64,000 nt of DNA, taken from contig JAGMVK010000016.1 of assembly GCA_020747065.1 (NCBI GenBank), forward strand, positions 992,001 through 1,056,000, given 5' to 3'. This DNA comes from Cadophora sp. MPI-SDFR-AT-0126 (taxonomy: Eukaryota > Ascomycota > Leotiomycetes > Helotiales > Ploettnerulaceae). Shown piece by piece: positions 1-64,000 of this stretch. A program made the position numbers and the translations under genes. The notes beneath the pieces were generated by a model that was given only the letters and a program-made list of their open reading frames with translations, made no database searches and was not told where the DNA came from. How positions within the stretch are numbered: the first letter of the stretch is position 1; each line of letters starts with the position of its first letter.

Positions 1-1033
1 GCGAGCAGCGCTCCGAGATAATGCTCACTAAAGTCAGCAGTGTAGTAGACCAGCAGAAAGGCCACAGACGGACTCTGACCCGTTGAGGACCAGTACATCC
101 CCTGGCACGGATGCTAGCCGATGGGACTTTATTTTGACGTCGCCGAGCTGATGGCGATGAAGCGTGTCGAGACGCTGTCAGGATGCCGGGTATGAAATCA
201 AGAGAGAAGGACCTCCACAGAGAGGCGGAAAAGAGAGCATGAGCAAAGAACTGGTCGCTCTCAACTCCAAGGATCATTGCTAGAGTTATTCACGTTGAAA
301 ACATTCTTATCCGAGACACGGATACACTTGGAGGAGGGAATCTGAAATTTAAGCACCTTGCTGGCTGGACTGCCAAGACCGACAAGATCCCTTTGTCTGG
401 AGCCTACATACCAACCAGAAAAGTGGCTAAGGGTGCAATTGAATATTTGGTGACCTGCGATAACCTTGGGTTCTTGTTCAACTGCCCGTGGTTTCTTTCA
501 CTGGTTAGTTCAACTAGAAACATTTCGAGAACGATGGCTCGTTTGTGGAAGATGAGAAACTGTATGTCCTACTGAATACTGTCGATTGCTAATGAGCATT
601 GTTGGATATAAGCCCATATTCTTGTCAAAGGTCCATTGGTATGGCATCTGCTAAATCATCTCTTGCCGAGGTACCAATGGTTTGGGGAGAACATGCGTAG
701 TAGGAACTGCCAAAGAGTAAACACGGAAGAATATCAGGTCGCTCAAAACACAGACCAACTTCCAAATCTCATATGAGAAACTTGGTTCGGCGATCACAAC
801 AACTTTGCTTGATTCTCAAGTAGTTATTGCCACTTCGGCTCGAGGGTTCTGAGTTTTTGCGCATGTCAAAATTTGAATTGATTGTAGCGACAGTTTTGAT
901 AAACAAGAAAGGAAACCCAATAACTCCCCGCTCTATCCCGTTTCCATACCAGTCCATTTGTCATCTGTCGTCCTGCACTTCCAGCGTGATGTATGTCAAG
1001 CATCCCGAAACTCGCCGGAGATTTGAAGTATCT
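1..1033. other. gene-poor stretch, one unassigned open frame
   Basis: No gene can be assigned here. A plus-strand frame is open for about 110 codons from position 243 to the stop at 575. It has a fairly protein-like middle part, but it has no clear ATG start, no splice context and no recognisable family. It could be the remnant of an old gene. Stops are dense on either side. Confidence 0.3.
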
Positions 1034-1820
1034 TTAGCAGGTGATAGTTTTACCGTTAGCGGTACAGCTGTTTTGTCTAATGTATGCCCACTAAAAATGT
1101 TAGCTAATGAATGAATCTGATGCATAGTCTGGGCGCTTACATTCTCAAATCCGCCGTCACCTTGTAGGGTAAATGTGCAGCCAGCTCCAAAGACCAGAAC
1201 ATCAAAGCTACAAACTGTGAGTACATTTCCCAAGCCAGTTGAGATAATGTTGGGTGGGCTAGATCATACCTGACGTTCGAGCCAACCTTAGCATTGTAGC
1301 TGGTGGATGACAGCACATCCGGGGTGCAGCTGAGGCTGTAGCCCACATTGCTCATAACGACTGTCTTTCCGGGGAACTGTTGAGAAACGGACGACACAGT
1401 CTCCTGAGTGAAACGCTGACGGCGCTGATCTTGATATTAGCAATTGCCCACTCCAAGCTCCAGAATTTTTCTCACCTTGATATCCCCGTCCACAAGCCCT
1501 TGGATCAGTTGCACAACTTTGTTGACAACATCAGCGACGGCGCCGGCAGCATCTGCCTTTCCGCCAACATCATCTGGGAATCTGTGGTGGTTTAGATATA
1601 TAATCATAGATATCATCAATTGCACTTACGATACTGGCTCAGTTGCAATTGCGGGTGTGATGTCTGCAGTGCCGGTATCGGTGGAGACTGTGACAGCTCG
1701 CTATTGAAGGTAAGCAAAAGTTCAAAGTAAGAGGAACCTAGTTACCTTCTCAATTGGAGATGCTGCACTGAAGGCAGCGAGGCCAACGGTAAGAGCAGCG
1801 ATGAGAGTCTTGGAGAACAT
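1034..1820 (-). CDS. small secreted cysteine-containing protein
   Basis: Splicing six exons (1746-1820, 1630-1700, 1476-1581, 1270-1424, 1141-1207, 1034-1090) gives about 176 residues. Every junction keeps frame, and several introns show GCTAAT or CTGAC-like branch sites. The N-terminus is a clear signal peptide (MFSKTLIAALTVGLAAFSAA), followed by a likely KR processing site at the exon 1/2 junction. The mature part has an alanine/valine-rich helical stretch, then four cysteines in the second half (SLSCTP, GAGCTF, NSCTA, and a terminal Cys just before the stop). The last exon is only 57 nt, reads WAYIRQ...TITC, and completes a Gly-rich segment ending GFEN. A TATAAG lies about 150 nt upstream of the start. 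The family is not recognised. Size, signal peptide and cysteines fit an extracellular fungal protein; a host- or competitor-facing role is only inference. Confidence 0.72.
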
Positions 1821-4165
1821 TTTGATATGGAGGTATCGTGGAGAACGTGGTGAGTGGAAAGAAGGTGTTGAGAAAGAAAGTATTGAAAAGAGCTGAAAGA
1901 CTGGATAGCAAGTAGAAGAACTGTGCTGGTGAAGAAGAAGTTTCTCTTTTGCGGTGGACGACCGTCTACTTATACCCAGATTCGAGCAACTCCTCTCATC
2001 AGTACGGACTTCCTGGCTTTCCATCTCCGAGTCTCATGACTTGTCGGCATGATGCTATCACTCGATTTGGTTGCCAAGATGAGGATAGTCGAAACTGTGG
2101 TATGAAGGTCAGAGCATCTTTCTTCATAGATAAAGTCTATTTACCTCGAAGAGTGGTAACCGACCTTGGCATATCCAGACTGTTATAGTCGCTAGTCAAG
2201 TAGTCCAGGAACTTGGCAACGCAGCGCACTTCCATATCGTCTTTCGGCTCTCGCAAAGGTCCTCTTCGCTTGCGAGGTTTCAAAGACTTGACATTCCCCA
2301 TATATTGGTCCCGTGCATGAAGAATCGTGTCCCATTCGGGAAGAGGATGAGGCTAAGCGGATTCCTTCAGGGGTTGGTCGATCACCCGAGGATCATCCAA
2401 TAAGCTCACTGGTTTCAATATCAAACCTTATTCCCAAAAACACACATACTGCATGAAATCCATCGTCCGAAAATGGTCTTAGCGGTTTGCCAAGCTGTCA
2501 TGTAGAAACATCATGTGACATCGTGGACAGAAATAGCGAACCTTCAAGTAGAACTTTCCCAAAAGGTGGTTGCCAGGTTGTTTGGTTTCTCATGCACCTG
2601 CTGTGAAGCTTTTCTCGGGTTACAGGCGAACTCTAAATCTACTGAGCCCACTTAAGGCTGAAGCCCATGCTGACTCGCGCATGCCTTTGGCCTTTCGTTT
2701 AGATCTGGCTGAGATGCGTAGGTAATATGAATATTTCCATCTCCTGGCCCCTATATTTGCTTCGGAATCTGCCGATTATCTGTCGATACGCAGTCAACTT
2801 GAGAAAGAAGGAGATGTCAATGGAACGTCCCCTAACGGGGTCCCACTTGTCTGGAAGAATGTATCGCTCCGTCGCGCGTTCAAGATCAAACCGTACGTCT
2901 GGGCAGAAATGCCAGTCTTGTCCTTTTTACTCTAAATCTTTCCCCTCAATGATGGTTCCTGGAAGAAAAGGTGAGTTGAGTTTCCTCAATGGAATTCTAT
3001 ATGATATTTGTAGTATCATTCGGGGCACGAGTAGAATAGAGATGATTTGGCCTGGGACAGATAAATTCTTCAATTTTGGAGCCGAGAGTTTGCCGCCAAC
3101 GACAAGGCTGAGGGTTCAATGGCCTTTTGGACCATCACCATAGTCTGTAATTAGCCCAAGAGTGATGTTAGCAGTGTACATGAGCCACCGACCTTCGGTT
3201 GTTTATGGCTACTAATGATTGTTACACTATCTTTCGCGTCCAGTATCGTTGCAGATGGTCTTTGACCGTCAATTTAAATCATCGAATTCACAACTTTAGA
3301 CAGATCAATCTTGGTTTGTGAAGTCGACCTTTGAAAATGTGTCAGTATCAGTGCTCAGTTGGCCGAACCAAAACCGAAGGAGGCACTTCTTATTCAATAT
3401 CCATTGATGATAAGATGAGTCAAAACTTAAGTCGACCAGAAGAGACAGCATGTTTGTGAAAGTGTGCAAACAATGAACAGCTCCGCTCGAGAAAAGAAGC
3501 CCACGAATTTCCATATCAGGCTTGCCGAGACGTTTGTCAACAAAGAGCTGAAGCATCATGAAAGTCAACGGCCTCGTCTCATCAAAGATCGAGCCACTTA
3601 CAGGCCAATGTTGTCTCACGCGCTCTTTGACTTCTTGTTCAACGGTCGCTCGAAAATGCAAGGAATATTTAAATTGCGCAAGGGGATCAACAAACGACAG
3701 TCAAAAAAAATACACTGCCAAGCCCGGAGGTAAATGAGAAATGAGAACTGACTTAGCTGTGGCTCAGACCCTTCATAAGATTTCCACCGGAACGTATTCA
3801 TTTGTACTGAATCTCTCATTTGACGGTCGGGACCTGACCACCCACAGCTCCGGCAGATACAAGGACGACGTTTCGAGCGTAAGTTCTAATCCCTTCTCCA
3901 ATCCTTAGACCTCCTTACTTTCTTGTGTGCTCCCTCCCGAGCCTTCTTCCTATACTCTTATAGTGACCACTGTCATAATACTACTGCCTTCCACACCCAA
4001 ATATTGGATGAACCAAGCTGATCCACCAAAAGGCCGAGCAAGTGACAACAGCGAGATTCAGAATCGAATCATCCAAAATCCGCTCTCTCCTCCCGCCTCT
4101 CTCCACCAAACAGTCCAATAAAATGGCAGCCCCTCAACAATCGAAACGTTTAACAACCTCCCAAC
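1821..4165. other. intergenic, nothing assignable
   Basis: The part next to 1820 is the promoter of the small secreted protein gene. Beyond it, frames of 90-140 codons exist on both strands around 2727-3143 and 3305-3733, but none has a convincing start, splice signals or a known domain. The stretch may hold decayed sequence. Confidence 0.3.
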
Positions 4166-4769
4166 ATGACAAAACATTTGATCCTCGAGAAGCTACTCGT
4201 CTCCAGCGATGCGATCATCACCAACCCATGGATGCTACACAACCTGAACGACGACGATAACACCTACAAGCGGTACAGCTGGTGCCGTGGATTCAACATC
4301 GATATCCTCTGCACATCGAAGGAAATCCACGAGCTCGGGATGAAACTGCTGTACGAATTCAATACTTTCCGCTTCACCCGTCTCGTTGATGGCCAGGAAT
4401 GCGGTTCCATTCGATTACAGCGCTTCCTCGGAAAGAAAATCAGCATGTACTCGCCAAATGGGCCTGCGTGTCACAGCAATATCGCGTCCTTGATCAGAAG
4501 TGTTGTTATCCACAACTCGGAGCGCTTCTCAGGGATACGCACAATCATTCTCAGATGGCGCGGATGCCAGACTATTTCTTTTTGTCGGGAGTTGTCTTCG
4601 TTGTCTCAAGTCGCTGGGATGTCGATTACTTCGACTTACCATTACAGTCGATGAGCAAATTGATGGTGTTGTCGAATCTATCAAGGTGTACTCGGGATCA
4701 GGTGGTGAAGGAAATATGGTCGGATGCGTGGACTATACCGAGGACTTTTCTGGCAACAATAATGAGTAG
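4166..4769 (+). pseudogene. F-box-like fungal protein fragment, frameshifted
   Basis: The frame opening at 4166 reads like the N-terminal half of the large fungal F-box-like family. It has a short helix, a phrase equivalent to 'ITNPW', then a segment of the type 'L-x-T-C/S-K-x-I-x-E-x-G-x-x-L-L-Y-x-x-N-T-F-x-F', which these proteins share. Around 4530-4590 the family-like reading moves to another frame, where a typical CLKSLGCRLLRLTITV-like stretch continues to a stop at 4769. No GT-AG intron fits the switch, so a frameshift, and hence a decayed gene, is the simplest reading. An assembly error cannot be excluded. The assignment rests on pattern resemblance only. Confidence 0.35.
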
Positions 4770-6214
4770 GCACTCAGGACGATGCATGGGACAATATGCA
4801 TAGTTCTTTTGCTAGCGTCGCGGCCAATGTAGCCCACGATCCGGTGACACAATAGGATAGCAAGATGACAGAGGGCAAGAGGATTACGAAGACGAGAGGT
4901 CGTGGGGATCATGAATTGAGTGTCAACTTGCTCATCGTCCGAGTCTCAACATCTCCAACAGAAGATTCACGCCAAATGGCTCCAGCAGGAGCCCTTGGCG
5001 CAACCGCTCTTGACATCTGGCTTTCGTATTACGGCATTCGACCAAGTGCAGTCCGATACACTGGTCACTTCACAAAACGCGTCCTTCTGCCGGACGGCAG
5101 TATTCCCCCTTCAGATTGAGTTGCCAGATGTGGTGGATATGGCGACCATGAAACCAATGGCCTGGGTGACGATGCTGGCCAGCCTGCCCGCAGCGCAAAC
5201 ATCAACAGAAATGCCCCGATACATGTACTGATCTCAAGAACTATCAGTCGACGTGTCCCGTACTCCACACAATGATGTCGGATACGGCGAAGGGGAGCAC
5301 CAGATTGGCAGAGGTAGTGATCATCACGGGACAGGCGCAGTTGTGGATGATGATGTTGGCTTGGGCGGCATGAATTTGGGTACACACATGAGAGTAGAGT
5401 TCGTCAGTGATCGCATGTCTAATATCACTGATGTTTGGGGCTCGGCGATTTCGAGTTATATTCGCATTGTTGGCGTCTCGGGGTTGTTTGGATTGCTGCT
5501 GGTTCGCCGCTAAGAATATTCAATCAACGTAATCTTTCTCATCTCGTCTAAATGCCATGGTATTTTCATGTCTCAGTCTCGCCTTGATGTCACAGTCCCG
5601 CTGTCAATGGCTCATCGCGAAGTCGAAATCGAAAGTATAGTTTTCAGGTCTATTGCGATCGCATCGCCCTGCTACTTATGCTTCAATGGATTGATGTAAG
5701 TTGGTTGGAGGGTACGGGAGGCAAAACTTCTGTGAGAGCTAATTAGAAACCGACAACTTAATCAGAAAGCAAGCTTACATTGACAAGAATGATGTATTCA
5801 CTCTTTGAGACTGAGTACTGCTATCGGGTGGTTAAGACAGAATGTCAATTATGGTCGCCATTTCATCACACCTCGACCTCGCAACACACACAATTGGAAA
5901 AAGCTATCCACTTGCCTACCTCTTACTTTTCCATCGTTATAGTAGCCAAGTCGAGCATTTCCAACCATCTTGAGCGCCAGAAAACTCCACATATTATTTT
6001 CTCTTTCTTTTCAACGTCCCCTGTGAGTACGAGCTCACCTGGAGCCCCAACCGTTCATTCACTCACTCAACCTACCTGACGGAGACCCAAGGAGAATATC
6101 AGCTCTAGCCTTGCCTCCAGTCTTCCACAATAACAATTTGCTCGTCAATGTCTCTGCTGACTCGCTCCTACCTTGCTCGATAGCCAAACCACCTACACGG
6201 ATCACCTCTCCACC
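4770..6214. other. unresolved stretch with possible degraded coding sequence
   Basis: Three overlapping open frames of 84-103 codons lie between 4865 and 5385. Another, at 5253-5513, ends in a short hydrophobic segment resembling a membrane or GPI tail. They cannot be joined into one gene by convincing splice sites. From 5520 to 6200 nothing is seen apart from pyrimidine-rich promoter-like sequence. Confidence 0.25.
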
Positions 6215-7264
6215 ATGGCCCAGATGGCAATATTCGAAGAGATTGGCAGGCAAGCTGCAGAGATCGAAAAATACTCGGGAAAGCACTACTGGGAGCAATG
6301 GCTCTATGGTGTCGACTAAGGGCCTGACTTCAAGCCAGACATTCGATCTCGACGAAAGCGACAAGCCTTCCTCAGGGCAGAGAGTGAAATGGTGTACCGA
6401 GTCCATAAGAATAAGAGAACGAAGGCCGGAGGCGAAGAAAAGAAGAAATATTGCATGTCCGTCGAAGAAGAGGTATTCTGGGCAATTGTCGAGCCTGATC
6501 ATGGCGACTTCACTGAAGAATTCATCAAAGCCACCAGAACTCCCTTTGAAAGGCGAACTCGAAGAGAGCATGAAGGCGTCAATATCTACTGGCGGTCGGG
6601 TCTCTCCATGGATCCAGTATTGAATTTTGAGAATTCCGAGGTGACACAGAGGCAGTTGGAAAGCCGTTTATTTGGAGTGGCTTGGTCTGGGGTATGTCTG
6701 CCGAAATTACCGGAAATATTGGATGGTGCTGACTATGAAGCAAGAACAAGCCATTGCAGAAAGAAATGACCAACCCAAAGAGACCGAAGAAACCAACAAA
6801 TTCAACATCATAAACAACAACATGAAAACGTGCCCCTTTTCGAGCATGGAATTCTGATGACGTCTGGACCTGCTTGCGAGAGCTACTGCGTTGAAAAGTT
6901 GGGACTTTTCTTCGGAGTTATGTACCTTCTGCTGCTGCTCATCGAAGCTTTCCAAGCCCCCGAAGACGACACTGGTCTCGATCCAATTGTGATGGTATGA
7001 CACCACGTTTCTCGACTCCCAGCGGCTGTCGTCTCGCCGGTCTTGATGGCGTTCACAGGCATTATGATACTTTGTGTCACCCGTCCAGAAGCGTCTCTGC
7101 GCGCTTTTCATCGACTTCCATTCGACGTGTCCGAGATTGCAGTCTTGGCAATGATGGCTATTCTCGTAACTTCAATCACCGAGACCCGCCATCACGACAC
7201 TAATCGGTTGAAGTTCATCACCACGGCGCACTCTGGTTGGCGGTCGGGAGGAACACCGGGCTAG
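6215..7264 (+). pseudogene. decayed gene for a membrane protein of unknown family
   Basis: From the ATG at 6215 the frame runs 34 codons to TAA at 6317-6319, then continues in the same frame through a charged, coding-like stretch to 6691. There a strong intron begins (GTATGT at 6692, TGCTGAC branch, ATGAAG acceptor ending 6740), followed by a Q/E/N-rich segment to a TGA at 6855. The ATG at 6857 overlaps that stop (TGATG). It opens a hydrophobic helix (GLFFGVMYLLLLLIEAF) and meets TGA at 6998-7000, after which two more hydrophobic stretches continue in the same frame to 7264. The two in-frame stops could derive from CAA and CGA by single C-to-T changes, as expected from repeat-induced point mutation or deamination. 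I do not recognise the family. A multi-exon functional gene with unusual splicing is the alternative. Confidence 0.35.
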
Positions 7265-7995
7265 ACAAATATGCTTAAGGCCAAAGGGGGGTCAATTGTG
7301 GGCAATGGAAAGCATTGGCGGGCCAATTAATGGGGAACAGGAATCCACTGGATGTTACTTTATGCATGGCCGGGGGACGGCGTCAGGGGGAAATGAAAAA
7401 TGTGCCCATGATGGCAAAAGACCCCAGCGGTTCCCCGCAGATTTTGCTGAGCCGGAAACACAAGGCCAGATGTTCCTTGTTGTTCTGGGTGTTTACCCTG
7501 GTCGCTTACAACCTCTGCCCCCTGGCGGTTCCTGTCGTGCCCAGTCATTGGCGATCTTTACCCCTGACTAACTGTACTGGGAGCGGGATCGCTCTAAGCG
7601 AGCGCCATAGCTGACCCCTTTCGAGCAAAATACGATCAAGTCAATTTCCTTTAGTTCAAGCCCACAACAAGCAAAAACGGGACTGACAGAAAGCCTCGAC
7701 TTGTGACTGGCAGATCGATGGAAGACCGAGAGCTGTCCCATGTTACCTGGCTAGTGCAGGAACGGCAACTGAACGAGCGCTGCGAGTAGTGATCGCACCC
7801 GCGCTTCTCCTGAAGTGCAATGTCAGGCAGGTATAAGAGCCCATGAGCCGCCCTTTCCATCTTTCTTTCCTCAAGCCAACCACTTCATCACACTCGTTTT
7901 TGAATCTTCGGATCATTTTCACTCTTTAGTATACTATACTTAATTGTTCTTCTAAATCTTTCCCAAGATCAAATAATTCCCCCCCAAACGTCAAA
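7265..7995 (+). promoter_or_regulatory. upstream region of the GPI wall-protein gene
   Basis: No gene is seen. A TATAAG at 7832-7837 lies about 160 nt before the ATG at 7996. The last 130 nt before the start are pyrimidine-rich with TTCTTTCC/TCATTTTC tracts, as in strongly expressed fungal genes. CCAAAGGGG-type G-runs near 7280-7290 could be stress-response elements, but this is not tested. Confidence 0.4.
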
Positions 7996-8892
7996 ATGAA
8001 GGCCTCTATGATCTCCGTTCTCGCCGTTGTGGCTGCCGCTCAGGCTGGATACGTTGCCTACCCAGAAGGCTACCCAGTCGAATCTACCTCTACCTACGAA
8101 GCACCAAAGCCAACTTACCCAGCTTCCACCTCCACCTACGAGGCACCAAAGCCAACCTACCCGGCCTCGACTGAGAAGAGCTGCGAGACCACCTCCACCG
8201 AGGCCCCCAAGCCAACCTACCCCGCCTCGTCCTCCAAGGAAGTCCCATACACCACCTCCACCGTGTATGAGACCAAGGAGTACACCATCACCTCTTGCGC
8301 CCCAACTGTGACCAACTGCCCAGGTAAGCACATCTCAGACCGCAATCTTCAGGGTCCAAAATCTAATAGAATTATCAGTTGGCCACAAGACCTCCACCAT
8401 CATCACCAAGACCACCGTCTGCCCCGTTGAGGAGACCAAGACCCCCGAGGGACCATCCAAGCCAACCTACACCCCAGAGGTCCCAGAGTACCCCACCAAG
8501 ACCCCCGAGGCACCAGAGTACCCAACCTACACTCCAGAGGGCCCATCCAAGCCAACCTACACCCCAGAGGTTCCAGTCTACTCCACCAAGACCAACGAGG
8601 GCCCAGTCGAGTACCCAACTGGCAAGCCTTCCGTGTCTGTTCCAGTTGCTCCTTACCCAACTTACCCTGCTTCCACTGTTGGTATGTCATTCCCCCTCAT
8701 CAATCTGATCACAGGTATTCGAGTAAGCGGAATCTAACGAGACGAATAGTCACCAAGCCATACAGCACTGGATACCCAACTGGCTCTTACCCAGCCAAGA
8801 ACACCACCGTCCCATACGTCACCAACGGCGCCGCCTCCATGAAGGCCGGTGGTCTCCTTATGGCCGTCGGACTCATCGCCGCCCTCTTGTAA
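7996..8892 (+). CDS. GPI-anchored Pro/Thr-rich cell wall repeat protein
   Basis: Three exons (7996-8323, 8379-8681, 8750-8892) encode 257 residues. Residues 1-18 form a signal peptide ending in AQAG. The body is built of short imperfect repeats: EAPKPTYPAS units near residues 35-80, then KPTYTPE(V/G)P and KTPEAPEYP units after the first intron. Between them lies a 'ITSCAPTVTNC...TIITKTTVCP' block with spaced cysteines, common in fungal surface proteins. The C-terminus has an NG-AAS omega-site region followed by a hydrophobic tail (GGLLMAVGLIAALL), the mark of a GPI anchor. Codon use is strongly biased to C-ending codons and the promoter has a TATA-like box, both suggesting high expression. 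It is expected to be heavily O-mannosylated and linked to wall glucan. The exact role (structural or adhesive) is unknown. Confidence 0.85.
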
Positions 8893-10613
8893 ATATCCTC
8901 TTCTTAAACTCAGCGCATTCGCATTCGAGGCGTTTATAGGAATTGGAACCGGGGGGATGGGAAAAATTACCCAGGATTGGGGAAGTGGAATGGAAGTTTG
9001 AGCATATAATGGTATTTCTTGTGAAGTAATTTTTGAGGAGCAGGTGGTGGAAATGAAAGACGAAGAAGAACAGTTGCTTCTTGTATACAAATATTAGAAC
9101 AACCGTGGTTGTTTGCTATCAACCCCCTTTTTCTGAGCTTTTGTGCAACAGCGCATAGCCAGGTATTGCTTTTTTGTAATGCGACGATTATGATGGATGA
9201 TGGAGCGAGCGAGCGAGACTTGATATCATGCCTTGGTTTGGTAGATGGCCAGCAGCAAAGCTCGCGATGAAATTTTACTTTCAAATCGATACTTCAATTC
9301 TTCATTTTCTGCGCTGACAACTTCCTGTGAATCAAAATCAACTGCCGCTCTCAAGTCCCAGTCCAGCTCAAAAGACCCGAACGAATGTAACTGCAAAATT
9401 TTCCAACCCAATATGAGCACTCGGCTGTCGGCTCTCAGATCCCAGGGACAAACCATCTCGGACTGGGCCAGGAACCTAAACGTCAACGTTATTTTGGGTA
9501 TTCTTTTAGCCCCGTCAGCAACAGCCAATCATAGCTCGCCCTTTATCACTCATTCAGTCTGGAAATCATTTCCTGATGAGTCTCATTTCGTGAGCTGAGC
9601 GGCTGAGCGAAAGCATGAACCAGCTCGTGAGTGAGCGTGGAAAATACTGGCCCAGTAACTGGTCGCCTTCAAAATTGTTCTTGTTAATTCGATTTTGAAT
9701 GAGGTGCAGTGGAAATGAGACGCTTTGACAAACTTCCCGAACATTCTTCCCGAAGGACGGAGTGTCAAACATGAAAATGCAAGATTTCGGACTTCAGAGC
9801 ATATGGTGGAAATTTGACACTTGAACAACACCTATTGTTTTCCGGGCCCCTTGTTTCCTTGTGCATGCTCGGGATGCGTGTGTGACATTTTGTGGGGGAC
9901 AGAACAGGGCAGGGGGAGGGAGGGAGAGAGCAGAGATTTTCCGGGGAAAAGGAAATTACGTCCAAATATGGAGCGGAGGAGATGAGCCATTTGGGGATTG
10001 TGAGGGTGCGAGAATTGTGGATAGATTTTTGTTTTGGGGAAGAGTTTGGAAGAGAATAGAATGAAGAGGCGATTTTTGGTTGGGTGAGTGGAGAATTGGA
10101 AAACTAGGGGCGAATGCCGGTGATCTGTTTGGCTCAAAAGCTCAGCCAATGTCTTTTAGAAAGCTGTGATCGGTGGACGAGATTAATTCTTTCTTAGTCG
10201 AATAATGACAAGCCATGATGTTTACGGCCGATGCTGAGATATAATCGATGCTCCTGAGCGTCTGTTCTGATATCCAAAGCCGCCAGACATATCTAGCACT
10301 GGTCTTGCAAGTTGTAAGATGGACCACCATTCACAGTGGGAGCTGAAGTAGAGTAAGTCTCAGTGCTCTGAGTTTCGATTTGAGGGAATAGTGGTGTGAG
10401 GTGATATGCACTCTAGGAAACAGTTAACAGCGATTGACTTATTGACAGCAAAACATTCATACTCAACACCTACAGATTCCTGTTACGGGAATGCATATTT
10501 ACTCGACTCCTCCGGATTGACAGGGAATGGGGTATAGGCATATCTCATTTGCGAATAGTACTAGATTACTATTATCTCTTAGAGGCATTTGACGTCGCCG
10601 GTAGTATACTGTG

Positions 10614-10661
<48 letters not shown>

Positions 10662-11155
10662 AGAGATCTCATGCCTACATTCCAGTATGCCAAACCTGCC
10701 TGCTGCTTGTTGCTACGCGCTGTGCCTTCATTGACCAAAACAGAGCATGAGGAAAGTATATAGCTAGTTCAAATCAAAGTGCTGGTGAGAATATGATACA
10801 AGTACAATGTAGTAATGTTAAGTGGGGCGGTGATGCCGAGAAGGAGTAGAGGCGTGCCGATCCTGGCATCAGCTGTGATGGTTATGGTGTTGTTAATGGG
10901 GAATTTGAGTGTGAAAGTGCAACTTTCAATTGGCAATGTCAAAAGTGCTTCCATGGAAAGAAGAACATTTAGAAGAGATAGAGAAGATAATAGATCTCTG
11001 ATGGCACTTAAGGAGGATCACTATGGCGTCCGGATACCAATCATTTCGCCTTTTGAGAAGTGTAACAGCAGCAAGATGAGAGCAAATTCATTCCTCCAGG
11101 GTATCTACCAACCTACACAGAACTCCAACTCCAAATTCCCGACCTTAAGAAAAGC
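8893..11155. other. intergenic with a microsatellite
   Basis: This covers the 3' region of the wall-protein gene and the downstream region of the convergent CENP-O gene. No supported gene is present. Open frames up to about 117 codons (9245-9598 and its antisense) lack family resemblance or splice context. The dinucleotide repeat at 10615-10660 is listed separately. Confidence 0.4.
10615..10660. repeat. (AC)n-(AT)n microsatellite
   Basis: Eighteen AC units (10615-10650) run directly into five AT units (10651-10660). Such compound dinucleotide tracts are length-variable by slippage. It is about 500 nt from the nearest gene end and no function is implied. Confidence 0.95.
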
Positions 11156-12132
11156 TCAGTACATCCCCTCCCGCAACCTCTCTCCAATCCCCTCCATCCC
11201 ACCTCCGACAAGCCTCCTCTCAGTTTCTCCATCCCTCCCATCCTCCCCGATAACAACACACTTCACAACCTCCCCCTTCTCATCCACAACCGCTCTTCCA
11301 ATCCTCCCATCAACCCACTCAATCCTAACCTGCTTGGCCTCCGCATCCGCAGCACTAATATCAGATATGATCTTCTCCCTGCCCTTCCCCTTCCTCGACT
11401 CCTTCTCATCCAACTTGAACTCCCTCCTCAACCCCTTGATAACACTCGTCCGATTATGATACGCCACAACCTCCCTCCTCAGCGCTCTCACAAACCGCCG
11501 CAAATCCTGCTTTTTGCCACCTGCACTCTCAACGCCCATAGCCTCGCTGCCTTTACCGTGAGGGAGATATCGTTCTGCGAGAGCGGAGAGCGGTATGCTA
11601 GCTGGCACGGTATGGCGATGAATGCGCAGCAGATCGGTCCCGGCCCACGGCTTGTTCAGCATGATGTAGTACGGCTTGATGAATTTTCCCGTACTCGATA
11701 CATCGATTCTGATGCCTAGAACGTTGCCGCCATCTACGGCGCTGGGGTCTGGATCTTGGACGCGGAAGGTGGTGATTCCTGCGCAGGCGCGGTAGAGGTT
11801 CTCTTGCGTGTGTGCGCGCTGGGCGGTAGATGCTGCGAGGAGGAGGGGCGTGGTGTCGGTGGGCTGGGTTTGTGATGGTGTTTGTTGGGTGGTGGACTTT
11901 TGCGAAGCGCGGAGCCGGGTTAGTGTTGCTTTTGTGTGGCGGGAGGAGAGAATCGTTGCTGCTTGGAGTTTGCGCTGGGATTTGAGGGAGGATACTGAGA
12001 GTGAAGCTGTTAGGAGAGTTTGTGGTGAGAGATGGAGGGATGTTTACTCTGTGCTTGGAGGGAGGAGATCTCTTCGTCCAGTTGTGCGCCGATCGCGTCT
12101 GAGGCGGAGGTGTCATCTGTTGAGGGGAGCAT
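11156..12132 (-). CDS. kinetochore subunit CENP-O (Mcm21-like)
   Basis: Two exons (12048-12132 and 11156-11994) with a 53-nt intron carrying a CTAAC branch give 307 residues. The N-terminal ~90 residues form a coiled coil (EEISSLQAQ-ISSLKSQRKLQAA). The C-terminal part matches the Cenp-O domain: an NLYRACAGITTFRV segment, an IRIDVSSTGKFIKPYYIML strand pair, a PW-x-G-x-D-LL-RIHRHT-x-P-x-x-IP loop, then the helix QDLRRFVRALRREVVAYHNR. CENP-O/Mcm21 pairs with CENP-P/Ctf19 in the inner-kinetochore COMA/CCAN complex at centromeres. Length fits the fungal family. The gene shares a ~580-nt divergent promoter region with the acetyl-CoA transporter. The last ~60 residues are Gly/Glu-rich and probably disordered. 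Confidence 0.85.
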
Positions 12133-12708
12133 GGTTGAAGAAGCGATACAATGACTCGATCAATGATGTGATGTACTGAAATGATAATGCGGCCAACAAT
12201 AAGATATCTTGCGGTAGTTATTCGTGATGCGTGATGAAGGTGATGGTTGGAGTCAACACAAACTTGCGCAACGCGTCGCCTCGTTATCTGGCGCCAAATC
12301 CCGTGAAAGGTGGGCTTGGCGGGCCCGATAAGACACGCCGGAACACAAGGCACGAACGAGCACGAGCTGGATATCAGATCTGGTCTTGTCTTGTCTTGTC
12401 TCATGATGCCAATCCTCCTGGATCCATAGTCCCCAGTTCCCTCCCATAGTTCTTTTACATATTCTCCCTCTCTTTCTTCAGCTGTACCATTTTTCTATTG
12501 ATATTTCCTTGATGTTCTCTTCCAGCCGTCTTTGCCTCACACCCTCGTTTGCCCCTCGTGTTGATGAAAGAGAAGTTGCCACGTTCGCTTGATAGTGTTT
12601 CGTGCCTGGCGATCCACCCGCACCGAAGGCGGCCAGAAATTCAGAAGTCCAGTCCCGGAGTCTTTAAAGGCCAGCGAGTCTTTAAAGCTCTGCCTCAATA
12701 CCACATGT
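12133..12708. promoter_or_regulatory. divergent promoter region, CENP-O / acetyl-CoA transporter
   Basis: This 576-nt gap separates two start codons on opposite strands, so it should hold both promoters. It shows pyrimidine-rich tracts (12460-12560) and a short repeated TCTTG run (12388-12402). No specific factor site is claimed. Confidence 0.5.
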
Positions 12709-14731
12709 ATGCCTACTCCATTAGGTGACACCATTCCTTCGATATCTCTTCACTCGCAAAGCACTCTTCACAGCAACAACAACCAGCGTCTGCCCTTACA
12801 CCACGACTCGCACTTTCCCCACGCGCAAGAACTCGACGATCTTGCCCCCAACAGCGGAGGACAACGTCACAATAGAAGCAACTCCATAAGCTTAGAAGAC
12901 ACGCCCGAGGATACGCACCTGCTTACCGCAGACTCGTCAGACGAAGAAGAAGACGATCCTTCTATGGGTACCAAGTCGAGACGCCCGCGATCCAAGGAGC
13001 CAAAAGGCTCGTCCTCTTCTGCTACAGGAGGGGAAAACGGCCACCTTAACGGCAGTATGAATAACAACGTGGAATACAGGCGCAAGAATGCGTCGCTTGA
13101 GTCCCCAGCTATCACAGCCAACCTGATGGCGCGCGAATCTTTTACTTTGGACGACCATGTCCCAAAAACACCTACCATGAACAATCATGGCTTCTTTGAG
13201 CTGCCCATGTCCGACAGAAGGAATTTCGGTCTGTTGGTTCTGCTATACTTTCTGCAGGGTGTGCCGATGGGATTGGCGACTGGCTCAGTACCATTTCTGC
13301 TAAAGCCATACATGTCATACAGTGCGCTGGGCGTTTTTAGTTTGGCTTCCTACCCATATTCGCTGAAGCTATTATGGAGTCCAATAGTGGACGCGGTATG
13401 GAGTCCAAAGCTCGGAAGAAGGAAGAGTTGGATTATGCCTATTCAGATGTTGTCTGGACTCGGCATGATATGGCTGGGAGCAAGAGTCAAGGAGATGATG
13501 GTTACAGCTGGCGCAGACGGTGGGGCTGGAATCTGGGGATTTACTGGATGGTGGTTCTTTCTTGTCTTCATGTGCGCGACACAGGATATTGCTGTGGATG
13601 GTTGGGCGTTGACATTACTGACTCCGGGCAATATCTCGTATGCTTCTACTGCCCAGACGGTTGGCCTAACTGCTGGCCAGTTCATGTCCTATACTGTATT
13701 TCTCGCCTTCAACTCGCCCGATTTTGCCAATAAATGGTTCCGAAAGACGCCTTTAGATGAGGGCGTCATGACACTTGGAGGATACTTGACGTTCTGGGGA
13801 TGGGCATATATCATTGTCACAGTTGGTCTCGCGGCACTCAAGCGGGAAGAGAAGACCAGGAATGAGGACGGCATTTGGGATGTTTACAAGGTCATGTGGG
13901 GGGTTCTGAAGTTGAAGAACATCCAAACAATCATCATCATCCACCTGATCGCTAAAATCGGCTTCCAAGCAAACGATGCAGTTACCAATCTCAAGCTCAT
14001 CGACAAGGGATTCAGTCAGGAGGATCTAGCTCTTACTGTTCTCATCGATTTCCCCTTCGAGATCGGGCTGGGATACTACGCAGGAAAGTGGTCAACAACT
14101 TACACACCTATGCGCCTTTGGTGCTGGGGATTCGTGGGTCGTCTGATTGCTGCCGTTATTGCTCAGATCACCGTCGTAATCTTCCCCGCTAAGGGTGTTG
14201 ATACTTGGTATCTACTTGTGGTCATCGCCGAGCACATCTTTTCTACTTTTACCAGTACCGTCATGTTCGTAGCAGTGTCAGCATTCCATGCCAGAATCGC
14301 TGATCCTGTCATCGGAGGTACCTACATGACATTACTCGCTACGTAAGTTCTCCCTTCTCCCTACCCATCAATAAATCACAAAATCTAACGAATCCAGCGT
14401 CTCCAACCTCGGTGGTACCTTCCCACGCTTCTTCGTCCTCAAACTCGTCGATGCCTTCACAGTAGCATCCTGTATCCCACCCTCCGCCTCCTATGTCCTG
14501 GACTCCAAACTCCGCGGTCCTCTTGTAACCGAACCTTTCTCTTGCGCGCTGTCAGCCGAGAAAGATAGGTGTATCCAGGGAGGCGGCCATTGCAATATCA
14601 CAACTGATGGGTATTATGTCATGAATGTCGTGTGCGTGCTTATTGGCGTCGTTACATTCTGGGGCTATATCAAGCCGGCGGCGTTGAGACTGCAGGCTTT
14701 GCCGTTGAGGGCCTGGAGAACTTCGGAATAG
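12709..14731 (+). CDS. ER acetyl-CoA transporter (SLC33A1/AT-1 family)
   Basis: Two exons (12709-14342, 14398-14731) encode about 655 residues. The first ~170 are hydrophilic, Ser/Asp/Glu-rich and probably cytosolic. The membrane region then starts with RRNFGLLVLLYFLQGVPMG and PFLLKPYMSY, followed by WSPIVDAVW, GRRKSWIMPIQ and CATQDIAVDGWALTLL, which are hallmarks of the acetyl-CoA transporter 1 family of the major facilitator fold. The second exon continues with SNLGGTFPRFFVLKLVDAFT and a cysteine-bearing lumenal loop. The family imports acetyl-CoA into the ER lumen for acetylation of proteins or glycans. The frame is open 40 codons further upstream to 12589; I chose 12709 because translation-like composition starts there. 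That start remains uncertain. Confidence 0.88.
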
Positions 14732-15840
14732 GATAGGGGATGTGGAGGTTGGAGGGAAGGGAAAGGTGGACTGTAGACTATTGTAGATTATGGTACTTAT
14801 ATAGATGGGTAGATGCTGCATAGTGAGCATTGAAAGCATAGCATTGAATATGTCTCTTGGTGTAGCTTTGAAATCTATTGCGTTTGGACTCAACTCTCTC
14901 TCCTGTCTCCCAAGTCTCCCTTGCCTTGAAATGAACCCAGACTAATTTACAAAGCTGCCTGCTATGTCTCTCCAATCTCACTTTAGGTCGATACTATTTG
15001 CGTCGTCTCTCTCAATAGTCAGGTCCTCGCTCGATCATCATTAGCTCGCAACGGTCAGGAATGAAACAGAACAGCCTCGTCTGAGGTGACATGTAAATCG
15101 CCCCTTCCAATCGGGCTAGCTCCCAACATCCCTCGCTCCCGCTGAATCGCCCCTTTTTTCTATCCACTCGGATAGAGATCTGCAAGAAATCCTAATCCTG
15201 GAATTCTCCACTCCTTGCTTCGTTACTATACTTCCCATAACTTTTCTAGGCTCACCATACACGACTCGTTCCCCAGGTTCTATTCTCCTAGAGTTTTGGG
15301 CAGCAAAATATTTGGCCCAAACCAAATCGCCCTGTACGCCTCGTCTTTAGAGCTTGACTCGCAGTGGATTGTATGTTCTTGGATTGAAGGTTCCAATTGG
15401 CGCCAAAGCTGCACAGCTGCAGATAGATCACGTTCGCCCTACTTTTATCTGCACGTACGAGAGGTACCTGCACGGTACTGAGCTGCAGCAGAGCATGCAG
15501 AGTCGGTGAAGAGGTTCCAGTCCCAAATCGCCGAGTACAGCACATCGCACGACAAGGCAGGGAACACGACCTATCCCACACGAACAGATGTTCGTCGCTC
15601 GATAAATCACTTCCACTGTACGGAAAACCGCCCTCCCCACATTCAGCGACCTGTAGGAACACAGCATAGCGGAGTGGATGGTTCGGTTTGAAGAGAGCTG
15701 GATGCCCAACTGAGGCTGTTTGTCGTTGGGTTTGGGCTCCACTGCTGTGGGTGTAGGAGTTGGGAGTTGAGAGCTGTTGCAGTTGCAGCTGCAGGTGCGT
15801 GGGCACGAATTATAAGTGTTTTATACCCTTAGTACGGTAG
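14732..15840. other. intergenic, upstream region of the RBR ligase gene
   Basis: No gene is supported. Frames on the minus strand (15288-15806) have no family resemblance. Sequence near 15830-15960 already belongs to the RBR reading frame. Confidence 0.4.
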
Positions 15841-18509
15841 ATGGCAATATCGCAGGCTGCAGATGGTGCGCGGCATACACACACCCACAGGGACAGAGAC
15901 AGGGACGCTGTGAGGCATAGGCAAAGGGATAGGGATCCAGAGAGGGACACAGTCGAGAAAAGTCGAAAGGCGAGGCGGCGTGCAGCTGCACCATCAGCAT
16001 CGGCCTCTTCATTGGACGACGAAGAGAAACTCGCCCACTCGCGTGGCGAGGAAAAGGTCACAGTCGCAGGAGCAGTTGTCACACCAGACCGAGGACGGGG
16101 ACTCGAACCAGACGCAGGAGCAGAACTCCTCGATGCTGCCTCGTTGCGCAGGAAAAGGCTAGATAGACTCGAGGGGCAGCACCGTAGCTCTCGTCGCCAA
16201 TTGTCCAGCGAGGAGGAAGACGTCTTTGCTTCGACGCAGACGCTGACGCAGAACATGACGACGGAATCGCATGCTACGAGGAGTTCGAGGAGGGATGGTA
16301 CGGGTGCAAGTGCAAGTGAAAGACATAAGAGGAGGGCCCATAGAGACGAGGAGAAGAGGCATAGAAGGAAAAAGAGGGAGGGTGAAGGAGAGGATGCGCC
16401 GGCGCAGTATGTCTATGGAGCGCCAGCGGAGAAGGCGAAGACTGCGACTGCGACTGTGAGGGTCTCTGAGACGAGGAGACTTGGGAGGGATGGAGAGAGT
16501 GAGGAGGAGGACAGGACTACTAGGTCGAGGACTGTCAAGGACAAGCCTAGGGAGAAGAAGATCAAGGTTATATATATGACGAGGGACGAGATGAAAATCT
16601 CGAAGCATACAGAACCACGAGTCAAGACTGTGAAGGATGATAGACCTAGGGAGTCGGAAAGCTCTGTGCATCGGAGCAGGACGCATCAGTCGAGAAGGAA
16701 ATCTGTTGCAGAATCTCTGCCTCCGTCGCCACCTAGAAGGTATGCGCTCTGTAGCTCTTGGAATGGTCATTAGCTAATATGGTTTTGCAGACATACATCG
16801 AGTCGAATTTTACATTCTGAAGCTAGACCTACCTTGAAGAGGAGTAATACCACGAGTTCGCATGTCCCGTCTACTAGATCACATATCCCTTCCACAGCAG
16901 GCACAAGTCCAACGGCGAAACGGTCGAGTTTCATAGGTTCGTTCTTTGGTCCAGGAATCCAGCAGCATCATCATCATGAGCCTGAGAAGCTGTAAGATCT
17001 CATTGTCCTTTTCCTCAATTTGACATACTGAATTCCCCAGTGTCGGATGTCTAACCTGTCTATCCGACGACATCCCCCGCTCCAAATCCGCAAAACTGAA
17101 ATGCGGCCATCGAATGTGCCACTCATGCCTGAAACGCATCTTCCGCCTTTCAGTCAACGATCCCCAACACATGCCACCAAAATGCTGCACTGCCGACCAT
17201 ATCCCGCTCAAGCACGTCGAGAAGCTCTTCGATATCAACTTCAAGAAGAACTGGAACCGCAAATTCCAAGAATTCTCCACCAAGAACCGCATTTACTGCC
17301 CCGCTCGCAGGTGTGGGGAGTGGATCAAGCCGGGGAACATGCATAAAGAGGATGGCAGGAAGTACGGGAAGTGTGGGCGCTGTAAGACGAAAGTGTGTTG
17401 TCTGTGTAATGGTAAATGGCATGGTACGAAGGATTGTCCGAAGGACGAGGAAACGAATAGGTTGCTGGAGACGGCGAAACAGGCGGGTTGGCAGAGATGT
17501 TACAACTGTAGGACTATGGTTGAGTTGAAGGAGGGATGTAATCACATGACTTGGTATGGTTCTCCTTTCTCTCCCTTTTTTTTTTCCAGGCCAAGCAAAG
17601 CTAACAGCTTCTAGTCGATGTACAGCCGAGTTTTGTATGATCTGCGGCCTGAAATGGAAGTCTTGCAACTGTCCCTGGTTCAACTACGAGGCCGTTGAAG
17701 AAGACCGTCTCAACCACATGCAAATTCCACAGGACATCCCTCCAAACGGCAATCCCGACGCCCCTCTCAATGTTAACGACGACCGACCCCGTCGCATCCG
17801 CCGCCCCCGTCCAGCGACCTACCATGAAGAACTTACTGAACGCCAACGCCAAGAACGCATAGACGAAGCCCTAGCACGACGCATGCAACGCGCCGCCCTC
17901 AACAACGAATCCGACGACGACTATCAAGGCGGTATAGGCGATATCCACGGTGTTGGGAATGGAGCCGCTCATTTCATGAATCAAGATTATGTAAGAGCCG
18001 CGCATAATATACTCACGGGGAATTTCGACCAGGCGAACGCGGCGGCGAACTATGTCATGGGCGTTGCGAATGCGAGGGCGCCGAGGAGGAATATGAATGA
18101 GCGGTATCCTGTTCCGGGTGGTGGCAGAGGACCGCCGCCCCCACCAGCGCCGCCGCCGGTGCTGAGGAGACATACGATGAGAGAGCAGGCGTACAATGAT
18201 GCGTTACCGAGGCCGAGAGCTGCGGAACGGATTGTACCTAGACGCAGTAGGACGGATTATGAGGCTGAGGCGGCGGTCCATGCACCGCTGGGACGAAATC
18301 CGTTGAGGAGTGGACAGGTGCCGCCTCAGCCGGCTCCGAGGGTTGAGAGGCCGAGGGAGGGGAGAGGAGAAAGAGAAAGAGGAGATAGGGAACCGAGACC
18401 TTCTGTTCTTGCGGGGCTTGGTGGGAGAGGGAATAGAGTTAGTGCGTGGAGGAGTCATGTTGAGCCTGGTGTGGAGCCGGAGGAGGGGGTGCTGAGTATG
18501 GTCTCTTAG
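15841..18509 (+). CDS. RBR-type E3 ubiquitin ligase
   Basis: Four exons (15841-16739, 16791-16991, 17041-17553, 17615-18509) give 835 residues. Residues 1-~365 are low-complexity and rich in Arg, Lys, Glu and Ser, with a short His run (QQHHHHE) just before the catalytic module. RING1 follows (VGCLTC...CGHRMCHSCLKRIF...KCC), then the in-between-RING domain (RIYCPARRCGEWI...CGRCKTKVCCLC) and RING2 (CYNCRTMVELKEGCNHMTC-RCTAEFCMICG). By family analogy the cysteine in GCNHM accepts ubiquitin as a thioester before transfer to substrate. The intron at 17554-17614 splits the MT|C codon of RING2, and splicing restores the motif exactly. The C-terminal ~270 residues are disordered, with a PPPPPAPPP run and Arg-rich repeats. 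Substrates are unknown. The start is the first in-frame ATG of a long open frame and could lie further downstream. Confidence 0.85.
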
Positions 18510-20120
18510 CTTGGGCCATGGTATCGATATCTTCTCTCCAAATATGGACGACCGGGATGTCTATATATCTACGTTGGAAGTCTAACCTCGGATCTGGTGG
18601 TGGTGAAACTTTGAGGCGGAAATTTATACCCTTTAGGAATGAGTCGAGCGGGTCAGGTGGTGTATATGGGCGGTATATTATGTGTTATATCTTCTGGTGC
18701 GGTATATGTTTAATGACTTTGTATATACCCCTTTTAGCTTTGTCGGTGGAGGATGGACGGGTGGATGGATGAGGGATGGATGGAATGTGCGATATTTGGA
18801 TGTGGAGCTGTAGATAGATAGGTTATGATAACGATATTTACCTTCTCATGTCTCCTGACTTTTCGCAAATATGGGGAAGACGGGTTGTTAATACATGAGA
18901 CCTTGCTGCTCTCTTCTGTCGCAAAGAATCTCGCTTAGCCAGGGCAGGTCAAGGTCGATAGGAGAGAGAGGTCGACTTGACGTGTTCGAAGCTGTGAAAA
19001 TGTTTGACAATGTCTTCCGGTCTACTCCAAAACTTAGTTGCTTGAAGAGTTATATGCTAGCTTGATATGTGTGAACGAGCGTCTCGAAGTCTGAAAGTAA
19101 TTAGGTATGGAAACCTAGCGTTTTGGATGGACATTGGCATGCCTTATGTCCTCAGCCGAATCCCTATAGGCAAGCAGATGTGAGAAATCGATCTTAACTG
19201 TCGAAGGTCTGACAAACTGAGGACTTACTAGGGCGTTCTCATTGCTAGCTATCTCCTTATCATCTCCATGGAGGTGGCTTGTCACACAGTATGCTCGACA
19301 CAATCTTGAAGTGAAGAGTTCGGCTGCCAGGACTTTGCAGCGTTAGTCTTCATGCAACTCGCAGGATATTGGGCACACTTGGGGTCTGGATAGATTTGGC
19401 GAGGGGTAATTGGTTTTGGCGAAATGGTTTCTGTTCAAGCCTGTCATTCAATGACTATAATTCTTATTCTCATTCTGATTGTAGGAGTTGAGCGATCCTT
19501 TCTGGCAATTCGGGGACTGCGATCTTTTTTGCCTGTACTGTTGGGTGACGAGCTTTGATTGACAGATATGGATATATCGTGATGATCAAAAATAACGAAA
19601 AGAAATGTAACCTCAAAGTGGGGCTAGGGCCACCACAATGCCAGCATTCAATTGGCGTTACTTCGTCAGCTAAGTTCACTGAGCGCGACTCTGCGTCACA
19701 GGCTTCTGCTCGTATAATCGGAGTGCAAGGCCCACTCACAAGAATGGGTTCGGAGTCAAGTGGAGACTTCCCGAAAAGAGTGGGTTACTGTTTCGGAGTA
19801 CAGTGTGGAGGCGGGTGGATCAAGATGGGGTAGAGTGGGATGGGGTCCGGAAATTCGACGGAGGAATGTTTGAACACAACAGCATGTTTTCACGTACCGC
19901 AGATCGTCATGATAAGGAAAGCTTCATTGTGTATCCCACTTTCACACATGTGTTTGATTGTGGGGGCCGTACGCCTCCGTAGTCGACCACGGAGGAGTTA
20001 CTCTTTGTTTTGGAAGGAGCGAATATAGTCGTGCTTCAGCCGCATTGTTATCAGATGGACAGCATGCTCGATGGAATCTGATTTCAGCTTGACGGAACTA
20101 CTCTCATACACTCATTCAAT
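18510..20120. other. intergenic, nothing assignable
   Basis: This covers the 3' flank of the RBR gene, with GGATGGATGGA-type short repeats near 18755-18785, and the upstream flank of the FAD oxidoreductase gene. No frame here resembles a known protein. Confidence 0.4.
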
Positions 20121-21951
20121 ATGGTTCTTCCAGTCAACAATCCGACAAAGTCGTACTGGATTGAAGCAGCTGAGTCTAGCCTGAATGTATTCCAGTCAAC
20201 TGAACTGCCAGCGGAAACAGATGTCGTTATTGTAGGATCTGGATACACGGGCGCTGCGACAGCGTATTGGATACATAAAGTAAGAGAAATGTTTTCAACA
20301 TTCTGGTGCGGAACCTGACCCGAATCCGTAGTTTACTGAGAAGAATGGCACGACGCCAAGAATGTGTATGCTGGAGGCGCGAAATGTCTGTGGTGGAGCA
20401 ACAGGTCGAAATGGTATGTTAAAGCTCTTCACACAACAATTTGGTGTTAGTGATGCTAATAAATAAACCCCAGGCGGTCAGCTTCGACCTCATGCTTACT
20501 CCCGCTATACTCCCTGGTCGAAACGATTCGGGCCAGAAGTTGCGTATGACCTCATCAAGCATGAAATGGCACACCTCCCAGCATTCGAGCAGTTGTTAGC
20601 TGAGGAAGACATCGCTGAAGAGGTGTGTTTCAGACTTGGGGAGACGTTTGATGCTGCTATGTCAGAAGAAGCTTGGACGAGGCTCAAAGGAGCCTACGAC
20701 TTGATGAAGAAGGATCATGGGGAGGATGGCGAGGTCATTCGGGATTCCAGACTTATCGAAGATCCGGAGGAGGCAGAGGACTTCACGCAGATGAAAGGCT
20801 GTTTGGCAGCTGTTGTGCATCCCTCTGGTCAGATGTGAGTGCCATTTCGCGTATCTATAGATCTTTGACATGAGCTGAGTTTCACAGATGGCCGTACAAA
20901 TTCGTCCATGCCCTGCTCGGTATCGTCCTCAAAACTGGTCACTTGAAACTGTATGATCATACGCCAGCCTCGAAAGTCTCAGAGCGAGATAGTAATGGCT
21001 GGATCACAGTGGAAACCTCCCGAGGAACGATTCGAACACGAGCAGTGATGCACGCCACGAACCGATGGGCATCACATCTCCTGCCAAACTTCAACAATCT
21101 CATTTCAGCAGGCCTGTCGACTCTTGCTGCCATCAAAGCCCCCGAAGGTTTCATCAAGCATACTGGGGCTCAACACTGGGACCATAACGTCAATGTATGG
21201 TCGATAATCTTCAAGTGACTCGCGAGTGACATTTTCGCTAAACAGTGCATAGAATTACCACCTCCAACTTCCACCGCCATACAACACCATTATTGTCGGG
21301 GGGGCCAAACAGGTTCTTGTACATGATCCAAAGAGCTATATGAATAATGATAGCGAGGATAAGTTGATTCCCGGCGTGGCGGAATTCTTCCAGTCATGGC
21401 CAAAATCGAACATTGTCGGCTGGGAAGGAAAGGACCCGGCGGAGCTGGGCAGAGACGTCGAAGAGGGTGGGTGTTGGACGGGTGGTGAGTACTTGCAAAG
21501 TTCATTGAGATTTTGGAAGAGTGTGTTAACAAGTAACAACAGTCACATCGTCGAGTATCGATCAATTTCCTTTCGTTGGCGCAATACCAGATCAGCCTGG
21601 GCACTTCATCGCAGCAGGTTACACAGGGCACGGTATACATCTCTCTCTTCGTATACCATCGAAAATTCATATCAAGTGTACTCACATTTCACAGGTATGC
21701 CACGGATCCTGCTCTCTGCCGCGCATACCACGCCGCTCATTTTAGAATCTCTGGGAGTGAAGTCTACCCCACCGAGTCTCGTTGAGCCATACCCGAAGCT
21801 ACCAGAACCCTTTGAAATCACAAAGGAACGGGTGGAGAGATTAAAGAAGGTAGATGCGAATTTGAGGTTTGAGAAGAGTATCAAGGATGCATTAGAGAGT
21901 GCAACGAAAGACTTTTGTAATACTTCTCGATGCGGACCCAAGTCCGAGTAG
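20121..21951 (+). CDS. FAD-dependent amine/amino-acid oxidoreductase (DAO family)
   Basis: Seven exons (20121-20279, 20332-20413, 20474-20834, 20888-21194, 21253-21484, 21543-21632, 21695-21951) encode 495 residues. The dinucleotide-binding motif VVIVGSGYTGAATAYW lies at about residues 35-50. LEARNVCGGATGRNGGQLRPH (~65-85) is the second FAD contact typical of this family. The late WTGV-TSSSIDQFPFVGAIP and AAGYTGHGMPRILLSA segments form the C-terminal FAD clamp. The family oxidises C-N bonds of amines or N-methylated amino acids with release of H2O2. No substrate can be named from sequence. There is no signal peptide and the C-terminal PKSE is not a peroxisomal signal, so a cytosolic enzyme is likely. 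It converges on the UNC93-like transporter 255 nt away. Confidence 0.88.
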
Positions 21952-22206
21952 ATGTGCCACTTAGAGTTTGCCATCTGGTCAAAAATAGAAAGGCATGGGT
22001 AAAGGCGTACAGAGAGTTCAGTTTCTTGAACAAAGCAAAAGCAATTGAAGAGAATTTAAGAGCTTCTATTTTCCGCTGAGATACCTAAGCTTCGCCACAT
22101 GTCCAACAAGGTATGAGAGCCTGGTTTTAGACACCTGTCTGTGAATTCATTGCAGCTCTCATAACATCCAAACTCCTCAGCAAAATTTCCATCTTTCGGC
22201 GCATTC

Positions 22207-24096
22207 CTACATGGCAGCCCGGTCGTCCAACTTTGCCACGCCGACAATGACATCCGCCTCCCCATCAACATCAATATCCCTATCGGATGGTGCCTCTGGA
22301 ATCATCCTAATCAACAAAACCATGCAAGGAATCGTCAATGCCAAAACAGCACAATTCACATAAAATGGAATCCTGGGATCATCGCCAGTGTGCGAATTAA
22401 TTGCATACGAAACTGCTTGACCAGCCGTCTCGAATGCGCGGAACAAGCCGCCAGTACGAGAAGACGCTTTCATGTCTGTGGAAAACGTGCCGAGGATCCA
22501 GTAGAGTGAGAGCTGGCAGAGGTAGCCGGTTGTGAAGATTATGAGGTAGGGGAGGTAGGCTTCGGCCCAAGCGCGACCGTTTCTAAGATCCGTTAGTTTA
22601 TGGATTTGAGTTGGAGACAAGAGGGAACTTACAGCTTGTAATCCAGCGCAGCTTTCGAGGTCCCGAATTTGCTGTACTCGATTCCGATCCAGATGAAGCA
22701 GCCGGCTTGTGGGATGAGCCAGAGTAGAAACGCAATCCATGCTCGTTTTGGTTGGGACCAGCGTTTCCAGTCGAGAACTTTACCGTATACCACTACCATA
22801 GGGATAGTGATAGTTGCTGAATGGTTGTTAGACAGCCGTCAAAGGATGGATTCCACTAATCAAAGAGAGGGGTGAAGTCTATGAAGAATTCAAGGTGCAT
22901 GTGGGCACCCGGAGGGAGCGAAATCGGGAAACAGATCATAAAGAGTACTCACGCGTGACTAGTGATGAGAGAGCACGAGCTCGAACTGAGAAGTGAAGGG
23001 ACAAATACGTTCCCATTGTTCCACCGTAGAAGAATGAGTAGAATGCCGGGACGAACACAAGCCAGGTCTGGTAGACGAGTCAGCGATTTCAATCTCCAAC
23101 ATCACATCAATTATGCTTACTTTCTTTCGTTGAAGATGCTTCCACAAGGCTTCAAACTCCTTTTTCCAGCTGATGCCCTCAGACGAAGGAATACGTTCAC
23201 CGTTCTTGCGTCTGACACGAGAAGTAGGCGAGAGCAGGAAGGCCCAGATTACACCAGTACATTCTGATCACATTGTTAGAAACATTAAATCGAACAGGAT
23301 GGAACACGACGCTCACCAAAACCAACGAAGATCAAGTATGTAGACCAAGCGATACCGCCTACATTCGACTTTTGATAGTTCGTAGAGAAGTTGATCGCGC
23401 CTCCGATGATACTACCCGAATTTCGCATAGCAGACCAGATGCCCAAGTAGAAACCTCGATCATCTTGTGGCGGATATGAGAGCATCGCAGTCGTCTCCCC
23501 GACGTACAGAAAGCCTCCGGTAAATCCTCCCAAGATCTGTACAAATCTCAATTCTCTGTCCGGAAGATGCGACATACAGAGAAGCCACTCACTTTGCACA
23601 AGAGGAGATACCAATCCAAGCCATAACGAGCTTTCACATAGTAGCTCGAGCCAGAAAGAGGCATTGTGATCGCTGCAATCATACACGCCCATCTGATACC
23701 GAACTTGTTGATTAATGGACCACCGAAGAGGGTCATCAGACATCCAGAAGCGTAGCCAAGCGATGTGGCAAGGTTCGCCAGGTATGGTGTCGAGAGGCCT
23801 CCGCCACCGAGGTTGCTGATAGCATCTGACATTGCTGGGCCGACGAACGAGAGACTTGATTGCAGTCAGCGTATACTTCTGGAATTGGATACTTTGGTGA
23901 CATCTTACGCTCCGAAAAGAATCATTTGGAATAGGACGCCACGATAAAATTTGGTCGTCCAGGATGATCGTAAATATCCATCATCGATCTCAGCGAAGTA
24001 AGCGGCATCGAGGTCAGCACTATGCGTTGGGACATCTTGAACGACATCGACGGCATTTTCGCTGACCTTGTTGTCTTTCGATTGAATGTCCGCCAT
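22207..24096 (-). CDS. UNC93-like major facilitator membrane protein
   Basis: Seven exons (23909-24096, 23593-23854, 23317-23536, 23121-23263, 22953-23067, 22633-22816, 22207-22582) join in frame to 495 residues. The order of segments fits the UNC93-like branch of the major facilitator fold: a hydrophilic N-terminus, RGVLFQMILFGALSFVGPAMSD, GFLYVGETTAMLSYPP-DDRGFYLG, the helix pair around FVPAFYSFFYGGTMG and ITIPMVVVYGKVLDW, and a last bundle with YLCQLSLYWILGTFS. A large intron (about 136 nt) separates exons 5 and 6. Fungal members are mostly uncharacterised transporters. The frame is open upstream of the chosen ATG with another hydrophobic stretch, but MADIQSKDNK fits the usual charged N-terminus better. 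It is convergent with the FAD oxidoreductase, so a shared substrate is possible but unproven. Confidence 0.85.
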
Positions 24097-25379
24097 ATTC
24101 AGCATAAACGAGGAGATGTTGAAGGATAGTAATAGTGCAAAACTCAGGAGTACTCGAGGTCTAATATACTGTGACCAAAACAAGGGCCGTGATTTGCCAA
24201 GTGGCTTTTATGGGTACAAACAAGGTTTCAGTGGGACTCCGGGACTACTCCGTGCTAGGTTATTGATAACGCATGCAAATCCTGGGGTTGAGCCTCCAAG
24301 AGTGGGATTGGTCACTTGTGATGGATTTCTTATCTCGGGATTCCCGCTGCTGAACATTTGTATGTAGAACATCGGTTGGAAGCATTCAAGAGAGGTCTTG
24401 ATTTATCTATCTTGGCGAGTGCTTGATGATAACAAGTCTTGATCTGCTGCACTTGCCAAGTATCGGAGTAGATTGGCCGAACTCCATATCCCACTTAACA
24501 GCTTCCAAGATCAGGACGATTTTATATCACTGATTACTGGAACATAATTCGGAACTTGAGAGAAGTATCGAGCTAGAAAGTCACATCCTTCTCTCTCAAA
24601 TGTAGGATTAGCTGGTCTCCTCATCTTCACGTTGTGTGATACTTAGGGGATTGGGATCAATACTCCGAAGTACGCGAGGTTACCCCTGCAGTCCTCGGTA
24701 AAGTACCCCGCATCTGTTTACTTCACCCTTGTGCAAGATTTTAGACACAAGAGAAGCGTCATGCATCATAAGTCTGCTCTAGTTCGCGTGAGTGCATTGT
24801 AAGTCTAGCTGCAGTGTTGTGCTGAAACACCCATAAATCTTATTCTTCTCCTGTGATGAGGAGCACAATGGCCATTGGGGAGAGATCTTTTGTGACCATA
24901 AGATCTGGCAATACTGGCAAGCACATTGCAGGATGCTAGCTTACATTGATAATAGAAGAATAGTAACTGAAGGGCCGCGAAATAAAGAGATAGGGAAAAA
25001 TGATGATGCAGTGGGCACGATACCTCAGTATGGTTCTTTGAGCTTGCGGAACTGCTCACAAGAATCTGGTGCAAAAGACAAGTTTTCTAGCTTAATGGGT
25101 GCACAGCATGCTGAAATCTTAAGGTCTGACTTTCAAGAGTATTTGATTTATCTTGATCTCAACAGTCCCTTTATTCTCGCCTCCTTTCGAGTCTGTGATG
25201 GCATTATCTGCTATTCTGGTTTTCAATTCTATATGTCTTGGGAGCTGTAAGGGCCCGCCCCATCTCCGGCAATCTTCGCGCAATAAGCCAGCAGATACCA
25301 CATATCAAGACCGTCTCGACCTACCGGGATACCACTTTGGACTTGCGTCAAAGAATCCTTATCACAGACCTTTCTGCCT
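24097..25379. other. intergenic, nothing assignable
   Basis: This is the promoter side of the UNC93-like gene and the 3' side of the first MYND gene. Several frames of 60-105 codons overlap at 24805-25420, without starts, splice context or family resemblance. Confidence 0.4.
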
Positions 25380-26524
25380 CTAATTTGTCTTTCTGGAGCT
25401 TTCCCCTGCAGCTGCCTGCATGAACTTTGCCTTTGCCTTTCCAGCCTTCTCCCTCAAGAATGTAAGATACCATTCCAAATTGTCTGCAATGAAGTCGACC
25501 AACTGCTTTTCCATCATCTTGAACTCCTGATGTGGTAGTTTCAGCATCTTGAGAATCGTCATGTTGGTCTCACTCTCCCACTCCTTTGTGCTAGACACAA
25601 GCGCCCGCGATGACTCCATATTGAGACCTGCGACAAGGCCTTCGACGTCTGTGTCTCCTTTGCCTGCAACAAGTCGATCTCTAGCACCACCCGGGTAGTT
25701 GAATTGCTGGCGAGAGACGAGTTTAGATATGCGAGTCTGCAGGTATTGCCTCCATGGGACGATCGGTTCATAGTAGCCGAACTGAGCGCTAGAAAGGTCG
25801 AGGCCGTATTCTTCCCCGCCATTAACTAACTTGATTTTGAGGAATTCGTGCTCAAAGTCGGTGTTTTGCAAGTTGCCGAGGACATCGATAGCTATGATTT
25901 CAAGCTTCTTATTCTGAACGACACCGCGCACTTCGACAATATTAGATGCAATACCTGTGACGATCCATCAGCATGATTTACAAGGGGCTAATCTTAGATA
26001 TGTGACGATGTTGGGCCAGAAAGGGCATACGTGACTGATCTCAACTAATCAGACTCACCAGCTAGAGTGTACTTCAAGATATCATGGAGCCAGGCACTCG
26101 CATCATCACATGCTAGATGAACTAACACAGACTTCTTGTCCTCTTCAGTCTGGCACAGGTTTGCTGGGAACGGGATAAGACAGTCGATATCCGCAGTGAT
26201 CAGTGGATTATACCGGCCCTCGTGGATAATCAAGCGTCCCTGACTTTTGTCGATCCGCGCAATGAGCTTGTCGAACATCTTCTCCCGATACATGTAGAAT
26301 ATCTCTTGTAAGATAGATCCAGCTCTATAGAATAGTTTTCGAGTCTGCAGACGCTTGCAGAGGGTTTTGTGATGTTGCCAATCCTCCTTCTGGCATGAAG
26401 GGCTGCAGTAGTAGATTGGTTTGATGTCGTCGTCGATGGCTGGGACATCTTTGCAGCCAGAGCAGGCGCGCTCAGCTGCTTTGCCGCAGTGGGCACATAT
26501 CTGGGAAGGAGACGTGGACGCCAT
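25380..26524 (-). CDS. MYND zinc-finger protein, paralogue A (intact)
   Basis: Two exons (26059-26524, 25380-25954) encode 346 residues. The MYND finger sits at about residues 9-55: C-x2-C (ICAHC), C-x2-C (ACSGC), then YYC-x3-C and H-x3-C (WQHHKTLC). After it comes a family-specific block (LFYRAGSILQEIFYMYREKMFD), and after the single intron a second block (EEYGLDLSSAQFGYYEPIVPW). Those blocks recur in three other loci in this window, which defines the local family. MYND fingers usually bind proline-rich partner peptides; the rest of the protein has no assigned function. There is no SET domain, so it is not a methyltransferase of the SMYD type. The C-terminus is Lys/Ala-rich and helical. The start is the ATG immediately before the finger, and an upstream in-frame extension looks non-coding. 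Confidence 0.85.
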
Positions 26525-27089
26525 TTTCGAGGCTATTGTGAACGTGAAAGGAGAGGTTCTGTATTTTGTCAAGGCGATCAGTATTGCATTTCTTTGTGAG
26601 TCCAAGTGCGTGACGAGCAGTCGCAAACTTCGAGGTAACAGTTACCTTTTGGAAGGAGCTCTGATGATCCCACACAGAGTTTGCTTGTCGAATGATTAGA
26701 TGATGATGAGGCTCTGGGACGTTTTTGAGGTCTTCAATAGTCAGTCCCAATAATTAACACTGCGGTGCGGGCGGTGAGAGAAGAAATCTTGTCCAAATAG
26801 AGACGTGCGTTGTAATTCACGACCACACAACGTTTGAATATTTAAGCTTAGAGGTGAATTTTAAGATTTAACGTTGAAGGCTCATAACGAGTCAGGAACT
26901 TCTTTCTGAGAGCTTTGACAACATGGGCATTTCAGAGTGGGCCGCGGTGTACTTAGCAACACAAATCTTGGCTTGGAGGTCTCATTGTTCAAAAGGAACA
27001 TGATGTGAAAGTTTATGATTGTCTCTATTCGTCTATTCTTTGAAGAGTACAGGCCAGCTTCGCATCCACAGCGCCATACCGGAACCCAA
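26525..27089. other. intergenic between MYND paralogues A and B
   Basis: Upstream region of paralogue A. Part of 26820-26880 is AT-rich. No gene is seen. Confidence 0.4.
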
Positions 27090-28294
27090 TCACGCCGTAT
27101 TGGTTCCATGGAACCCATCCACCTGATGCAATGTGTACTTATTGATTTCTTTGTCGCGCGCTATTTGGTCCTTAAGGTCCAAGACGTCATAAAAGGAGTA
27201 AATAATTTTTCTTCTATCGATCTCTTTCTTGTCTTCCGCATATGCCAAGCAGGACCAAAGCATAGACGAAGCCAACGCGCACTTCCCACCCGCGACATCA
27301 CTGGTCGGAAGCTTCAGGATTTCCTTGAGAGTCATATTATTCTTTTCCTAGTCTTTATGCCGTCTTTAAGCCAGGTGTTCTAATGGGTTTGATACCTATA
27401 CTTGGTAGCATCACCTCTTTCGCTCCGGAATAGCGTTTCGCCGATCCACATTGCACGCTCTCTGAGAAGTCCTGAGTAGGTGTGGCCATCTACGTCTATC
27501 GTTGACGGAAGTCGATCGTTGAGGTATTCAGACCAAGGTGTTAGAGCTTCGCCTTTACCAAGAAATGCTCCGTATAGATCCAATGCGAAGATTTCATCGT
27601 CGTTGTAGAGCCGAATCTTCAAGATCGGGTACTTGAAAACCGTCGCCTTGGATGCATGATCGGGTAAAGAAAGTTCCTCCAGTAGACAGTTGAACCGCTT
27701 AATCTGAGAGAAGCGTTCACAGACTGAGCGAGCAATGCCACGACCTAGCTCGAGATGTCAGTATGGAATATCGGCACAGAATCTTGGAGTGTGTAAAGTA
27801 GGCGGCAGAGAAGAGACTGCGTACGAAAGAGTATGTTCTCGATCGATACGTGGATATCCGCAACCGCCTCCAAATTGATCCAGTAATTGCCTAGCTCCAT
27901 AAGGTTGACATCCTCATCCTTTGTGCCCTCAGGAAACATGACTAGGTCATTAAGAAGACGTCCCATATAGAAGCTGCCTTCCTTAGCGAACCCTAGTATT
28001 CTATTAACCAAAGTCGCCGCGAGATCTTTGGCTATGTTGTCGCCGTGGATTTTGTAGCCCTCTACAAAGATCAGAACAACCTTGTGCAATGCATTGCGGG
28101 TCTGAATGGACTTGCAGAGCGACTTGTGGGTCTCCAGTCTAACTTTGACAATCCTTGGTGCAGTACCAGGTGAGAAGGACGTCTTTACCGACTAACTCAC
28201 AACAATCAGAGCAAACCATGACTGCCTTCTTTCCGCAAGAGCTGCTATCGTGGCTAGAAGGTTTCGAGGTAACAGGAAGCTTCGAGGACGACAT
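27090..28294 (-). pseudogene. MYND zinc-finger paralogue B, degraded
   Basis: From the ATG at 28294 the protein reads through the first half of a MYND finger (CSDCCELVG...LTWYCTKDC). It then hits a stop a few codons later at about 28139, while the second half of the finger (LETHKSLCKSIQTRNALHK) continues in a different frame, so the reading is frameshifted near 28145. An intron at the same place and phase as in paralogue A survives (GTACGC donor, ACTGAC branch, CTAG acceptor near 27754-27829). The second exon keeps the family block (EIFALDLYGAFLGKGEALTPW). Near 27380 a TAG and another frame change precede the last block (NMTLKEILKLPTSD), which ends at 27090. The W of the finger's DW-x2-HK signature is also replaced by L. 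Three lesions make a functional protein unlikely. Confidence 0.65.
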
Positions 28295-29239
28295 ATTGGT
28301 GAGTAATAGTAGGCTGACTTGGGGCGAAGAGTCGAGTCTGTTAAAAGCCAAAGTCAGCCTGTTTCGATATCTATCAACGAAAACAAACACCTTGTGCGTC
28401 AGGGGAGGAGGAAAGGAGGAACCTACAGCCAGCTACGCATCCACTCAAGGGATGGACAAAGTGAACAAGTATCACGAAAACCGAGTGCTTGATAGCACTC
28501 AGATCGAAGAGGATGTTGACAGAGGTTCCCCAAGGCTGGGAAACATTCGAGATCTTTATTTCTCGAGGCATTAGTGCGATGTTCGAGCGGGAGAAAACCA
28601 TCTCGCTTAAATTATGGGGCCAAAACACAACTAAATTTTCGTCATCAAACAAATGCCTGATTGCGTGAGTGTATTGTCTCTTAGTCCAAAGGTCGATGGC
28701 GTTTGTTACAAGAGTTTTCGTTTCATTGGCGTCAAAGCGAAAATAGAACAATGGGCGACAGACACTCTTTGAGTCTGTGGGTTCAATCTATGTTGTACAG
28801 TGGCAAAAGTCACCGTAGGTTGAATGATTGAGCATCTTGAACTATTTGCTTGCGCCTTTGTAGCCAGGGCGAATTTGTAGAGGAGAGATTCAAACATTTG
28901 GGCATATAGCGGTAGTCTTGATAAATGTGGATATCTCACAGGAGCAAATCAATAGGGCTCAATCAGAGACGAGTGGTTGTATTGTGTTGGTATGAAAGAA
29001 AGCCATCTACCCTGACCTGCTACCCTGCTATCCATTCAAAGCACAACAGCTGCATGCAAACGAATGCTGCTTTCAATAATCCCAAGCAGCTACTAGGTAA
29101 AGTGTTCAATATAGCAATCTCAAAGCCTGTTCACCCAGTACTTCAGAGGATATTCCAGAGAAGCTACAGAGCAAGATCTGGACTTTTGTTTTCAACGACA
29201 TTATCCTTCTACAAAACCTTGGTGCAATTCTACCTTCAG
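28295..29239. other. intergenic between MYND paralogues B and C
   Basis: Several open frames exist (such as 28374-28751 on the minus strand) but none matches the MYND family or anything else I recognise. It may include further eroded sequence. Confidence 0.3.
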
Positions 29240-30640
29240 TCAAATTCTTGTGGCTTTTGGCTTCAACGCAAAAGCTGCAGGGGTGAGTGTGCTAGTACCC
29301 ATGGTAGTAGGCGATGTAGTAGTTGCACCCTTCGTAGCCATATCATCAAGTCTTGTCTGAACCTCATATGCCAAATAGTGTAGCAAACCCTCCTTTCGAT
29401 TCTGAAAGACTTCCGGTGAAGCCTGCAACATTGTCGAGATCCGAGTTCCATACTCCTTCTCCCACTCGACAGCGCCACTAACTAACTTATCCGAAGCCAG
29501 CAGGTTGACGCGAGTCAGAGCTCCTCGGCGACTTTGCTCACTGTGGAGACAGTCGACGCCCCAGCGAATTGAGTGCTTGCCGCTGAAGGGGGTTGGAGGG
29601 ACATTGGCGAGACCACGTGAAGAGTATTTAGAGAAGGGGATAAGGGTCTCGAAATTTCCGTATTGGGCGCCGCAGAGATCGAATGCGTAGGTTCCGGCTG
29701 CGTTCTGCAGAGTGATGACCAAGATGAAGTGCTCTCGTGGAAACATGTCAGGGTAGCCTCGAGAGTCAACAGACAAGACGGATATGTTGCCAGGGACAGG
29801 CGTGACTTTTTGTTCGCTAATTGTGTACGCGCAGCCTGCAGGAAGTCATTTGTCAGGGGGCTGTCTAAGGAGAGAAGACTTTGAGGGCAGTAAGACATAC
29901 CTGCAAGAAAGTAACCAATGAGATCATGCATCCAGACGATAGACTGTGCGCTGACGCCATGTGTAAGGATGACTCTCTTGTCCTTGTTCTCATTGTCCTC
30001 GTCATCCTGATACTCCTCACCAAACAATTCATGCGACAGCTTGTGAAGATAACCCAAATCATTAGTCTGACGTCCGGATCTATCCTCGTGGATGATTAGT
30101 TGGGTATGACCTCCCTCCTCAGTCTTTTCAAAATTGGTAACACGTCTGTCAAACATCTTCGCACGGTACATGTAGTAAATCTCCTGCAAAGACTCGGCAG
30201 CTCGGTGTAGTGTTCGAAGTGTATTTACCGCCTTGCAAATCTGAACATGGCTTGGCCTGTCTGTACCTTGGCATGTCGGACTACAGTAGTATGTATCCTG
30301 TTGGCCAGGTGTGTCGCAACATCCGGCGCAGCGACCATCACATGGCGTTCCACAGAAGCAAAATCCAGCTACTGCTGCGGTGTAAACAGACGCAGACGAG
30401 CCCCCGAAGGTAGAGGGAGATGTTTCAGCTCGAGAATTATCAGTTTCTTCATGCGAGACACCTTCAGTCGCGGTGACTGCGATGCTTGGGACGGCTGATT
30501 GTGGACGGACGGGGCTGGTTCTGGCGGAGTAGAAGATTTCGTTTGGGGGCTCTAGGACCGGATCTGGCGAAGTGTCAGTCTGAATGCTATCGCGTCCAGT
30601 TTTCAGCAGAGAGACGAAGCTACATACCATGGGACTCCAT
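29240..30640 (-). CDS. MYND-like zinc-finger protein, paralogue C (intact)
   Basis: Three exons (30628-30640, 29901-30563, 29240-29835) give 423 residues. Exon 1 is only 13 nt and codes MESH plus one base; the join to DPVLEPPNE is in frame. A Ser/Thr-rich N-terminal extension of about 85 residues precedes the finger. The finger is divergent (CFCGTPCDGRCAGC...TYYCSPTC...SHVQIC), with an irregular first pair of cysteines. The family block LHRAAESLQEIYYMYRAKMFDRR follows. The exon 2/3 junction (FLAG|CAY) is at the same place as in paralogue A, and the second block is GTYAFDLCGAQYGNFETLIPF. The C-terminus is Thr/Ala/Lys-rich. It lies 2.7 kb from A's start and on the same strand, so it probably arose by local duplication. 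Function is unknown beyond likely protein binding by the finger. Confidence 0.8.
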
Positions 30641-30934
30641 CGTAAAAGCTTTCTCGTTGGCGTCAAGAGATTGGAGGAAAGCTCTGTTGCTTGCAGGTGG
30701 TAAATCGATCTGTCAAAAAAATTTCGAGGACATTGCTTTCGGTTTTTTTGCTAAGAGTTCATCTTCGAGAGTAGCAGACACAAGATGATCAATGTCGGCT
30801 CAAATATCTAATTGATACGCGAATGACTGCGGTATCGGCCGTCAAACATTCACTTATGTTCTCGCCGTTCACTTTATTACACTCCTTGGAGAGATCAAGT
30901 CTTCGTACCTTGGACATAGCAAAGCTGCCTTTCT

Positions 30935-31998
30935 TCAAACCACGGCTACATGTTCCACCTCTGACTTGGCACAAGAGAGCTTCTTTCCTGGCCAACTACC
31001 TTTTCTACTCCTATCTCTCATAGAGTTGTTGCCCCAGCTATTACTCGGATTGTCAAGGTATCTCCCCTCGCCAACCCCGGACACATCAACCAGCTTCCCA
31101 AGGATGGCAAACTCCATCTTCAGCTTGTAGCTGTAAGCCACACCTTTGAAAACCTGCTCCAGAATACTGAAGCCAAGATATTCCAGAGCAAGCAAAGCAA
31201 TGTCGAGTACCACGATCACGACATTAATCACTCCAAGTTCCCACATTGTTCGTCGTCCTCTGCCACCTTTCTCCAAGACTCTGGAAAGGCGCCATACTTC
31301 CCGAATGTACAGGGCAGAGATGTAGAATTCTTGAATGCAGAAAAGAGTCATTTGGATCTTCTCCATGATGTGAATTCCATCTAGGAAGCTCGCCGCGATA
31401 CTGGTGTCAGGATGATACGTTCCGTAGTGAAGTATGGTTGTTGTGGTATAGAGCACAAAGCCATTGACCAGGATGAAGATAAGAAGGTTCCGCATAGTCT
31501 TCTTGGATTGAAGCAACAGCCCAAGTCTCGAGTAGAGAACTATTGACTGTCCGGTGATGAGAACCGCCCAGCCGATGTTGTTGAGGATATCGCCCAGCAA
31601 ATGAGGACGAATATCTGTAATGTATCAGCCAGTGTGCGTTGTTTCAAATCAAAATCGTCTGTAAGGAGCCGCATAGACAGTTTTCACTCGACTTGAAGTA
31701 CAGGATGTCGCGAAAGTGATAGAAATATAGATTTTTGGATGACTGATTGCTGCATGGACCACTCACTTATATACGCAATGAAGAACCCCACACTGTATGG
31801 CAAGACCGAGAAGGAAGTGATGATCAAACTCCAGAAGTACAGTCCACTTCTTCTCTTGAACGTTATGAGAACCAGAAGCAATAACTCAACAGCATTACTG
31901 ATGGATATTCCAGTGCAGAGGATGACGACCAAGGCAGTTGCTGTCCACTCGCCACGCCATGGTTGATCGGATACGTCTGATGCCGGTATGGAGGCCAT
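30935..31998 (-). CDS. fungal multispan integral membrane protein (DUF7703-like)
   Basis: Two exons (31767-31998, 30935-31614) give 303 residues. About seven hydrophobic segments are visible, starting with TATALVVILCTGISISNAVELLLLVLITF. They are followed by RRSGLYFWSLIITSFSVLPYSVGFFI, then after the intron NNIGWAVLITGQSIVLYSRLGLL and the helix pair near QMTLFCIQEFYISALYIREVWRL. That order (an aromatic 'GLYFWSL' loop, then 'TGQS-VLYSRL') is the signature of an abundant uncharacterised ascomycete family. The C-terminal tail is hydrophilic and Ser/Lys/Arg-rich. It shares a 1.5-kb divergent region with the sugar transporter. No substrate or ligand is known; a receptor-like or sensor role is speculation. 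Confidence 0.75.
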
Positions 31999-33484
31999 AT
32001 TGAAACTCGTCTCTGAAAGTTTCAAGTCGGATCTTTCCAGATTATAGCAAAGAAGAGCTCCAGTGTCAAGCTGTTTGTCGCGCAGTCGTGAAGGAAGGTA
32101 CGAAAGTTAGGGTCGCGGCCTTGATGTGTGGAAAATTCTCTCTGGCTGGACTCAGACTCGATGTTGATTCCAGATTTCCTGGCTGAGAGTATGACATCGA
32201 TGCAGCAAGAACAGACTCATCTTGAAAGACTTTGGAGAGTTGATCTGTCCAGAAACAGTTTGAACAATTGTTGTGTAGGAAGAGGGGAGACATCTCGTAG
32301 CAAAAGACGGGCCACAGTCAAAAGCCTCGAGAAAAAGCCTCGCCATCACTACACCACCTCGACCGAGCCAGCTCACCAATAGCTGGTCATACAAGTTCCA
32401 TCACACGGCTCGACTCAACAGTGGCTTGAGGGGGTCGGAAATGCTATTATGTCCCGCCAACAATTGTGGTGTTGAGGCACGGGACCAGTAAGTGCTTCTT
32501 CCCCGCACCCAATGCCGCTTCCCCAGATCTGTATCTGACATGACATCTCAGCTCATCTTTCCAGCAACCTTATTCTTGAGCAGGAAGGATCCAGAGACAT
32601 GGGAACGGTAATAATTGATCTCTTTCACCAATGAAAATTCAACCGTCACGAACTACTGGGACCCAAGAAATTGGGCGGGGCCTGTCGAGCAGGCACGAAG
32701 AGTTTGGAATCCGATCTTATGATTCTTAATAGCGAATAAGCTTTTCGGGTTCCTCAATTCAAGCCTTAAAAAGCACTACAGACCATTCGATGCACCAGAA
32801 GCTGGTCGGTAACATAGCGTCGGTACACCAATATTCAATCCCGCCCAATCCCGCCGGCAATTCCGCCGCTACAGGACCCCCTCATCTCCTTTTAATTCGA
32901 CACTTCACAACAATCGAATCCCGAAACCCGACAATGCACTACTGTAAGAATCAGCGAGACAAGTAGCTCCCGCACTTTTAGGTAGGGTTATCCAGTCAGA
33001 AGAGACCCCATACCAGCCAGCAGTGAAGCTTTCGGGACCCAGACGGGGAACACTTTCAACCCCCGCCATTTCCTACCCGCATCTGGAGCCTCCGTCTGAT
33101 GGTCGATAAAGACTTGGAGCATCGACAGCTTCATGTGGCTGAAGTTTCCACCTTGTTTTCCGACTTCTTAGTGTATTCGAGAATGAGTATAGGATGCATT
33201 CTTCATGTGATGTGTGCGCCACACGGTCTGGCTCGCGAAGTCTCCAGGAAGCCATCGAGATGTCACGAAGCCAGAATGAGAGACGACGAGATTTCTATAT
33301 AACTCTTCATCAATTCCTTTGAAATGTTGGAACCAGATCATCAGCTCCTCTCTACTCTGAGCATCTCATCACATTCCCCAATCTACTAGTGAACAGTTCT
33401 TCAGTATTCCAAGTCAAATCGCCAGCAACACACCTTACAACAGGAAATCCTGCAATACGGAGGCGTTGAATTACGCCAGCCAAG
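31999..33484. promoter_or_regulatory. divergent region, membrane protein / sugar transporter
   Basis: A 1486-nt gap between divergent start codons. It contains a cluster of CCCGCC/CCGCCGGCAATTCCGCCG repeats at about 32840-32870, which could be binding sites for a zinc-cluster (CGG-recognising) regulator of the transporter gene. No supported gene is present. Confidence 0.4.
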
Positions 33485-35583
33485 ATGTCCGCCAAACAAG
33501 ACTTTGGTGTCGAAAAACACCCCCAGCAACTCGAAATTGAAGAGAATGGCCACTTTGACCGTTCTTGGAGAGACGAGAAATGGGAGGGCAACAAAACGCT
33601 TCAGGCCGAAGCAGCAGAAGTCTTCGTTGACGAGAAGGAGCTCGGCCCTCTCGCTGCACTGAAGGCTTATCCCAAGGCCGTCATGTGGTCTCTCATCATG
33701 TCTACTTGTGTCATCATGGAAGGATACGATACCAACTTGCTTGGGAATTTCTTCGCTTATCGTATGTACCATTGTATACTTCCGACGTGAAAACCGAGCA
33801 CTTGCTAATTCATCGAACAGCATCCTTCCAGATTCGATATGGTCACTTCGTCGGTGTCTCTCGCCAGGTTCCTTCCGGCTATCAACTCACTCCCGCCTGG
33901 CAAGCCGGCATCAACAATGGTCCAGGTGTCGGAAGTTTCTTCGGTACTCTCCTCAATGGCTACCTCGTTGCCAAATTTGGTCAACGTCGCGTTGTTATTG
34001 GTGCACTTATTGCATTGAGCTGCTTCATCTTCATCACCTTCTTCGCTCCTAATCTCATCGTTCTCTGCATCGGAGAGATTCTCTGCGGGTAGGTCTTGCT
34101 ACACCCCATCTAACGCCGTCCCTCGCTTACAGTACTTCAATAGTGTCCCGTGGGGTATTCTCGCTACAGCACCACCTGCATACTCCTCTGAAATCCTCCC
34201 AACATCACTCAGGACATACATGACTTCTTACACCAACATGTGCTTCATCATCGGACAATTCATCTCCGCCGGCGTGCTCAAAGGCCTCTCAACTCGCGAG
34301 GATCAATGGGGCTACCGCATTCCATTCGCATTGCAGTGGGTGTGGCCCGTAATCCTGGTTCCACTCATCTATCTCGCTCCTGAAAGCCCATGGTACCTAG
34401 TCCGCATGAATCGTCTCGACGATGCCGAGAAGTCTCTTCGCCGTCTGCAGAGTCCCAAGGCAACCCACGTCAACCCCATGCGCACACTCGCCACCATCGT
34501 CTACACCAACAACCTCGAGGAGCAACTTTCTGTCGGAACCAGCTACTGGGATTGCTTCAAGGGCTTTGAGCTTCGGCGGACGGAGATCGCCTGTGTCTGT
34601 TTCGCTGGACAAATCCTTTGCGGTATATGCTTCGCTTACAACAGCTCGTATTTCTTCCAGAATGTTGGCATTGGAACGTCTGCTACCTACTCACTTGCGC
34701 TTGGTGGAACGGCACTTGCTTTGGTTGGATGCTTCGTCAACTGGTTTGGTATGTCCTGAAGATATCGCACCATGTAACAAACGCTGACTCTTGTATTGCA
34801 GCTCTGATGCCCTACTTTGGTCGCCGAACTATCTACGTCTGGGGTATGGCAGGCATGTGCGCTGTCCTAATGCTCATCGGTATTCTCAATGTCTGGACTG
34901 ATCGTCCCTCCATCGGCATGACCCAAGCAGTTCTCACTCTCCTCTGGACATTCATCTTCCAGCTCTCAGCCGGTCAACTCGGCTGGGCCCTGCCAGCTGA
35001 AATGGGCTCGACTCGCCTTCGTCAAAAGACAATCTGTCTCGCTCGTAATGCAAGCAATTTGACTGGTACCATTGGCGGAACACTTCAACAATACTTCATG
35101 AATCCTCAAGCTTGGAATCTGCGTGGTTATACTGGGTACGTCCTCTCAATCGCCACATCGAACACAAATAATTGAAACCCCGAAATCTAACTAACACCCC
35201 ACAGCTTCGTCTGGGGCGGAACCTGCTTCTGCATGTTCGTCTGGTCCTACTACCGCCTCCCCGAAACCTGGAACCGCTCCTACCACGAACTCGACGTCCT
35301 CTTCGCCAAAAAGGTCTCCGCCCGCGACTTCTCCAAGACAGTCGTCGACCCCTTCAACGAGCACGACAACAACATGCTCGCCAAGCAGTATGAGACCAAG
35401 GACGAGACGAGACGTCCGTCGTTCATACCGAGCATCTCGAAGCGGATTGGTGATAAGGCTGAGATGGCGCAAAGGAGGGCGAGTGTGGTGACGGTTGATG
35501 GGGAGAGAAGTCGGAAACCGAGTATTGCGCCGGCGGTTACGGACTTTTTGCAGAGGAACTCTATGGGTGCTAGAGGTGTTTGA
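33485..35583 (+). CDS. sugar transporter, alpha-glucoside:H+ symporter type
   Basis: Five exons (33485-33761, 33821-34088, 34144-34748, 34802-35135, 35205-35583) encode 620 residues. Twelve membrane helices are expected. Visible hallmarks of the sugar-porter branch are [16 protein letters not shown] in helix 1, the [11 protein letters not shown] loop, [18 protein letters not shown] in helix 4, the central PESPWYLVR motif, [11 protein letters not shown], and [12 protein letters not shown] after helix 12. The combination 'EGYDTNLL...AYPSF' with 'RSYxELDxLF' is typical of fungal maltose/alpha-glucoside permeases. It imports a di- or monosaccharide across the plasma membrane with protons. The last ~70 residues are a long hydrophilic Ser/Arg tail, likely a site for endocytic control. 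The neighbouring membrane protein is divergent; the MYND pseudogene D is convergent. Confidence 0.88.
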
Positions 35584-35905
35584 GGGAAATTGATGATAGT
35601 TCGAGGGGAAGCCTTGAACAGTGGAGGATGAACAGGTGGTCCAGAAGCGGGTGATCTAAATTGGTGACTGGGGGGGATTTTGTCTCGTGCCTGTCCAGTT
35701 TCGGTTGTCGTGTAGGGAAAATATGAATGTACTGTCTTTTGTCTTACTTCCCTTCCATGATTGCGGAAGGTTCATGAATTCTTATTTGAAAACCACTGCA
35801 ATCTTATCAAACGATAAGACTGGTATAGGCTACGCTGTGTATAGGCTGCGCTGTGACCCCCTCTTTCTTCTCTAGAGAATCGCTGACAGAACCCGTTGTG
35901 GCCAT
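35584..35905. other. 3' intergenic gap
   Basis: Convergent 3' ends of the sugar transporter and MYND paralogue D. A near-direct repeat 'TATAGGCT(A/G)CGCTGTG' occurs at about 35823-35852. No gene. Confidence 0.4.
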
Positions 35906-37020
35906 TCATGCTGCCTTTGCTGCCTTTATCTTATCCAGAGTAGTTTTGAACTCGGTATTCCACGCATCTAACCCCTCCCCTACAGCTCTCACCAACTCGT
36001 CTCTTTTGTTCTCGAAGTCCCTGATCTTCGTAGCCCCAAGCATATCCATCACTGTGCCTCTGGCTTTCTCCCAGGCCAGGACATCTCCCATCAATCTATC
36101 CGAAACCGCCAAACGTAGACTGTGCGAAATCCAGACTTTGTCATGGTCAGGCAACGTTTTCGGCGGCAAACGATCCTTGATGGACGCAAGGCAGCCACCA
36201 AAACCTTTGAACACTGGCGGTTTTCCCGGCCCCATCAGGACTCGACAATCTCTGTAGTGCGACCAGGGTGTTACGGGCTCATAATGTCCGAATTGGGCCC
36301 CTGAAATGTCGATTGCGTATTCCTCATCTGAGTCCTTTGGTTTCACCACCCAGATGACGTGCTGGTCGACTGTGTTGAATGCACCAATGCCATCCATACG
36401 CACAATTTTCTGATGGGGGTTCTTGGGAATCAAGCAGACTTCGGCAATGGAAGATGAGATGCCTTTTGGTAGACTTGTGTTAGCAACTACTATCGAGCAA
36501 TAGGTTGCGAAGAGGTTTCGGTCTGTTTGTTCCTACCCGTGAGGATGTGTTTTGCAATGTCATGCAACCAGGCAATCCCGTCCTCAGAAGCACTCTGCAC
36601 TAACACAGCCTGTTTATCCTCAATCGTCTCACATACCTTCTCTGGGAATGGAGCAAAGAGACGATGAATAGTGAGGGGCTTCTTCATGTATGCTTCTGTG
36701 AGATCTGCGTCGTAGACGTACAGCTTGGAACCTTTCTTCTCGATCTTGGCTAATCTTCTGTCGAATACCTTCTCCCGGTATACGTAGAAGATCTGCTGCA
36801 GTAGGTCTCCAGCTCGGTAAAGCATCTTCCGCCCCTTAAGAGCCTTACAAATTCTCTTGTGAATCTTCCGATCGGCTGCCTGGCACTCATTACTACAGTA
36901 CTAGACAGACTGTAGGCCCCTAGTCAGGTCAGGAGCATCCCTGCAGGCGGTACAACATTGCTTTGTAGGCTTCGAGCAGTGTGCACAGGTCGTAGACGGC
37001 TTTGTGGTGGACGAGTCCAT
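35906..37020 (-). pseudogene. MYND zinc-finger paralogue D, one nonsense codon
   Basis: Two exons (36537-37020, 35906-36462) join in frame to 346 codons, exactly the length of paralogue A. Codon 40 (36901-36903) is TAG, inside the MYND finger where A has Tyr and B has Trp before YC. The finger otherwise keeps its ligands (TCAHC, CCTAC, YCSNEC, HKRIC). Downstream blocks are clean: LYRAGDLLQQIFYVYREKVFDRR, and after the conserved-phase intron EEYAIDISGAQFGHYEPVTPW, ending in a Lys/Ala-rich helix. Everything after the stop lacks other lesions, so inactivation is recent, or translation starts at an internal Met (the one at 36825) giving a fingerless protein, or the stop is a sequencing error. A TGG-to-TAG change would explain it in one step. 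There is no GT donor placed to splice it out. Confidence 0.7.
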
Positions 37021-37576
37021 GGTGTGGATGATGAGGTTTTCTAGGCGAAATCGAGTTCTGATCCTTGTTGTTGCCGCAGAGGGGATGCTGAGTCTCAGTG
37101 TCTATTGCTAAATGTTAGCGTTAAGTAAGGAAGTGAACTGAGGTAAGAGAGTAACGTACCTCTCAGGTAGCGGAGCAGTTAAGGGTGTTTGAATCTAAGG
37201 AAATACGAGGACGACTTCTTGGAAATCAGGCGTATCGTTGTACCTTTTGCAAGCAGGCTGCGACGAGGAAGAAGTTTGAAAACTGCTTGGTATGGATAAT
37301 TTGATAAGATATGATATCGCTACATGAGTTGAACGAACGAATAACGATAATTTGGGATGATATTTAAAGGAATTCTTCACGTAACGAAGGGAAGGAGAGA
37401 AAGTCATTACCATCACCACGTGATTCTAGACGTAACTGCCTGGTCTAGAATAACACGCAAGCCAAACTCAGAAGGAGCAAAGATCAGAACACCTAGGTAT
37501 GAACCCAAGAATCAGATCTCAAAGTTGAATAGTCAGCAATAATGTATCCCAACAGCAGTTCTACCATACCAACGAA
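37021..37576. other. intergenic between MYND D promoter and sfnG-like 3' end
   Basis: Upstream region of the MYND paralogue D locus plus the 3' flank of the SfnG-like gene. Nothing else is seen. Confidence 0.4.
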
Positions 37577-38951
37577 TCATTTCTTCTCCGCCTTCTTCGC
37601 ACGATAAACCTCACCCGTCCTCTCAATCTCCTCTTCAGCATTCTTCCCTCTCCCCTCAGCTTCCAACTTCCTCACAAGCGGTAGCACCTCCCTCCCAAAT
37701 GCCTCAATATCCTCCTCATAATGCAAAAATGCCAAAAGCACAATATCAATCCCCAAACTCTTCAACAACAAAATTCTATCCGCAACCTGCTCCTTCGTAC
37801 CAATCAACTTGGTCTTAAACCCATCATTATACTGCACTAGGTCCTCAAACTTGCTATCCGCCCACATGCCCTTCTTATTACCTGTGGATGAGCCAGCCTG
37901 CTTGACCGCATCTCCAAAAGCTTCAACGGCTTCTTTGTCGGCTTTGCCCTGGATTTCGGAGAGCAGTTGTATGGCTTCTGCTTCTGTTTCCTTGACGATT
38001 GCGAAACCGTTGACGGCGAAGCGGACTTCGCCTGATCGGCCCGCTTTGGCAGCCCGCTCTTTGACGTCGGCGATTTGTTCTTGGAATCCTTCGAGGGTGT
38101 TGCCATTCATGAAGTAGTAATCTGAGACATTGGCACCATTATCTCGTGCATCGATTGAGTTGCCTCCTTGGAAAATCAGAGGATGAGGGCGATCAGGTAG
38201 GGAGAGAGGCTTGGGCGATAATGGGTAGTCGTGAAACTGGTAGAAGTCGCCTTTGAATGTGAATTTCTCCTGTGTCCAGATTCCTCGTAGACATTCGATG
38301 AACTCCCTGCTACGACGGTATCGCTCGGCGTGCTCGAGCCACCATTGTCCAATGCTGGTGAACTCTGCTTTGAACCAGCCGGAAACTACATTGACAGAAA
38401 TCCGCCCACTGGTGTAGTGATCAATGCTTGCGATTTGCTTCGCTGCCACGGCGGGATTCCAAGGCCCTGGAAGGAGCGCCGCAATCACGTTCAGCTTTTT
38501 TGTGGCATGTAGGAGAGCTTGAGAGAAGGAGACGGATTCGTGTTGGTTTTCCTAGAGATGTTAGCGACTGTTTAGACGAAGAGGTGGGGAAAAGGACTGA
38601 CTGCTCCATATCCTGCCATGAAACGAATTTGGGTGAGCGCATATTCGAACCCGACATTCTCAGCTGTTTGCGCGTATCTGACATTGGAATCGTAGTCCCA
38701 GCTTGGAATGGTCAGTAACGCAACCATTTGCTTGGAATCAGGTCCAATGCTTACCCAGTCCGTTGTGGAATCTTTGAGATGACCAGTCCTCCCGAGACAT
38801 TTGGGACCCAGTATGCGAATTTGACTCGATCAGGATCATCGTTGATGTCTGAAGCTGCGGTGTAATGATCTCCATTCAGAGCTGCATTTCCATGTCCATT
38901 CTGAGCCACAGCGGCGGTGCCATTGGAAGTTCTCTGTCGTTTGGCTGGCAT
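37577..38951 (-). CDS. SfnG-like FMNH2-dependent dimethyl sulfone monooxygenase
   Basis: Three exons (38755-38951, 38602-38701, 37577-38551) encode 423 residues. After a ~42-residue Asn/Ala/Gly-rich N-terminal extension the protein reads KFAYWVPNVSGGLVISKIPQ, then FEYALTQIRFMAGYGAENQH, IAALLPGPWNPAVAAKQIAS, IDHYTSGRISVNVVSGWFK and FIFQGGNS-like segments. These are the successive strands of a luciferase-like TIM barrel, and closely follow bacterial SfnG rather than nitrilotriacetate or alkanesulfonate monooxygenases. SfnG converts dimethyl sulfone, with O2 and reduced FMN, to methanesulfinate and formaldehyde, so that sulfur can be assimilated. A separate flavin reductase is required. The second intron has a less common GTCAGT donor but keeps frame. 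There is no targeting signal, so it is probably cytosolic. It is divergent from the SfnB-like gene. Close relatives with another organosulfur substrate cannot be excluded. Confidence 0.85.
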
Positions 38952-40722
38952 ATTCAATTGCAATTACTTTTGTGGACGAGCAGAAGTATGACAAAAAAAA
39001 AAGAGATGACAGCAATTGAACTGCGGAAACGAACGAAAGCAAAATCCAAGCAGGGAGAACGGACGATGGGAAGAGCTGCAAGCTACTCCACCCCACGTTG
39101 TCTTTCAGGTTCACCTAGAAAGATGGCAAGGCTGGCCTAGTCCTATTATGAACTATTCAGACTGAGATCGAGGCATCTATTCGATAGAAGCATGGATGGT
39201 GTGCTCCTCAAAGTTCGAGGTATGGTGCAATCCACCCCCATCATGAGCAATTCCTCTCCAAGCCCAATCGGGACTTCCGACGACGATCAACTGCATGAAC
39301 TACTATTTGATAGGACAATGAGTGGTAGACCGGTTCCTTAGGAGGGACTATTAAAGCAAAGTGTCGATATGGTGTAGATCTGGGAATTCCTTTTCCTCAG
39401 AGATTGGAGGCGTCGTCGACGTCGTCCCTCGAGTGCCGAACCGCCGGGAAGTGAAGCGAGGTACCACTGTGTTCTTAGCGTTCCGTATCTGACTTAGTGT
39501 CTTTTTGGTCGAGGTCCTGCTCCTGTATCAATTGGCCCTGAACATATGCTGATGGCTACGCGAATATGGCTATGGCGTTGAAGAACGCGGGCGGCGCGTT
39601 TGCGTTTATGGCAGGTATGTTGGTTATTATATGGTTGCACATGAGTGATGGTTTCGTGGTTGCATTACATGGCTGTTTGGGGACCAAAAGGTTGACCAAA
39701 AATAGATCTATGACTGTCCTCGTTTTTACATATATATTAATTTACCTTGTCTGAGCTCCCATGCATTGTTCTTGAGCCGTAGACAGGGGGTAGTTGTAGA
39801 TTATCTGAAGCGTTGAAGTACAATTTTCGCATAAGAAATCTACAATCGTCAAAGAGGCTAATCAAATAGTGCCAATGCTGGATGCGAAAGTGTGCGAAAG
39901 AGGTCTGGATCTTGGAATGATGAAATTCTTGCTTTGGAAGGCGTGATATTAGGGTTCGAGTGGACCCACGGGAGCTTGATAGCGGGGTAAAACCCTTGGG
40001 AATTGGCCGATTAAAGGACAAAACGTTTTGCAAAGCTCTTGTGATTCTTTGAGTACTCAATAGCAGCAATTTGATCGAGATGAGATTTCAATTGCCATAA
40101 AAAGGTCTATGGTATCAAAGGATGAGATTTCGAGCTGTAATCGACCTGATACCGTACCGTACCCCGCCATATGCCAAGCCGTGCCCCTCCAACATAAGAA
40201 CTCAAACTCAACATCATCCGATGTCAACAACGACATCCCCGTTCTACCGATCCAAACAGTAGCCGCCAAACTCCCCCACGCCGCCCACATGCGGTTAAGC
40301 AAGTCTTTAAGGAAGCAAGTCTCCTTCTATCCAGCCTCGTTCCACTTTCCCAAGCGCAGATGCAATCCTTGCTGCAAGTGCAGCAGTGCAGCAGCTCGAA
40401 CTGACGTGCTCGTCGATCGACGAAGCTATCCCTAATGGATCAAGCTCTCTCAGCCTTGCGTATCGCACCTCAGCTACATTATCGCGCAATCTTTATCGAC
40501 CTGTGAGTCGCTATTGGAGCTCTCGGAGGTCGTGGATATGGCGATAGTTGAGAGGCTTGTTGCACCATCTGGTTTGACTGTGATTGCTCTGGTATATGGA
40601 TAGCTAGGTTCGTACAGCCGGTACCAATTTCTATTTTCCCTCATTGCGATCAATTACAATTGTTTCTTTGCTTCGAACATTCTCGCAATTAGAGCTTCCA
40701 CGTACTGCGTCTCATTGTAAAC
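38952..40722. promoter_or_regulatory. divergent region between sfnG-like and sfnB-like genes
   Basis: A 1771-nt gap between two divergent start codons. One site, ATGGTATCAA at 40109-40118, matches the Cys-3/MetR consensus ATGRYRYCAT at nine of ten positions. About 0.6 such matches are expected by chance in this length, so this is weak support. A 62-codon frame at 39566-39754 with a hydrophobic stretch has no other support. Confidence 0.35.
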
Positions 40723-42206
40723 ATGGCTCCATCAGTAGCAGAAACCCGCATCGCAACCGAACCGGCTTCCAAGAAAGTGAAACCCAATCCCACGTCCGAT
40801 CCCCTCATCTACGATATCCACCACCAAAAGTTCCTCAGCGACGGTCTTCCATCCACAGAATCCGCATGGATTGAGCGAGCCCACCAAGTTAGCGAGATCT
40901 TCGCTCAAGATGCCGCAGCACGAGATATCGAGAACAAAACTCCACGAGCAGAAGTCTCGCTATTGAAGAGCTCTGGATTGTTGAAACTTCTGGGGCCCAA
41001 GCATATTGGTGGAGGCGGTCAGGACTGGGAGGTTGGATATAAGGTTATCAGGGAGGTGGCCAAGGGAGATGGGAGTTTGGGGATGTTGTTGGGATATCAT
41101 TTGCTATGGTCGACTACGGCTAATGTGGTGGGCACGGATGAGCAGAAAGAGAGGATTCAGAAGTTGATTATTGAAAATAATTATTTTGTTGGAGGTAAAT
41201 TTCACAAGGCTACAAGGGAACATTGTGCTGATCTAGCCAGGTGCTGTCAATCCGAGAGATAATGACTTGAACATAACTGAGGAAGGAGACCATCTCGTGT
41301 TCGATGGCTTCAAGAACTTCAATACTGGTGGTGTTGTATCTGACTTGACTGTTCTTGAAGGCGTATATGCCGGAACAGAGCACCACATCTTCGCATTCGT
41401 CCCAACTGCCCAACCAGGCATCGAATTCGCTGTAAGACCCCAAAGCTCTCTTGTGATCCTAATCCTAACAATCAACAGCACAACTGGAACAACGTCGGCC
41501 TCCGCCTCACTGAATCCGGCAGCGTCCGCATCAACAAAATCCAAGTCCCCTGGACAGACGCCCTTGGCTGGGACACTGAAACAAAAGCTCCAAACCCAGC
41601 CTATCTCAGTATCCCCTTTGGAACTCTTCTCCTCCCCACAATCCAACTCGTCTTCTCCAACTTCTACCTCGGCATTGCGCAAGGCTCCCTCTCCTTCGCC
41701 GCAAAATACACCACGACAAGCACACGCGCCTGGCCTTACGGTGGCGACAACAAGGCCTCCCCCACAGAGGAATTCTACATCTTAGAGCGCTACGGGAATT
41801 TCTTCGCGCACCTACGCGCTGCTGAAACGCTTGCTGATAGAGCTGGCAAAGAGGTTGCAGATGTGTACAGGAAGCATGGTGAGAAGCGGACGGTGAATAA
41901 GCGAGAGAGGGGTGAAGTTGCAGAGTGGGTTGCGAGCGCGAAGGTTGTGACGACTGATACGGCGCTGAGAGTTACGGCGGGGGTATTTGAGGTTACAGGG
42001 AGTAGAGCGACGGGAAGGAAGGTGGGGCTGGATAGGTTTTGGAGAGATGTTAGGACGCATACGTTGCATGATCCGGTGGCGTATAAGAATAGGGAGTTGG
42101 GAGAGTTTGTGCTGCTCGATAAGGTGAGTCTCCATTGTCTGTCTGATGCCAATTTTCGACGTCGCTGATGATTGAACAGGTCCCTGAGCCAACTTGGTAC
42201 ACGTGA
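40723..42206 (+). CDS. SfnB-like sulfur-acquisition oxidoreductase (acyl-CoA dehydrogenase fold)
   Basis: Four exons (40723-41194, 41241-41431, 41479-42123, 42180-42206) give 444 residues; the last exon is a 27-nt micro-exon coding VPEPTWYT. The N-terminal helical domain carries RAEVSLLKSSGLLKLLGPKH and VAKGDGSLGMLLGYHLLWS. The middle beta domain carries GGAVNPRDNDLN, FDGFKNFNTGG and WNNVGLRLTESGSV. The C-terminal helix bundle contains the ARVTADTALRVTAGVFEVTGS-like flavin stretch and DRFWRDVRTHTLHDPVAYK, where RTHTLHDP is the DszC/SfnB-type end of the flavin site. The family belongs with flavin-dependent sulfur monooxygenases and is linked to growth on organosulfur compounds in Pseudomonas; its exact reaction is not settled. 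The divergent SfnG-like gene makes a sulfone/sulfonate scavenging role likely. It is expected in the cytosol. Confidence 0.83.
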
Positions 42207-44034
42207 TATTGAATATTCGATATCTGGTTGCGTGTTTTTACATATTTGCGTCGTATTTCTCAATTACCCGTCTCAGTCGCCCAAATAGCGATTCAATAAA
42301 TGCACTAAGTGAATTTGGGTACAAATAGAGTCTCTTAGTCGATTTCCTATCATCCATTTCATCGCTTAAGTTACTCCGGGCTCAAATATCAACAACCCAC
42401 TTCCAAGCTCTCCCTTTTTGCCTTCTATTTTCCCTACCTCAAATACCTGAATTCCAAACTCGTACAAAACGAAAAACCACACAGCAGACATAAATCCACC
42501 GCGAATCTTCAAAGTCCTCAGCGACTTATCACCTAACATCCACACTCCTACCAGGAATCGGTCCTCGTACTCCCGTTCTTCAAGCAAAAAACAACAAAAC
42601 ACAAACCAGAGCCAGTCTCCCCCTCCGCTCCCACCAACCCATCCCTCACTCTCCAAATCCCATCCCATCTCAACAACCCTCCCTTCCCCCCTCAAAATGT
42701 GCACCTCCACCATACACCCTGCACATCCACCCCTACCACCACACCAACCACGAAATCCACCACTACTGCCCTTCAAACCCTAAACCCCTATCTGAAGATC
42801 CCAAATACAATACCCCACCAACGCTAACCTCGCCGTCCTCATCAGACAACGAGAAGATTGAGGTGCAGATGCGAGAAGATAGGTATAAACTAAGACAAGC
42901 GTTGCATTGTGAAATAGTGTTGCTCAAAGAACGAGCCCCGCGCGTTACCTCTTTTTTATGAGACTTAGTACAGATCTAACTGCTATGGTTCTCTCGCCGA
43001 AGCTCACCCGTGACTCTACAAAATGGGGCTCGTCATTTTTCAAACCTGTGGGTAAGCTACCTGACCAGCAGCTTTGCATAAGGAAAGAATGAGAAAGTGA
43101 CATTGGAACTGGGAAAAACCTAGAGTAGGTCACAGTTGGTGATTATATTAGCCGCCCATTTGCTACGGCTCTGCTAATTCTCATACTTGTATCTTGGTTG
43201 TTTATGTCAAGCGAGGTGTGGCTGGCGCCACCAAAGGCGAATGAAGCTCGAACTGCGACTGAAAATAGAGTAGCCTCTTTATATTTTGAGAGGCGAAATG
43301 ACCGAGACATTACGAATAGGTCGATACACTGCTTCGAATCAATCAGAGACAGAATATCTTTTACTGGAAAGCAGACACAACAATTGAGATTTTACTTCGC
43401 TGCCAGACGTGAACTGGGCCGTGCCGCGGATCGTCTTTCCACGAGATGCGTCCATAAGACTTCATTCGAGCTGTGCGCCATTCTTCCTAATTTGCCGTCG
43501 GTTTCTCGAAAGTTTGAGTCTAACCTGACCCAGTACAAGAAAGTATGGACAGTGTGTGGTGCAGCATGTGGAGGTGTGGTCAGCAATGTGTGGGACCAGT
43601 GTGGTGGCTTGCGGCAAAGTGTGTGGTTGCCGACACACATCTCGCAAACCCCTGTCAACACGCTTTCCCCACACCTGATGCCTGCATCAAGCTCTTTCGC
43701 GGCTCTTGATTGATCATACGTTCTTCATCCACATGTGAATTTTCAGAAATCGAACACGAACGATGTAACAGTTTCATTCAGATATCCGAGGAGATGTCGA
43801 GGACTTGATTGTGTAATCTCTTGCCAACTCCCTATGCTTTCCAATGACGATGCTCAGTATCTTCATATCCCAGTGTCTGATATGTATAAAGATGGATAGA
43901 TTCTCCTGAGTCCAACACTTTCTTCTCATCATCAAAACGCAATTTATACTCATACATCCAGATAGAATCTTTACTATCTAGCACCTTTTCTGATATCTAT
44001 CTACTCAATAAGTGTATCAAACCTCATACTAAAT
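42207..44034. other. intergenic with an unassigned open frame
   Basis: No supported gene. A plus-strand frame without an early ATG is open up to a stop at about 42961. It is rich in Pro, Thr and His and ends in a charged helix (MREDRYKLRQALHCEIVLLK). It could be the last exon of a small gene but no upstream exon was found. TATAAA at 43885-43890 belongs to the next gene. Confidence 0.3.
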
Positions 44035-45096
44035 ATGTCCAAGCCTATCATAGTCGTCATCGGAGCTACAGGAGGTCAGGGTGGAAGCGTAGTCACATCT
44101 TTCCTAGAAGATGGTTCCTACAAGGTCAGAGGGACCACTCGAAATGTTGATAGCGCAAAAGCAAAAGCTCTGAAAGCTCGCGGGGTTGAGCTGGTAACTG
44201 CAGATCTCGACAACATCGAGTCCCTCATCGCTGCATTCAAGGTCAGTATCACTACTCAAGCCAAAAAAAAAAAATCCCGGCCTTACATATCTTAGGATGC
44301 GACTGTCATATATGCGGTGACAGACTTCTTCGAGCCTTTTGCTAGCAAAGGACCGAAGGAGGCGATCAAAATTGAGACCCAGCAAGGCATCAATCTTGCG
44401 AAAGCCGCTGCAGCCACTCCGACTCTGAAGCATTACATTTGGTCTACCCTTGCCAATGCAGGAAAAATCTCTGGCGGGAAGTATATGATTCCGCATTTCG
44501 TCGGCAAAAACATCATCGACGATTTCATCAAGAATGAAACCGCACTCTTCGCCAAGACCACCTTTCTTTGGAACACATATTACGCCAGCAACCTGTTGTT
44601 ACCAATGTTTAAGCCGAGCTTCTTAGTGAGTTTTAATGTTCGGATATGCAGCTATTAAGGCGCTGACTTCTTGCAGAAAACAGCTGGCAAATACGTTTGG
44701 CTCCAACCTAGCTCTCCCCAGACGTCCATTGTCGGCCTCGGAGATCAGAATGTCAACGTCGGGCCATTCGCACTCGCGATCATCAAGAAGCCAGAATTAA
44801 CACTTCCCGGAAAATTCGTTCTCGGTTCAGTCGAGTCTTTGACAACGGGAGATCTGCTCAAGTCGTGGAGCAAGGTGACTGGAAACGATGCAGAATATGT
44901 TCAAGTCACCCTCGAGGATTTTGACCGTCTTTGGCCAAAGTGGGGTCTCGAGATGGGAGAGATGCTCAAGTTCTGGGAAGAGTTTGGTGACAAGAGCTGG
45001 TCTGGAGAGGAGCTTGTTACCAAGGAGGACTTGGGATTCGAATTCCCGTTTGTTACCACTGAGCAGGCATTTGGAACTTTTGATTGGGAACTTTAA
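44035..45096 (+). CDS. NmrA-like NAD(P)-binding protein
   Basis: Three exons (44035-44241, 44296-44625, 44677-45096) encode 318 residues. The N-terminal Rossmann motif is IIVVIGATGGQGGSVV (G-x-x-G-x-x-G), followed by RGTTRNVDSAKAKALKARGVELV, the second strand with an Arg that favours NADP. VTADLDNIESLIAAFKDATVIYAVTDF follows the usual NmrA order. The rest (IWSTLANAGKISGGKY, GLGDQNVNVGPF) matches the atypical short-chain dehydrogenase fold. Some members are redox-sensing regulators such as Neurospora NmrA and others are reductases; the sequence alone does not tell which. A TATAAA lies 145 nt before the ATG. It is 1.8 kb downstream of the SfnB-like gene and on the same strand. A reductase role beside the sulfur genes is possible but speculative. 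Confidence 0.85.
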
Positions 45097-45471
45097 TTGG
45101 ATCTTGATGATAACTGAAACTCACAGGTGAATGCTGGTTTCCTTTTGGTCGAAGGGAGAAAAAGTATATTGTATTGCGAAAAGGATCGAGATCTAGCACT
45201 GCAGAATGAATCCCTCCTTTGGCATCGATGCCGTTGATTTATCAGCTCAATGCGTTCTAAGCGAGGACCCTGACCACACAGGTGTGGTGGGGTAATGTCA
45301 CACCTATCAGATGCAAAGATGGCTTCGCGGGGTAATTCGGTCCCATGTCAAAGCTGACGACCACATAATGATGATTCGAGTGAAACAATTCTTGGGTAGA
45401 GATTACAGTGCGAAGCTAACAACTTTCACATCACGTCCTTACAGCATCCAGCCAAAGATATCTTTCGAGCC
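45097..45471. other. short intergenic gap
   Basis: 3' flank of the NmrA-like gene and promoter of the next gene. It includes two short imperfect CACACAGGTGTGG/TGTCACACCT palindromic elements near 45277-45306. No gene. Confidence 0.4.
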
Positions 45472-46659
45472 ATGAGTACACCCGGACGCACTCATCTCCC
45501 TTGGGAGACACAGACGGGCCAAATCCAAGAGCTTCTGAATTACATCAGTTTTCTCGAGGCAAAACTTCAATACCTCCAGTTCCACCATGAGACATGTGAT
45601 AAATGGAGCGCGCCTCTGCCACCAGCCTTTGCTGATCTTTCATACCTTCCGCCCGATCTCATCGTTGCGAACGAAGGTCAAATGTATCCCTTGAACTCCT
45701 TTGCTTGCCAGGAACCACTGCCCGTCAGCCATGACATGGAAATTGTGCAACCGCCGCAAAAGGTGCCTCCGACCAATGCCAGATGGAGGCGGATTGTGGA
45801 TCAGATGATGAAAGGATGGGACCAGCCTAGTAGTTGGATGGACAGGCGCATTGCAATCGGTCTTGACTCTGTGGAGAAGAATCATCATGCGCTTTCCATG
45901 CTCCTTGGCTTGGGGAACGAGCTTTCTGGAGAGGACGGACCCGACTCTCGGATGCAGATTGCGAAATTCTCTATGAACAGTAACGGGGTTTCTGAAACCT
46001 TGATCATGTCCGCACGGCATTATGCACTGGGAACCAAAGCGTCAGAACGAGATGCGGGCTTTGTGGTGCAGCTGCACAACTTTCGCGAGTTGATCTTTGC
46101 TTCTCTTTGCGTTGTTATTGAGCACCAGGGGCTGCCCATAGATACGATCAATGACCTGATGCGGATCTGCATGTCGAGTTCCGGCGCGGCAAATCTGTAC
46201 CGACTGAGGAGAGGAGCACTTTGGGTCAACCGAGTCATCGCGGGGCTGATCAGGAAAGGCTGGCATCACTGCGCGACCGAATTCTTCTTACTCTGTGAGA
46301 CTGCCACAAACAGCAACTCAAGAGCTAGCTGACAGATTTGAAAAGCAGGAAGGCCTGTCTCTCAGTATGGCCTGCTGTGGGAGGGCTGTGTTCATTCATT
46401 TCCATACCTTAGCGAAAGACTAGCATACATCTATGAGACCGTCGAAAGACCGTACACTGATGCCGGCTGGATTCCGTTCTCTATCCCCTCGATAATCAAA
46501 GGTTTAGTGGGTGATGCGTTGACGTACGTGATCCCACATTGACTAATACGCATGCTGATCCTCTTTAGACTTGGCCAGATATGTACGGCGTTGGATTATG
46601 AGGAAGAATCACTTTCGAAGCTCTTCTCGATAAGCAATGAAATTTCACAGGTCACCTGA
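45472..46659 (+). CDS. protein of unknown function
   Basis: Three exons (45472-46294, 46346-46523, 46569-46659) join in frame to 363 residues. Both introns (51 and 45 nt) have good signals: GTGAGA with GCTGAC branch, and GTACGT with ACTAAT and GCTGAT. Without splicing the frame would stop at 46332. I do not recognise the family. Visible features are a short N-terminal amphipathic helix (IQELLNYISFLEAKLQYLQF), possibly a coiled coil. A WRRIVDQMMKGWDQPSSWMDRR basic region and a mostly helical body follow, and the C-terminus is acidic (LDYEEESLSKLFS). There is no signal peptide or membrane segment. It sits between NmrA-like and nitronate monooxygenase genes. A regulatory role is conceivable from the coiled coil and basic region but is not shown. 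Confidence 0.65.
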
Positions 46660-46888
46660 ACAATAACACCGAGTTTTATATGAGATTCTCTTCCATTGTA
46701 CGGCACCTTCTCGGTGCGAATGGACATAAAGTCTGATGCAGGCGATCTGGGATTAACGACAAGGAGACCAGCTTTGAGTATGCGCTAATCACAGAATTTC
46801 CTTTGCATGGCTGGTTGACTCGATGACAAGTCGGAACAAGAAAAAAGTTCAGCCGTCGTGTCGAAAACTTCAAATTAAATTTTTTTAT

Positions 46889-47974
46889 TTATAACATCTC
46901 TAAAGCTTGTTTCAATGCTTGTCCCGCTGATACTCGCGCATCATGGACAATATCCTCCGCTGCCTGGACTTCATGAATGAGACCAATCCCAGTACCTGCG
47001 TAGGTTGTCAGTCTTCCATCCTCGCCCCATCCCTTGTCGCCCTGCTTCAAAGCCTCTTTAAATTTCGCTTGATTTTCTTCGAAAGGAATCCCAGCATCAG
47101 AATCCTTTGTACTTCCATTGATGATACTTCGACCATCAAATTGAGGTGGCCAATTGTTCCTGCCAGCCAACGTATCAAAAAGTGGTGTCCTAACAGTCGA
47201 TTGGCCCCCGTCTTGGGTGCGCAAAATCTCGTTCTGGTATCCAGCAGCAATGTCTGCCTCCTTTGAGGCGAGGAATCGAGTTCCCATCACAGCGCCCACG
47301 GCACCCAGTCCGAGAGCAGCAGCTACCCCTCTTCCATCTGCGATACCTCCTGCAGCAACGATAGGAATATCCAGTCCTGCCTTTCTCATTGCGTCCCTCA
47401 CTTCTGGGACCAAAGAAACGATCCCTGCTCCTTTGGCCAGACCATGGCCGCCAGCGTCGATACCTTGAAGTACGAGGATATCGGGAGGATTCGATAACTT
47501 TGCAGCCTTCATGGCATCGTAAATTGATCCAACTTGGAGCCAAATTTGAGTTTTTGGAGACACCTTCCGAATTTCTCTCATCCACACTGAAAGATCATCC
47601 GTTCCTTCTCTAGGCACAAAGAGCCATGCTGCAGCTGGTCGATGCTTCGCAATTGAAGACAGCGCAACCTCAAGATTTGCATCAAAAATCTGGAACCCAA
47701 CCCCAATTGGTAGCTTGTCTTCCAAATCTGCAGAGGAAATGCTCAACCGTGATTTTTGTGTTTGAAGTCGATTCTCGAGTATACTCCGAGCTTTTTGAAG
47801 GGCTGGTTCAAGATCTTCAGGTGCTTTTCCCGGGCCCATGAAGCCGATTCCACCTGCCGAGGATACGGCTGTTGCAAGTTCGGGGCCACTGAAAACTCGC
47901 ATTGGAGCACCGATTATAAGAGGCGTTGAAACCCATCTGTAAGTAGACTTTAACAACTTGACTGAAGACGCCAT
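46889..47974 (-). CDS. nitronate monooxygenase (2-nitropropane dioxygenase family)
   Basis: A single exon codes 361 residues. The FMN TIM barrel is clear: PLIIGAPMRVFSGPELATAV near the N-terminus, GGIGFMGPG, LPIGVGFQIFD, and LVLQGIDAGGHG with the His next to the flavin. IPIVAAGGIADGRGVAAALGLGAVGAVMGTRF binds the FMN phosphate. The enzyme oxidises alkyl nitronates such as propionate-3-nitronate to carbonyls plus nitrite/nitrate. It needs FMN but no reductase. The start at 47974 was chosen over an upstream in-frame extension (to 48199), which looks non-coding. Lack of introns contrasts with most neighbours but is not unusual for this family. No signal peptide is seen. It may detoxify a plant nitro-toxin or a product of neighbouring enzymes; that is inference. 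Confidence 0.9.
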   Translation of the reverse strand: MASSVKLLKSTYRWVSTPLIIGAPMRVFSGPELATAVSSAGGIGFMGPGKAPEDLEPALQKARSILENRLQTQKSRLSISSADLEDKLPIGVGFQIFDANLEVALSSIAKHRPAAAWLFVPREGTDDLSVWMREIRKVSPKTQIWLQVGSIYDAMKAAKLSNPPDILVLQGIDAGGHGLAKGAGIVSLVPEVRDAMRKAGLDIPIVAAGGIADGRGVAAALGLGAVGAVMGTRFLASKEADIAAGYQNEILRTQDGGQSTVRTPLFDTLAGRNNWPPQFDGRSIINGSTKDSDAGIPFEENQAKFKEALKQGDKGWGEDGRLTTYAGTGIGLIHEVQAAEDIVHDARVSAGQALKQALEML

Positions 47975-49764
47975 TTTGAGAATTTCGAAGAGTTGGAGAG
48001 TCTGAAGGAAGTCGAAGCCGTTATATGACTCGAGTAGTTGCCGCGGAGATGCTGAGGGGGGGACCCGCCACATTGAACGAAAATGTGGGGTAATTGTCAG
48101 CAGCGAGATATAGCTCTGCTGGGAATGACGACGATTGATGCATAGTAAACGACCTTGCCATTCTGACTGAGAAGAAGAAATGGTGAGGTCGATGGTCAAG
48201 TTTTTAAGTCATCCAAAGCCTCATGGCTTGGAGGTGGCCAGGTGGGTCGGAAGTATCAAGAATTGTCTGACGATCCCTTTCACTAGACGGAGCATAGATG
48301 CGCTCAACCTCAACTCAGGATCATCGTGCGAATGAGCCTTTATGATCGCTTTCTGCTCATCTCGATTTTGCAGTTGCGTGAGGACGGCTATAAGTGGCAG
48401 TCCAGCCGATATCGTGAACAAATGTTGAGAAAACATGTCGGACTTGCGGAAGCATTTACAATGGCTGGAAAAAGATCTCTTCCATTGAAGTTCTCTGAAT
48501 ATGCCATTGCGTAAACTTTCAAGTGTGACCACGCAATGGATCGTCACCTCCTTGCCACGAGCACCCACAACGCCTGGAAAAGCCACTGCCACATGCACTT
48601 GAGCGGATACACTTATCCGGCAGTGCTCCTGATTGTTGCTGAACATTAAATAAGCTTTCTCTTGAAAGTTGCCAAGATTTAATCTTACCTTTTCGAAGGT
48701 CAATCGTCATCTGGAGGTGCCTTTTGTTTCAGGCCCAGTGGACAGCCCCTCCTCGGTCCCGAATTGCACTGCTTGGCATTGCTTGAGTGTTGAGTAGCAA
48801 AAAGTACCGCACTCTTCAGGTGAGACGAGCCTCACAGCATTTATAACACCAGACTCCAATAATTCTTGATTGCCCAGGTGGGACATGGGAGGACTTTGTT
48901 TCTTCGCGTTGTAGGTCTTGCGTTCGCCAGGACTTGATCATTGCCTTCCGCAGTCTTCAAGACGAACTGACAATTAGTGGTTGAGAAATCGCCTCATCTG
49001 TTATCCTCAACCCCTGCAGTAGGCACACACATCAGCGGAAACTTATTTATGAGAACAAGAGTATTGCGAGGGGCTTCGCGTTAGTCCAATGTACTGAAGG
49101 GTCTTCGTCAACAAACAACCGAGGAGGCCATATTCAAAAGGGGGTGGAGATCAAGACGGGGGTCGTCGATGCAGTCTTCGAATCCCCACAACTCGAAAAA
49201 AATCTTAATCGGCCACATGAATAAAAGTAGATACCATTACGCTTAGCGACCTGATCTGGCTCACTCTGGGCGCCTCCCTGGTTTGCCATAACCACATTCT
49301 AGAACATTGTGTCTTCTTGTGGGGACAGCTGGGCTGCGTAACCGCTGTTCCAACAAAGCTCATAACACGGCAGTGTCCGTGTTGTGGCTTGGCAACCCAC
49401 GCTCCACTTCAGGGTCGATCACTCCAATTTCTGGCCCATTTTCGGGACCGAGTCGTCTATTTTGGTGAGCATCACCAGCCTTGTGAATGGAGCTGAGTTT
49501 CTGGGACGACCTCGTCATTTAATCATCCTGGCCCGGATGCGTCAGCTTTTCCCTCGAGCGACGTCTCCCATATTTCTAGGAAGGCAGAAAAATGCCGGAC
49601 AAGATGGTTTGTGGGACTGTGGAATGGATAGGGGAATCGAATACTATAATATCAGGTCTGCCGTTTCCAATCATGTTCTTGAATTATCGTCGACTTCCAC
49701 AGACATCGACATTCGTCATTCTTTAATTCCCCTTTTGTTCGTGTTCTCCTCAGCTTTCCTTAAC
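47975..49764. promoter_or_regulatory. divergent region, nitronate monooxygenase / carboxylesterase
   Basis: A 1790-nt gap between divergent starts. A 160-codon minus-strand frame at 48221-48703 has no recognisable domain or splice context and is not called. The frame of the esterase stays open upstream to 49384 but without a protein-like start. Confidence 0.4.
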
Positions 49765-51740
49765 ATGCATCTACTTTCGACTCTGCTATTACCTCTAGCA
49801 GCTTCTGCCGCCACGGTTCAAAGACAAGGTAGCCGAAAGGGGAGCAACAAGATCGCAGCAACAGCCAGCAACTCAGTCTCGGTTCCCACTACGACAACAG
49901 CAGATGCCTCCTCACCAACTGTCACACTAGACTATACCACTCTCGTCCCTGTTGCAGGAAACTCAAGCATCGGCTACTACAAGTATCAAAACATTCGATT
50001 TGCTGCTGTACCTACAGGTGAAGCACGATGGGCTGTACCGGCATGGCCTCCGGTCGAGACAGAGATCAACACTGGCTCCTTGGCTGCCGCGGATGTCGAC
50101 TGCGCATCGACTGAGGATTGTCTGTACATGGATGTTTGGGCTCCGGCAAACAGCACCGGAAAGAGTCTTCCAGTTCTCGTTTGGACCTACGGTGGTGGTT
50201 TCACTGGGGGTAGTAAGGCGGAGAATACCCCTGAAGGTCTCTTCAACTTGACGACCGATTTCGTTTTTGTTTCCTACAATTACAGACTTGGAATGACTGG
50301 AATCGCCAACGGTCCAACGCTCCTTCATGAAGGTGGAATCTCCAACACTGCTGTCTACGATGTTCAGCAAGCATTTGCCTGGACCAAGAGATATATCAGC
50401 GCTTTTGGTGGTGATGCTGGTCGTATTACTGCTATGGGATTCTCTGCTGGAGCATCCCAAGTCCTCTTCCAGACTACTGTCAGTCTCCAGTAATATATCA
50501 CATGCCTCAATATCTTACTAACCTGATAAAGCGATTCGGAGGCCATGCAGAGCAGAACTTTGCCCAAGCCTACGTCACTTCTCCAGGATTTGTTCCAGGG
50601 GCCGGTCATTACACTGCCGAGGTAAGCGGAAAGAAGTCCAATCTGGTTGGCAATTTTATGTTTAACGTGTTATCTAGATGTTCTGGCAGAATGTCTCCAC
50701 TGCCGTTGGTTGTGATGGTGGCCATATTGACTGTATGCGCGCCGTCGATTTCACCACCCTGCAAGATACGGCAAGCACCGTTACCAGCGACTACATTTAT
50801 CAATTCCAGCCCCGTGTTGATGGTGACATCATTGCCGACACTTGTAATTACACCCCCACTTTATCTTATTTGATCTGCTAACCTTCGGGAAGACGAGGCC
50901 CAACTCTACCAAGGCCGCTTCAACTTCAGCGGTCCCATGGTCATCACCCACGAGCTACACGAAGCCAACAGCCAAGCCTACTCTGGAGTCAATACCACTG
51001 ACGATGTCGCTGCTTATTTGAGAATCTTTTTTCCTGCCATTGAAGATAGTGTAGTTCAAACAATCCTCGATTTCTACCCCGAGTCCGACTACACCAGCCC
51101 TGGGCTGCGGTTTGCCGACATGAAGCAACACTTCGACTTGACGGCTCACAACCTTGCTGCAACTCACGCCATGAACAACCAGACCTGGAACGCACTCTGC
51201 GCCTTGGGATCAGCGACTCACGGTACTGATCAAAGCTACTACTGTAAGACTTTTTGATTCCCATCACAGGTTGAATACTTACATGTGAATAGGGTACAAG
51301 ACAGCTTCTGTTACCAGCACAACAAGCGATAGTACCAACTCCTCATCCACTTCATCAGCAGTCATTGCCACTGCCACTTCAACTACAAACACGACCACGT
51401 CCTCTAACAGCACATTTTCAGCCGGGCCGGGTGGCGCCGCAGGTGGTGGCCCGGGTGGAAGCACCGATGTTGACTCCACTATTGCTGTAAAACTTCTGTT
51501 CACCATTTGTCAAGTTAATCGCTGATGAATTCTCCATAGATAAAGATGCAAAAGTATCTTCTCTCATTCGTTCTGACAGGGAATCCTAACACCATGTGGC
51601 CAGAGGACAAGCTCGAGTGGCCATTGTACAACTCCACGAGCGAGGGCATTCAGATGGTCTTTAATGAGACATTCTATACCGATGCTGATGACTTGGCCAT
51701 TGAAAAGGTGGTCTACTGGAATAAAGCACTCTGGTACTAG
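49765..51740 (+). CDS. secreted type-B carboxylesterase with Ser/Thr/Gly-rich insert
   Basis: Six exons (49765-50478, 50532-50621, 50678-50843, 50893-51243, 51293-51486, 51540-51740) encode 571 residues. The signal peptide is MHLLSTLLLPLAASAAT. The alpha/beta hydrolase core has IRFAAVPTGEARWAVP, EDCLYMDVWAP, VWTYGGGFTGGS (oxyanion hole) and AFGGDAGRITAMGFSAGA. Its nucleophile Ser sits in GFSAG rather than the more common GESAG. PRVDGDII and VITHELHEANS follow. The catalytic His is in ATHGTDQSYYWYK. Right after it comes a ~60-residue insert of Ser, Thr, Asn, then Gly/Pro, before the last helix (YLLSFVLTGNPN...W). Such linkers are usually O-glycosylated. Substrate is unknown: lipid, cinnamoyl or polyester esters are all possible. 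Its 3' end converges on the P450 gene with a 128-nt gap. Confidence 0.85.
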
Positions 51741-51868
51741 ATGATCCTTTGGTGTAAAAGTTGTTTCGTTGTATATATTTCAGGAAGCGAATTTCATTGC
51801 AAAAAGAACATTCAGGTATCCACACGGGGAATCCAGCAGATGTGTCATAGGCACACAGAAATTCCCGA

Positions 51869-53695
51869 TCATTCTAGCACAACCCGCATATTTCCCCGTC
51901 CTTTCTCAGGCGACGGAAAGCCAAAATCTCGCCTCATATCCGTATCTCTTCGATCTGTCTCAAAGAGCTCCATACCCCGCACTCCAATTACAGCCCCATC
52001 CTCGTCTCTCTCCAGCCGTGCAAACGTCCTGAGCACGTTGGCGAGCGTCATGAAGAGCTCCGAGTATGCCATGGGCTGGCCAACACAGTTGCGAGTTCCC
52101 TTGGAGAATGGCACTAGGTATTTTTGACTTGCTCGAGGAATTCCTGTGGGTCTCTCTGGAAGACCAGGTGGCGGTGGTGAAGCGAGCCAACGCTCTGGGA
52201 TGAATGACCATGGTTCTGGATACACTTTCTCGGAGTGGTGGATCAGCGGGCCATGCATACTTAATGCAGTCTATCAATGTCAGTACAATGGTCCAGATAT
52301 TGTGGTGTTACTTACGTTAGGGGGAATTGTCCAATCTCCAAGACGTAGAGTCTCCGTAGGGCTCGAGCGAGTCAAGCGATATGAGACTCCAGACACAAGA
52401 CGCAGAGTTTCCTGCACCACGGCATGCTGAAAGCTGGTCAGCTAGTCATTGCGGAGGCGTGGTGAAGTCAGTTCGGACGTACCAGGTATGGAAGTCTTTC
52501 CAACTGTGCCTGTTTTGGTGGGGCAGCAATATTTGGCACGGCATTCTCCAATTCCTCGAGCAAGACTTGGAGTCTAGGCTGATCTAGCAAGAGATATACC
52601 AGGGCGGAAGAGATAGCAGTAGCAGTTGTCACAGTGCCAGCTGCAAGGAGTAATTGGGCTTCTTGCCATAGGCGGTCCTCCGATTTATCTTGCTCGGGAA
52701 GTGTCGGACTGTCCAGCAGGTCATGAAATATGGTACGGTGCTTCACATTTCGATAATCACCTCGTGATTTGACAGTTTCTTTGATCTTCTGGATGCAATG
52801 CTTGATGCCGTTAGTTCGGGGTCTGCATGTCGTGGTAATAAAATGCCTACCCGCTTCAATTCTAGAAATTTGGCCATTCCAGGTCCAAAGATGCTGACCA
52901 CGATCGCATCTGGCAACGAGTTCAAAAACTTTGGTAGCCATTGAAATTGCACAGTGACGTGCATTGAATCAGTCAAAGCATCAGTGGTCTCGAGAACCAT
53001 CACATTGAAACCTGGCGCCTCGATGTAATTCTCACTGACTCCAAAACAATACTCCGCAATGATATCACTCGTCAATGCACCAAATGCTGGCCGAAGTGGA
53101 ATAGGCTCCTTCGTGCTCTGATATCGGCGGAATACGGTAATCAATTTATTGATATTTTCCTGGATCAGCGGCTCAAGCTTGCGCATGGAGCTGGCCGAAA
53201 AGAACGGCCCAATCGCATCTCGGCGCACACGATGCTTTTCGTGCGAGATTGTGCCGAATGATGAATCGACATTGGAGAATGCATGGGACCAGGTCGGAGG
53301 TTTGTCTCGTTTGGAATTAGCTCCTGTGAACAGCACCTCGTAGAAATCTGGGTCGATGATGTGAAGTTCGTGGGGACTGATTCGGATGATTGGACTGTCT
53401 GTTGTATCCTTGTCAGTGGATGAAAGAAACATGCAACGGGACCTTGCTTCCTGAGGGAGGCGAAGGAGAAGGACAACTCACCGTATTTTTCGTGTAGATC
53501 TTTGATTTTGTACATGTACTGCCCTTCGCCGACAATTGCGTCGTAGTAAAACATGTACCCGTATGTCAGAGCAGCAAGTTTAGGACCCGGAAATTTCGCA
53601 TATTGACTGAAATAGAGGCGATGTACGGCGACTCCAATGGCATAAATGATATAAGAGAAGACCATCGCTTCGAGCGTGGTGGTAGTAGACCACAT
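51869..53695 (-). CDS. cytochrome P450 monooxygenase
   Basis: Five exons (53482-53695, 52851-53398, 52483-52788, 52316-52426, 51869-52270) give 526 residues. The start has a membrane anchor (AMVFSYIIYAIGVAVHRLYF) followed by FPGPKLAALT. The I-helix oxygen-binding motif is AAGTVTTA, the K-helix ExxR is QETLRL, and PERW lies at the expected place. The haem loop is PFSKGTRNCVGQ with the axial Cys. The HRVRRDAIGPFFSASSMRKLEP segment and the general order resemble the fungal trichodiene-oxygenase-like group of P450s acting on terpenoids or polyketides, but substrate cannot be predicted. It resides on the ER membrane and needs P450 reductase from elsewhere in the genome. Together with the esterase and nitronate monooxygenase it might form a small metabolic cluster; no synthase is present. 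Confidence 0.88.
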
Positions 53696-54751
53696 ATTGA
53701 GCTGGAACGCTCGCACGAAACAATGGTTTCAAAGTATAAAAATGAAGAAAATATTTTCCGATAGAGGGGAAGCTCGAATGTATTTATCCCATTCTATAGT
53801 ATCCACATGTAATCGAATCTAGAGCGTTCTAGCAAATGCCGAAAGGCATCGATGCATGTGCACGATGACAAACGGTGCAGATGGATTGATGGAGCTCCAG
53901 ATCTACACTGCAGTTAGTCAAATCCTTTACCTGTAATTGGATAAATGAAAAGCTTAACCCTGCATTTCAACGTCGCCGACTATTCCTTGTTCTCATTGCC
54001 GTTGAAGCAAGCCGAGTTCAACTTGACTTCAATTCAACCGTCCATGGAGTGTAGCTAGGCAGTGGATATCTCCGAACGTCCAAACTTACACAATTTTCAT
54101 AGAAAGAGTTCAGAGTGTTGGCTTCTATTGTTCGCACTAAAAGCATATCTGATTCTTTTCATGAATCGGCATGCGCTCTGCCAAGGTGGGTAGTACTCTT
54201 GTCCCGATGCACGTCGAAAATCTAAGGCGCTAAGCCAAATCAAGAGCTTGCCATGCTGGCTCTGCATAAATGCACCCATATCTAAAAGAGAACCTCATGC
54301 AGAATCTATCCATGGCTGCTGTATTCCAGAATAACCCCTTGTTAGAAGGTCCGGTATGCCATCAACTCGTCTTGTATGATCGGGAACTGCAGGCAAAGGA
54401 CTGGTGTTGTTTAAACGTTCCGATTCTGGATCTGTGATAGTATTCTTACCAGTATACACTCTCACACACATCTTGAACTACAGTGAGATAATCTGGTTTA
54501 TTGATATACATTATCTAACTCAAACAAACAAGAAAATGAAATTTACAAGTATTTTTCAGAATCCCAATGAGAACAATAAAAAGGTCCACAAGAGCACCAG
54601 CGTGACATTCTTCACCTCAAAAAGCCCTGAAGGGCCATCTAAACAAATTCTTAATCCTCAACATCCTCTCCTGGAACAGGTGGTTCAATCTGTTCAACCG
54701 GAACAATACCTTTACGAGTCTTGTGTTCCTCAATGAACGATTCCCTCGACT
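53696..54751. other. intergenic; includes possible former C-terminus of the DnaJ gene
   Basis: Upstream of the P450 no gene is supported. At 54655-54770 the minus strand has a coding-like acidic frame (KQMALESRESFIEEHKTRKG...ending GEDVED) that directly abuts the DnaJ gene in another frame; see the findings. Confidence 0.4.
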
Positions 54752-55762
54752 CTAATGCCATTTGTTTTCTCGGAGTCGGATTGGAGAGGTTGGAATACTA
54801 CACAGAGCTTTCTTGCCTTTCGTCGCAGGCATTTCCCGGACATCGACGCTAGAGTACTCCAGCTCTTTTGGTTCTGAAACCCGGTTGCTCTTCGAATCCT
54901 TGATTTTCTTTCCCCCCTTCTTCCTCAAAGCTCTCGCTTCCTTCTTGGAAAGAGGAGATGTAGCAGTCCTCTCAGGCGTAAGTGCATCTTCGATCAGCCT
55001 GATGATCTCTTCCTCAGAGAGCTCATGTTCAAATGTGGGGTCATCAAACTTGATGCTCGGTGTGCGTCCGGTATGTCCTTCATCTCTGAGCCTGTCCTTC
55101 AGGGCCTTTAGGAGTTCTGCATAAGATGCTGGAGTCTTCTTCTCCCACCCTCGCATAGCTTGGAATTGTGCTTTTGAAGCGTCTCTGTTGTCCCAGGGCT
55201 CTTTAAATACGTAGGTGATCACCCATTCACGGCTCCACTTCCTGTGTTGTTCTGCTGCGCGTCGTTTGGCTGATTCTTCGGCTTGGCCTCGGAGTAGCGC
55301 CTCTCTAAGGGTTTTCAAGTCGCCTTGTCTACGCAACAACTCTCTCTGGCGCTCGAATTCTTCTGTTGTGAGTTTTAAATCCTCATAGTAACACTTGTTC
55401 GAGTACGGGTCAGGATAATCTTCCTCTGAGTCTGAGATATCGTCACATGTGGTGGCGAACTTTGACGACTTTCCATATTGTCTTGGGAGAGTGGCATCGT
55501 ATGCACGACGCTTTTGTGGATCGCTTAGAGTTTCGTAGGCATTTTTGAGCTGGGATTTGTTAGCTTTCCATTGCGTGGATGCACTAGGGACACGGTGATG
55601 GAGATTAGGTCTTACTATTTGAAACTTAGTGGTAGCGTCTTTTTGATCTTCGGGGTTCTTGTCTGGATGATGCTTCAGTGCGAGCTTCCGGTACCGTGTT
55701 TTGATCTCTTCGAACTCGGAATTCCTCTCGAGTTCGAGAAGTTCATAGTGATTTTTATTCAT
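54752..55762 (-). CDS. J-domain (DnaJ) co-chaperone
   Basis: Two exons (55616-55762, 54752-55549) encode 314 residues. The 66-nt intron contains no stop, but its GTAAGA donor, GCTAAC branch and CCCAG acceptor are good, and removing it restores KFQILKNAYETLSDPQKRRAYD. The J domain covers residues 1-~68: MNKNHYELLELERN, helix II RYRKLALKHHPDKNPEDQK with the HPD tripeptide, and helix III. A long Arg/Glu-rich coiled coil (RRQGDLKTLREALLRGQAEE) follows, then a Lys-rich nuclear-signal-like tract (KKEARALRKKGGKKIKDSK). The HPD stimulates Hsp70 ATPase. A charged tail with a lysine-rich patch suggests a nuclear or ribosomal partner, unproven. The C-terminal end may be frameshifted. Confidence 0.85.
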   Translation of the reverse strand: MNKNHYELLELERNSEFEEIKTRYRKLALKHHPDKNPEDQKDATTKFQIVRPNLHHRVPSASTQWKANKSQLKNAYETLSDPQKRRAYDATLPRQYGKSSKFATTCDDISDSEEDYPDPYSNKCYYEDLKLTTEEFERQRELLRRQGDLKTLREALLRGQAEESAKRRAAEQHRKWSREWVITYVFKEPWDNRDASKAQFQAMRGWEKKTPASYAELLKALKDRLRDEGHTGRTPSIKFDDPTFEHELSEEEIIRLIEDALTPERTATSPLSKKEARALRKKGGKKIKDSKSNRVSEPKELEYSSVDVREMPATKGKKALCSIPTSPIRLRENKWH

Positions 55763-56644
55763 GGTGGATACACTGTCTTGCCGAGAAATGGTTGGTATTG
55801 TTTTTGTTAGAGAGAGTGTTGACGTGAGTGGGGCTTGAAGGTGGCTGCCGAAGAGAACTTGTTGACCGATGACAGTGTGAGGTGTGAGGTATTTGAAGTG
55901 TTACAAATGTGGTTGAAGAATGGTTGATATGAAGCAGAGGTGCTGCTTCTATTATACTTCAGCAATTGGGAAACCAACTGGAAAGTGTTGCTAAGCAAAC
56001 ACCAAGTCCAGCTATCGCCAAGGCAGTCAAAAAAGCAATTCCTGCACCAAAGGCAGACCGTATCAACAGTATAGCGCTTTTTCAAACTAGGTGTTCTAAG
56101 CTAGACATAGGTCCCAGATTTAACTGCGTATGACGTCGAGCTTCACTGTTGTGTAGCTGGGTTCACTAACGTGCCTCCGTGAGTCAGGACGCTTGAAAGT
56201 CTAGCGCCACTACAACCAAGTATTTTGCATCAAGATTCTCAACTATTCCTTCTAATCTTACAAATTTTCTACGGACATGATATTTGTGAATGACAATCTC
56301 AATTATGGTAACTGTGCTGTTTCTAGTTTCTGTTTGATGTTCTGAGTGCTTCTGAGTGCGTTCGAAAACGAGATTCCGGACTCTTGCGGCTAAGCTAAGA
56401 TAGTGTACCGTTCAATTGGTAGCACTAACGAAGACTAAACACTATAGATCAATGTCTGATTCTAACAAGCTGGGTTAGAGGGGCAAAATAATTGATTGGC
56501 AGTATCTCTATAGAAAGATCTTTTCACGGATCGATATTCAAAAAAGCGGGTTAATGAGCTTTTCTCACACCCGAACGTCAAATTTTGAAATTTTGTGATT
56601 TTACTTCATGTGCAACAAACCCGCAACGCTCCAAATTGCACAGC
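55763..56644. other. intergenic, nothing assignable
   Basis: DnaJ promoter side and lactonase 3' side. AT-rich around 56230-56590. No gene is seen. Confidence 0.4.
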
Positions 56645-57960
56645 TTACTCATCCCAAATAGTAACCACAACAGCCGTACTAAGCGTAATGCTCGTCCCCT
56701 CACCCACAATCTTCCCACTCTTCAAGTCTCTCTGCCACACAATAACAGTAAAGTTATTCTGATGCCCAACTGCCAACAAGTCCCCCTTCTTGTTCAACGA
56801 GAACTGTCTAGGCGACCAGCCTCCCGAAGGAGCAAGCTGGATGAGTTCCAACGTCCCGTCTTCTTTGATGCAGAAGGTGGAGAGCGTGTCTGTTGGTCCG
56901 TCCTGGGCGGCGAAAGAGACGTCCCGGTTGGATACGATGATGAATCTGTTGTCGGGCTAGATGGTAGATTGTAAGTCTCGTTTCATAGAAGGCAACAAAT
57001 TGAGCTCGGGGAAGGAGGAACACACAGTCAATCTCAGCTCACTTGTCGGCGCCTGCTGCGCCGGCCTCTCATTCCCAACCCCCAAAGCCGGAATCTCAAA
57101 GACTTTCGTCCAGCTCATTCCCACATCCGTATACGTGATTTCATACGAGTATACATTCTGGCTCAACTCGCCCGCGAAAATGTAATACAACTTTCCAGAT
57201 GGTGCAGTCCAGAAGACGCCGTGGCGAGGTCCGACGCCGGGTTCTGTCAGGAGTTGAGAGACTTCTGTCACGGGAGCGAGAGTCTCGATGTCGTAGGTGA
57301 AGACACGCACCATGTCGCCGCCCAGGTCGTTCATGGCCAGGAATTTGCCGGTGGGGTCGGTCTGCACTTCGTGCAGGTAGGAGCGGTCTTGACGGAGGGG
57401 GATGGGACCTGGTGCTGCGAGGGTTGGGAAGACGGTTTGGAGGGGTCCGTTGAGTTGGCCGTCGTCGCTGATTCCGATGATGGAATAGGCGCTGCGATTG
57501 CTAGATTGCAAGTATCAATCTCCATTGTCTCTTGTATTTTGGTTCAGTTTGTATGAAGGGTGATTTGAACTTACTAATGCACAGTAGCAAGCCCCTGATT
57601 TCCTCCCTCAGCACCAAAGAAGCCAGCCCACACTCCCGACGCAGGAACCGGAATCCTCGCTAAACGCGTGAGGTTCCCGTTCGTGTCAATATCGAATGAG
57701 TTCATCGAGCCGTTGACCGAAGACGAGCTCGCGCGATCCATGCAATACAGAATCCGATTCTGGTAATCAAGGTTCAGTGCTGCAGGGTTGCTGGCACACT
57801 GGTTCGTCCATGATGAGATGGCGAGATTGGAGGTATTTCCGGAGCCGGTGAGGGAGAGTGTGGTGAGATTCCCGTTTGTGCAGGCTACGAAGAGATTTGT
57901 TGCTGATGCTGCTGTCGCAAGAATAGCGGACTTGAGCATAACTTTGGGGAGGGAAGACAT
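56645..57960 (-). CDS. beta-propeller lactonase (6-phosphogluconolactonase-like)
   Basis: Three exons (57575-57960, 57026-57500, 56645-56956) encode 390 residues. The second intron uses a GTGTGT donor; that choice is fixed by frame and yields SELRLTPDNRFIIVSNRD, a standard blade motif. Repeated blades are seen as LDYQNRILYCMDRAS, LHEVQTDPTGKFLAMNDLGGDMVRVF, GPRHGVFWTAPSGKLYYIFAGE and GGWSPRQFSLNKKGDLLAVGHQ. The H-E-x-Q, RHG and SPRQ residues match the lactonase active-site ring of the 7-bladed family. Members open sugar or muconate lactones. The first ~20 residues contain a hydrophobic stretch (MLKSAILATAASATNLF) that may act as a signal peptide if translation starts at the second Met. It is divergent from the AA7 sugar oxidase, whose products are lactones, a sensible pairing. 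Confidence 0.85.
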
Positions 57961-59600
57961 TGTGGTGGTGGTGGAAGGGGAATGAATGTCGGGTTGGAGG
58001 TTGGGGGAGTAAAGAATGTGGGCAGCGAAGCAAATCAACGCTGGAGAAGAGGAACAATTTCGAGACTTACCTCCACATATGTACGAAGTCCATGAATCTC
58101 CCAAATTTCGATTCCCTTGGCATATTTATTTAAGTCTTTCCCCATCACATGATGGCTCGTAATTCGCATATCCGCACGATTGCGTTTCTCCACAAGACCC
58201 CCCTTCCAATTCCGGGCGCTGCTGTTTTCCGGAAACCTTGACCGAAGTTTTCAATTTCGTAAACCTTAACCCAACTTCTTGTTTATGTGTCTCGCATTCA
58301 ATTCTTGATTTCTCATCGTCGCAAAACAAAGTTTTCTGCTCCGCCCCACGACATTGGAACTTGTGAGGTCATCTGTTTGTGTTTACCAAGACTTCGAATC
58401 TTATCAGATTAAGTATCACCTTCCTTCTTGTTAATCTGCATGCTCCATCTCGGCTCCACTCCAGAGATAAACACAAGCAGGACAGGGCAGATCTTTCCAT
58501 TTCCAGCAGCTCGAACACACCCAACAGCACAAAAAAATCTGGTTGCTGTAAGGATATTTTCAGAGTGGACCTTTTCCGTCGCTGTGTAAATATTTGTTGA
58601 TGGCTATCGTGGGGACAAGGTTTGCATTGGGGGCTTGTGAAACCCCCTTTTCTTAACCGAGGCTTCGGAAAAGTAACTTTGGCTTCAAGCCTAGGACTAC
58701 CCCTTGAGCTGTCAAGTTCCACTGCGACGGACCTCGCATTTCTGGGATTTTGCATACCGAAGCGGGAGATTGACGAAGTCTAATATAGGGATTTAAGACC
58801 TTGGGGAATTGGGGATGGAGCATCGTTCCGCCGATGATTCGGTCCTGGTGGTCGGATATGTCCGGATATCGAGTTTTGGGGAGCAGGGGCTTGGGCGGAT
58901 ATCTGACGATGAAGTGGAAGGTGAAATATATTGATGAATTTACAGAACCGAACGAATGGATCACCGGGTTGGTGATGCTACATTGCGAATTTGTGATAGC
59001 GAGTTGCCAAGTCATACTTAGGCTAGACAATACCCACCAAAAAAACTCAGAGCCTCCTGCCCATTTCAGCACATAAACATCGATCGCTTGGCCCGAACTA
59101 TAAATGCCTTGGCGAGCCCAATTACAGCCAGATGTTGTACCGCAAGTGCCGAATCCATCGCCAGCACAAGGCCACGCGATTCGTCAAGTTATTATGAATC
59201 ACCAGAGAGCGCCGAAGGGCTTTGGAATAGCGAGGCTGTGAGGACCGAAATAAGGATTCGCGCATGTATATGCTAAACGCGAGATACGAATTTAGAGTTG
59301 GAGGGATGGATGAGATGAACTGTGTTTACGGATCTGGCCGTATGCAGAGGGATCTCCCCTTCCAGAACATTTGAATGGGATGCATGGCTTAGCACCTGCT
59401 GTCCTGAGAGAGTTTGTTTGTAAATGAGTGGGACGGATGGAGTGGAGTCCGGAATGCGATGGTTATGGTAGGTGGTGATAACAGATCTGATATAAAACAG
59501 AACTCCATCTGCTGTTCACTACAAGCCGAGTTTTCGAGACCAAGGCTTCACTCTTTTCTGGCCATCTCACCTTTCCCTTTCAATTAAATTCGGAGCAGTC
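57961..59600. promoter_or_regulatory. divergent region, lactonase / AA7 oxidase
   Basis: A 1640-nt gap between divergent starts. TATAAA at 59491-59496 lies about 105 nt before the oxidase ATG, with a pyrimidine-rich leader. Open frames at 58369-58755 and 58653-59076 on either strand have no family resemblance. Confidence 0.45.
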
Positions 59601-61097
59601 ATGGACTCTTCACTTTCTTTCAAGCACCTTCTCGTCCACTCCTTTCTTCTCCTCACACCATCCCTCACACTCGCACAATCACCCCTTTCATCATGTCTCA
59701 CCGACGCCGGTGTCCGCAATATCATCAACACGGACACCACGTGGGCGACAGAAACTACACCATGGCAACTCCGTCTCAGGCCGGAGGTCAACCCAGCAGC
59801 CATGGCATATCCAACCGATAAAGACCAACTCGCCTCATCACTCGCCTGTGCTAGGAATGCGTCAACCAAAGTCTCTTGTCTAGCTGGTGGCCACTCTTTC
59901 GTCGCATATGGGTTCGGTGAGCCCGGGAACCTGATCCTGAACATGGCTGCTTTCAACTCCGTGTCTTTCGACGCGAGTACCAACCTCTTCACCATGGGCG
60001 GAGGAACTAGAGTCGGTCCAGCATTAAAAGCTTTATGGGATGGCCAAGGTCGACATTTCCCCCACGTCCGACACGGACGCGTCGGTATCGCAGGGTCATC
60101 AATCGGTGGTGGTTGGGGAAGCACATCTCGCTTCCTCGGCACGCCGATGGATTTCCTAGACAGTGTCGAGTACATGCTGTACAACGGGACGGTCGTCAAA
60201 GCCGCCGCTGGCTCCGACCTGCTCTTCGCTGCTCAAGGCGCCGGCTCATCGTACGGAGTCCTCACCTCGCTTACGACCAAAACATGGAAGCCGACGTACG
60301 CCAACGCCGTGAACTACACGCTCACATTCGGCAACATCGGCGTCGAGGACGCCGTCAACGCGTTCCTCGCATCGCAAGAATTCGCTATGACGGATGCACC
60401 GGATGAGTTGGCGCTGCGCTGGGCGCTCAACTTATCGCCCTTCAGCGCAACGGGATACTATTACGGCAACCCCGCTGACTTCGACGCGGTGATGAAGCCT
60501 TTGATGGATCGCTTCACCATCAACGCCACGCTGCGGAAATCCGAGTTCGACTTCTGGACCATGGAGACCTTCGTAGCGACAGGCGCGAACTTGCCAGACG
60601 GCGGTCCAGTATCTCCCGGTCGCTCGTTCTACGTCCAGGCTCTGACGACGACGACGGACGCGCCGCTGACGGCTCCGATCGTGCGCACGCTGTTCCAGCG
60701 CGTCATGGTGGACTTCAACCGCACCGATCTGCGACGCTCCGGTCTGATCGACCTTTGGGGTGGCGTCTCGCGGGATCTCGTCGATGCGGACACGGCGTAT
60801 GCGCACGGCAGCAACCTCTGGCTGATCCGCTTCGATACCAATTTGCCGACTGCGACGAACGCCTTCCCAGCTGATGGGGTGGCGTATGCGCAGGGTATCA
60901 TGAAGCCGGTTGAGGATGCGATTGTGGGGGCGGATATGCCGTTGAGGGGGTTTGCGAATTATAGGGATAGTGGGTTGAGCGAGAAGCAGTGGAGTGAGAG
61001 GTTGTATGGGGAGGAGAATTATAGGAGGTTGAAGGCGATTAAGAGTGTGTATGATCCCGAGGGGATGTTTACTGCGAATAAGCAGAGTATTGCGTGA
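59601..61097 (+). CDS. secreted FAD sugar-oligosaccharide oxidase (AA7/BBE-like)
   Basis: A single exon codes 498 residues. A signal peptide (to about residue 26, ...TLAQS) precedes the FAD-binding PCMH fold: TPWQLRLRPEVNPAAMAYP, CLAGGHSFVAYGFGEPGNLI with the His that is expected to bind FAD covalently, MGGGTRVGPALKALW, and GSSIGGGWGSTSRFLG. The berberine-bridge C-terminus is present (RGFANYRDSGL, YGEENYRRLKAIKSVYDPEGMFTAN). Family members of the glucooligosaccharide/chitooligosaccharide oxidase type oxidise the reducing-end sugar to a lactone with H2O2 release. The second covalent FAD link normally uses Cys in an HG-x-CP-x-VGI segment; here HGRVGI lacks those three residues. Several N-glycosylation sites (NAS, NYT, NAT, NRT) fit secretion. 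The coding region is unusually GC-rich with C/G third positions. Substrate is not fixed by sequence. Confidence 0.88.
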   Translation: MDSSLSFKHLLVHSFLLLTPSLTLAQSPLSSCLTDAGVRNIINTDTTWATETTPWQLRLRPEVNPAAMAYPTDKDQLASSLACARNASTKVSCLAGGHSFVAYGFGEPGNLILNMAAFNSVSFDASTNLFTMGGGTRVGPALKALWDGQGRHFPHVRHGRVGIAGSSIGGGWGSTSRFLGTPMDFLDSVEYMLYNGTVVKAAAGSDLLFAAQGAGSSYGVLTSLTTKTWKPTYANAVNYTLTFGNIGVEDAVNAFLASQEFAMTDAPDELALRWALNLSPFSATGYYYGNPADFDAVMKPLMDRFTINATLRKSEFDFWTMETFVATGANLPDGGPVSPGRSFYVQALTTTTDAPLTAPIVRTLFQRVMVDFNRTDLRRSGLIDLWGGVSRDLVDADTAYAHGSNLWLIRFDTNLPTATNAFPADGVAYAQGIMKPVEDAIVGADMPLRGFANYRDSGLSEKQWSERLYGEENYRRLKAIKSVYDPEGMFTANKQSIA

Positions 61098-61547
61098 GTG
61101 GAGAAAGGGTTGCAGGATGGTGGAGGAAAAAAAAAAGGCGATGCTTTTCTTGTATATAGGTTCTTGATGGAAATTGAAAATTTGTCGTTACAACAGCATT
61201 GACATTTAGATTGATTGTGAGGTTGAGGAGTGGGTCTCGAGCCTATATGGAGCCACTTCATGATGAATACACTGAGAATGACTTCCAAGCACTATACAAG
61301 CTTTTTATAGTCATTTGACTATTCATTGATTCGATGAAATGGCAAAGGAACGATCTTTGGAAGAAGAGGTTTTCAGGATTTAGAAACGAACGCGAAATGC
61401 AGAGAACAGTGAGAGTGTAGCTCAAAGGCCACTGATTAAAAGTATATTCGATGCGCCATGTCTACAGTAATTGTACAGAGAAACAAAGAAGACTGCATGT
61501 GAATTTATGCGTGAATGTACGAGATGGCCATGACTGGAAACACGGCT
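61098..61547. other. 3' intergenic gap
   Basis: Convergent 3' flanks of the AA7 oxidase and SED5 genes, with an A-run at 61127-61136. No gene. Confidence 0.4.
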
Positions 61548-62617
61548 CTATCCTGCAATGAGAACCCAGAGTCTGTTAATCGTTAGTGTTGCTTGTTGCT
61601 CGACCATGTAACGAATAGAAGACTTACAAAAAGAAAATCATCAATACACCAAACATCTTAGCAACCAACCAGCGATTGCCAGATACCCTCGACCAGTACT
61701 TCAACAGCTCTCTCTGTGCACCCTGCACGTTGTCTACCACATCCTCGGTATTGGCATCGATTCTCTGGATCATCTCGCTCTGTTCCGAAACCATAGATGC
61801 TAATTGCCCGAAAATGCCTCCAAGTTCACTGATCGTCCTTTCAATGGCCTCGATTGCTTCCCCTCTTTGCTGAATGTATGTATTCTGAGGTTGAGCCTCT
61901 TCCATCATCAATAATTGCTGATCTCCAACTGGATTCAAAGATAATAGATCCTGACCTGGCCCAGGAGATCCTCTATTCGGCGTGCTGTATAACGGTGAGG
62001 CGGATTGCGAGATGGCTGGCGCGACGTTTGCTGATACGGATGATACGAAATTTTCTGTTCGTGCCCGCGATGCTTGAATGTTCTTTGTCCGCACTTCCAG
62101 CACATCTTTGAAATTGACAGACACATCTGTGAGTTTTCCTTGTAACAGGAATACCACGTTCTTGTTGTGTTCGCCTTCTTGATCGGCTTTTGGGTGCTGC
62201 GATCGAGTGAGGGCTTGTAAGGAGCCGATTTGCTGGTTTAGAGAGGAGAGATCTTGTTTGATGATGGAAGTTAACTCATTGATCTCTACCGGCCGGTCAT
62301 CGAATAACGTTTTCCGTTTTGCCACTGCGACAGATTAGCATGTAGATTCAGCGCTTCTGCATGAGAAGCATACACTGCGCCAGCTTTTCTAATTTGCCCA
62401 TGGTTGTAGATATGCCTCTCCCAATCTCTGCCGCTCTCCTCGCGAACTCGGACCTCCTGGGTTTTCCATCCGCATTGCCATTCGCAGCCGCCTTTTGAGA
62501 ATCCGTAAGAAGAGACTGTCTCTGTGCCCCTACTTTCGAAGATGCCTGACGCTTTTGTGCTTGTGCCAGTACGGACCTGAACTCGTTTGTCCGGTCTTGA
62601 ATCGAAGCAACGGCCAT
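61548..62617 (-). CDS. SED5: Golgi Qa-SNARE syntaxin-5 (SED5)
   Basis: Three exons (62374-62617, 61628-62324, 61548-61572) encode 321 residues; the last is a 25-nt micro-exon giving LWVLIAG and the stop. The N-terminus SIQDRTNEFRSVLAQAQKR matches the conserved Sed5/Syntaxin-5 peptide that binds the SM protein Sly1. The Habc region follows. The SNARE motif runs about residues 220-285 (EAIEAIERTISELGGIFGQLASMVSEQSEMIQRIDANTEDVVDNV), with the zero-layer Gln in EQSEMIQ. The tail anchor is WLVAKMFGVLMIFFLLWVLIAG. It acts in ER-to-Golgi and intra-Golgi vesicle fusion and is an essential housekeeping gene. Stopping at the unspliced TAA (61624) would lose the last part of the anchor; the spliced form matches the usual family end. 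Confidence 0.92.
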
Positions 62618-63305
62618 CGCGAAGACCTAGCGCAAGAGTCGAGGGTGGTACAGAATCAGCGCAACTTGGCTATACGTGGAATAGATACGCGCTGAACGCG
62701 CAGTATTGTTAAATCCTCTTTGTTTTATACTGTGTCTGCCGGTCCGGACGTTCGGGAAAGTATGTACAGCCACGTTGGAAATTGTTGGGTCGGGGTTCGA
62801 ACGATGCAGACAATCAAGGAAATCAAGGAGTGTGCGAGAGGACCTCTAATTAGGAGTTGTAAGGTTGAATAGCTGAAATGGAGGGAAGAGAAGTCGGGAG
62901 TGGAGAAGGCGGACGTTGAAGGTTGAAGGTTGAGGAGAGGCGGCGGCGCGATAGGACAGCTGGTGTTTCGCTGTTCTACGGAGTTACGAAGGGTACAATA
63001 TCGTCAGTTCGCAGGCCAGCCAGTCAGCCAACCACTGAAGACGGACGTTTCTCAGGGTGCATCCTCAGGTTACCAAGCTCAGTTCAGGCCACCATGCAGC
63101 TCTTAGCTAAAATTGGAATTTGGGGCACAGACTTTCTTTGAGCAGCATGCTGATTGGCGATCAGGTGTGGCTGGTGTGGCTGAGCTGGAAAATGATGCGC
63201 TTGAGTGGAGAAGATGCAGGGATTGGAGCAGGGGGGCTGGCCAAGGATTGTTACTTTACGGTCGAGGTGGACCAGAAGGAGAGGAGATGAGAGACAAGAC
63301 AGGGA

Positions 63306-63325
63306 AAGGCAAGGCAAGGCAAGGC
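63306..63325. repeat. (AAGGC)4 tandem repeat
   Basis: Four perfect AAGGC units in a purine-rich tract. It may contribute to the promoter of the following gene; no function is shown. Confidence 0.9.
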
Positions 63326-63605
63326 GAGACTGAGGCGACCGCATTATCATTATCATCATCCCAATTTCTTTCGTCTCGTCTATCAGACCAGACCGTGAAC
63401 TGTTTGCCGTATTCTCACTAATTCATTTTACTCTTATTCCAATCTTGGACGTACCCATAGCGAAGTTATTGTTACCGAAACTACGTACAGCACTCGCGTC
63501 AGTGCATCCCAGCCCCAGCCTGGTCTTAGCTGAATCGCGATAATTCCAAGCTCCTCCCCTCTTGCCAATCCAATCCCGAGGAGGATCGTCAACACCACGC
63601 GCAAT

Positions 63606-63630
63606 CCTCGCCTCGCCTCGCCTCGCCTCG
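63606..63630. repeat. (CCTCG)5 tandem repeat
   Basis: Five perfect CCTCG units in a pyrimidine-rich stretch about 110 nt before the next start codon, probably in the promoter or 5' leader. Confidence 0.9.
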
Positions 63631-63742
63631 CATCCCTCTCTTCTCCGCCCTTCCTCACGATCAAATCCTCCGTAACATCAATGCTCTCATGGTCACGGCG
63701 ATAGGGCTGTCGTGAGGTCCGAGTTGCTGTAGATTGCCCACC

Positions 63743-64000
63743 ATGGCGCGTCCTTTCCCAAACACCTTCGACAAGGATTCCCCAATGTGAGGAGATTGAA
63801 GACGGATCCATGCTTCACATCACTGCTTGCTAACATCCCACCAGGAGCCCGCAATCTGCCATCTCCTACCAGACGAACGTCAATCGACAGAAGACGAAGA
63901 AATGGACAGAGGCGAAGCCTGTAGACTATGGCGGCGATGATTGGGGCGACGACGATGATTACGACCCGCCGCCTCCTCCGATCTCCAAGCCGACCGGATT
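63743..64000 (+). CDS. N-terminus of an uncharacterised fungal protein, cut by window end
   Basis: Exon 1 (63743-63786) codes MARPFPNTFDKDSPM with the last codon split. A 58-nt intron (GTGAGG donor, GCTAAC branch) leads to exon 2 at 63845, which runs off the window. Exon 2 reads YQTNVNRQKTKKWTEAKPVDYGGDDWGDDDDYD followed by a Pro-rich stretch. The 'QTNVNR-KT-KW-EAK...GDDWG' segment is a conserved start seen in a family of large, mostly disordered ascomycete proteins of unknown role; my memory of that family is general. The rest lies beyond 64000. Confidence 0.7.

What the first reader, a model, noticed from the sequence alone, without database searches (positions are those of the whole stretch)
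37577..42206. Divergent SfnG-like / SfnB-like pair: a candidate fungal dimethyl-sulfone sulfur-scavenging module
Two adjacent, divergently transcribed, intron-containing genes encode proteins with the characteristic segments of bacterial SfnG (FMNH2-dependent dimethyl sulfone monooxygenase) and SfnB (acyl-CoA-dehydrogenase-like sulfur acquisition oxidoreductase). In Pseudomonas these act in the DMSO2 to methanesulfinate to sulfonate to sulfite route under sulfate starvation. Finding both next to each other in a fungus suggests either an ancient gene transfer, since spliced, or independent clustering, and a sulfur source rarely considered for fungi.
Basis: partly seen in the sequence, partly recalled or inferred. 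Interest (0 to 1): 0.8.

Follow-up and report, generated by a model that had tools for sequence, protein, structure and literature searches.

The report
Fungal dimethyl-sulfone sulfur-scavenging gene pair
A fungus carries two neighbouring genes related to bacterial genes that draw sulfur from dimethyl sulfone; the pair is shared by many fungi and looks bacterial in origin, and a transporter gene that sits with it in other fungi has decayed here.

Summary
The two divergent, spliced genes are real and the coordinates are right. The minus-strand gene is a true SfnG: it passes the curated cut-off (579 vs 383 bits). The plus-strand gene is not SfnB: it fails the SfnB (219 vs 431) and DszC (272 vs 850) cut-offs, and joint clades with SfnB, MsuC or DszC are rejected (SfnB weakly, p 0.03). 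Its orthologs are an unnamed flavin monooxygenase type, 49-57% identical, in 18 of 296 sampled Actinomycetes; 16 of these 18 carry it within 2 kb of sfnG, 12 also with SfnB- and SsuD-type genes. In fungi the two genes share a contig in 13 of 15 assemblies recognisable in both homolog lists, and a GPR1/FUN34 transporter shares it in 25 of 31; here only a frameshifted relic is left. Best reading: a linked pair of bacterial type that turns dimethyl sulfone into methanesulfinate (SfnG) and then methanesulfonate (partner). Substrates, expression and growth are untested. Joint transfer from Actinobacteria fits the partner; SfnG does not decide it.

The parts
37577..38951 (-). SfnG (dimethylsulfone monooxygenase family) gene, exons 38951-38755, 38701-38602, 38551-37577; 423 aa
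   Evidence: model; TIGR04021 578.7 bits, cut-off 382.95; PDB 8t0u, 491 bits
38702..38754 (-). intron 1 of SfnG (GT..AG, 53 nt)
38552..38601 (-). intron 2 of SfnG (GT..AG, 50 nt)
40723..42206 (+). acyl-CoA-dehydrogenase-fold (group D) flavin monooxygenase gene, ortholog of an unnamed actinobacterial sfnG neighbour; exons 40723-41194, 41241-41431, 41479-42123, 42180-42206; 444 aa
   Evidence: (model)
41195..41240 (+). intron 1 of the monooxygenase gene (46 nt)
41432..41478 (+). intron 2 (47 nt)
42124..42179 (+). intron 3 (56 nt)
39548..39645 (+). relic of a GPR1/FUN34/YaaH transporter gene: about 33 codons of its C-terminal part, with a frame change near 39620 and then a stop; the rest is not detectable
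   Evidence: only window-wide hit of 13 of 13 transporter queries at E<=0.01; control, sequence; the intact gene in other fungi
38952..40722 (.). shared upstream region between the two genes; no exact CYS-3/MetR-type site ATGRYRYCAT

Best explanation
The pair is the fungal form of a bacterial sulfur-scavenging module. SfnG uses reduced FMN and oxygen to cut dimethyl sulfone (DMSO2) into methanesulfinate and, presumably, formaldehyde. The partner, a DszC/MsuC-like two-component flavin monooxygenase, then most likely oxidises methanesulfinate to methanesulfonate. A separate reductase supplies reduced FMN, and unlinked sulfonate-cleaving enzymes would release sulfite. The two genes are of bacterial type and are already neighbours in bacteria; many fungi keep them linked, often with a GPR1/FUN34 transporter, which has decayed in this species. 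Shown here: family of SfnG, orthology of the partner, linkage in bacteria and fungi, the relic. Inferred: substrates, order of steps, sulfur-starvation role, direction and number of transfers.
For: SfnG passes its curated cut-off, matches the crystallised DMSO2 monooxygenase 8t0u at 491 bits with the next structure at 177, and keeps 138 of 149 positions that are at least 97% conserved in 87 bacterial SfnG rows. The partner keeps 118 of 145 residues invariant in 16 actinobacterial orthologs. Orthologs at 49-57% identity in 18 of 296 sampled Actinomycetes; 17 of those 18 have SfnG and 16 of 18 have it within 2 kb of the partner gene. In these 18 loci an SfnB-type gene is seen in 13, an SsuD-type in 12, an SsuE-type reductase in 6; in one, L182, the family assignments were checked. 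Since SfnB is there as a separate gene, the partner fills the slot that MsuC (methanesulfinate to methanesulfonate) has in pseudomonads (pathway: PMC8234197, passages). Like MsuC it has a short A-x-N-P loop where DszC has a longer SSENN loop. Fungi plus actinobacterial orthologs form one clade, SH-aLRT 100. Linkage in fungi: same contig in 13 of 15 assemblies recognisable in both lists; in the 8 with readable locus tags the two are 1-3 tags apart. Exophiala spinifera: SfnG g9837 and a DszC-like g9836 in a table of PMC11778650 (passages). In Neurospora a gene called dibenzothiophene desulfurization enzyme (NCU05888) is a CYS-3 target (PMC8550094, passages); its orthology to the partner was not tested.
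Against: No substrate, expression or growth data. A. baylyi MsuC was slow on methanesulfinate and its deletion gave no significant defect (PMC13352529, passages), and the review PMC5857272 takes the sulfinate to sulfonate step as non-enzymatic in bacteria (passages), so the second step may need no enzyme. In Candida albicans, deletions of alkanesulfonate- and FMNH2-type monooxygenase genes gave no growth defect on taurine (PMC13170222, passages); these are other genes, but they show that such roles need not be visible. No exact ATGRYRYCAT site in the shared upstream region; the one-mismatch sites there are unremarkable against 29 in 64 kb. The transporter is a relic here, so the cluster may be losing function in this lineage. 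2 of 15 assemblies do not keep the pair on one contig, and 6 of 31 do not keep the transporter with it. Fungi+SfnB is rejected only at p 0.031.
Confidence: 0.55

Rival explanations
1. Same module, other order: the partner works upstream of SfnG and oxidises dimethyl sulfide and dimethyl sulfoxide to DMSO2, as Dms1-3 do in Acinetobacter baylyi or DszC does for dibenzothiophene.
For: Group D flavin monooxygenases of A. baylyi do these steps (PMC13352529, passages). The best PDB score of the partner is DszC (237 bits), then MsuC (222). The own-genome search with the nearest relative found only this one gene, though that search did not ring ordinary acyl-CoA dehydrogenases either, so distant paralogs may be missed.
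Against: In actinobacterial loci a separate SfnB-type gene is often also present (13 of 18). At the position of DszC Asn129 (3x0x numbering, read) the protein has Gly, at Ser163 Thr; that these are active-site residues is recalled. A clade with DszC is rejected, p 2e-6.
Confidence: 0.2
2. The pair acts on other organosulfur compounds (larger sulfones, plant or microbial sulfur volatiles, xenobiotics), for scavenging or detoxification rather than for DMSO2.
For: Fungal annotations call the partner thermophilic desulfurizing enzyme or dibenzothiophene desulfurization enzyme C, and E. spinifera uses dibenzothiophene (PMC11778650, start of abstract and passages). Several SfnG models are fused to an MDR/PF00107 part (11 of 120 proteins listed).
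Against: SfnG is far over its curated cut-off and conserved positions are largely kept. The DszC cut-off is not reached.
Confidence: 0.2
3. Linkage in fungi is not functional: two old genes that happen to stay together, now decaying in this species.
For: The transporter between them is a relic here; Piccolia and Stromatinia have the two genes on different contigs.
Against: Linkage recurs in many Pezizomycotina and in 16 of 18 Actinomycetes that carry the partner; both genes here have open frames.
Confidence: 0.05

Closest known systems
SfnG, FMNH2-dependent dimethylsulfone monooxygenase (TIGR04021; PDB 8t0u)
   Same: Family cut-off passed, near full-length match, conserved residues kept
   Different: Spliced nuclear gene with an N-terminal extension of about 40 residues; the 26 fungal rows form one clade
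Actinobacterial unnamed group D monooxygenase near sfnG (e.g. L182:8326-9543)
   Same: 49-57% identity, one clade with the fungal proteins, same neighbour sfnG
   Different: In 12 of 18 bacterial loci SfnB- and SsuD-type genes are near too; no such gene was seen next to the pair in the fungus
MsuC, methanesulfinate monooxygenase (6u76; clade member L048:14041)
   Same: Acyl-CoA-dehydrogenase fold, HDP motif, A-x-N-P loop, same place in the pathway proposed
   Different: About 34-35% identity, separate clade, p-AU 0.0005 for a joint clade
SfnB (TIGR04022)
   Same: Superfamily fold
   Different: 219 vs cut-off 431 bits; separate clade; both types occur near each other in Actinomycetes
DszC/TdsC dibenzothiophene monooxygenase (4doy, 5xb8; NF043015)
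   Same: Best PDB match by score
   Different: 272 vs cut-off 850 bits; N129 and S163 positions changed; longer loop absent
Exophiala spinifera SfnG/DszC-like genes g9837 and g9836 (PMC11778650)
   Same: Consecutive gene numbers, same two families
   Different: Listed there as separate dibenzothiophene candidates; the passages read do not comment on the pair

Membership tests
SfnG (TIGR04021) | curated whole-protein score cut-off 382.95 bits | tested here: met
   578.7 bits
SfnG (TIGR04021) | residues conserved across bacterial SfnG | tested here: met
   138 of 149 columns kept, 87 bacterial rows; 11 changed
SfnG (TIGR04021) | turns DMSO2 into methanesulfinate with FMNH2 | not testable with these tools
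   enzyme assay needed
SfnB (TIGR04022) | curated cut-off 430.9 bits | tested here: not met
   219.1 bits; two other fungal orthologs 221.6 and 196.8
SfnB (TIGR04022) | position inside the SfnB clade | tested here: not met
   (joint clade p-AU 0.031)
DszC (NF043015) | curated cut-off 850 bits | tested here: not met
   271.8 bits
MsuC | position inside the MsuC clade | tested here: not met
   (p-AU 0.0005); no MsuC model appeared among the NCBIfam matches
MsuC | oxidises methanesulfinate to methanesulfonate | not testable with these tools
   enzyme assay needed
Actinobacterial sfnG-neighbour monooxygenase (unnamed) | orthology and sfnG neighbourhood | tested here: met
   fungal pair in the window
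GPR1/FUN34/YaaH transporter (relic) | intact transporter gene | tested here: not met
   about 33 codons, frame change, stop

The most novel reading that the evidence does not exclude
Fungi took up a linked sfnG-monooxygenase pair from Actinobacteria in one event before the Pezizomycotina classes split, and added a GPR1/FUN34 (acetate-channel family) transporter that now carries methanesulfinate or methanesulfonate, which resemble acetate in shape; this would be a eukaryotic DMSO2 sulfur pathway of bacterial make with its own transporter, lost in part in the lineage of this window.
Probability: 0.3. Interest if true: 0.68.

Novelty: new variant of a known kind. Interest (0 to 1): 0.5.

Why it matters
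If true, many ascomycetes can draw sulfur from dimethyl sulfone, a product of the dimethyl sulfide cycle, by an enzyme pair of bacterial origin. [quoted passage not shown] The pair names two enzymes and a candidate transporter to test, and it shows that the common fungal labels 'thermophilic desulfurizing enzyme' and DszC hide a distinct monooxygenase type.

Tried and rejected
SfnB identity of the partner: rejected. DszC identity: rejected by cut-off and tree. A first tree without the actinobacterial orthologs left the fungal clade on a long stem; replaced. A search for labelled DszC genes in 394 Actinomycetes found none and its control rang nowhere, so it says nothing. The class of a Bradyrhizobium genome: 1 of 289 genomes at E<=1e-60, 37% identity. 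The class of P. aeruginosa PA7: 1 of 369 at E<=1e-70, G880 at 52%, without SfnG in the 11 kb read of its 17 kb contig. Plasmids: 3 of 595 records have a best place at 60-80% identity; they are not among the 30 rows listed and were not looked at. A donor for SfnG could not be fixed: the free tree puts fungi with Proteobacteria (support 75); the best tree found with fungi and Actinobacteria held together was 20 log units better than that free tree, which shows that the quick search was shallow, and p-AU is 0.76. MDR/PF00107 relic in the intergenic region: none; the nearest MDR gene is on contig C33, and I saw no sulfur gene in the 10 kb around it by reading its ORFs, without a family search. CYS-3/MetR site: no exact match. 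Repeats in the region: three short direct families and three weak inverted pairs. Paper searches: one search gave nothing, nothing on fungal sulfur sources in its listing, another the Neurospora paper again, another the Raffaelea and Bipolaris papers (passages; the Bipolaris passage was only a gene in a table). Neither structure prediction nor fold search was run.

Limits: homolog lists show only the best 120 of thousands or of 571. Linkage counts were made by eye from assemblies recognisable by locus tag or equal contig length in the lists; equal contig length shows one contig, not adjacency, and 5 of the 13 pairs and most of the 25 transporter cases rest on it alone. Pyrenophora tritici-repentis was left out because its clusters mix assemblies. 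Rows dropped: L173 and L181 from the 18 actinobacterial orthologs (length or stop filter); 16 actinobacterial and 71 other bacterial SfnG rows were kept; 25 other bacterial rows were chosen by hand. Trees are quick searches.
Full report
What is there. The window lies in a 54 Mb genome of 38 contigs. The nearest proteins are those of Cadophora malorum and C. gregata (SfnG, 96%) and Cadophora sp. M221 (partner, 89%), so it is a Cadophora-like Helotiales fungus by inference. Between 37577 and 42206 lie two divergent genes. Splice models with only GT..AG introns give open frames of 423 and 444 aa. No RNA evidence was available.

SfnG. The minus-strand protein scores 578.7 bits to TIGR04021 (cut-off 382.95), far above its scores to alkanesulfonate monooxygenase models (134-136) and RutA (126). 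The closest solved structure is a dimethylsulfone monooxygenase, 8t0u (491 bits; next best 177). It keeps 138 of 149 positions that are at least 97% conserved in 87 bacterial SfnG rows. In a tree of 74 rows the 26 fungal SfnG are one clade (100). The free tree puts them beside Proteobacteria (support 75), but the best tree found with fungi and Actinobacteria held together was 20 log units better, p-AU 0.76, so the donor is open.

The partner. The plus-strand protein has the acyl-CoA-dehydrogenase N- and C-terminal Pfam domains. It is below the cut-offs of SfnB (219.1 vs 430.9) and DszC (271.8 vs 850). Bacterial genes were labelled by score: L048:9254-10477 is SfnB (618.8 bits), L048:14041-15228 is MsuC (809 bits to 6u76). 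In samples of bacterial classes, close relatives appear as a group in the class of an Actinomadura genome: 18 of 296 genomes at 49-57% identity, then a gap to 43% and below. The class of a Bradyrhizobium genome gave 1 of 289 at 37%, that of P. aeruginosa PA7 1 of 369 at 52%, and 28 genomes with SfnG, mostly Proteobacteria, no long match above 39%. Other phyla were not searched. In a 65-row tree fungi and 16 of the 18 actinobacterial orthologs are one clade (100), apart from SfnB, MsuC and DszC. Holding fungi with SfnB, MsuC or DszC is rejected at p 0.031, 0.0005 and 2e-6; these are quick trees and the SfnB rejection is weak.

Neighbourhood in bacteria. 17 of the 18 Actinomycetes with the partner have SfnG, and in 16 of 18 it lies within 2 kb (13 side by side on one strand, L177 and L185 with one gene between, L179 divergent as in the fungus). 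Around them an SfnB-type gene is seen in 13 of 18 stretches, an SsuD-type in 12 and an SsuE-type in 6, by best match to the genes of L182. In L182 these were checked by family: SfnG 631.5 bits, partner below the SfnB and DszC cut-offs, SsuE-type reductase 230.9 (cut-off 164), SfnB 570.1, SsuD-like 465.8 (cut-off 518.2, so under it). Among 80 bacterial sfnG loci, 46 have any gene of the partner's superfamily in the flanks held (E<=1e-6) and 14 have one at 196 bits or more. Two of the nearest plasmid genes, 43-44% identical, also lie beside SfnB and LLM monooxygenase genes, in Shinella and Rhizobium.

Neighbourhood in fungi. Of 15 assemblies recognisable in both best-120 lists, 13 have the two genes on one contig; in the 8 with readable tags they are 1 to 3 tags apart (Mollisiaceae, Drepanopeziza, Hymenoscyphus, Chaenotheca, Bogoriella 3; Trypethelium, Kalmusia 2; Alyxoria 1). 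Piccolia and Stromatinia have them apart. By recalled taxonomy these span at least five classes of Pezizomycotina. Six of 120 partner proteins are annotated as fused to a GPR1/FUN34/YaaH transporter. A search with that part finds a transporter on the same contig as SfnG or the partner, or next to it by tag, in 25 of 31 assemblies recognisable in the lists; among them HYFRA_00007133, M4579_002653, M1820_006933 lie between the two, and PV08_05944 is next to the partner PV08_05943. In 6 of 31 it is on another contig (Neofusicoccum ribis, Coleophoma, Saccharata, Aspergillus saccharolyticus, Polychaeton, Piccolia); since the family has many members, some of these may be paralogs. Eleven of 120 SfnG proteins are annotated as fused to an MDR/PF00107 part; whether fusions are real or gene-model errors is open.

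The relic. In the window the transporter is reduced to about 33 codons at 39548-39645, plus strand, with a frame change near 39620 and a stop. It is the only window-wide match at E<=0.01 for 13 of 13 transporter proteins, 29.6 to 39.7 bits; 533 shuffled or reversed queries reach at most 28.1 bits in the intergenic stretch. No close intact copy was found elsewhere in the genome (best 37%).

How it most likely works. SfnG: DMSO2 to methanesulfinate. Partner: methanesulfinate to methanesulfonate, because in Actinomycetes it sits with sfnG and, in many loci, with an SsuD-type gene and a separate SfnB-type gene, in the place that MsuC has in pseudomonads (pathway from PMC8234197, passages), and because it shares the A-x-N-P loop with MsuC and not DszC. 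This is inference from context. FMN reductase candidates exist (7 PF03358 matches at about 5 places), as do an SsuD-like gene at C8:638384 (193 bits, under its cut-off 518) and 33 TauD-family matches counted exon by exon; none is in this window. No second gene of the partner's type was found in this genome, but that search did not ring ordinary acyl-CoA dehydrogenases either. The rival order, oxidation of DMS and DMSO, is real for related enzymes of A. baylyi (PMC13352529, passages).

Compared with print. Linder 2018 (PMC5857272, passages) says such monooxygenases are conserved in fungi and uncharacterised. PMC11778650 (passages) lists SfnG g9837 and a DszC-like g9836 in E. spinifera. PMC8550094 (passages) shows NCU05888, called a dibenzothiophene desulfurization enzyme, under CYS-3 control. 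Raffaelea lauricola raises five alkanesulfonate monooxygenase genes in its host (PMC7441637, passages). In C. albicans related monooxygenase mutants grew on taurine (PMC13170222, passages). In nine searches of the open library I saw no listed paper that describes the fungal pair with its transporter or its actinobacterial counterpart; only the top listings were seen and subscription papers are mostly not held.

Verdict. A real SfnG gene with an open frame and a partner that is not SfnB but the ortholog of an actinobacterial monooxygenase; an old linked module in fungi, with its transporter lost here. The parts are of known kinds; the combination and its history are a new variant. Function remains to be tested.

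Noticed in passing
window 39548-39645: Relic of a GPR1/FUN34/YaaH transporter gene that is intact near the same genes in many other fungi.
   Followed up: yes
L028 (G000:C33), about 4136-5634, minus strand: An MDR/quinone-reductase-like gene, the best match in this genome to the part fused to SfnG in other fungi, stands apart from the pair.
   Followed up: partly
proteins P0030, P0031, P0035, P0047, P0048, P0052-P0055, P0060, P0071: SfnG annotated as fused to an MDR/PF00107 part in several lineages; true fusion or gene-model read-through unknown.
   Followed up: partly
L205 (G880:C35): A genome drawn from the class of P. aeruginosa carries a 52% ortholog of the partner without SfnG in the 11 kb of contig read; possible separate transfer or contaminating contig.
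   Followed up: partly
P0101: A basidiomycete (Mycena maculata) SfnG groups inside ascomycete sequences, suggesting transfer between fungi.
   Followed up: no
window 46892-48208, minus strand: Nitronate monooxygenase family gene (PF03060) a few kb from the pair; no link to it tested.
   Followed up: no
L029 (G000:C8:638384-639340): Alkanesulfonate-monooxygenase-like gene in one open frame on the same contig, about 390 kb away, under the family cut-off.
   Followed up: partly
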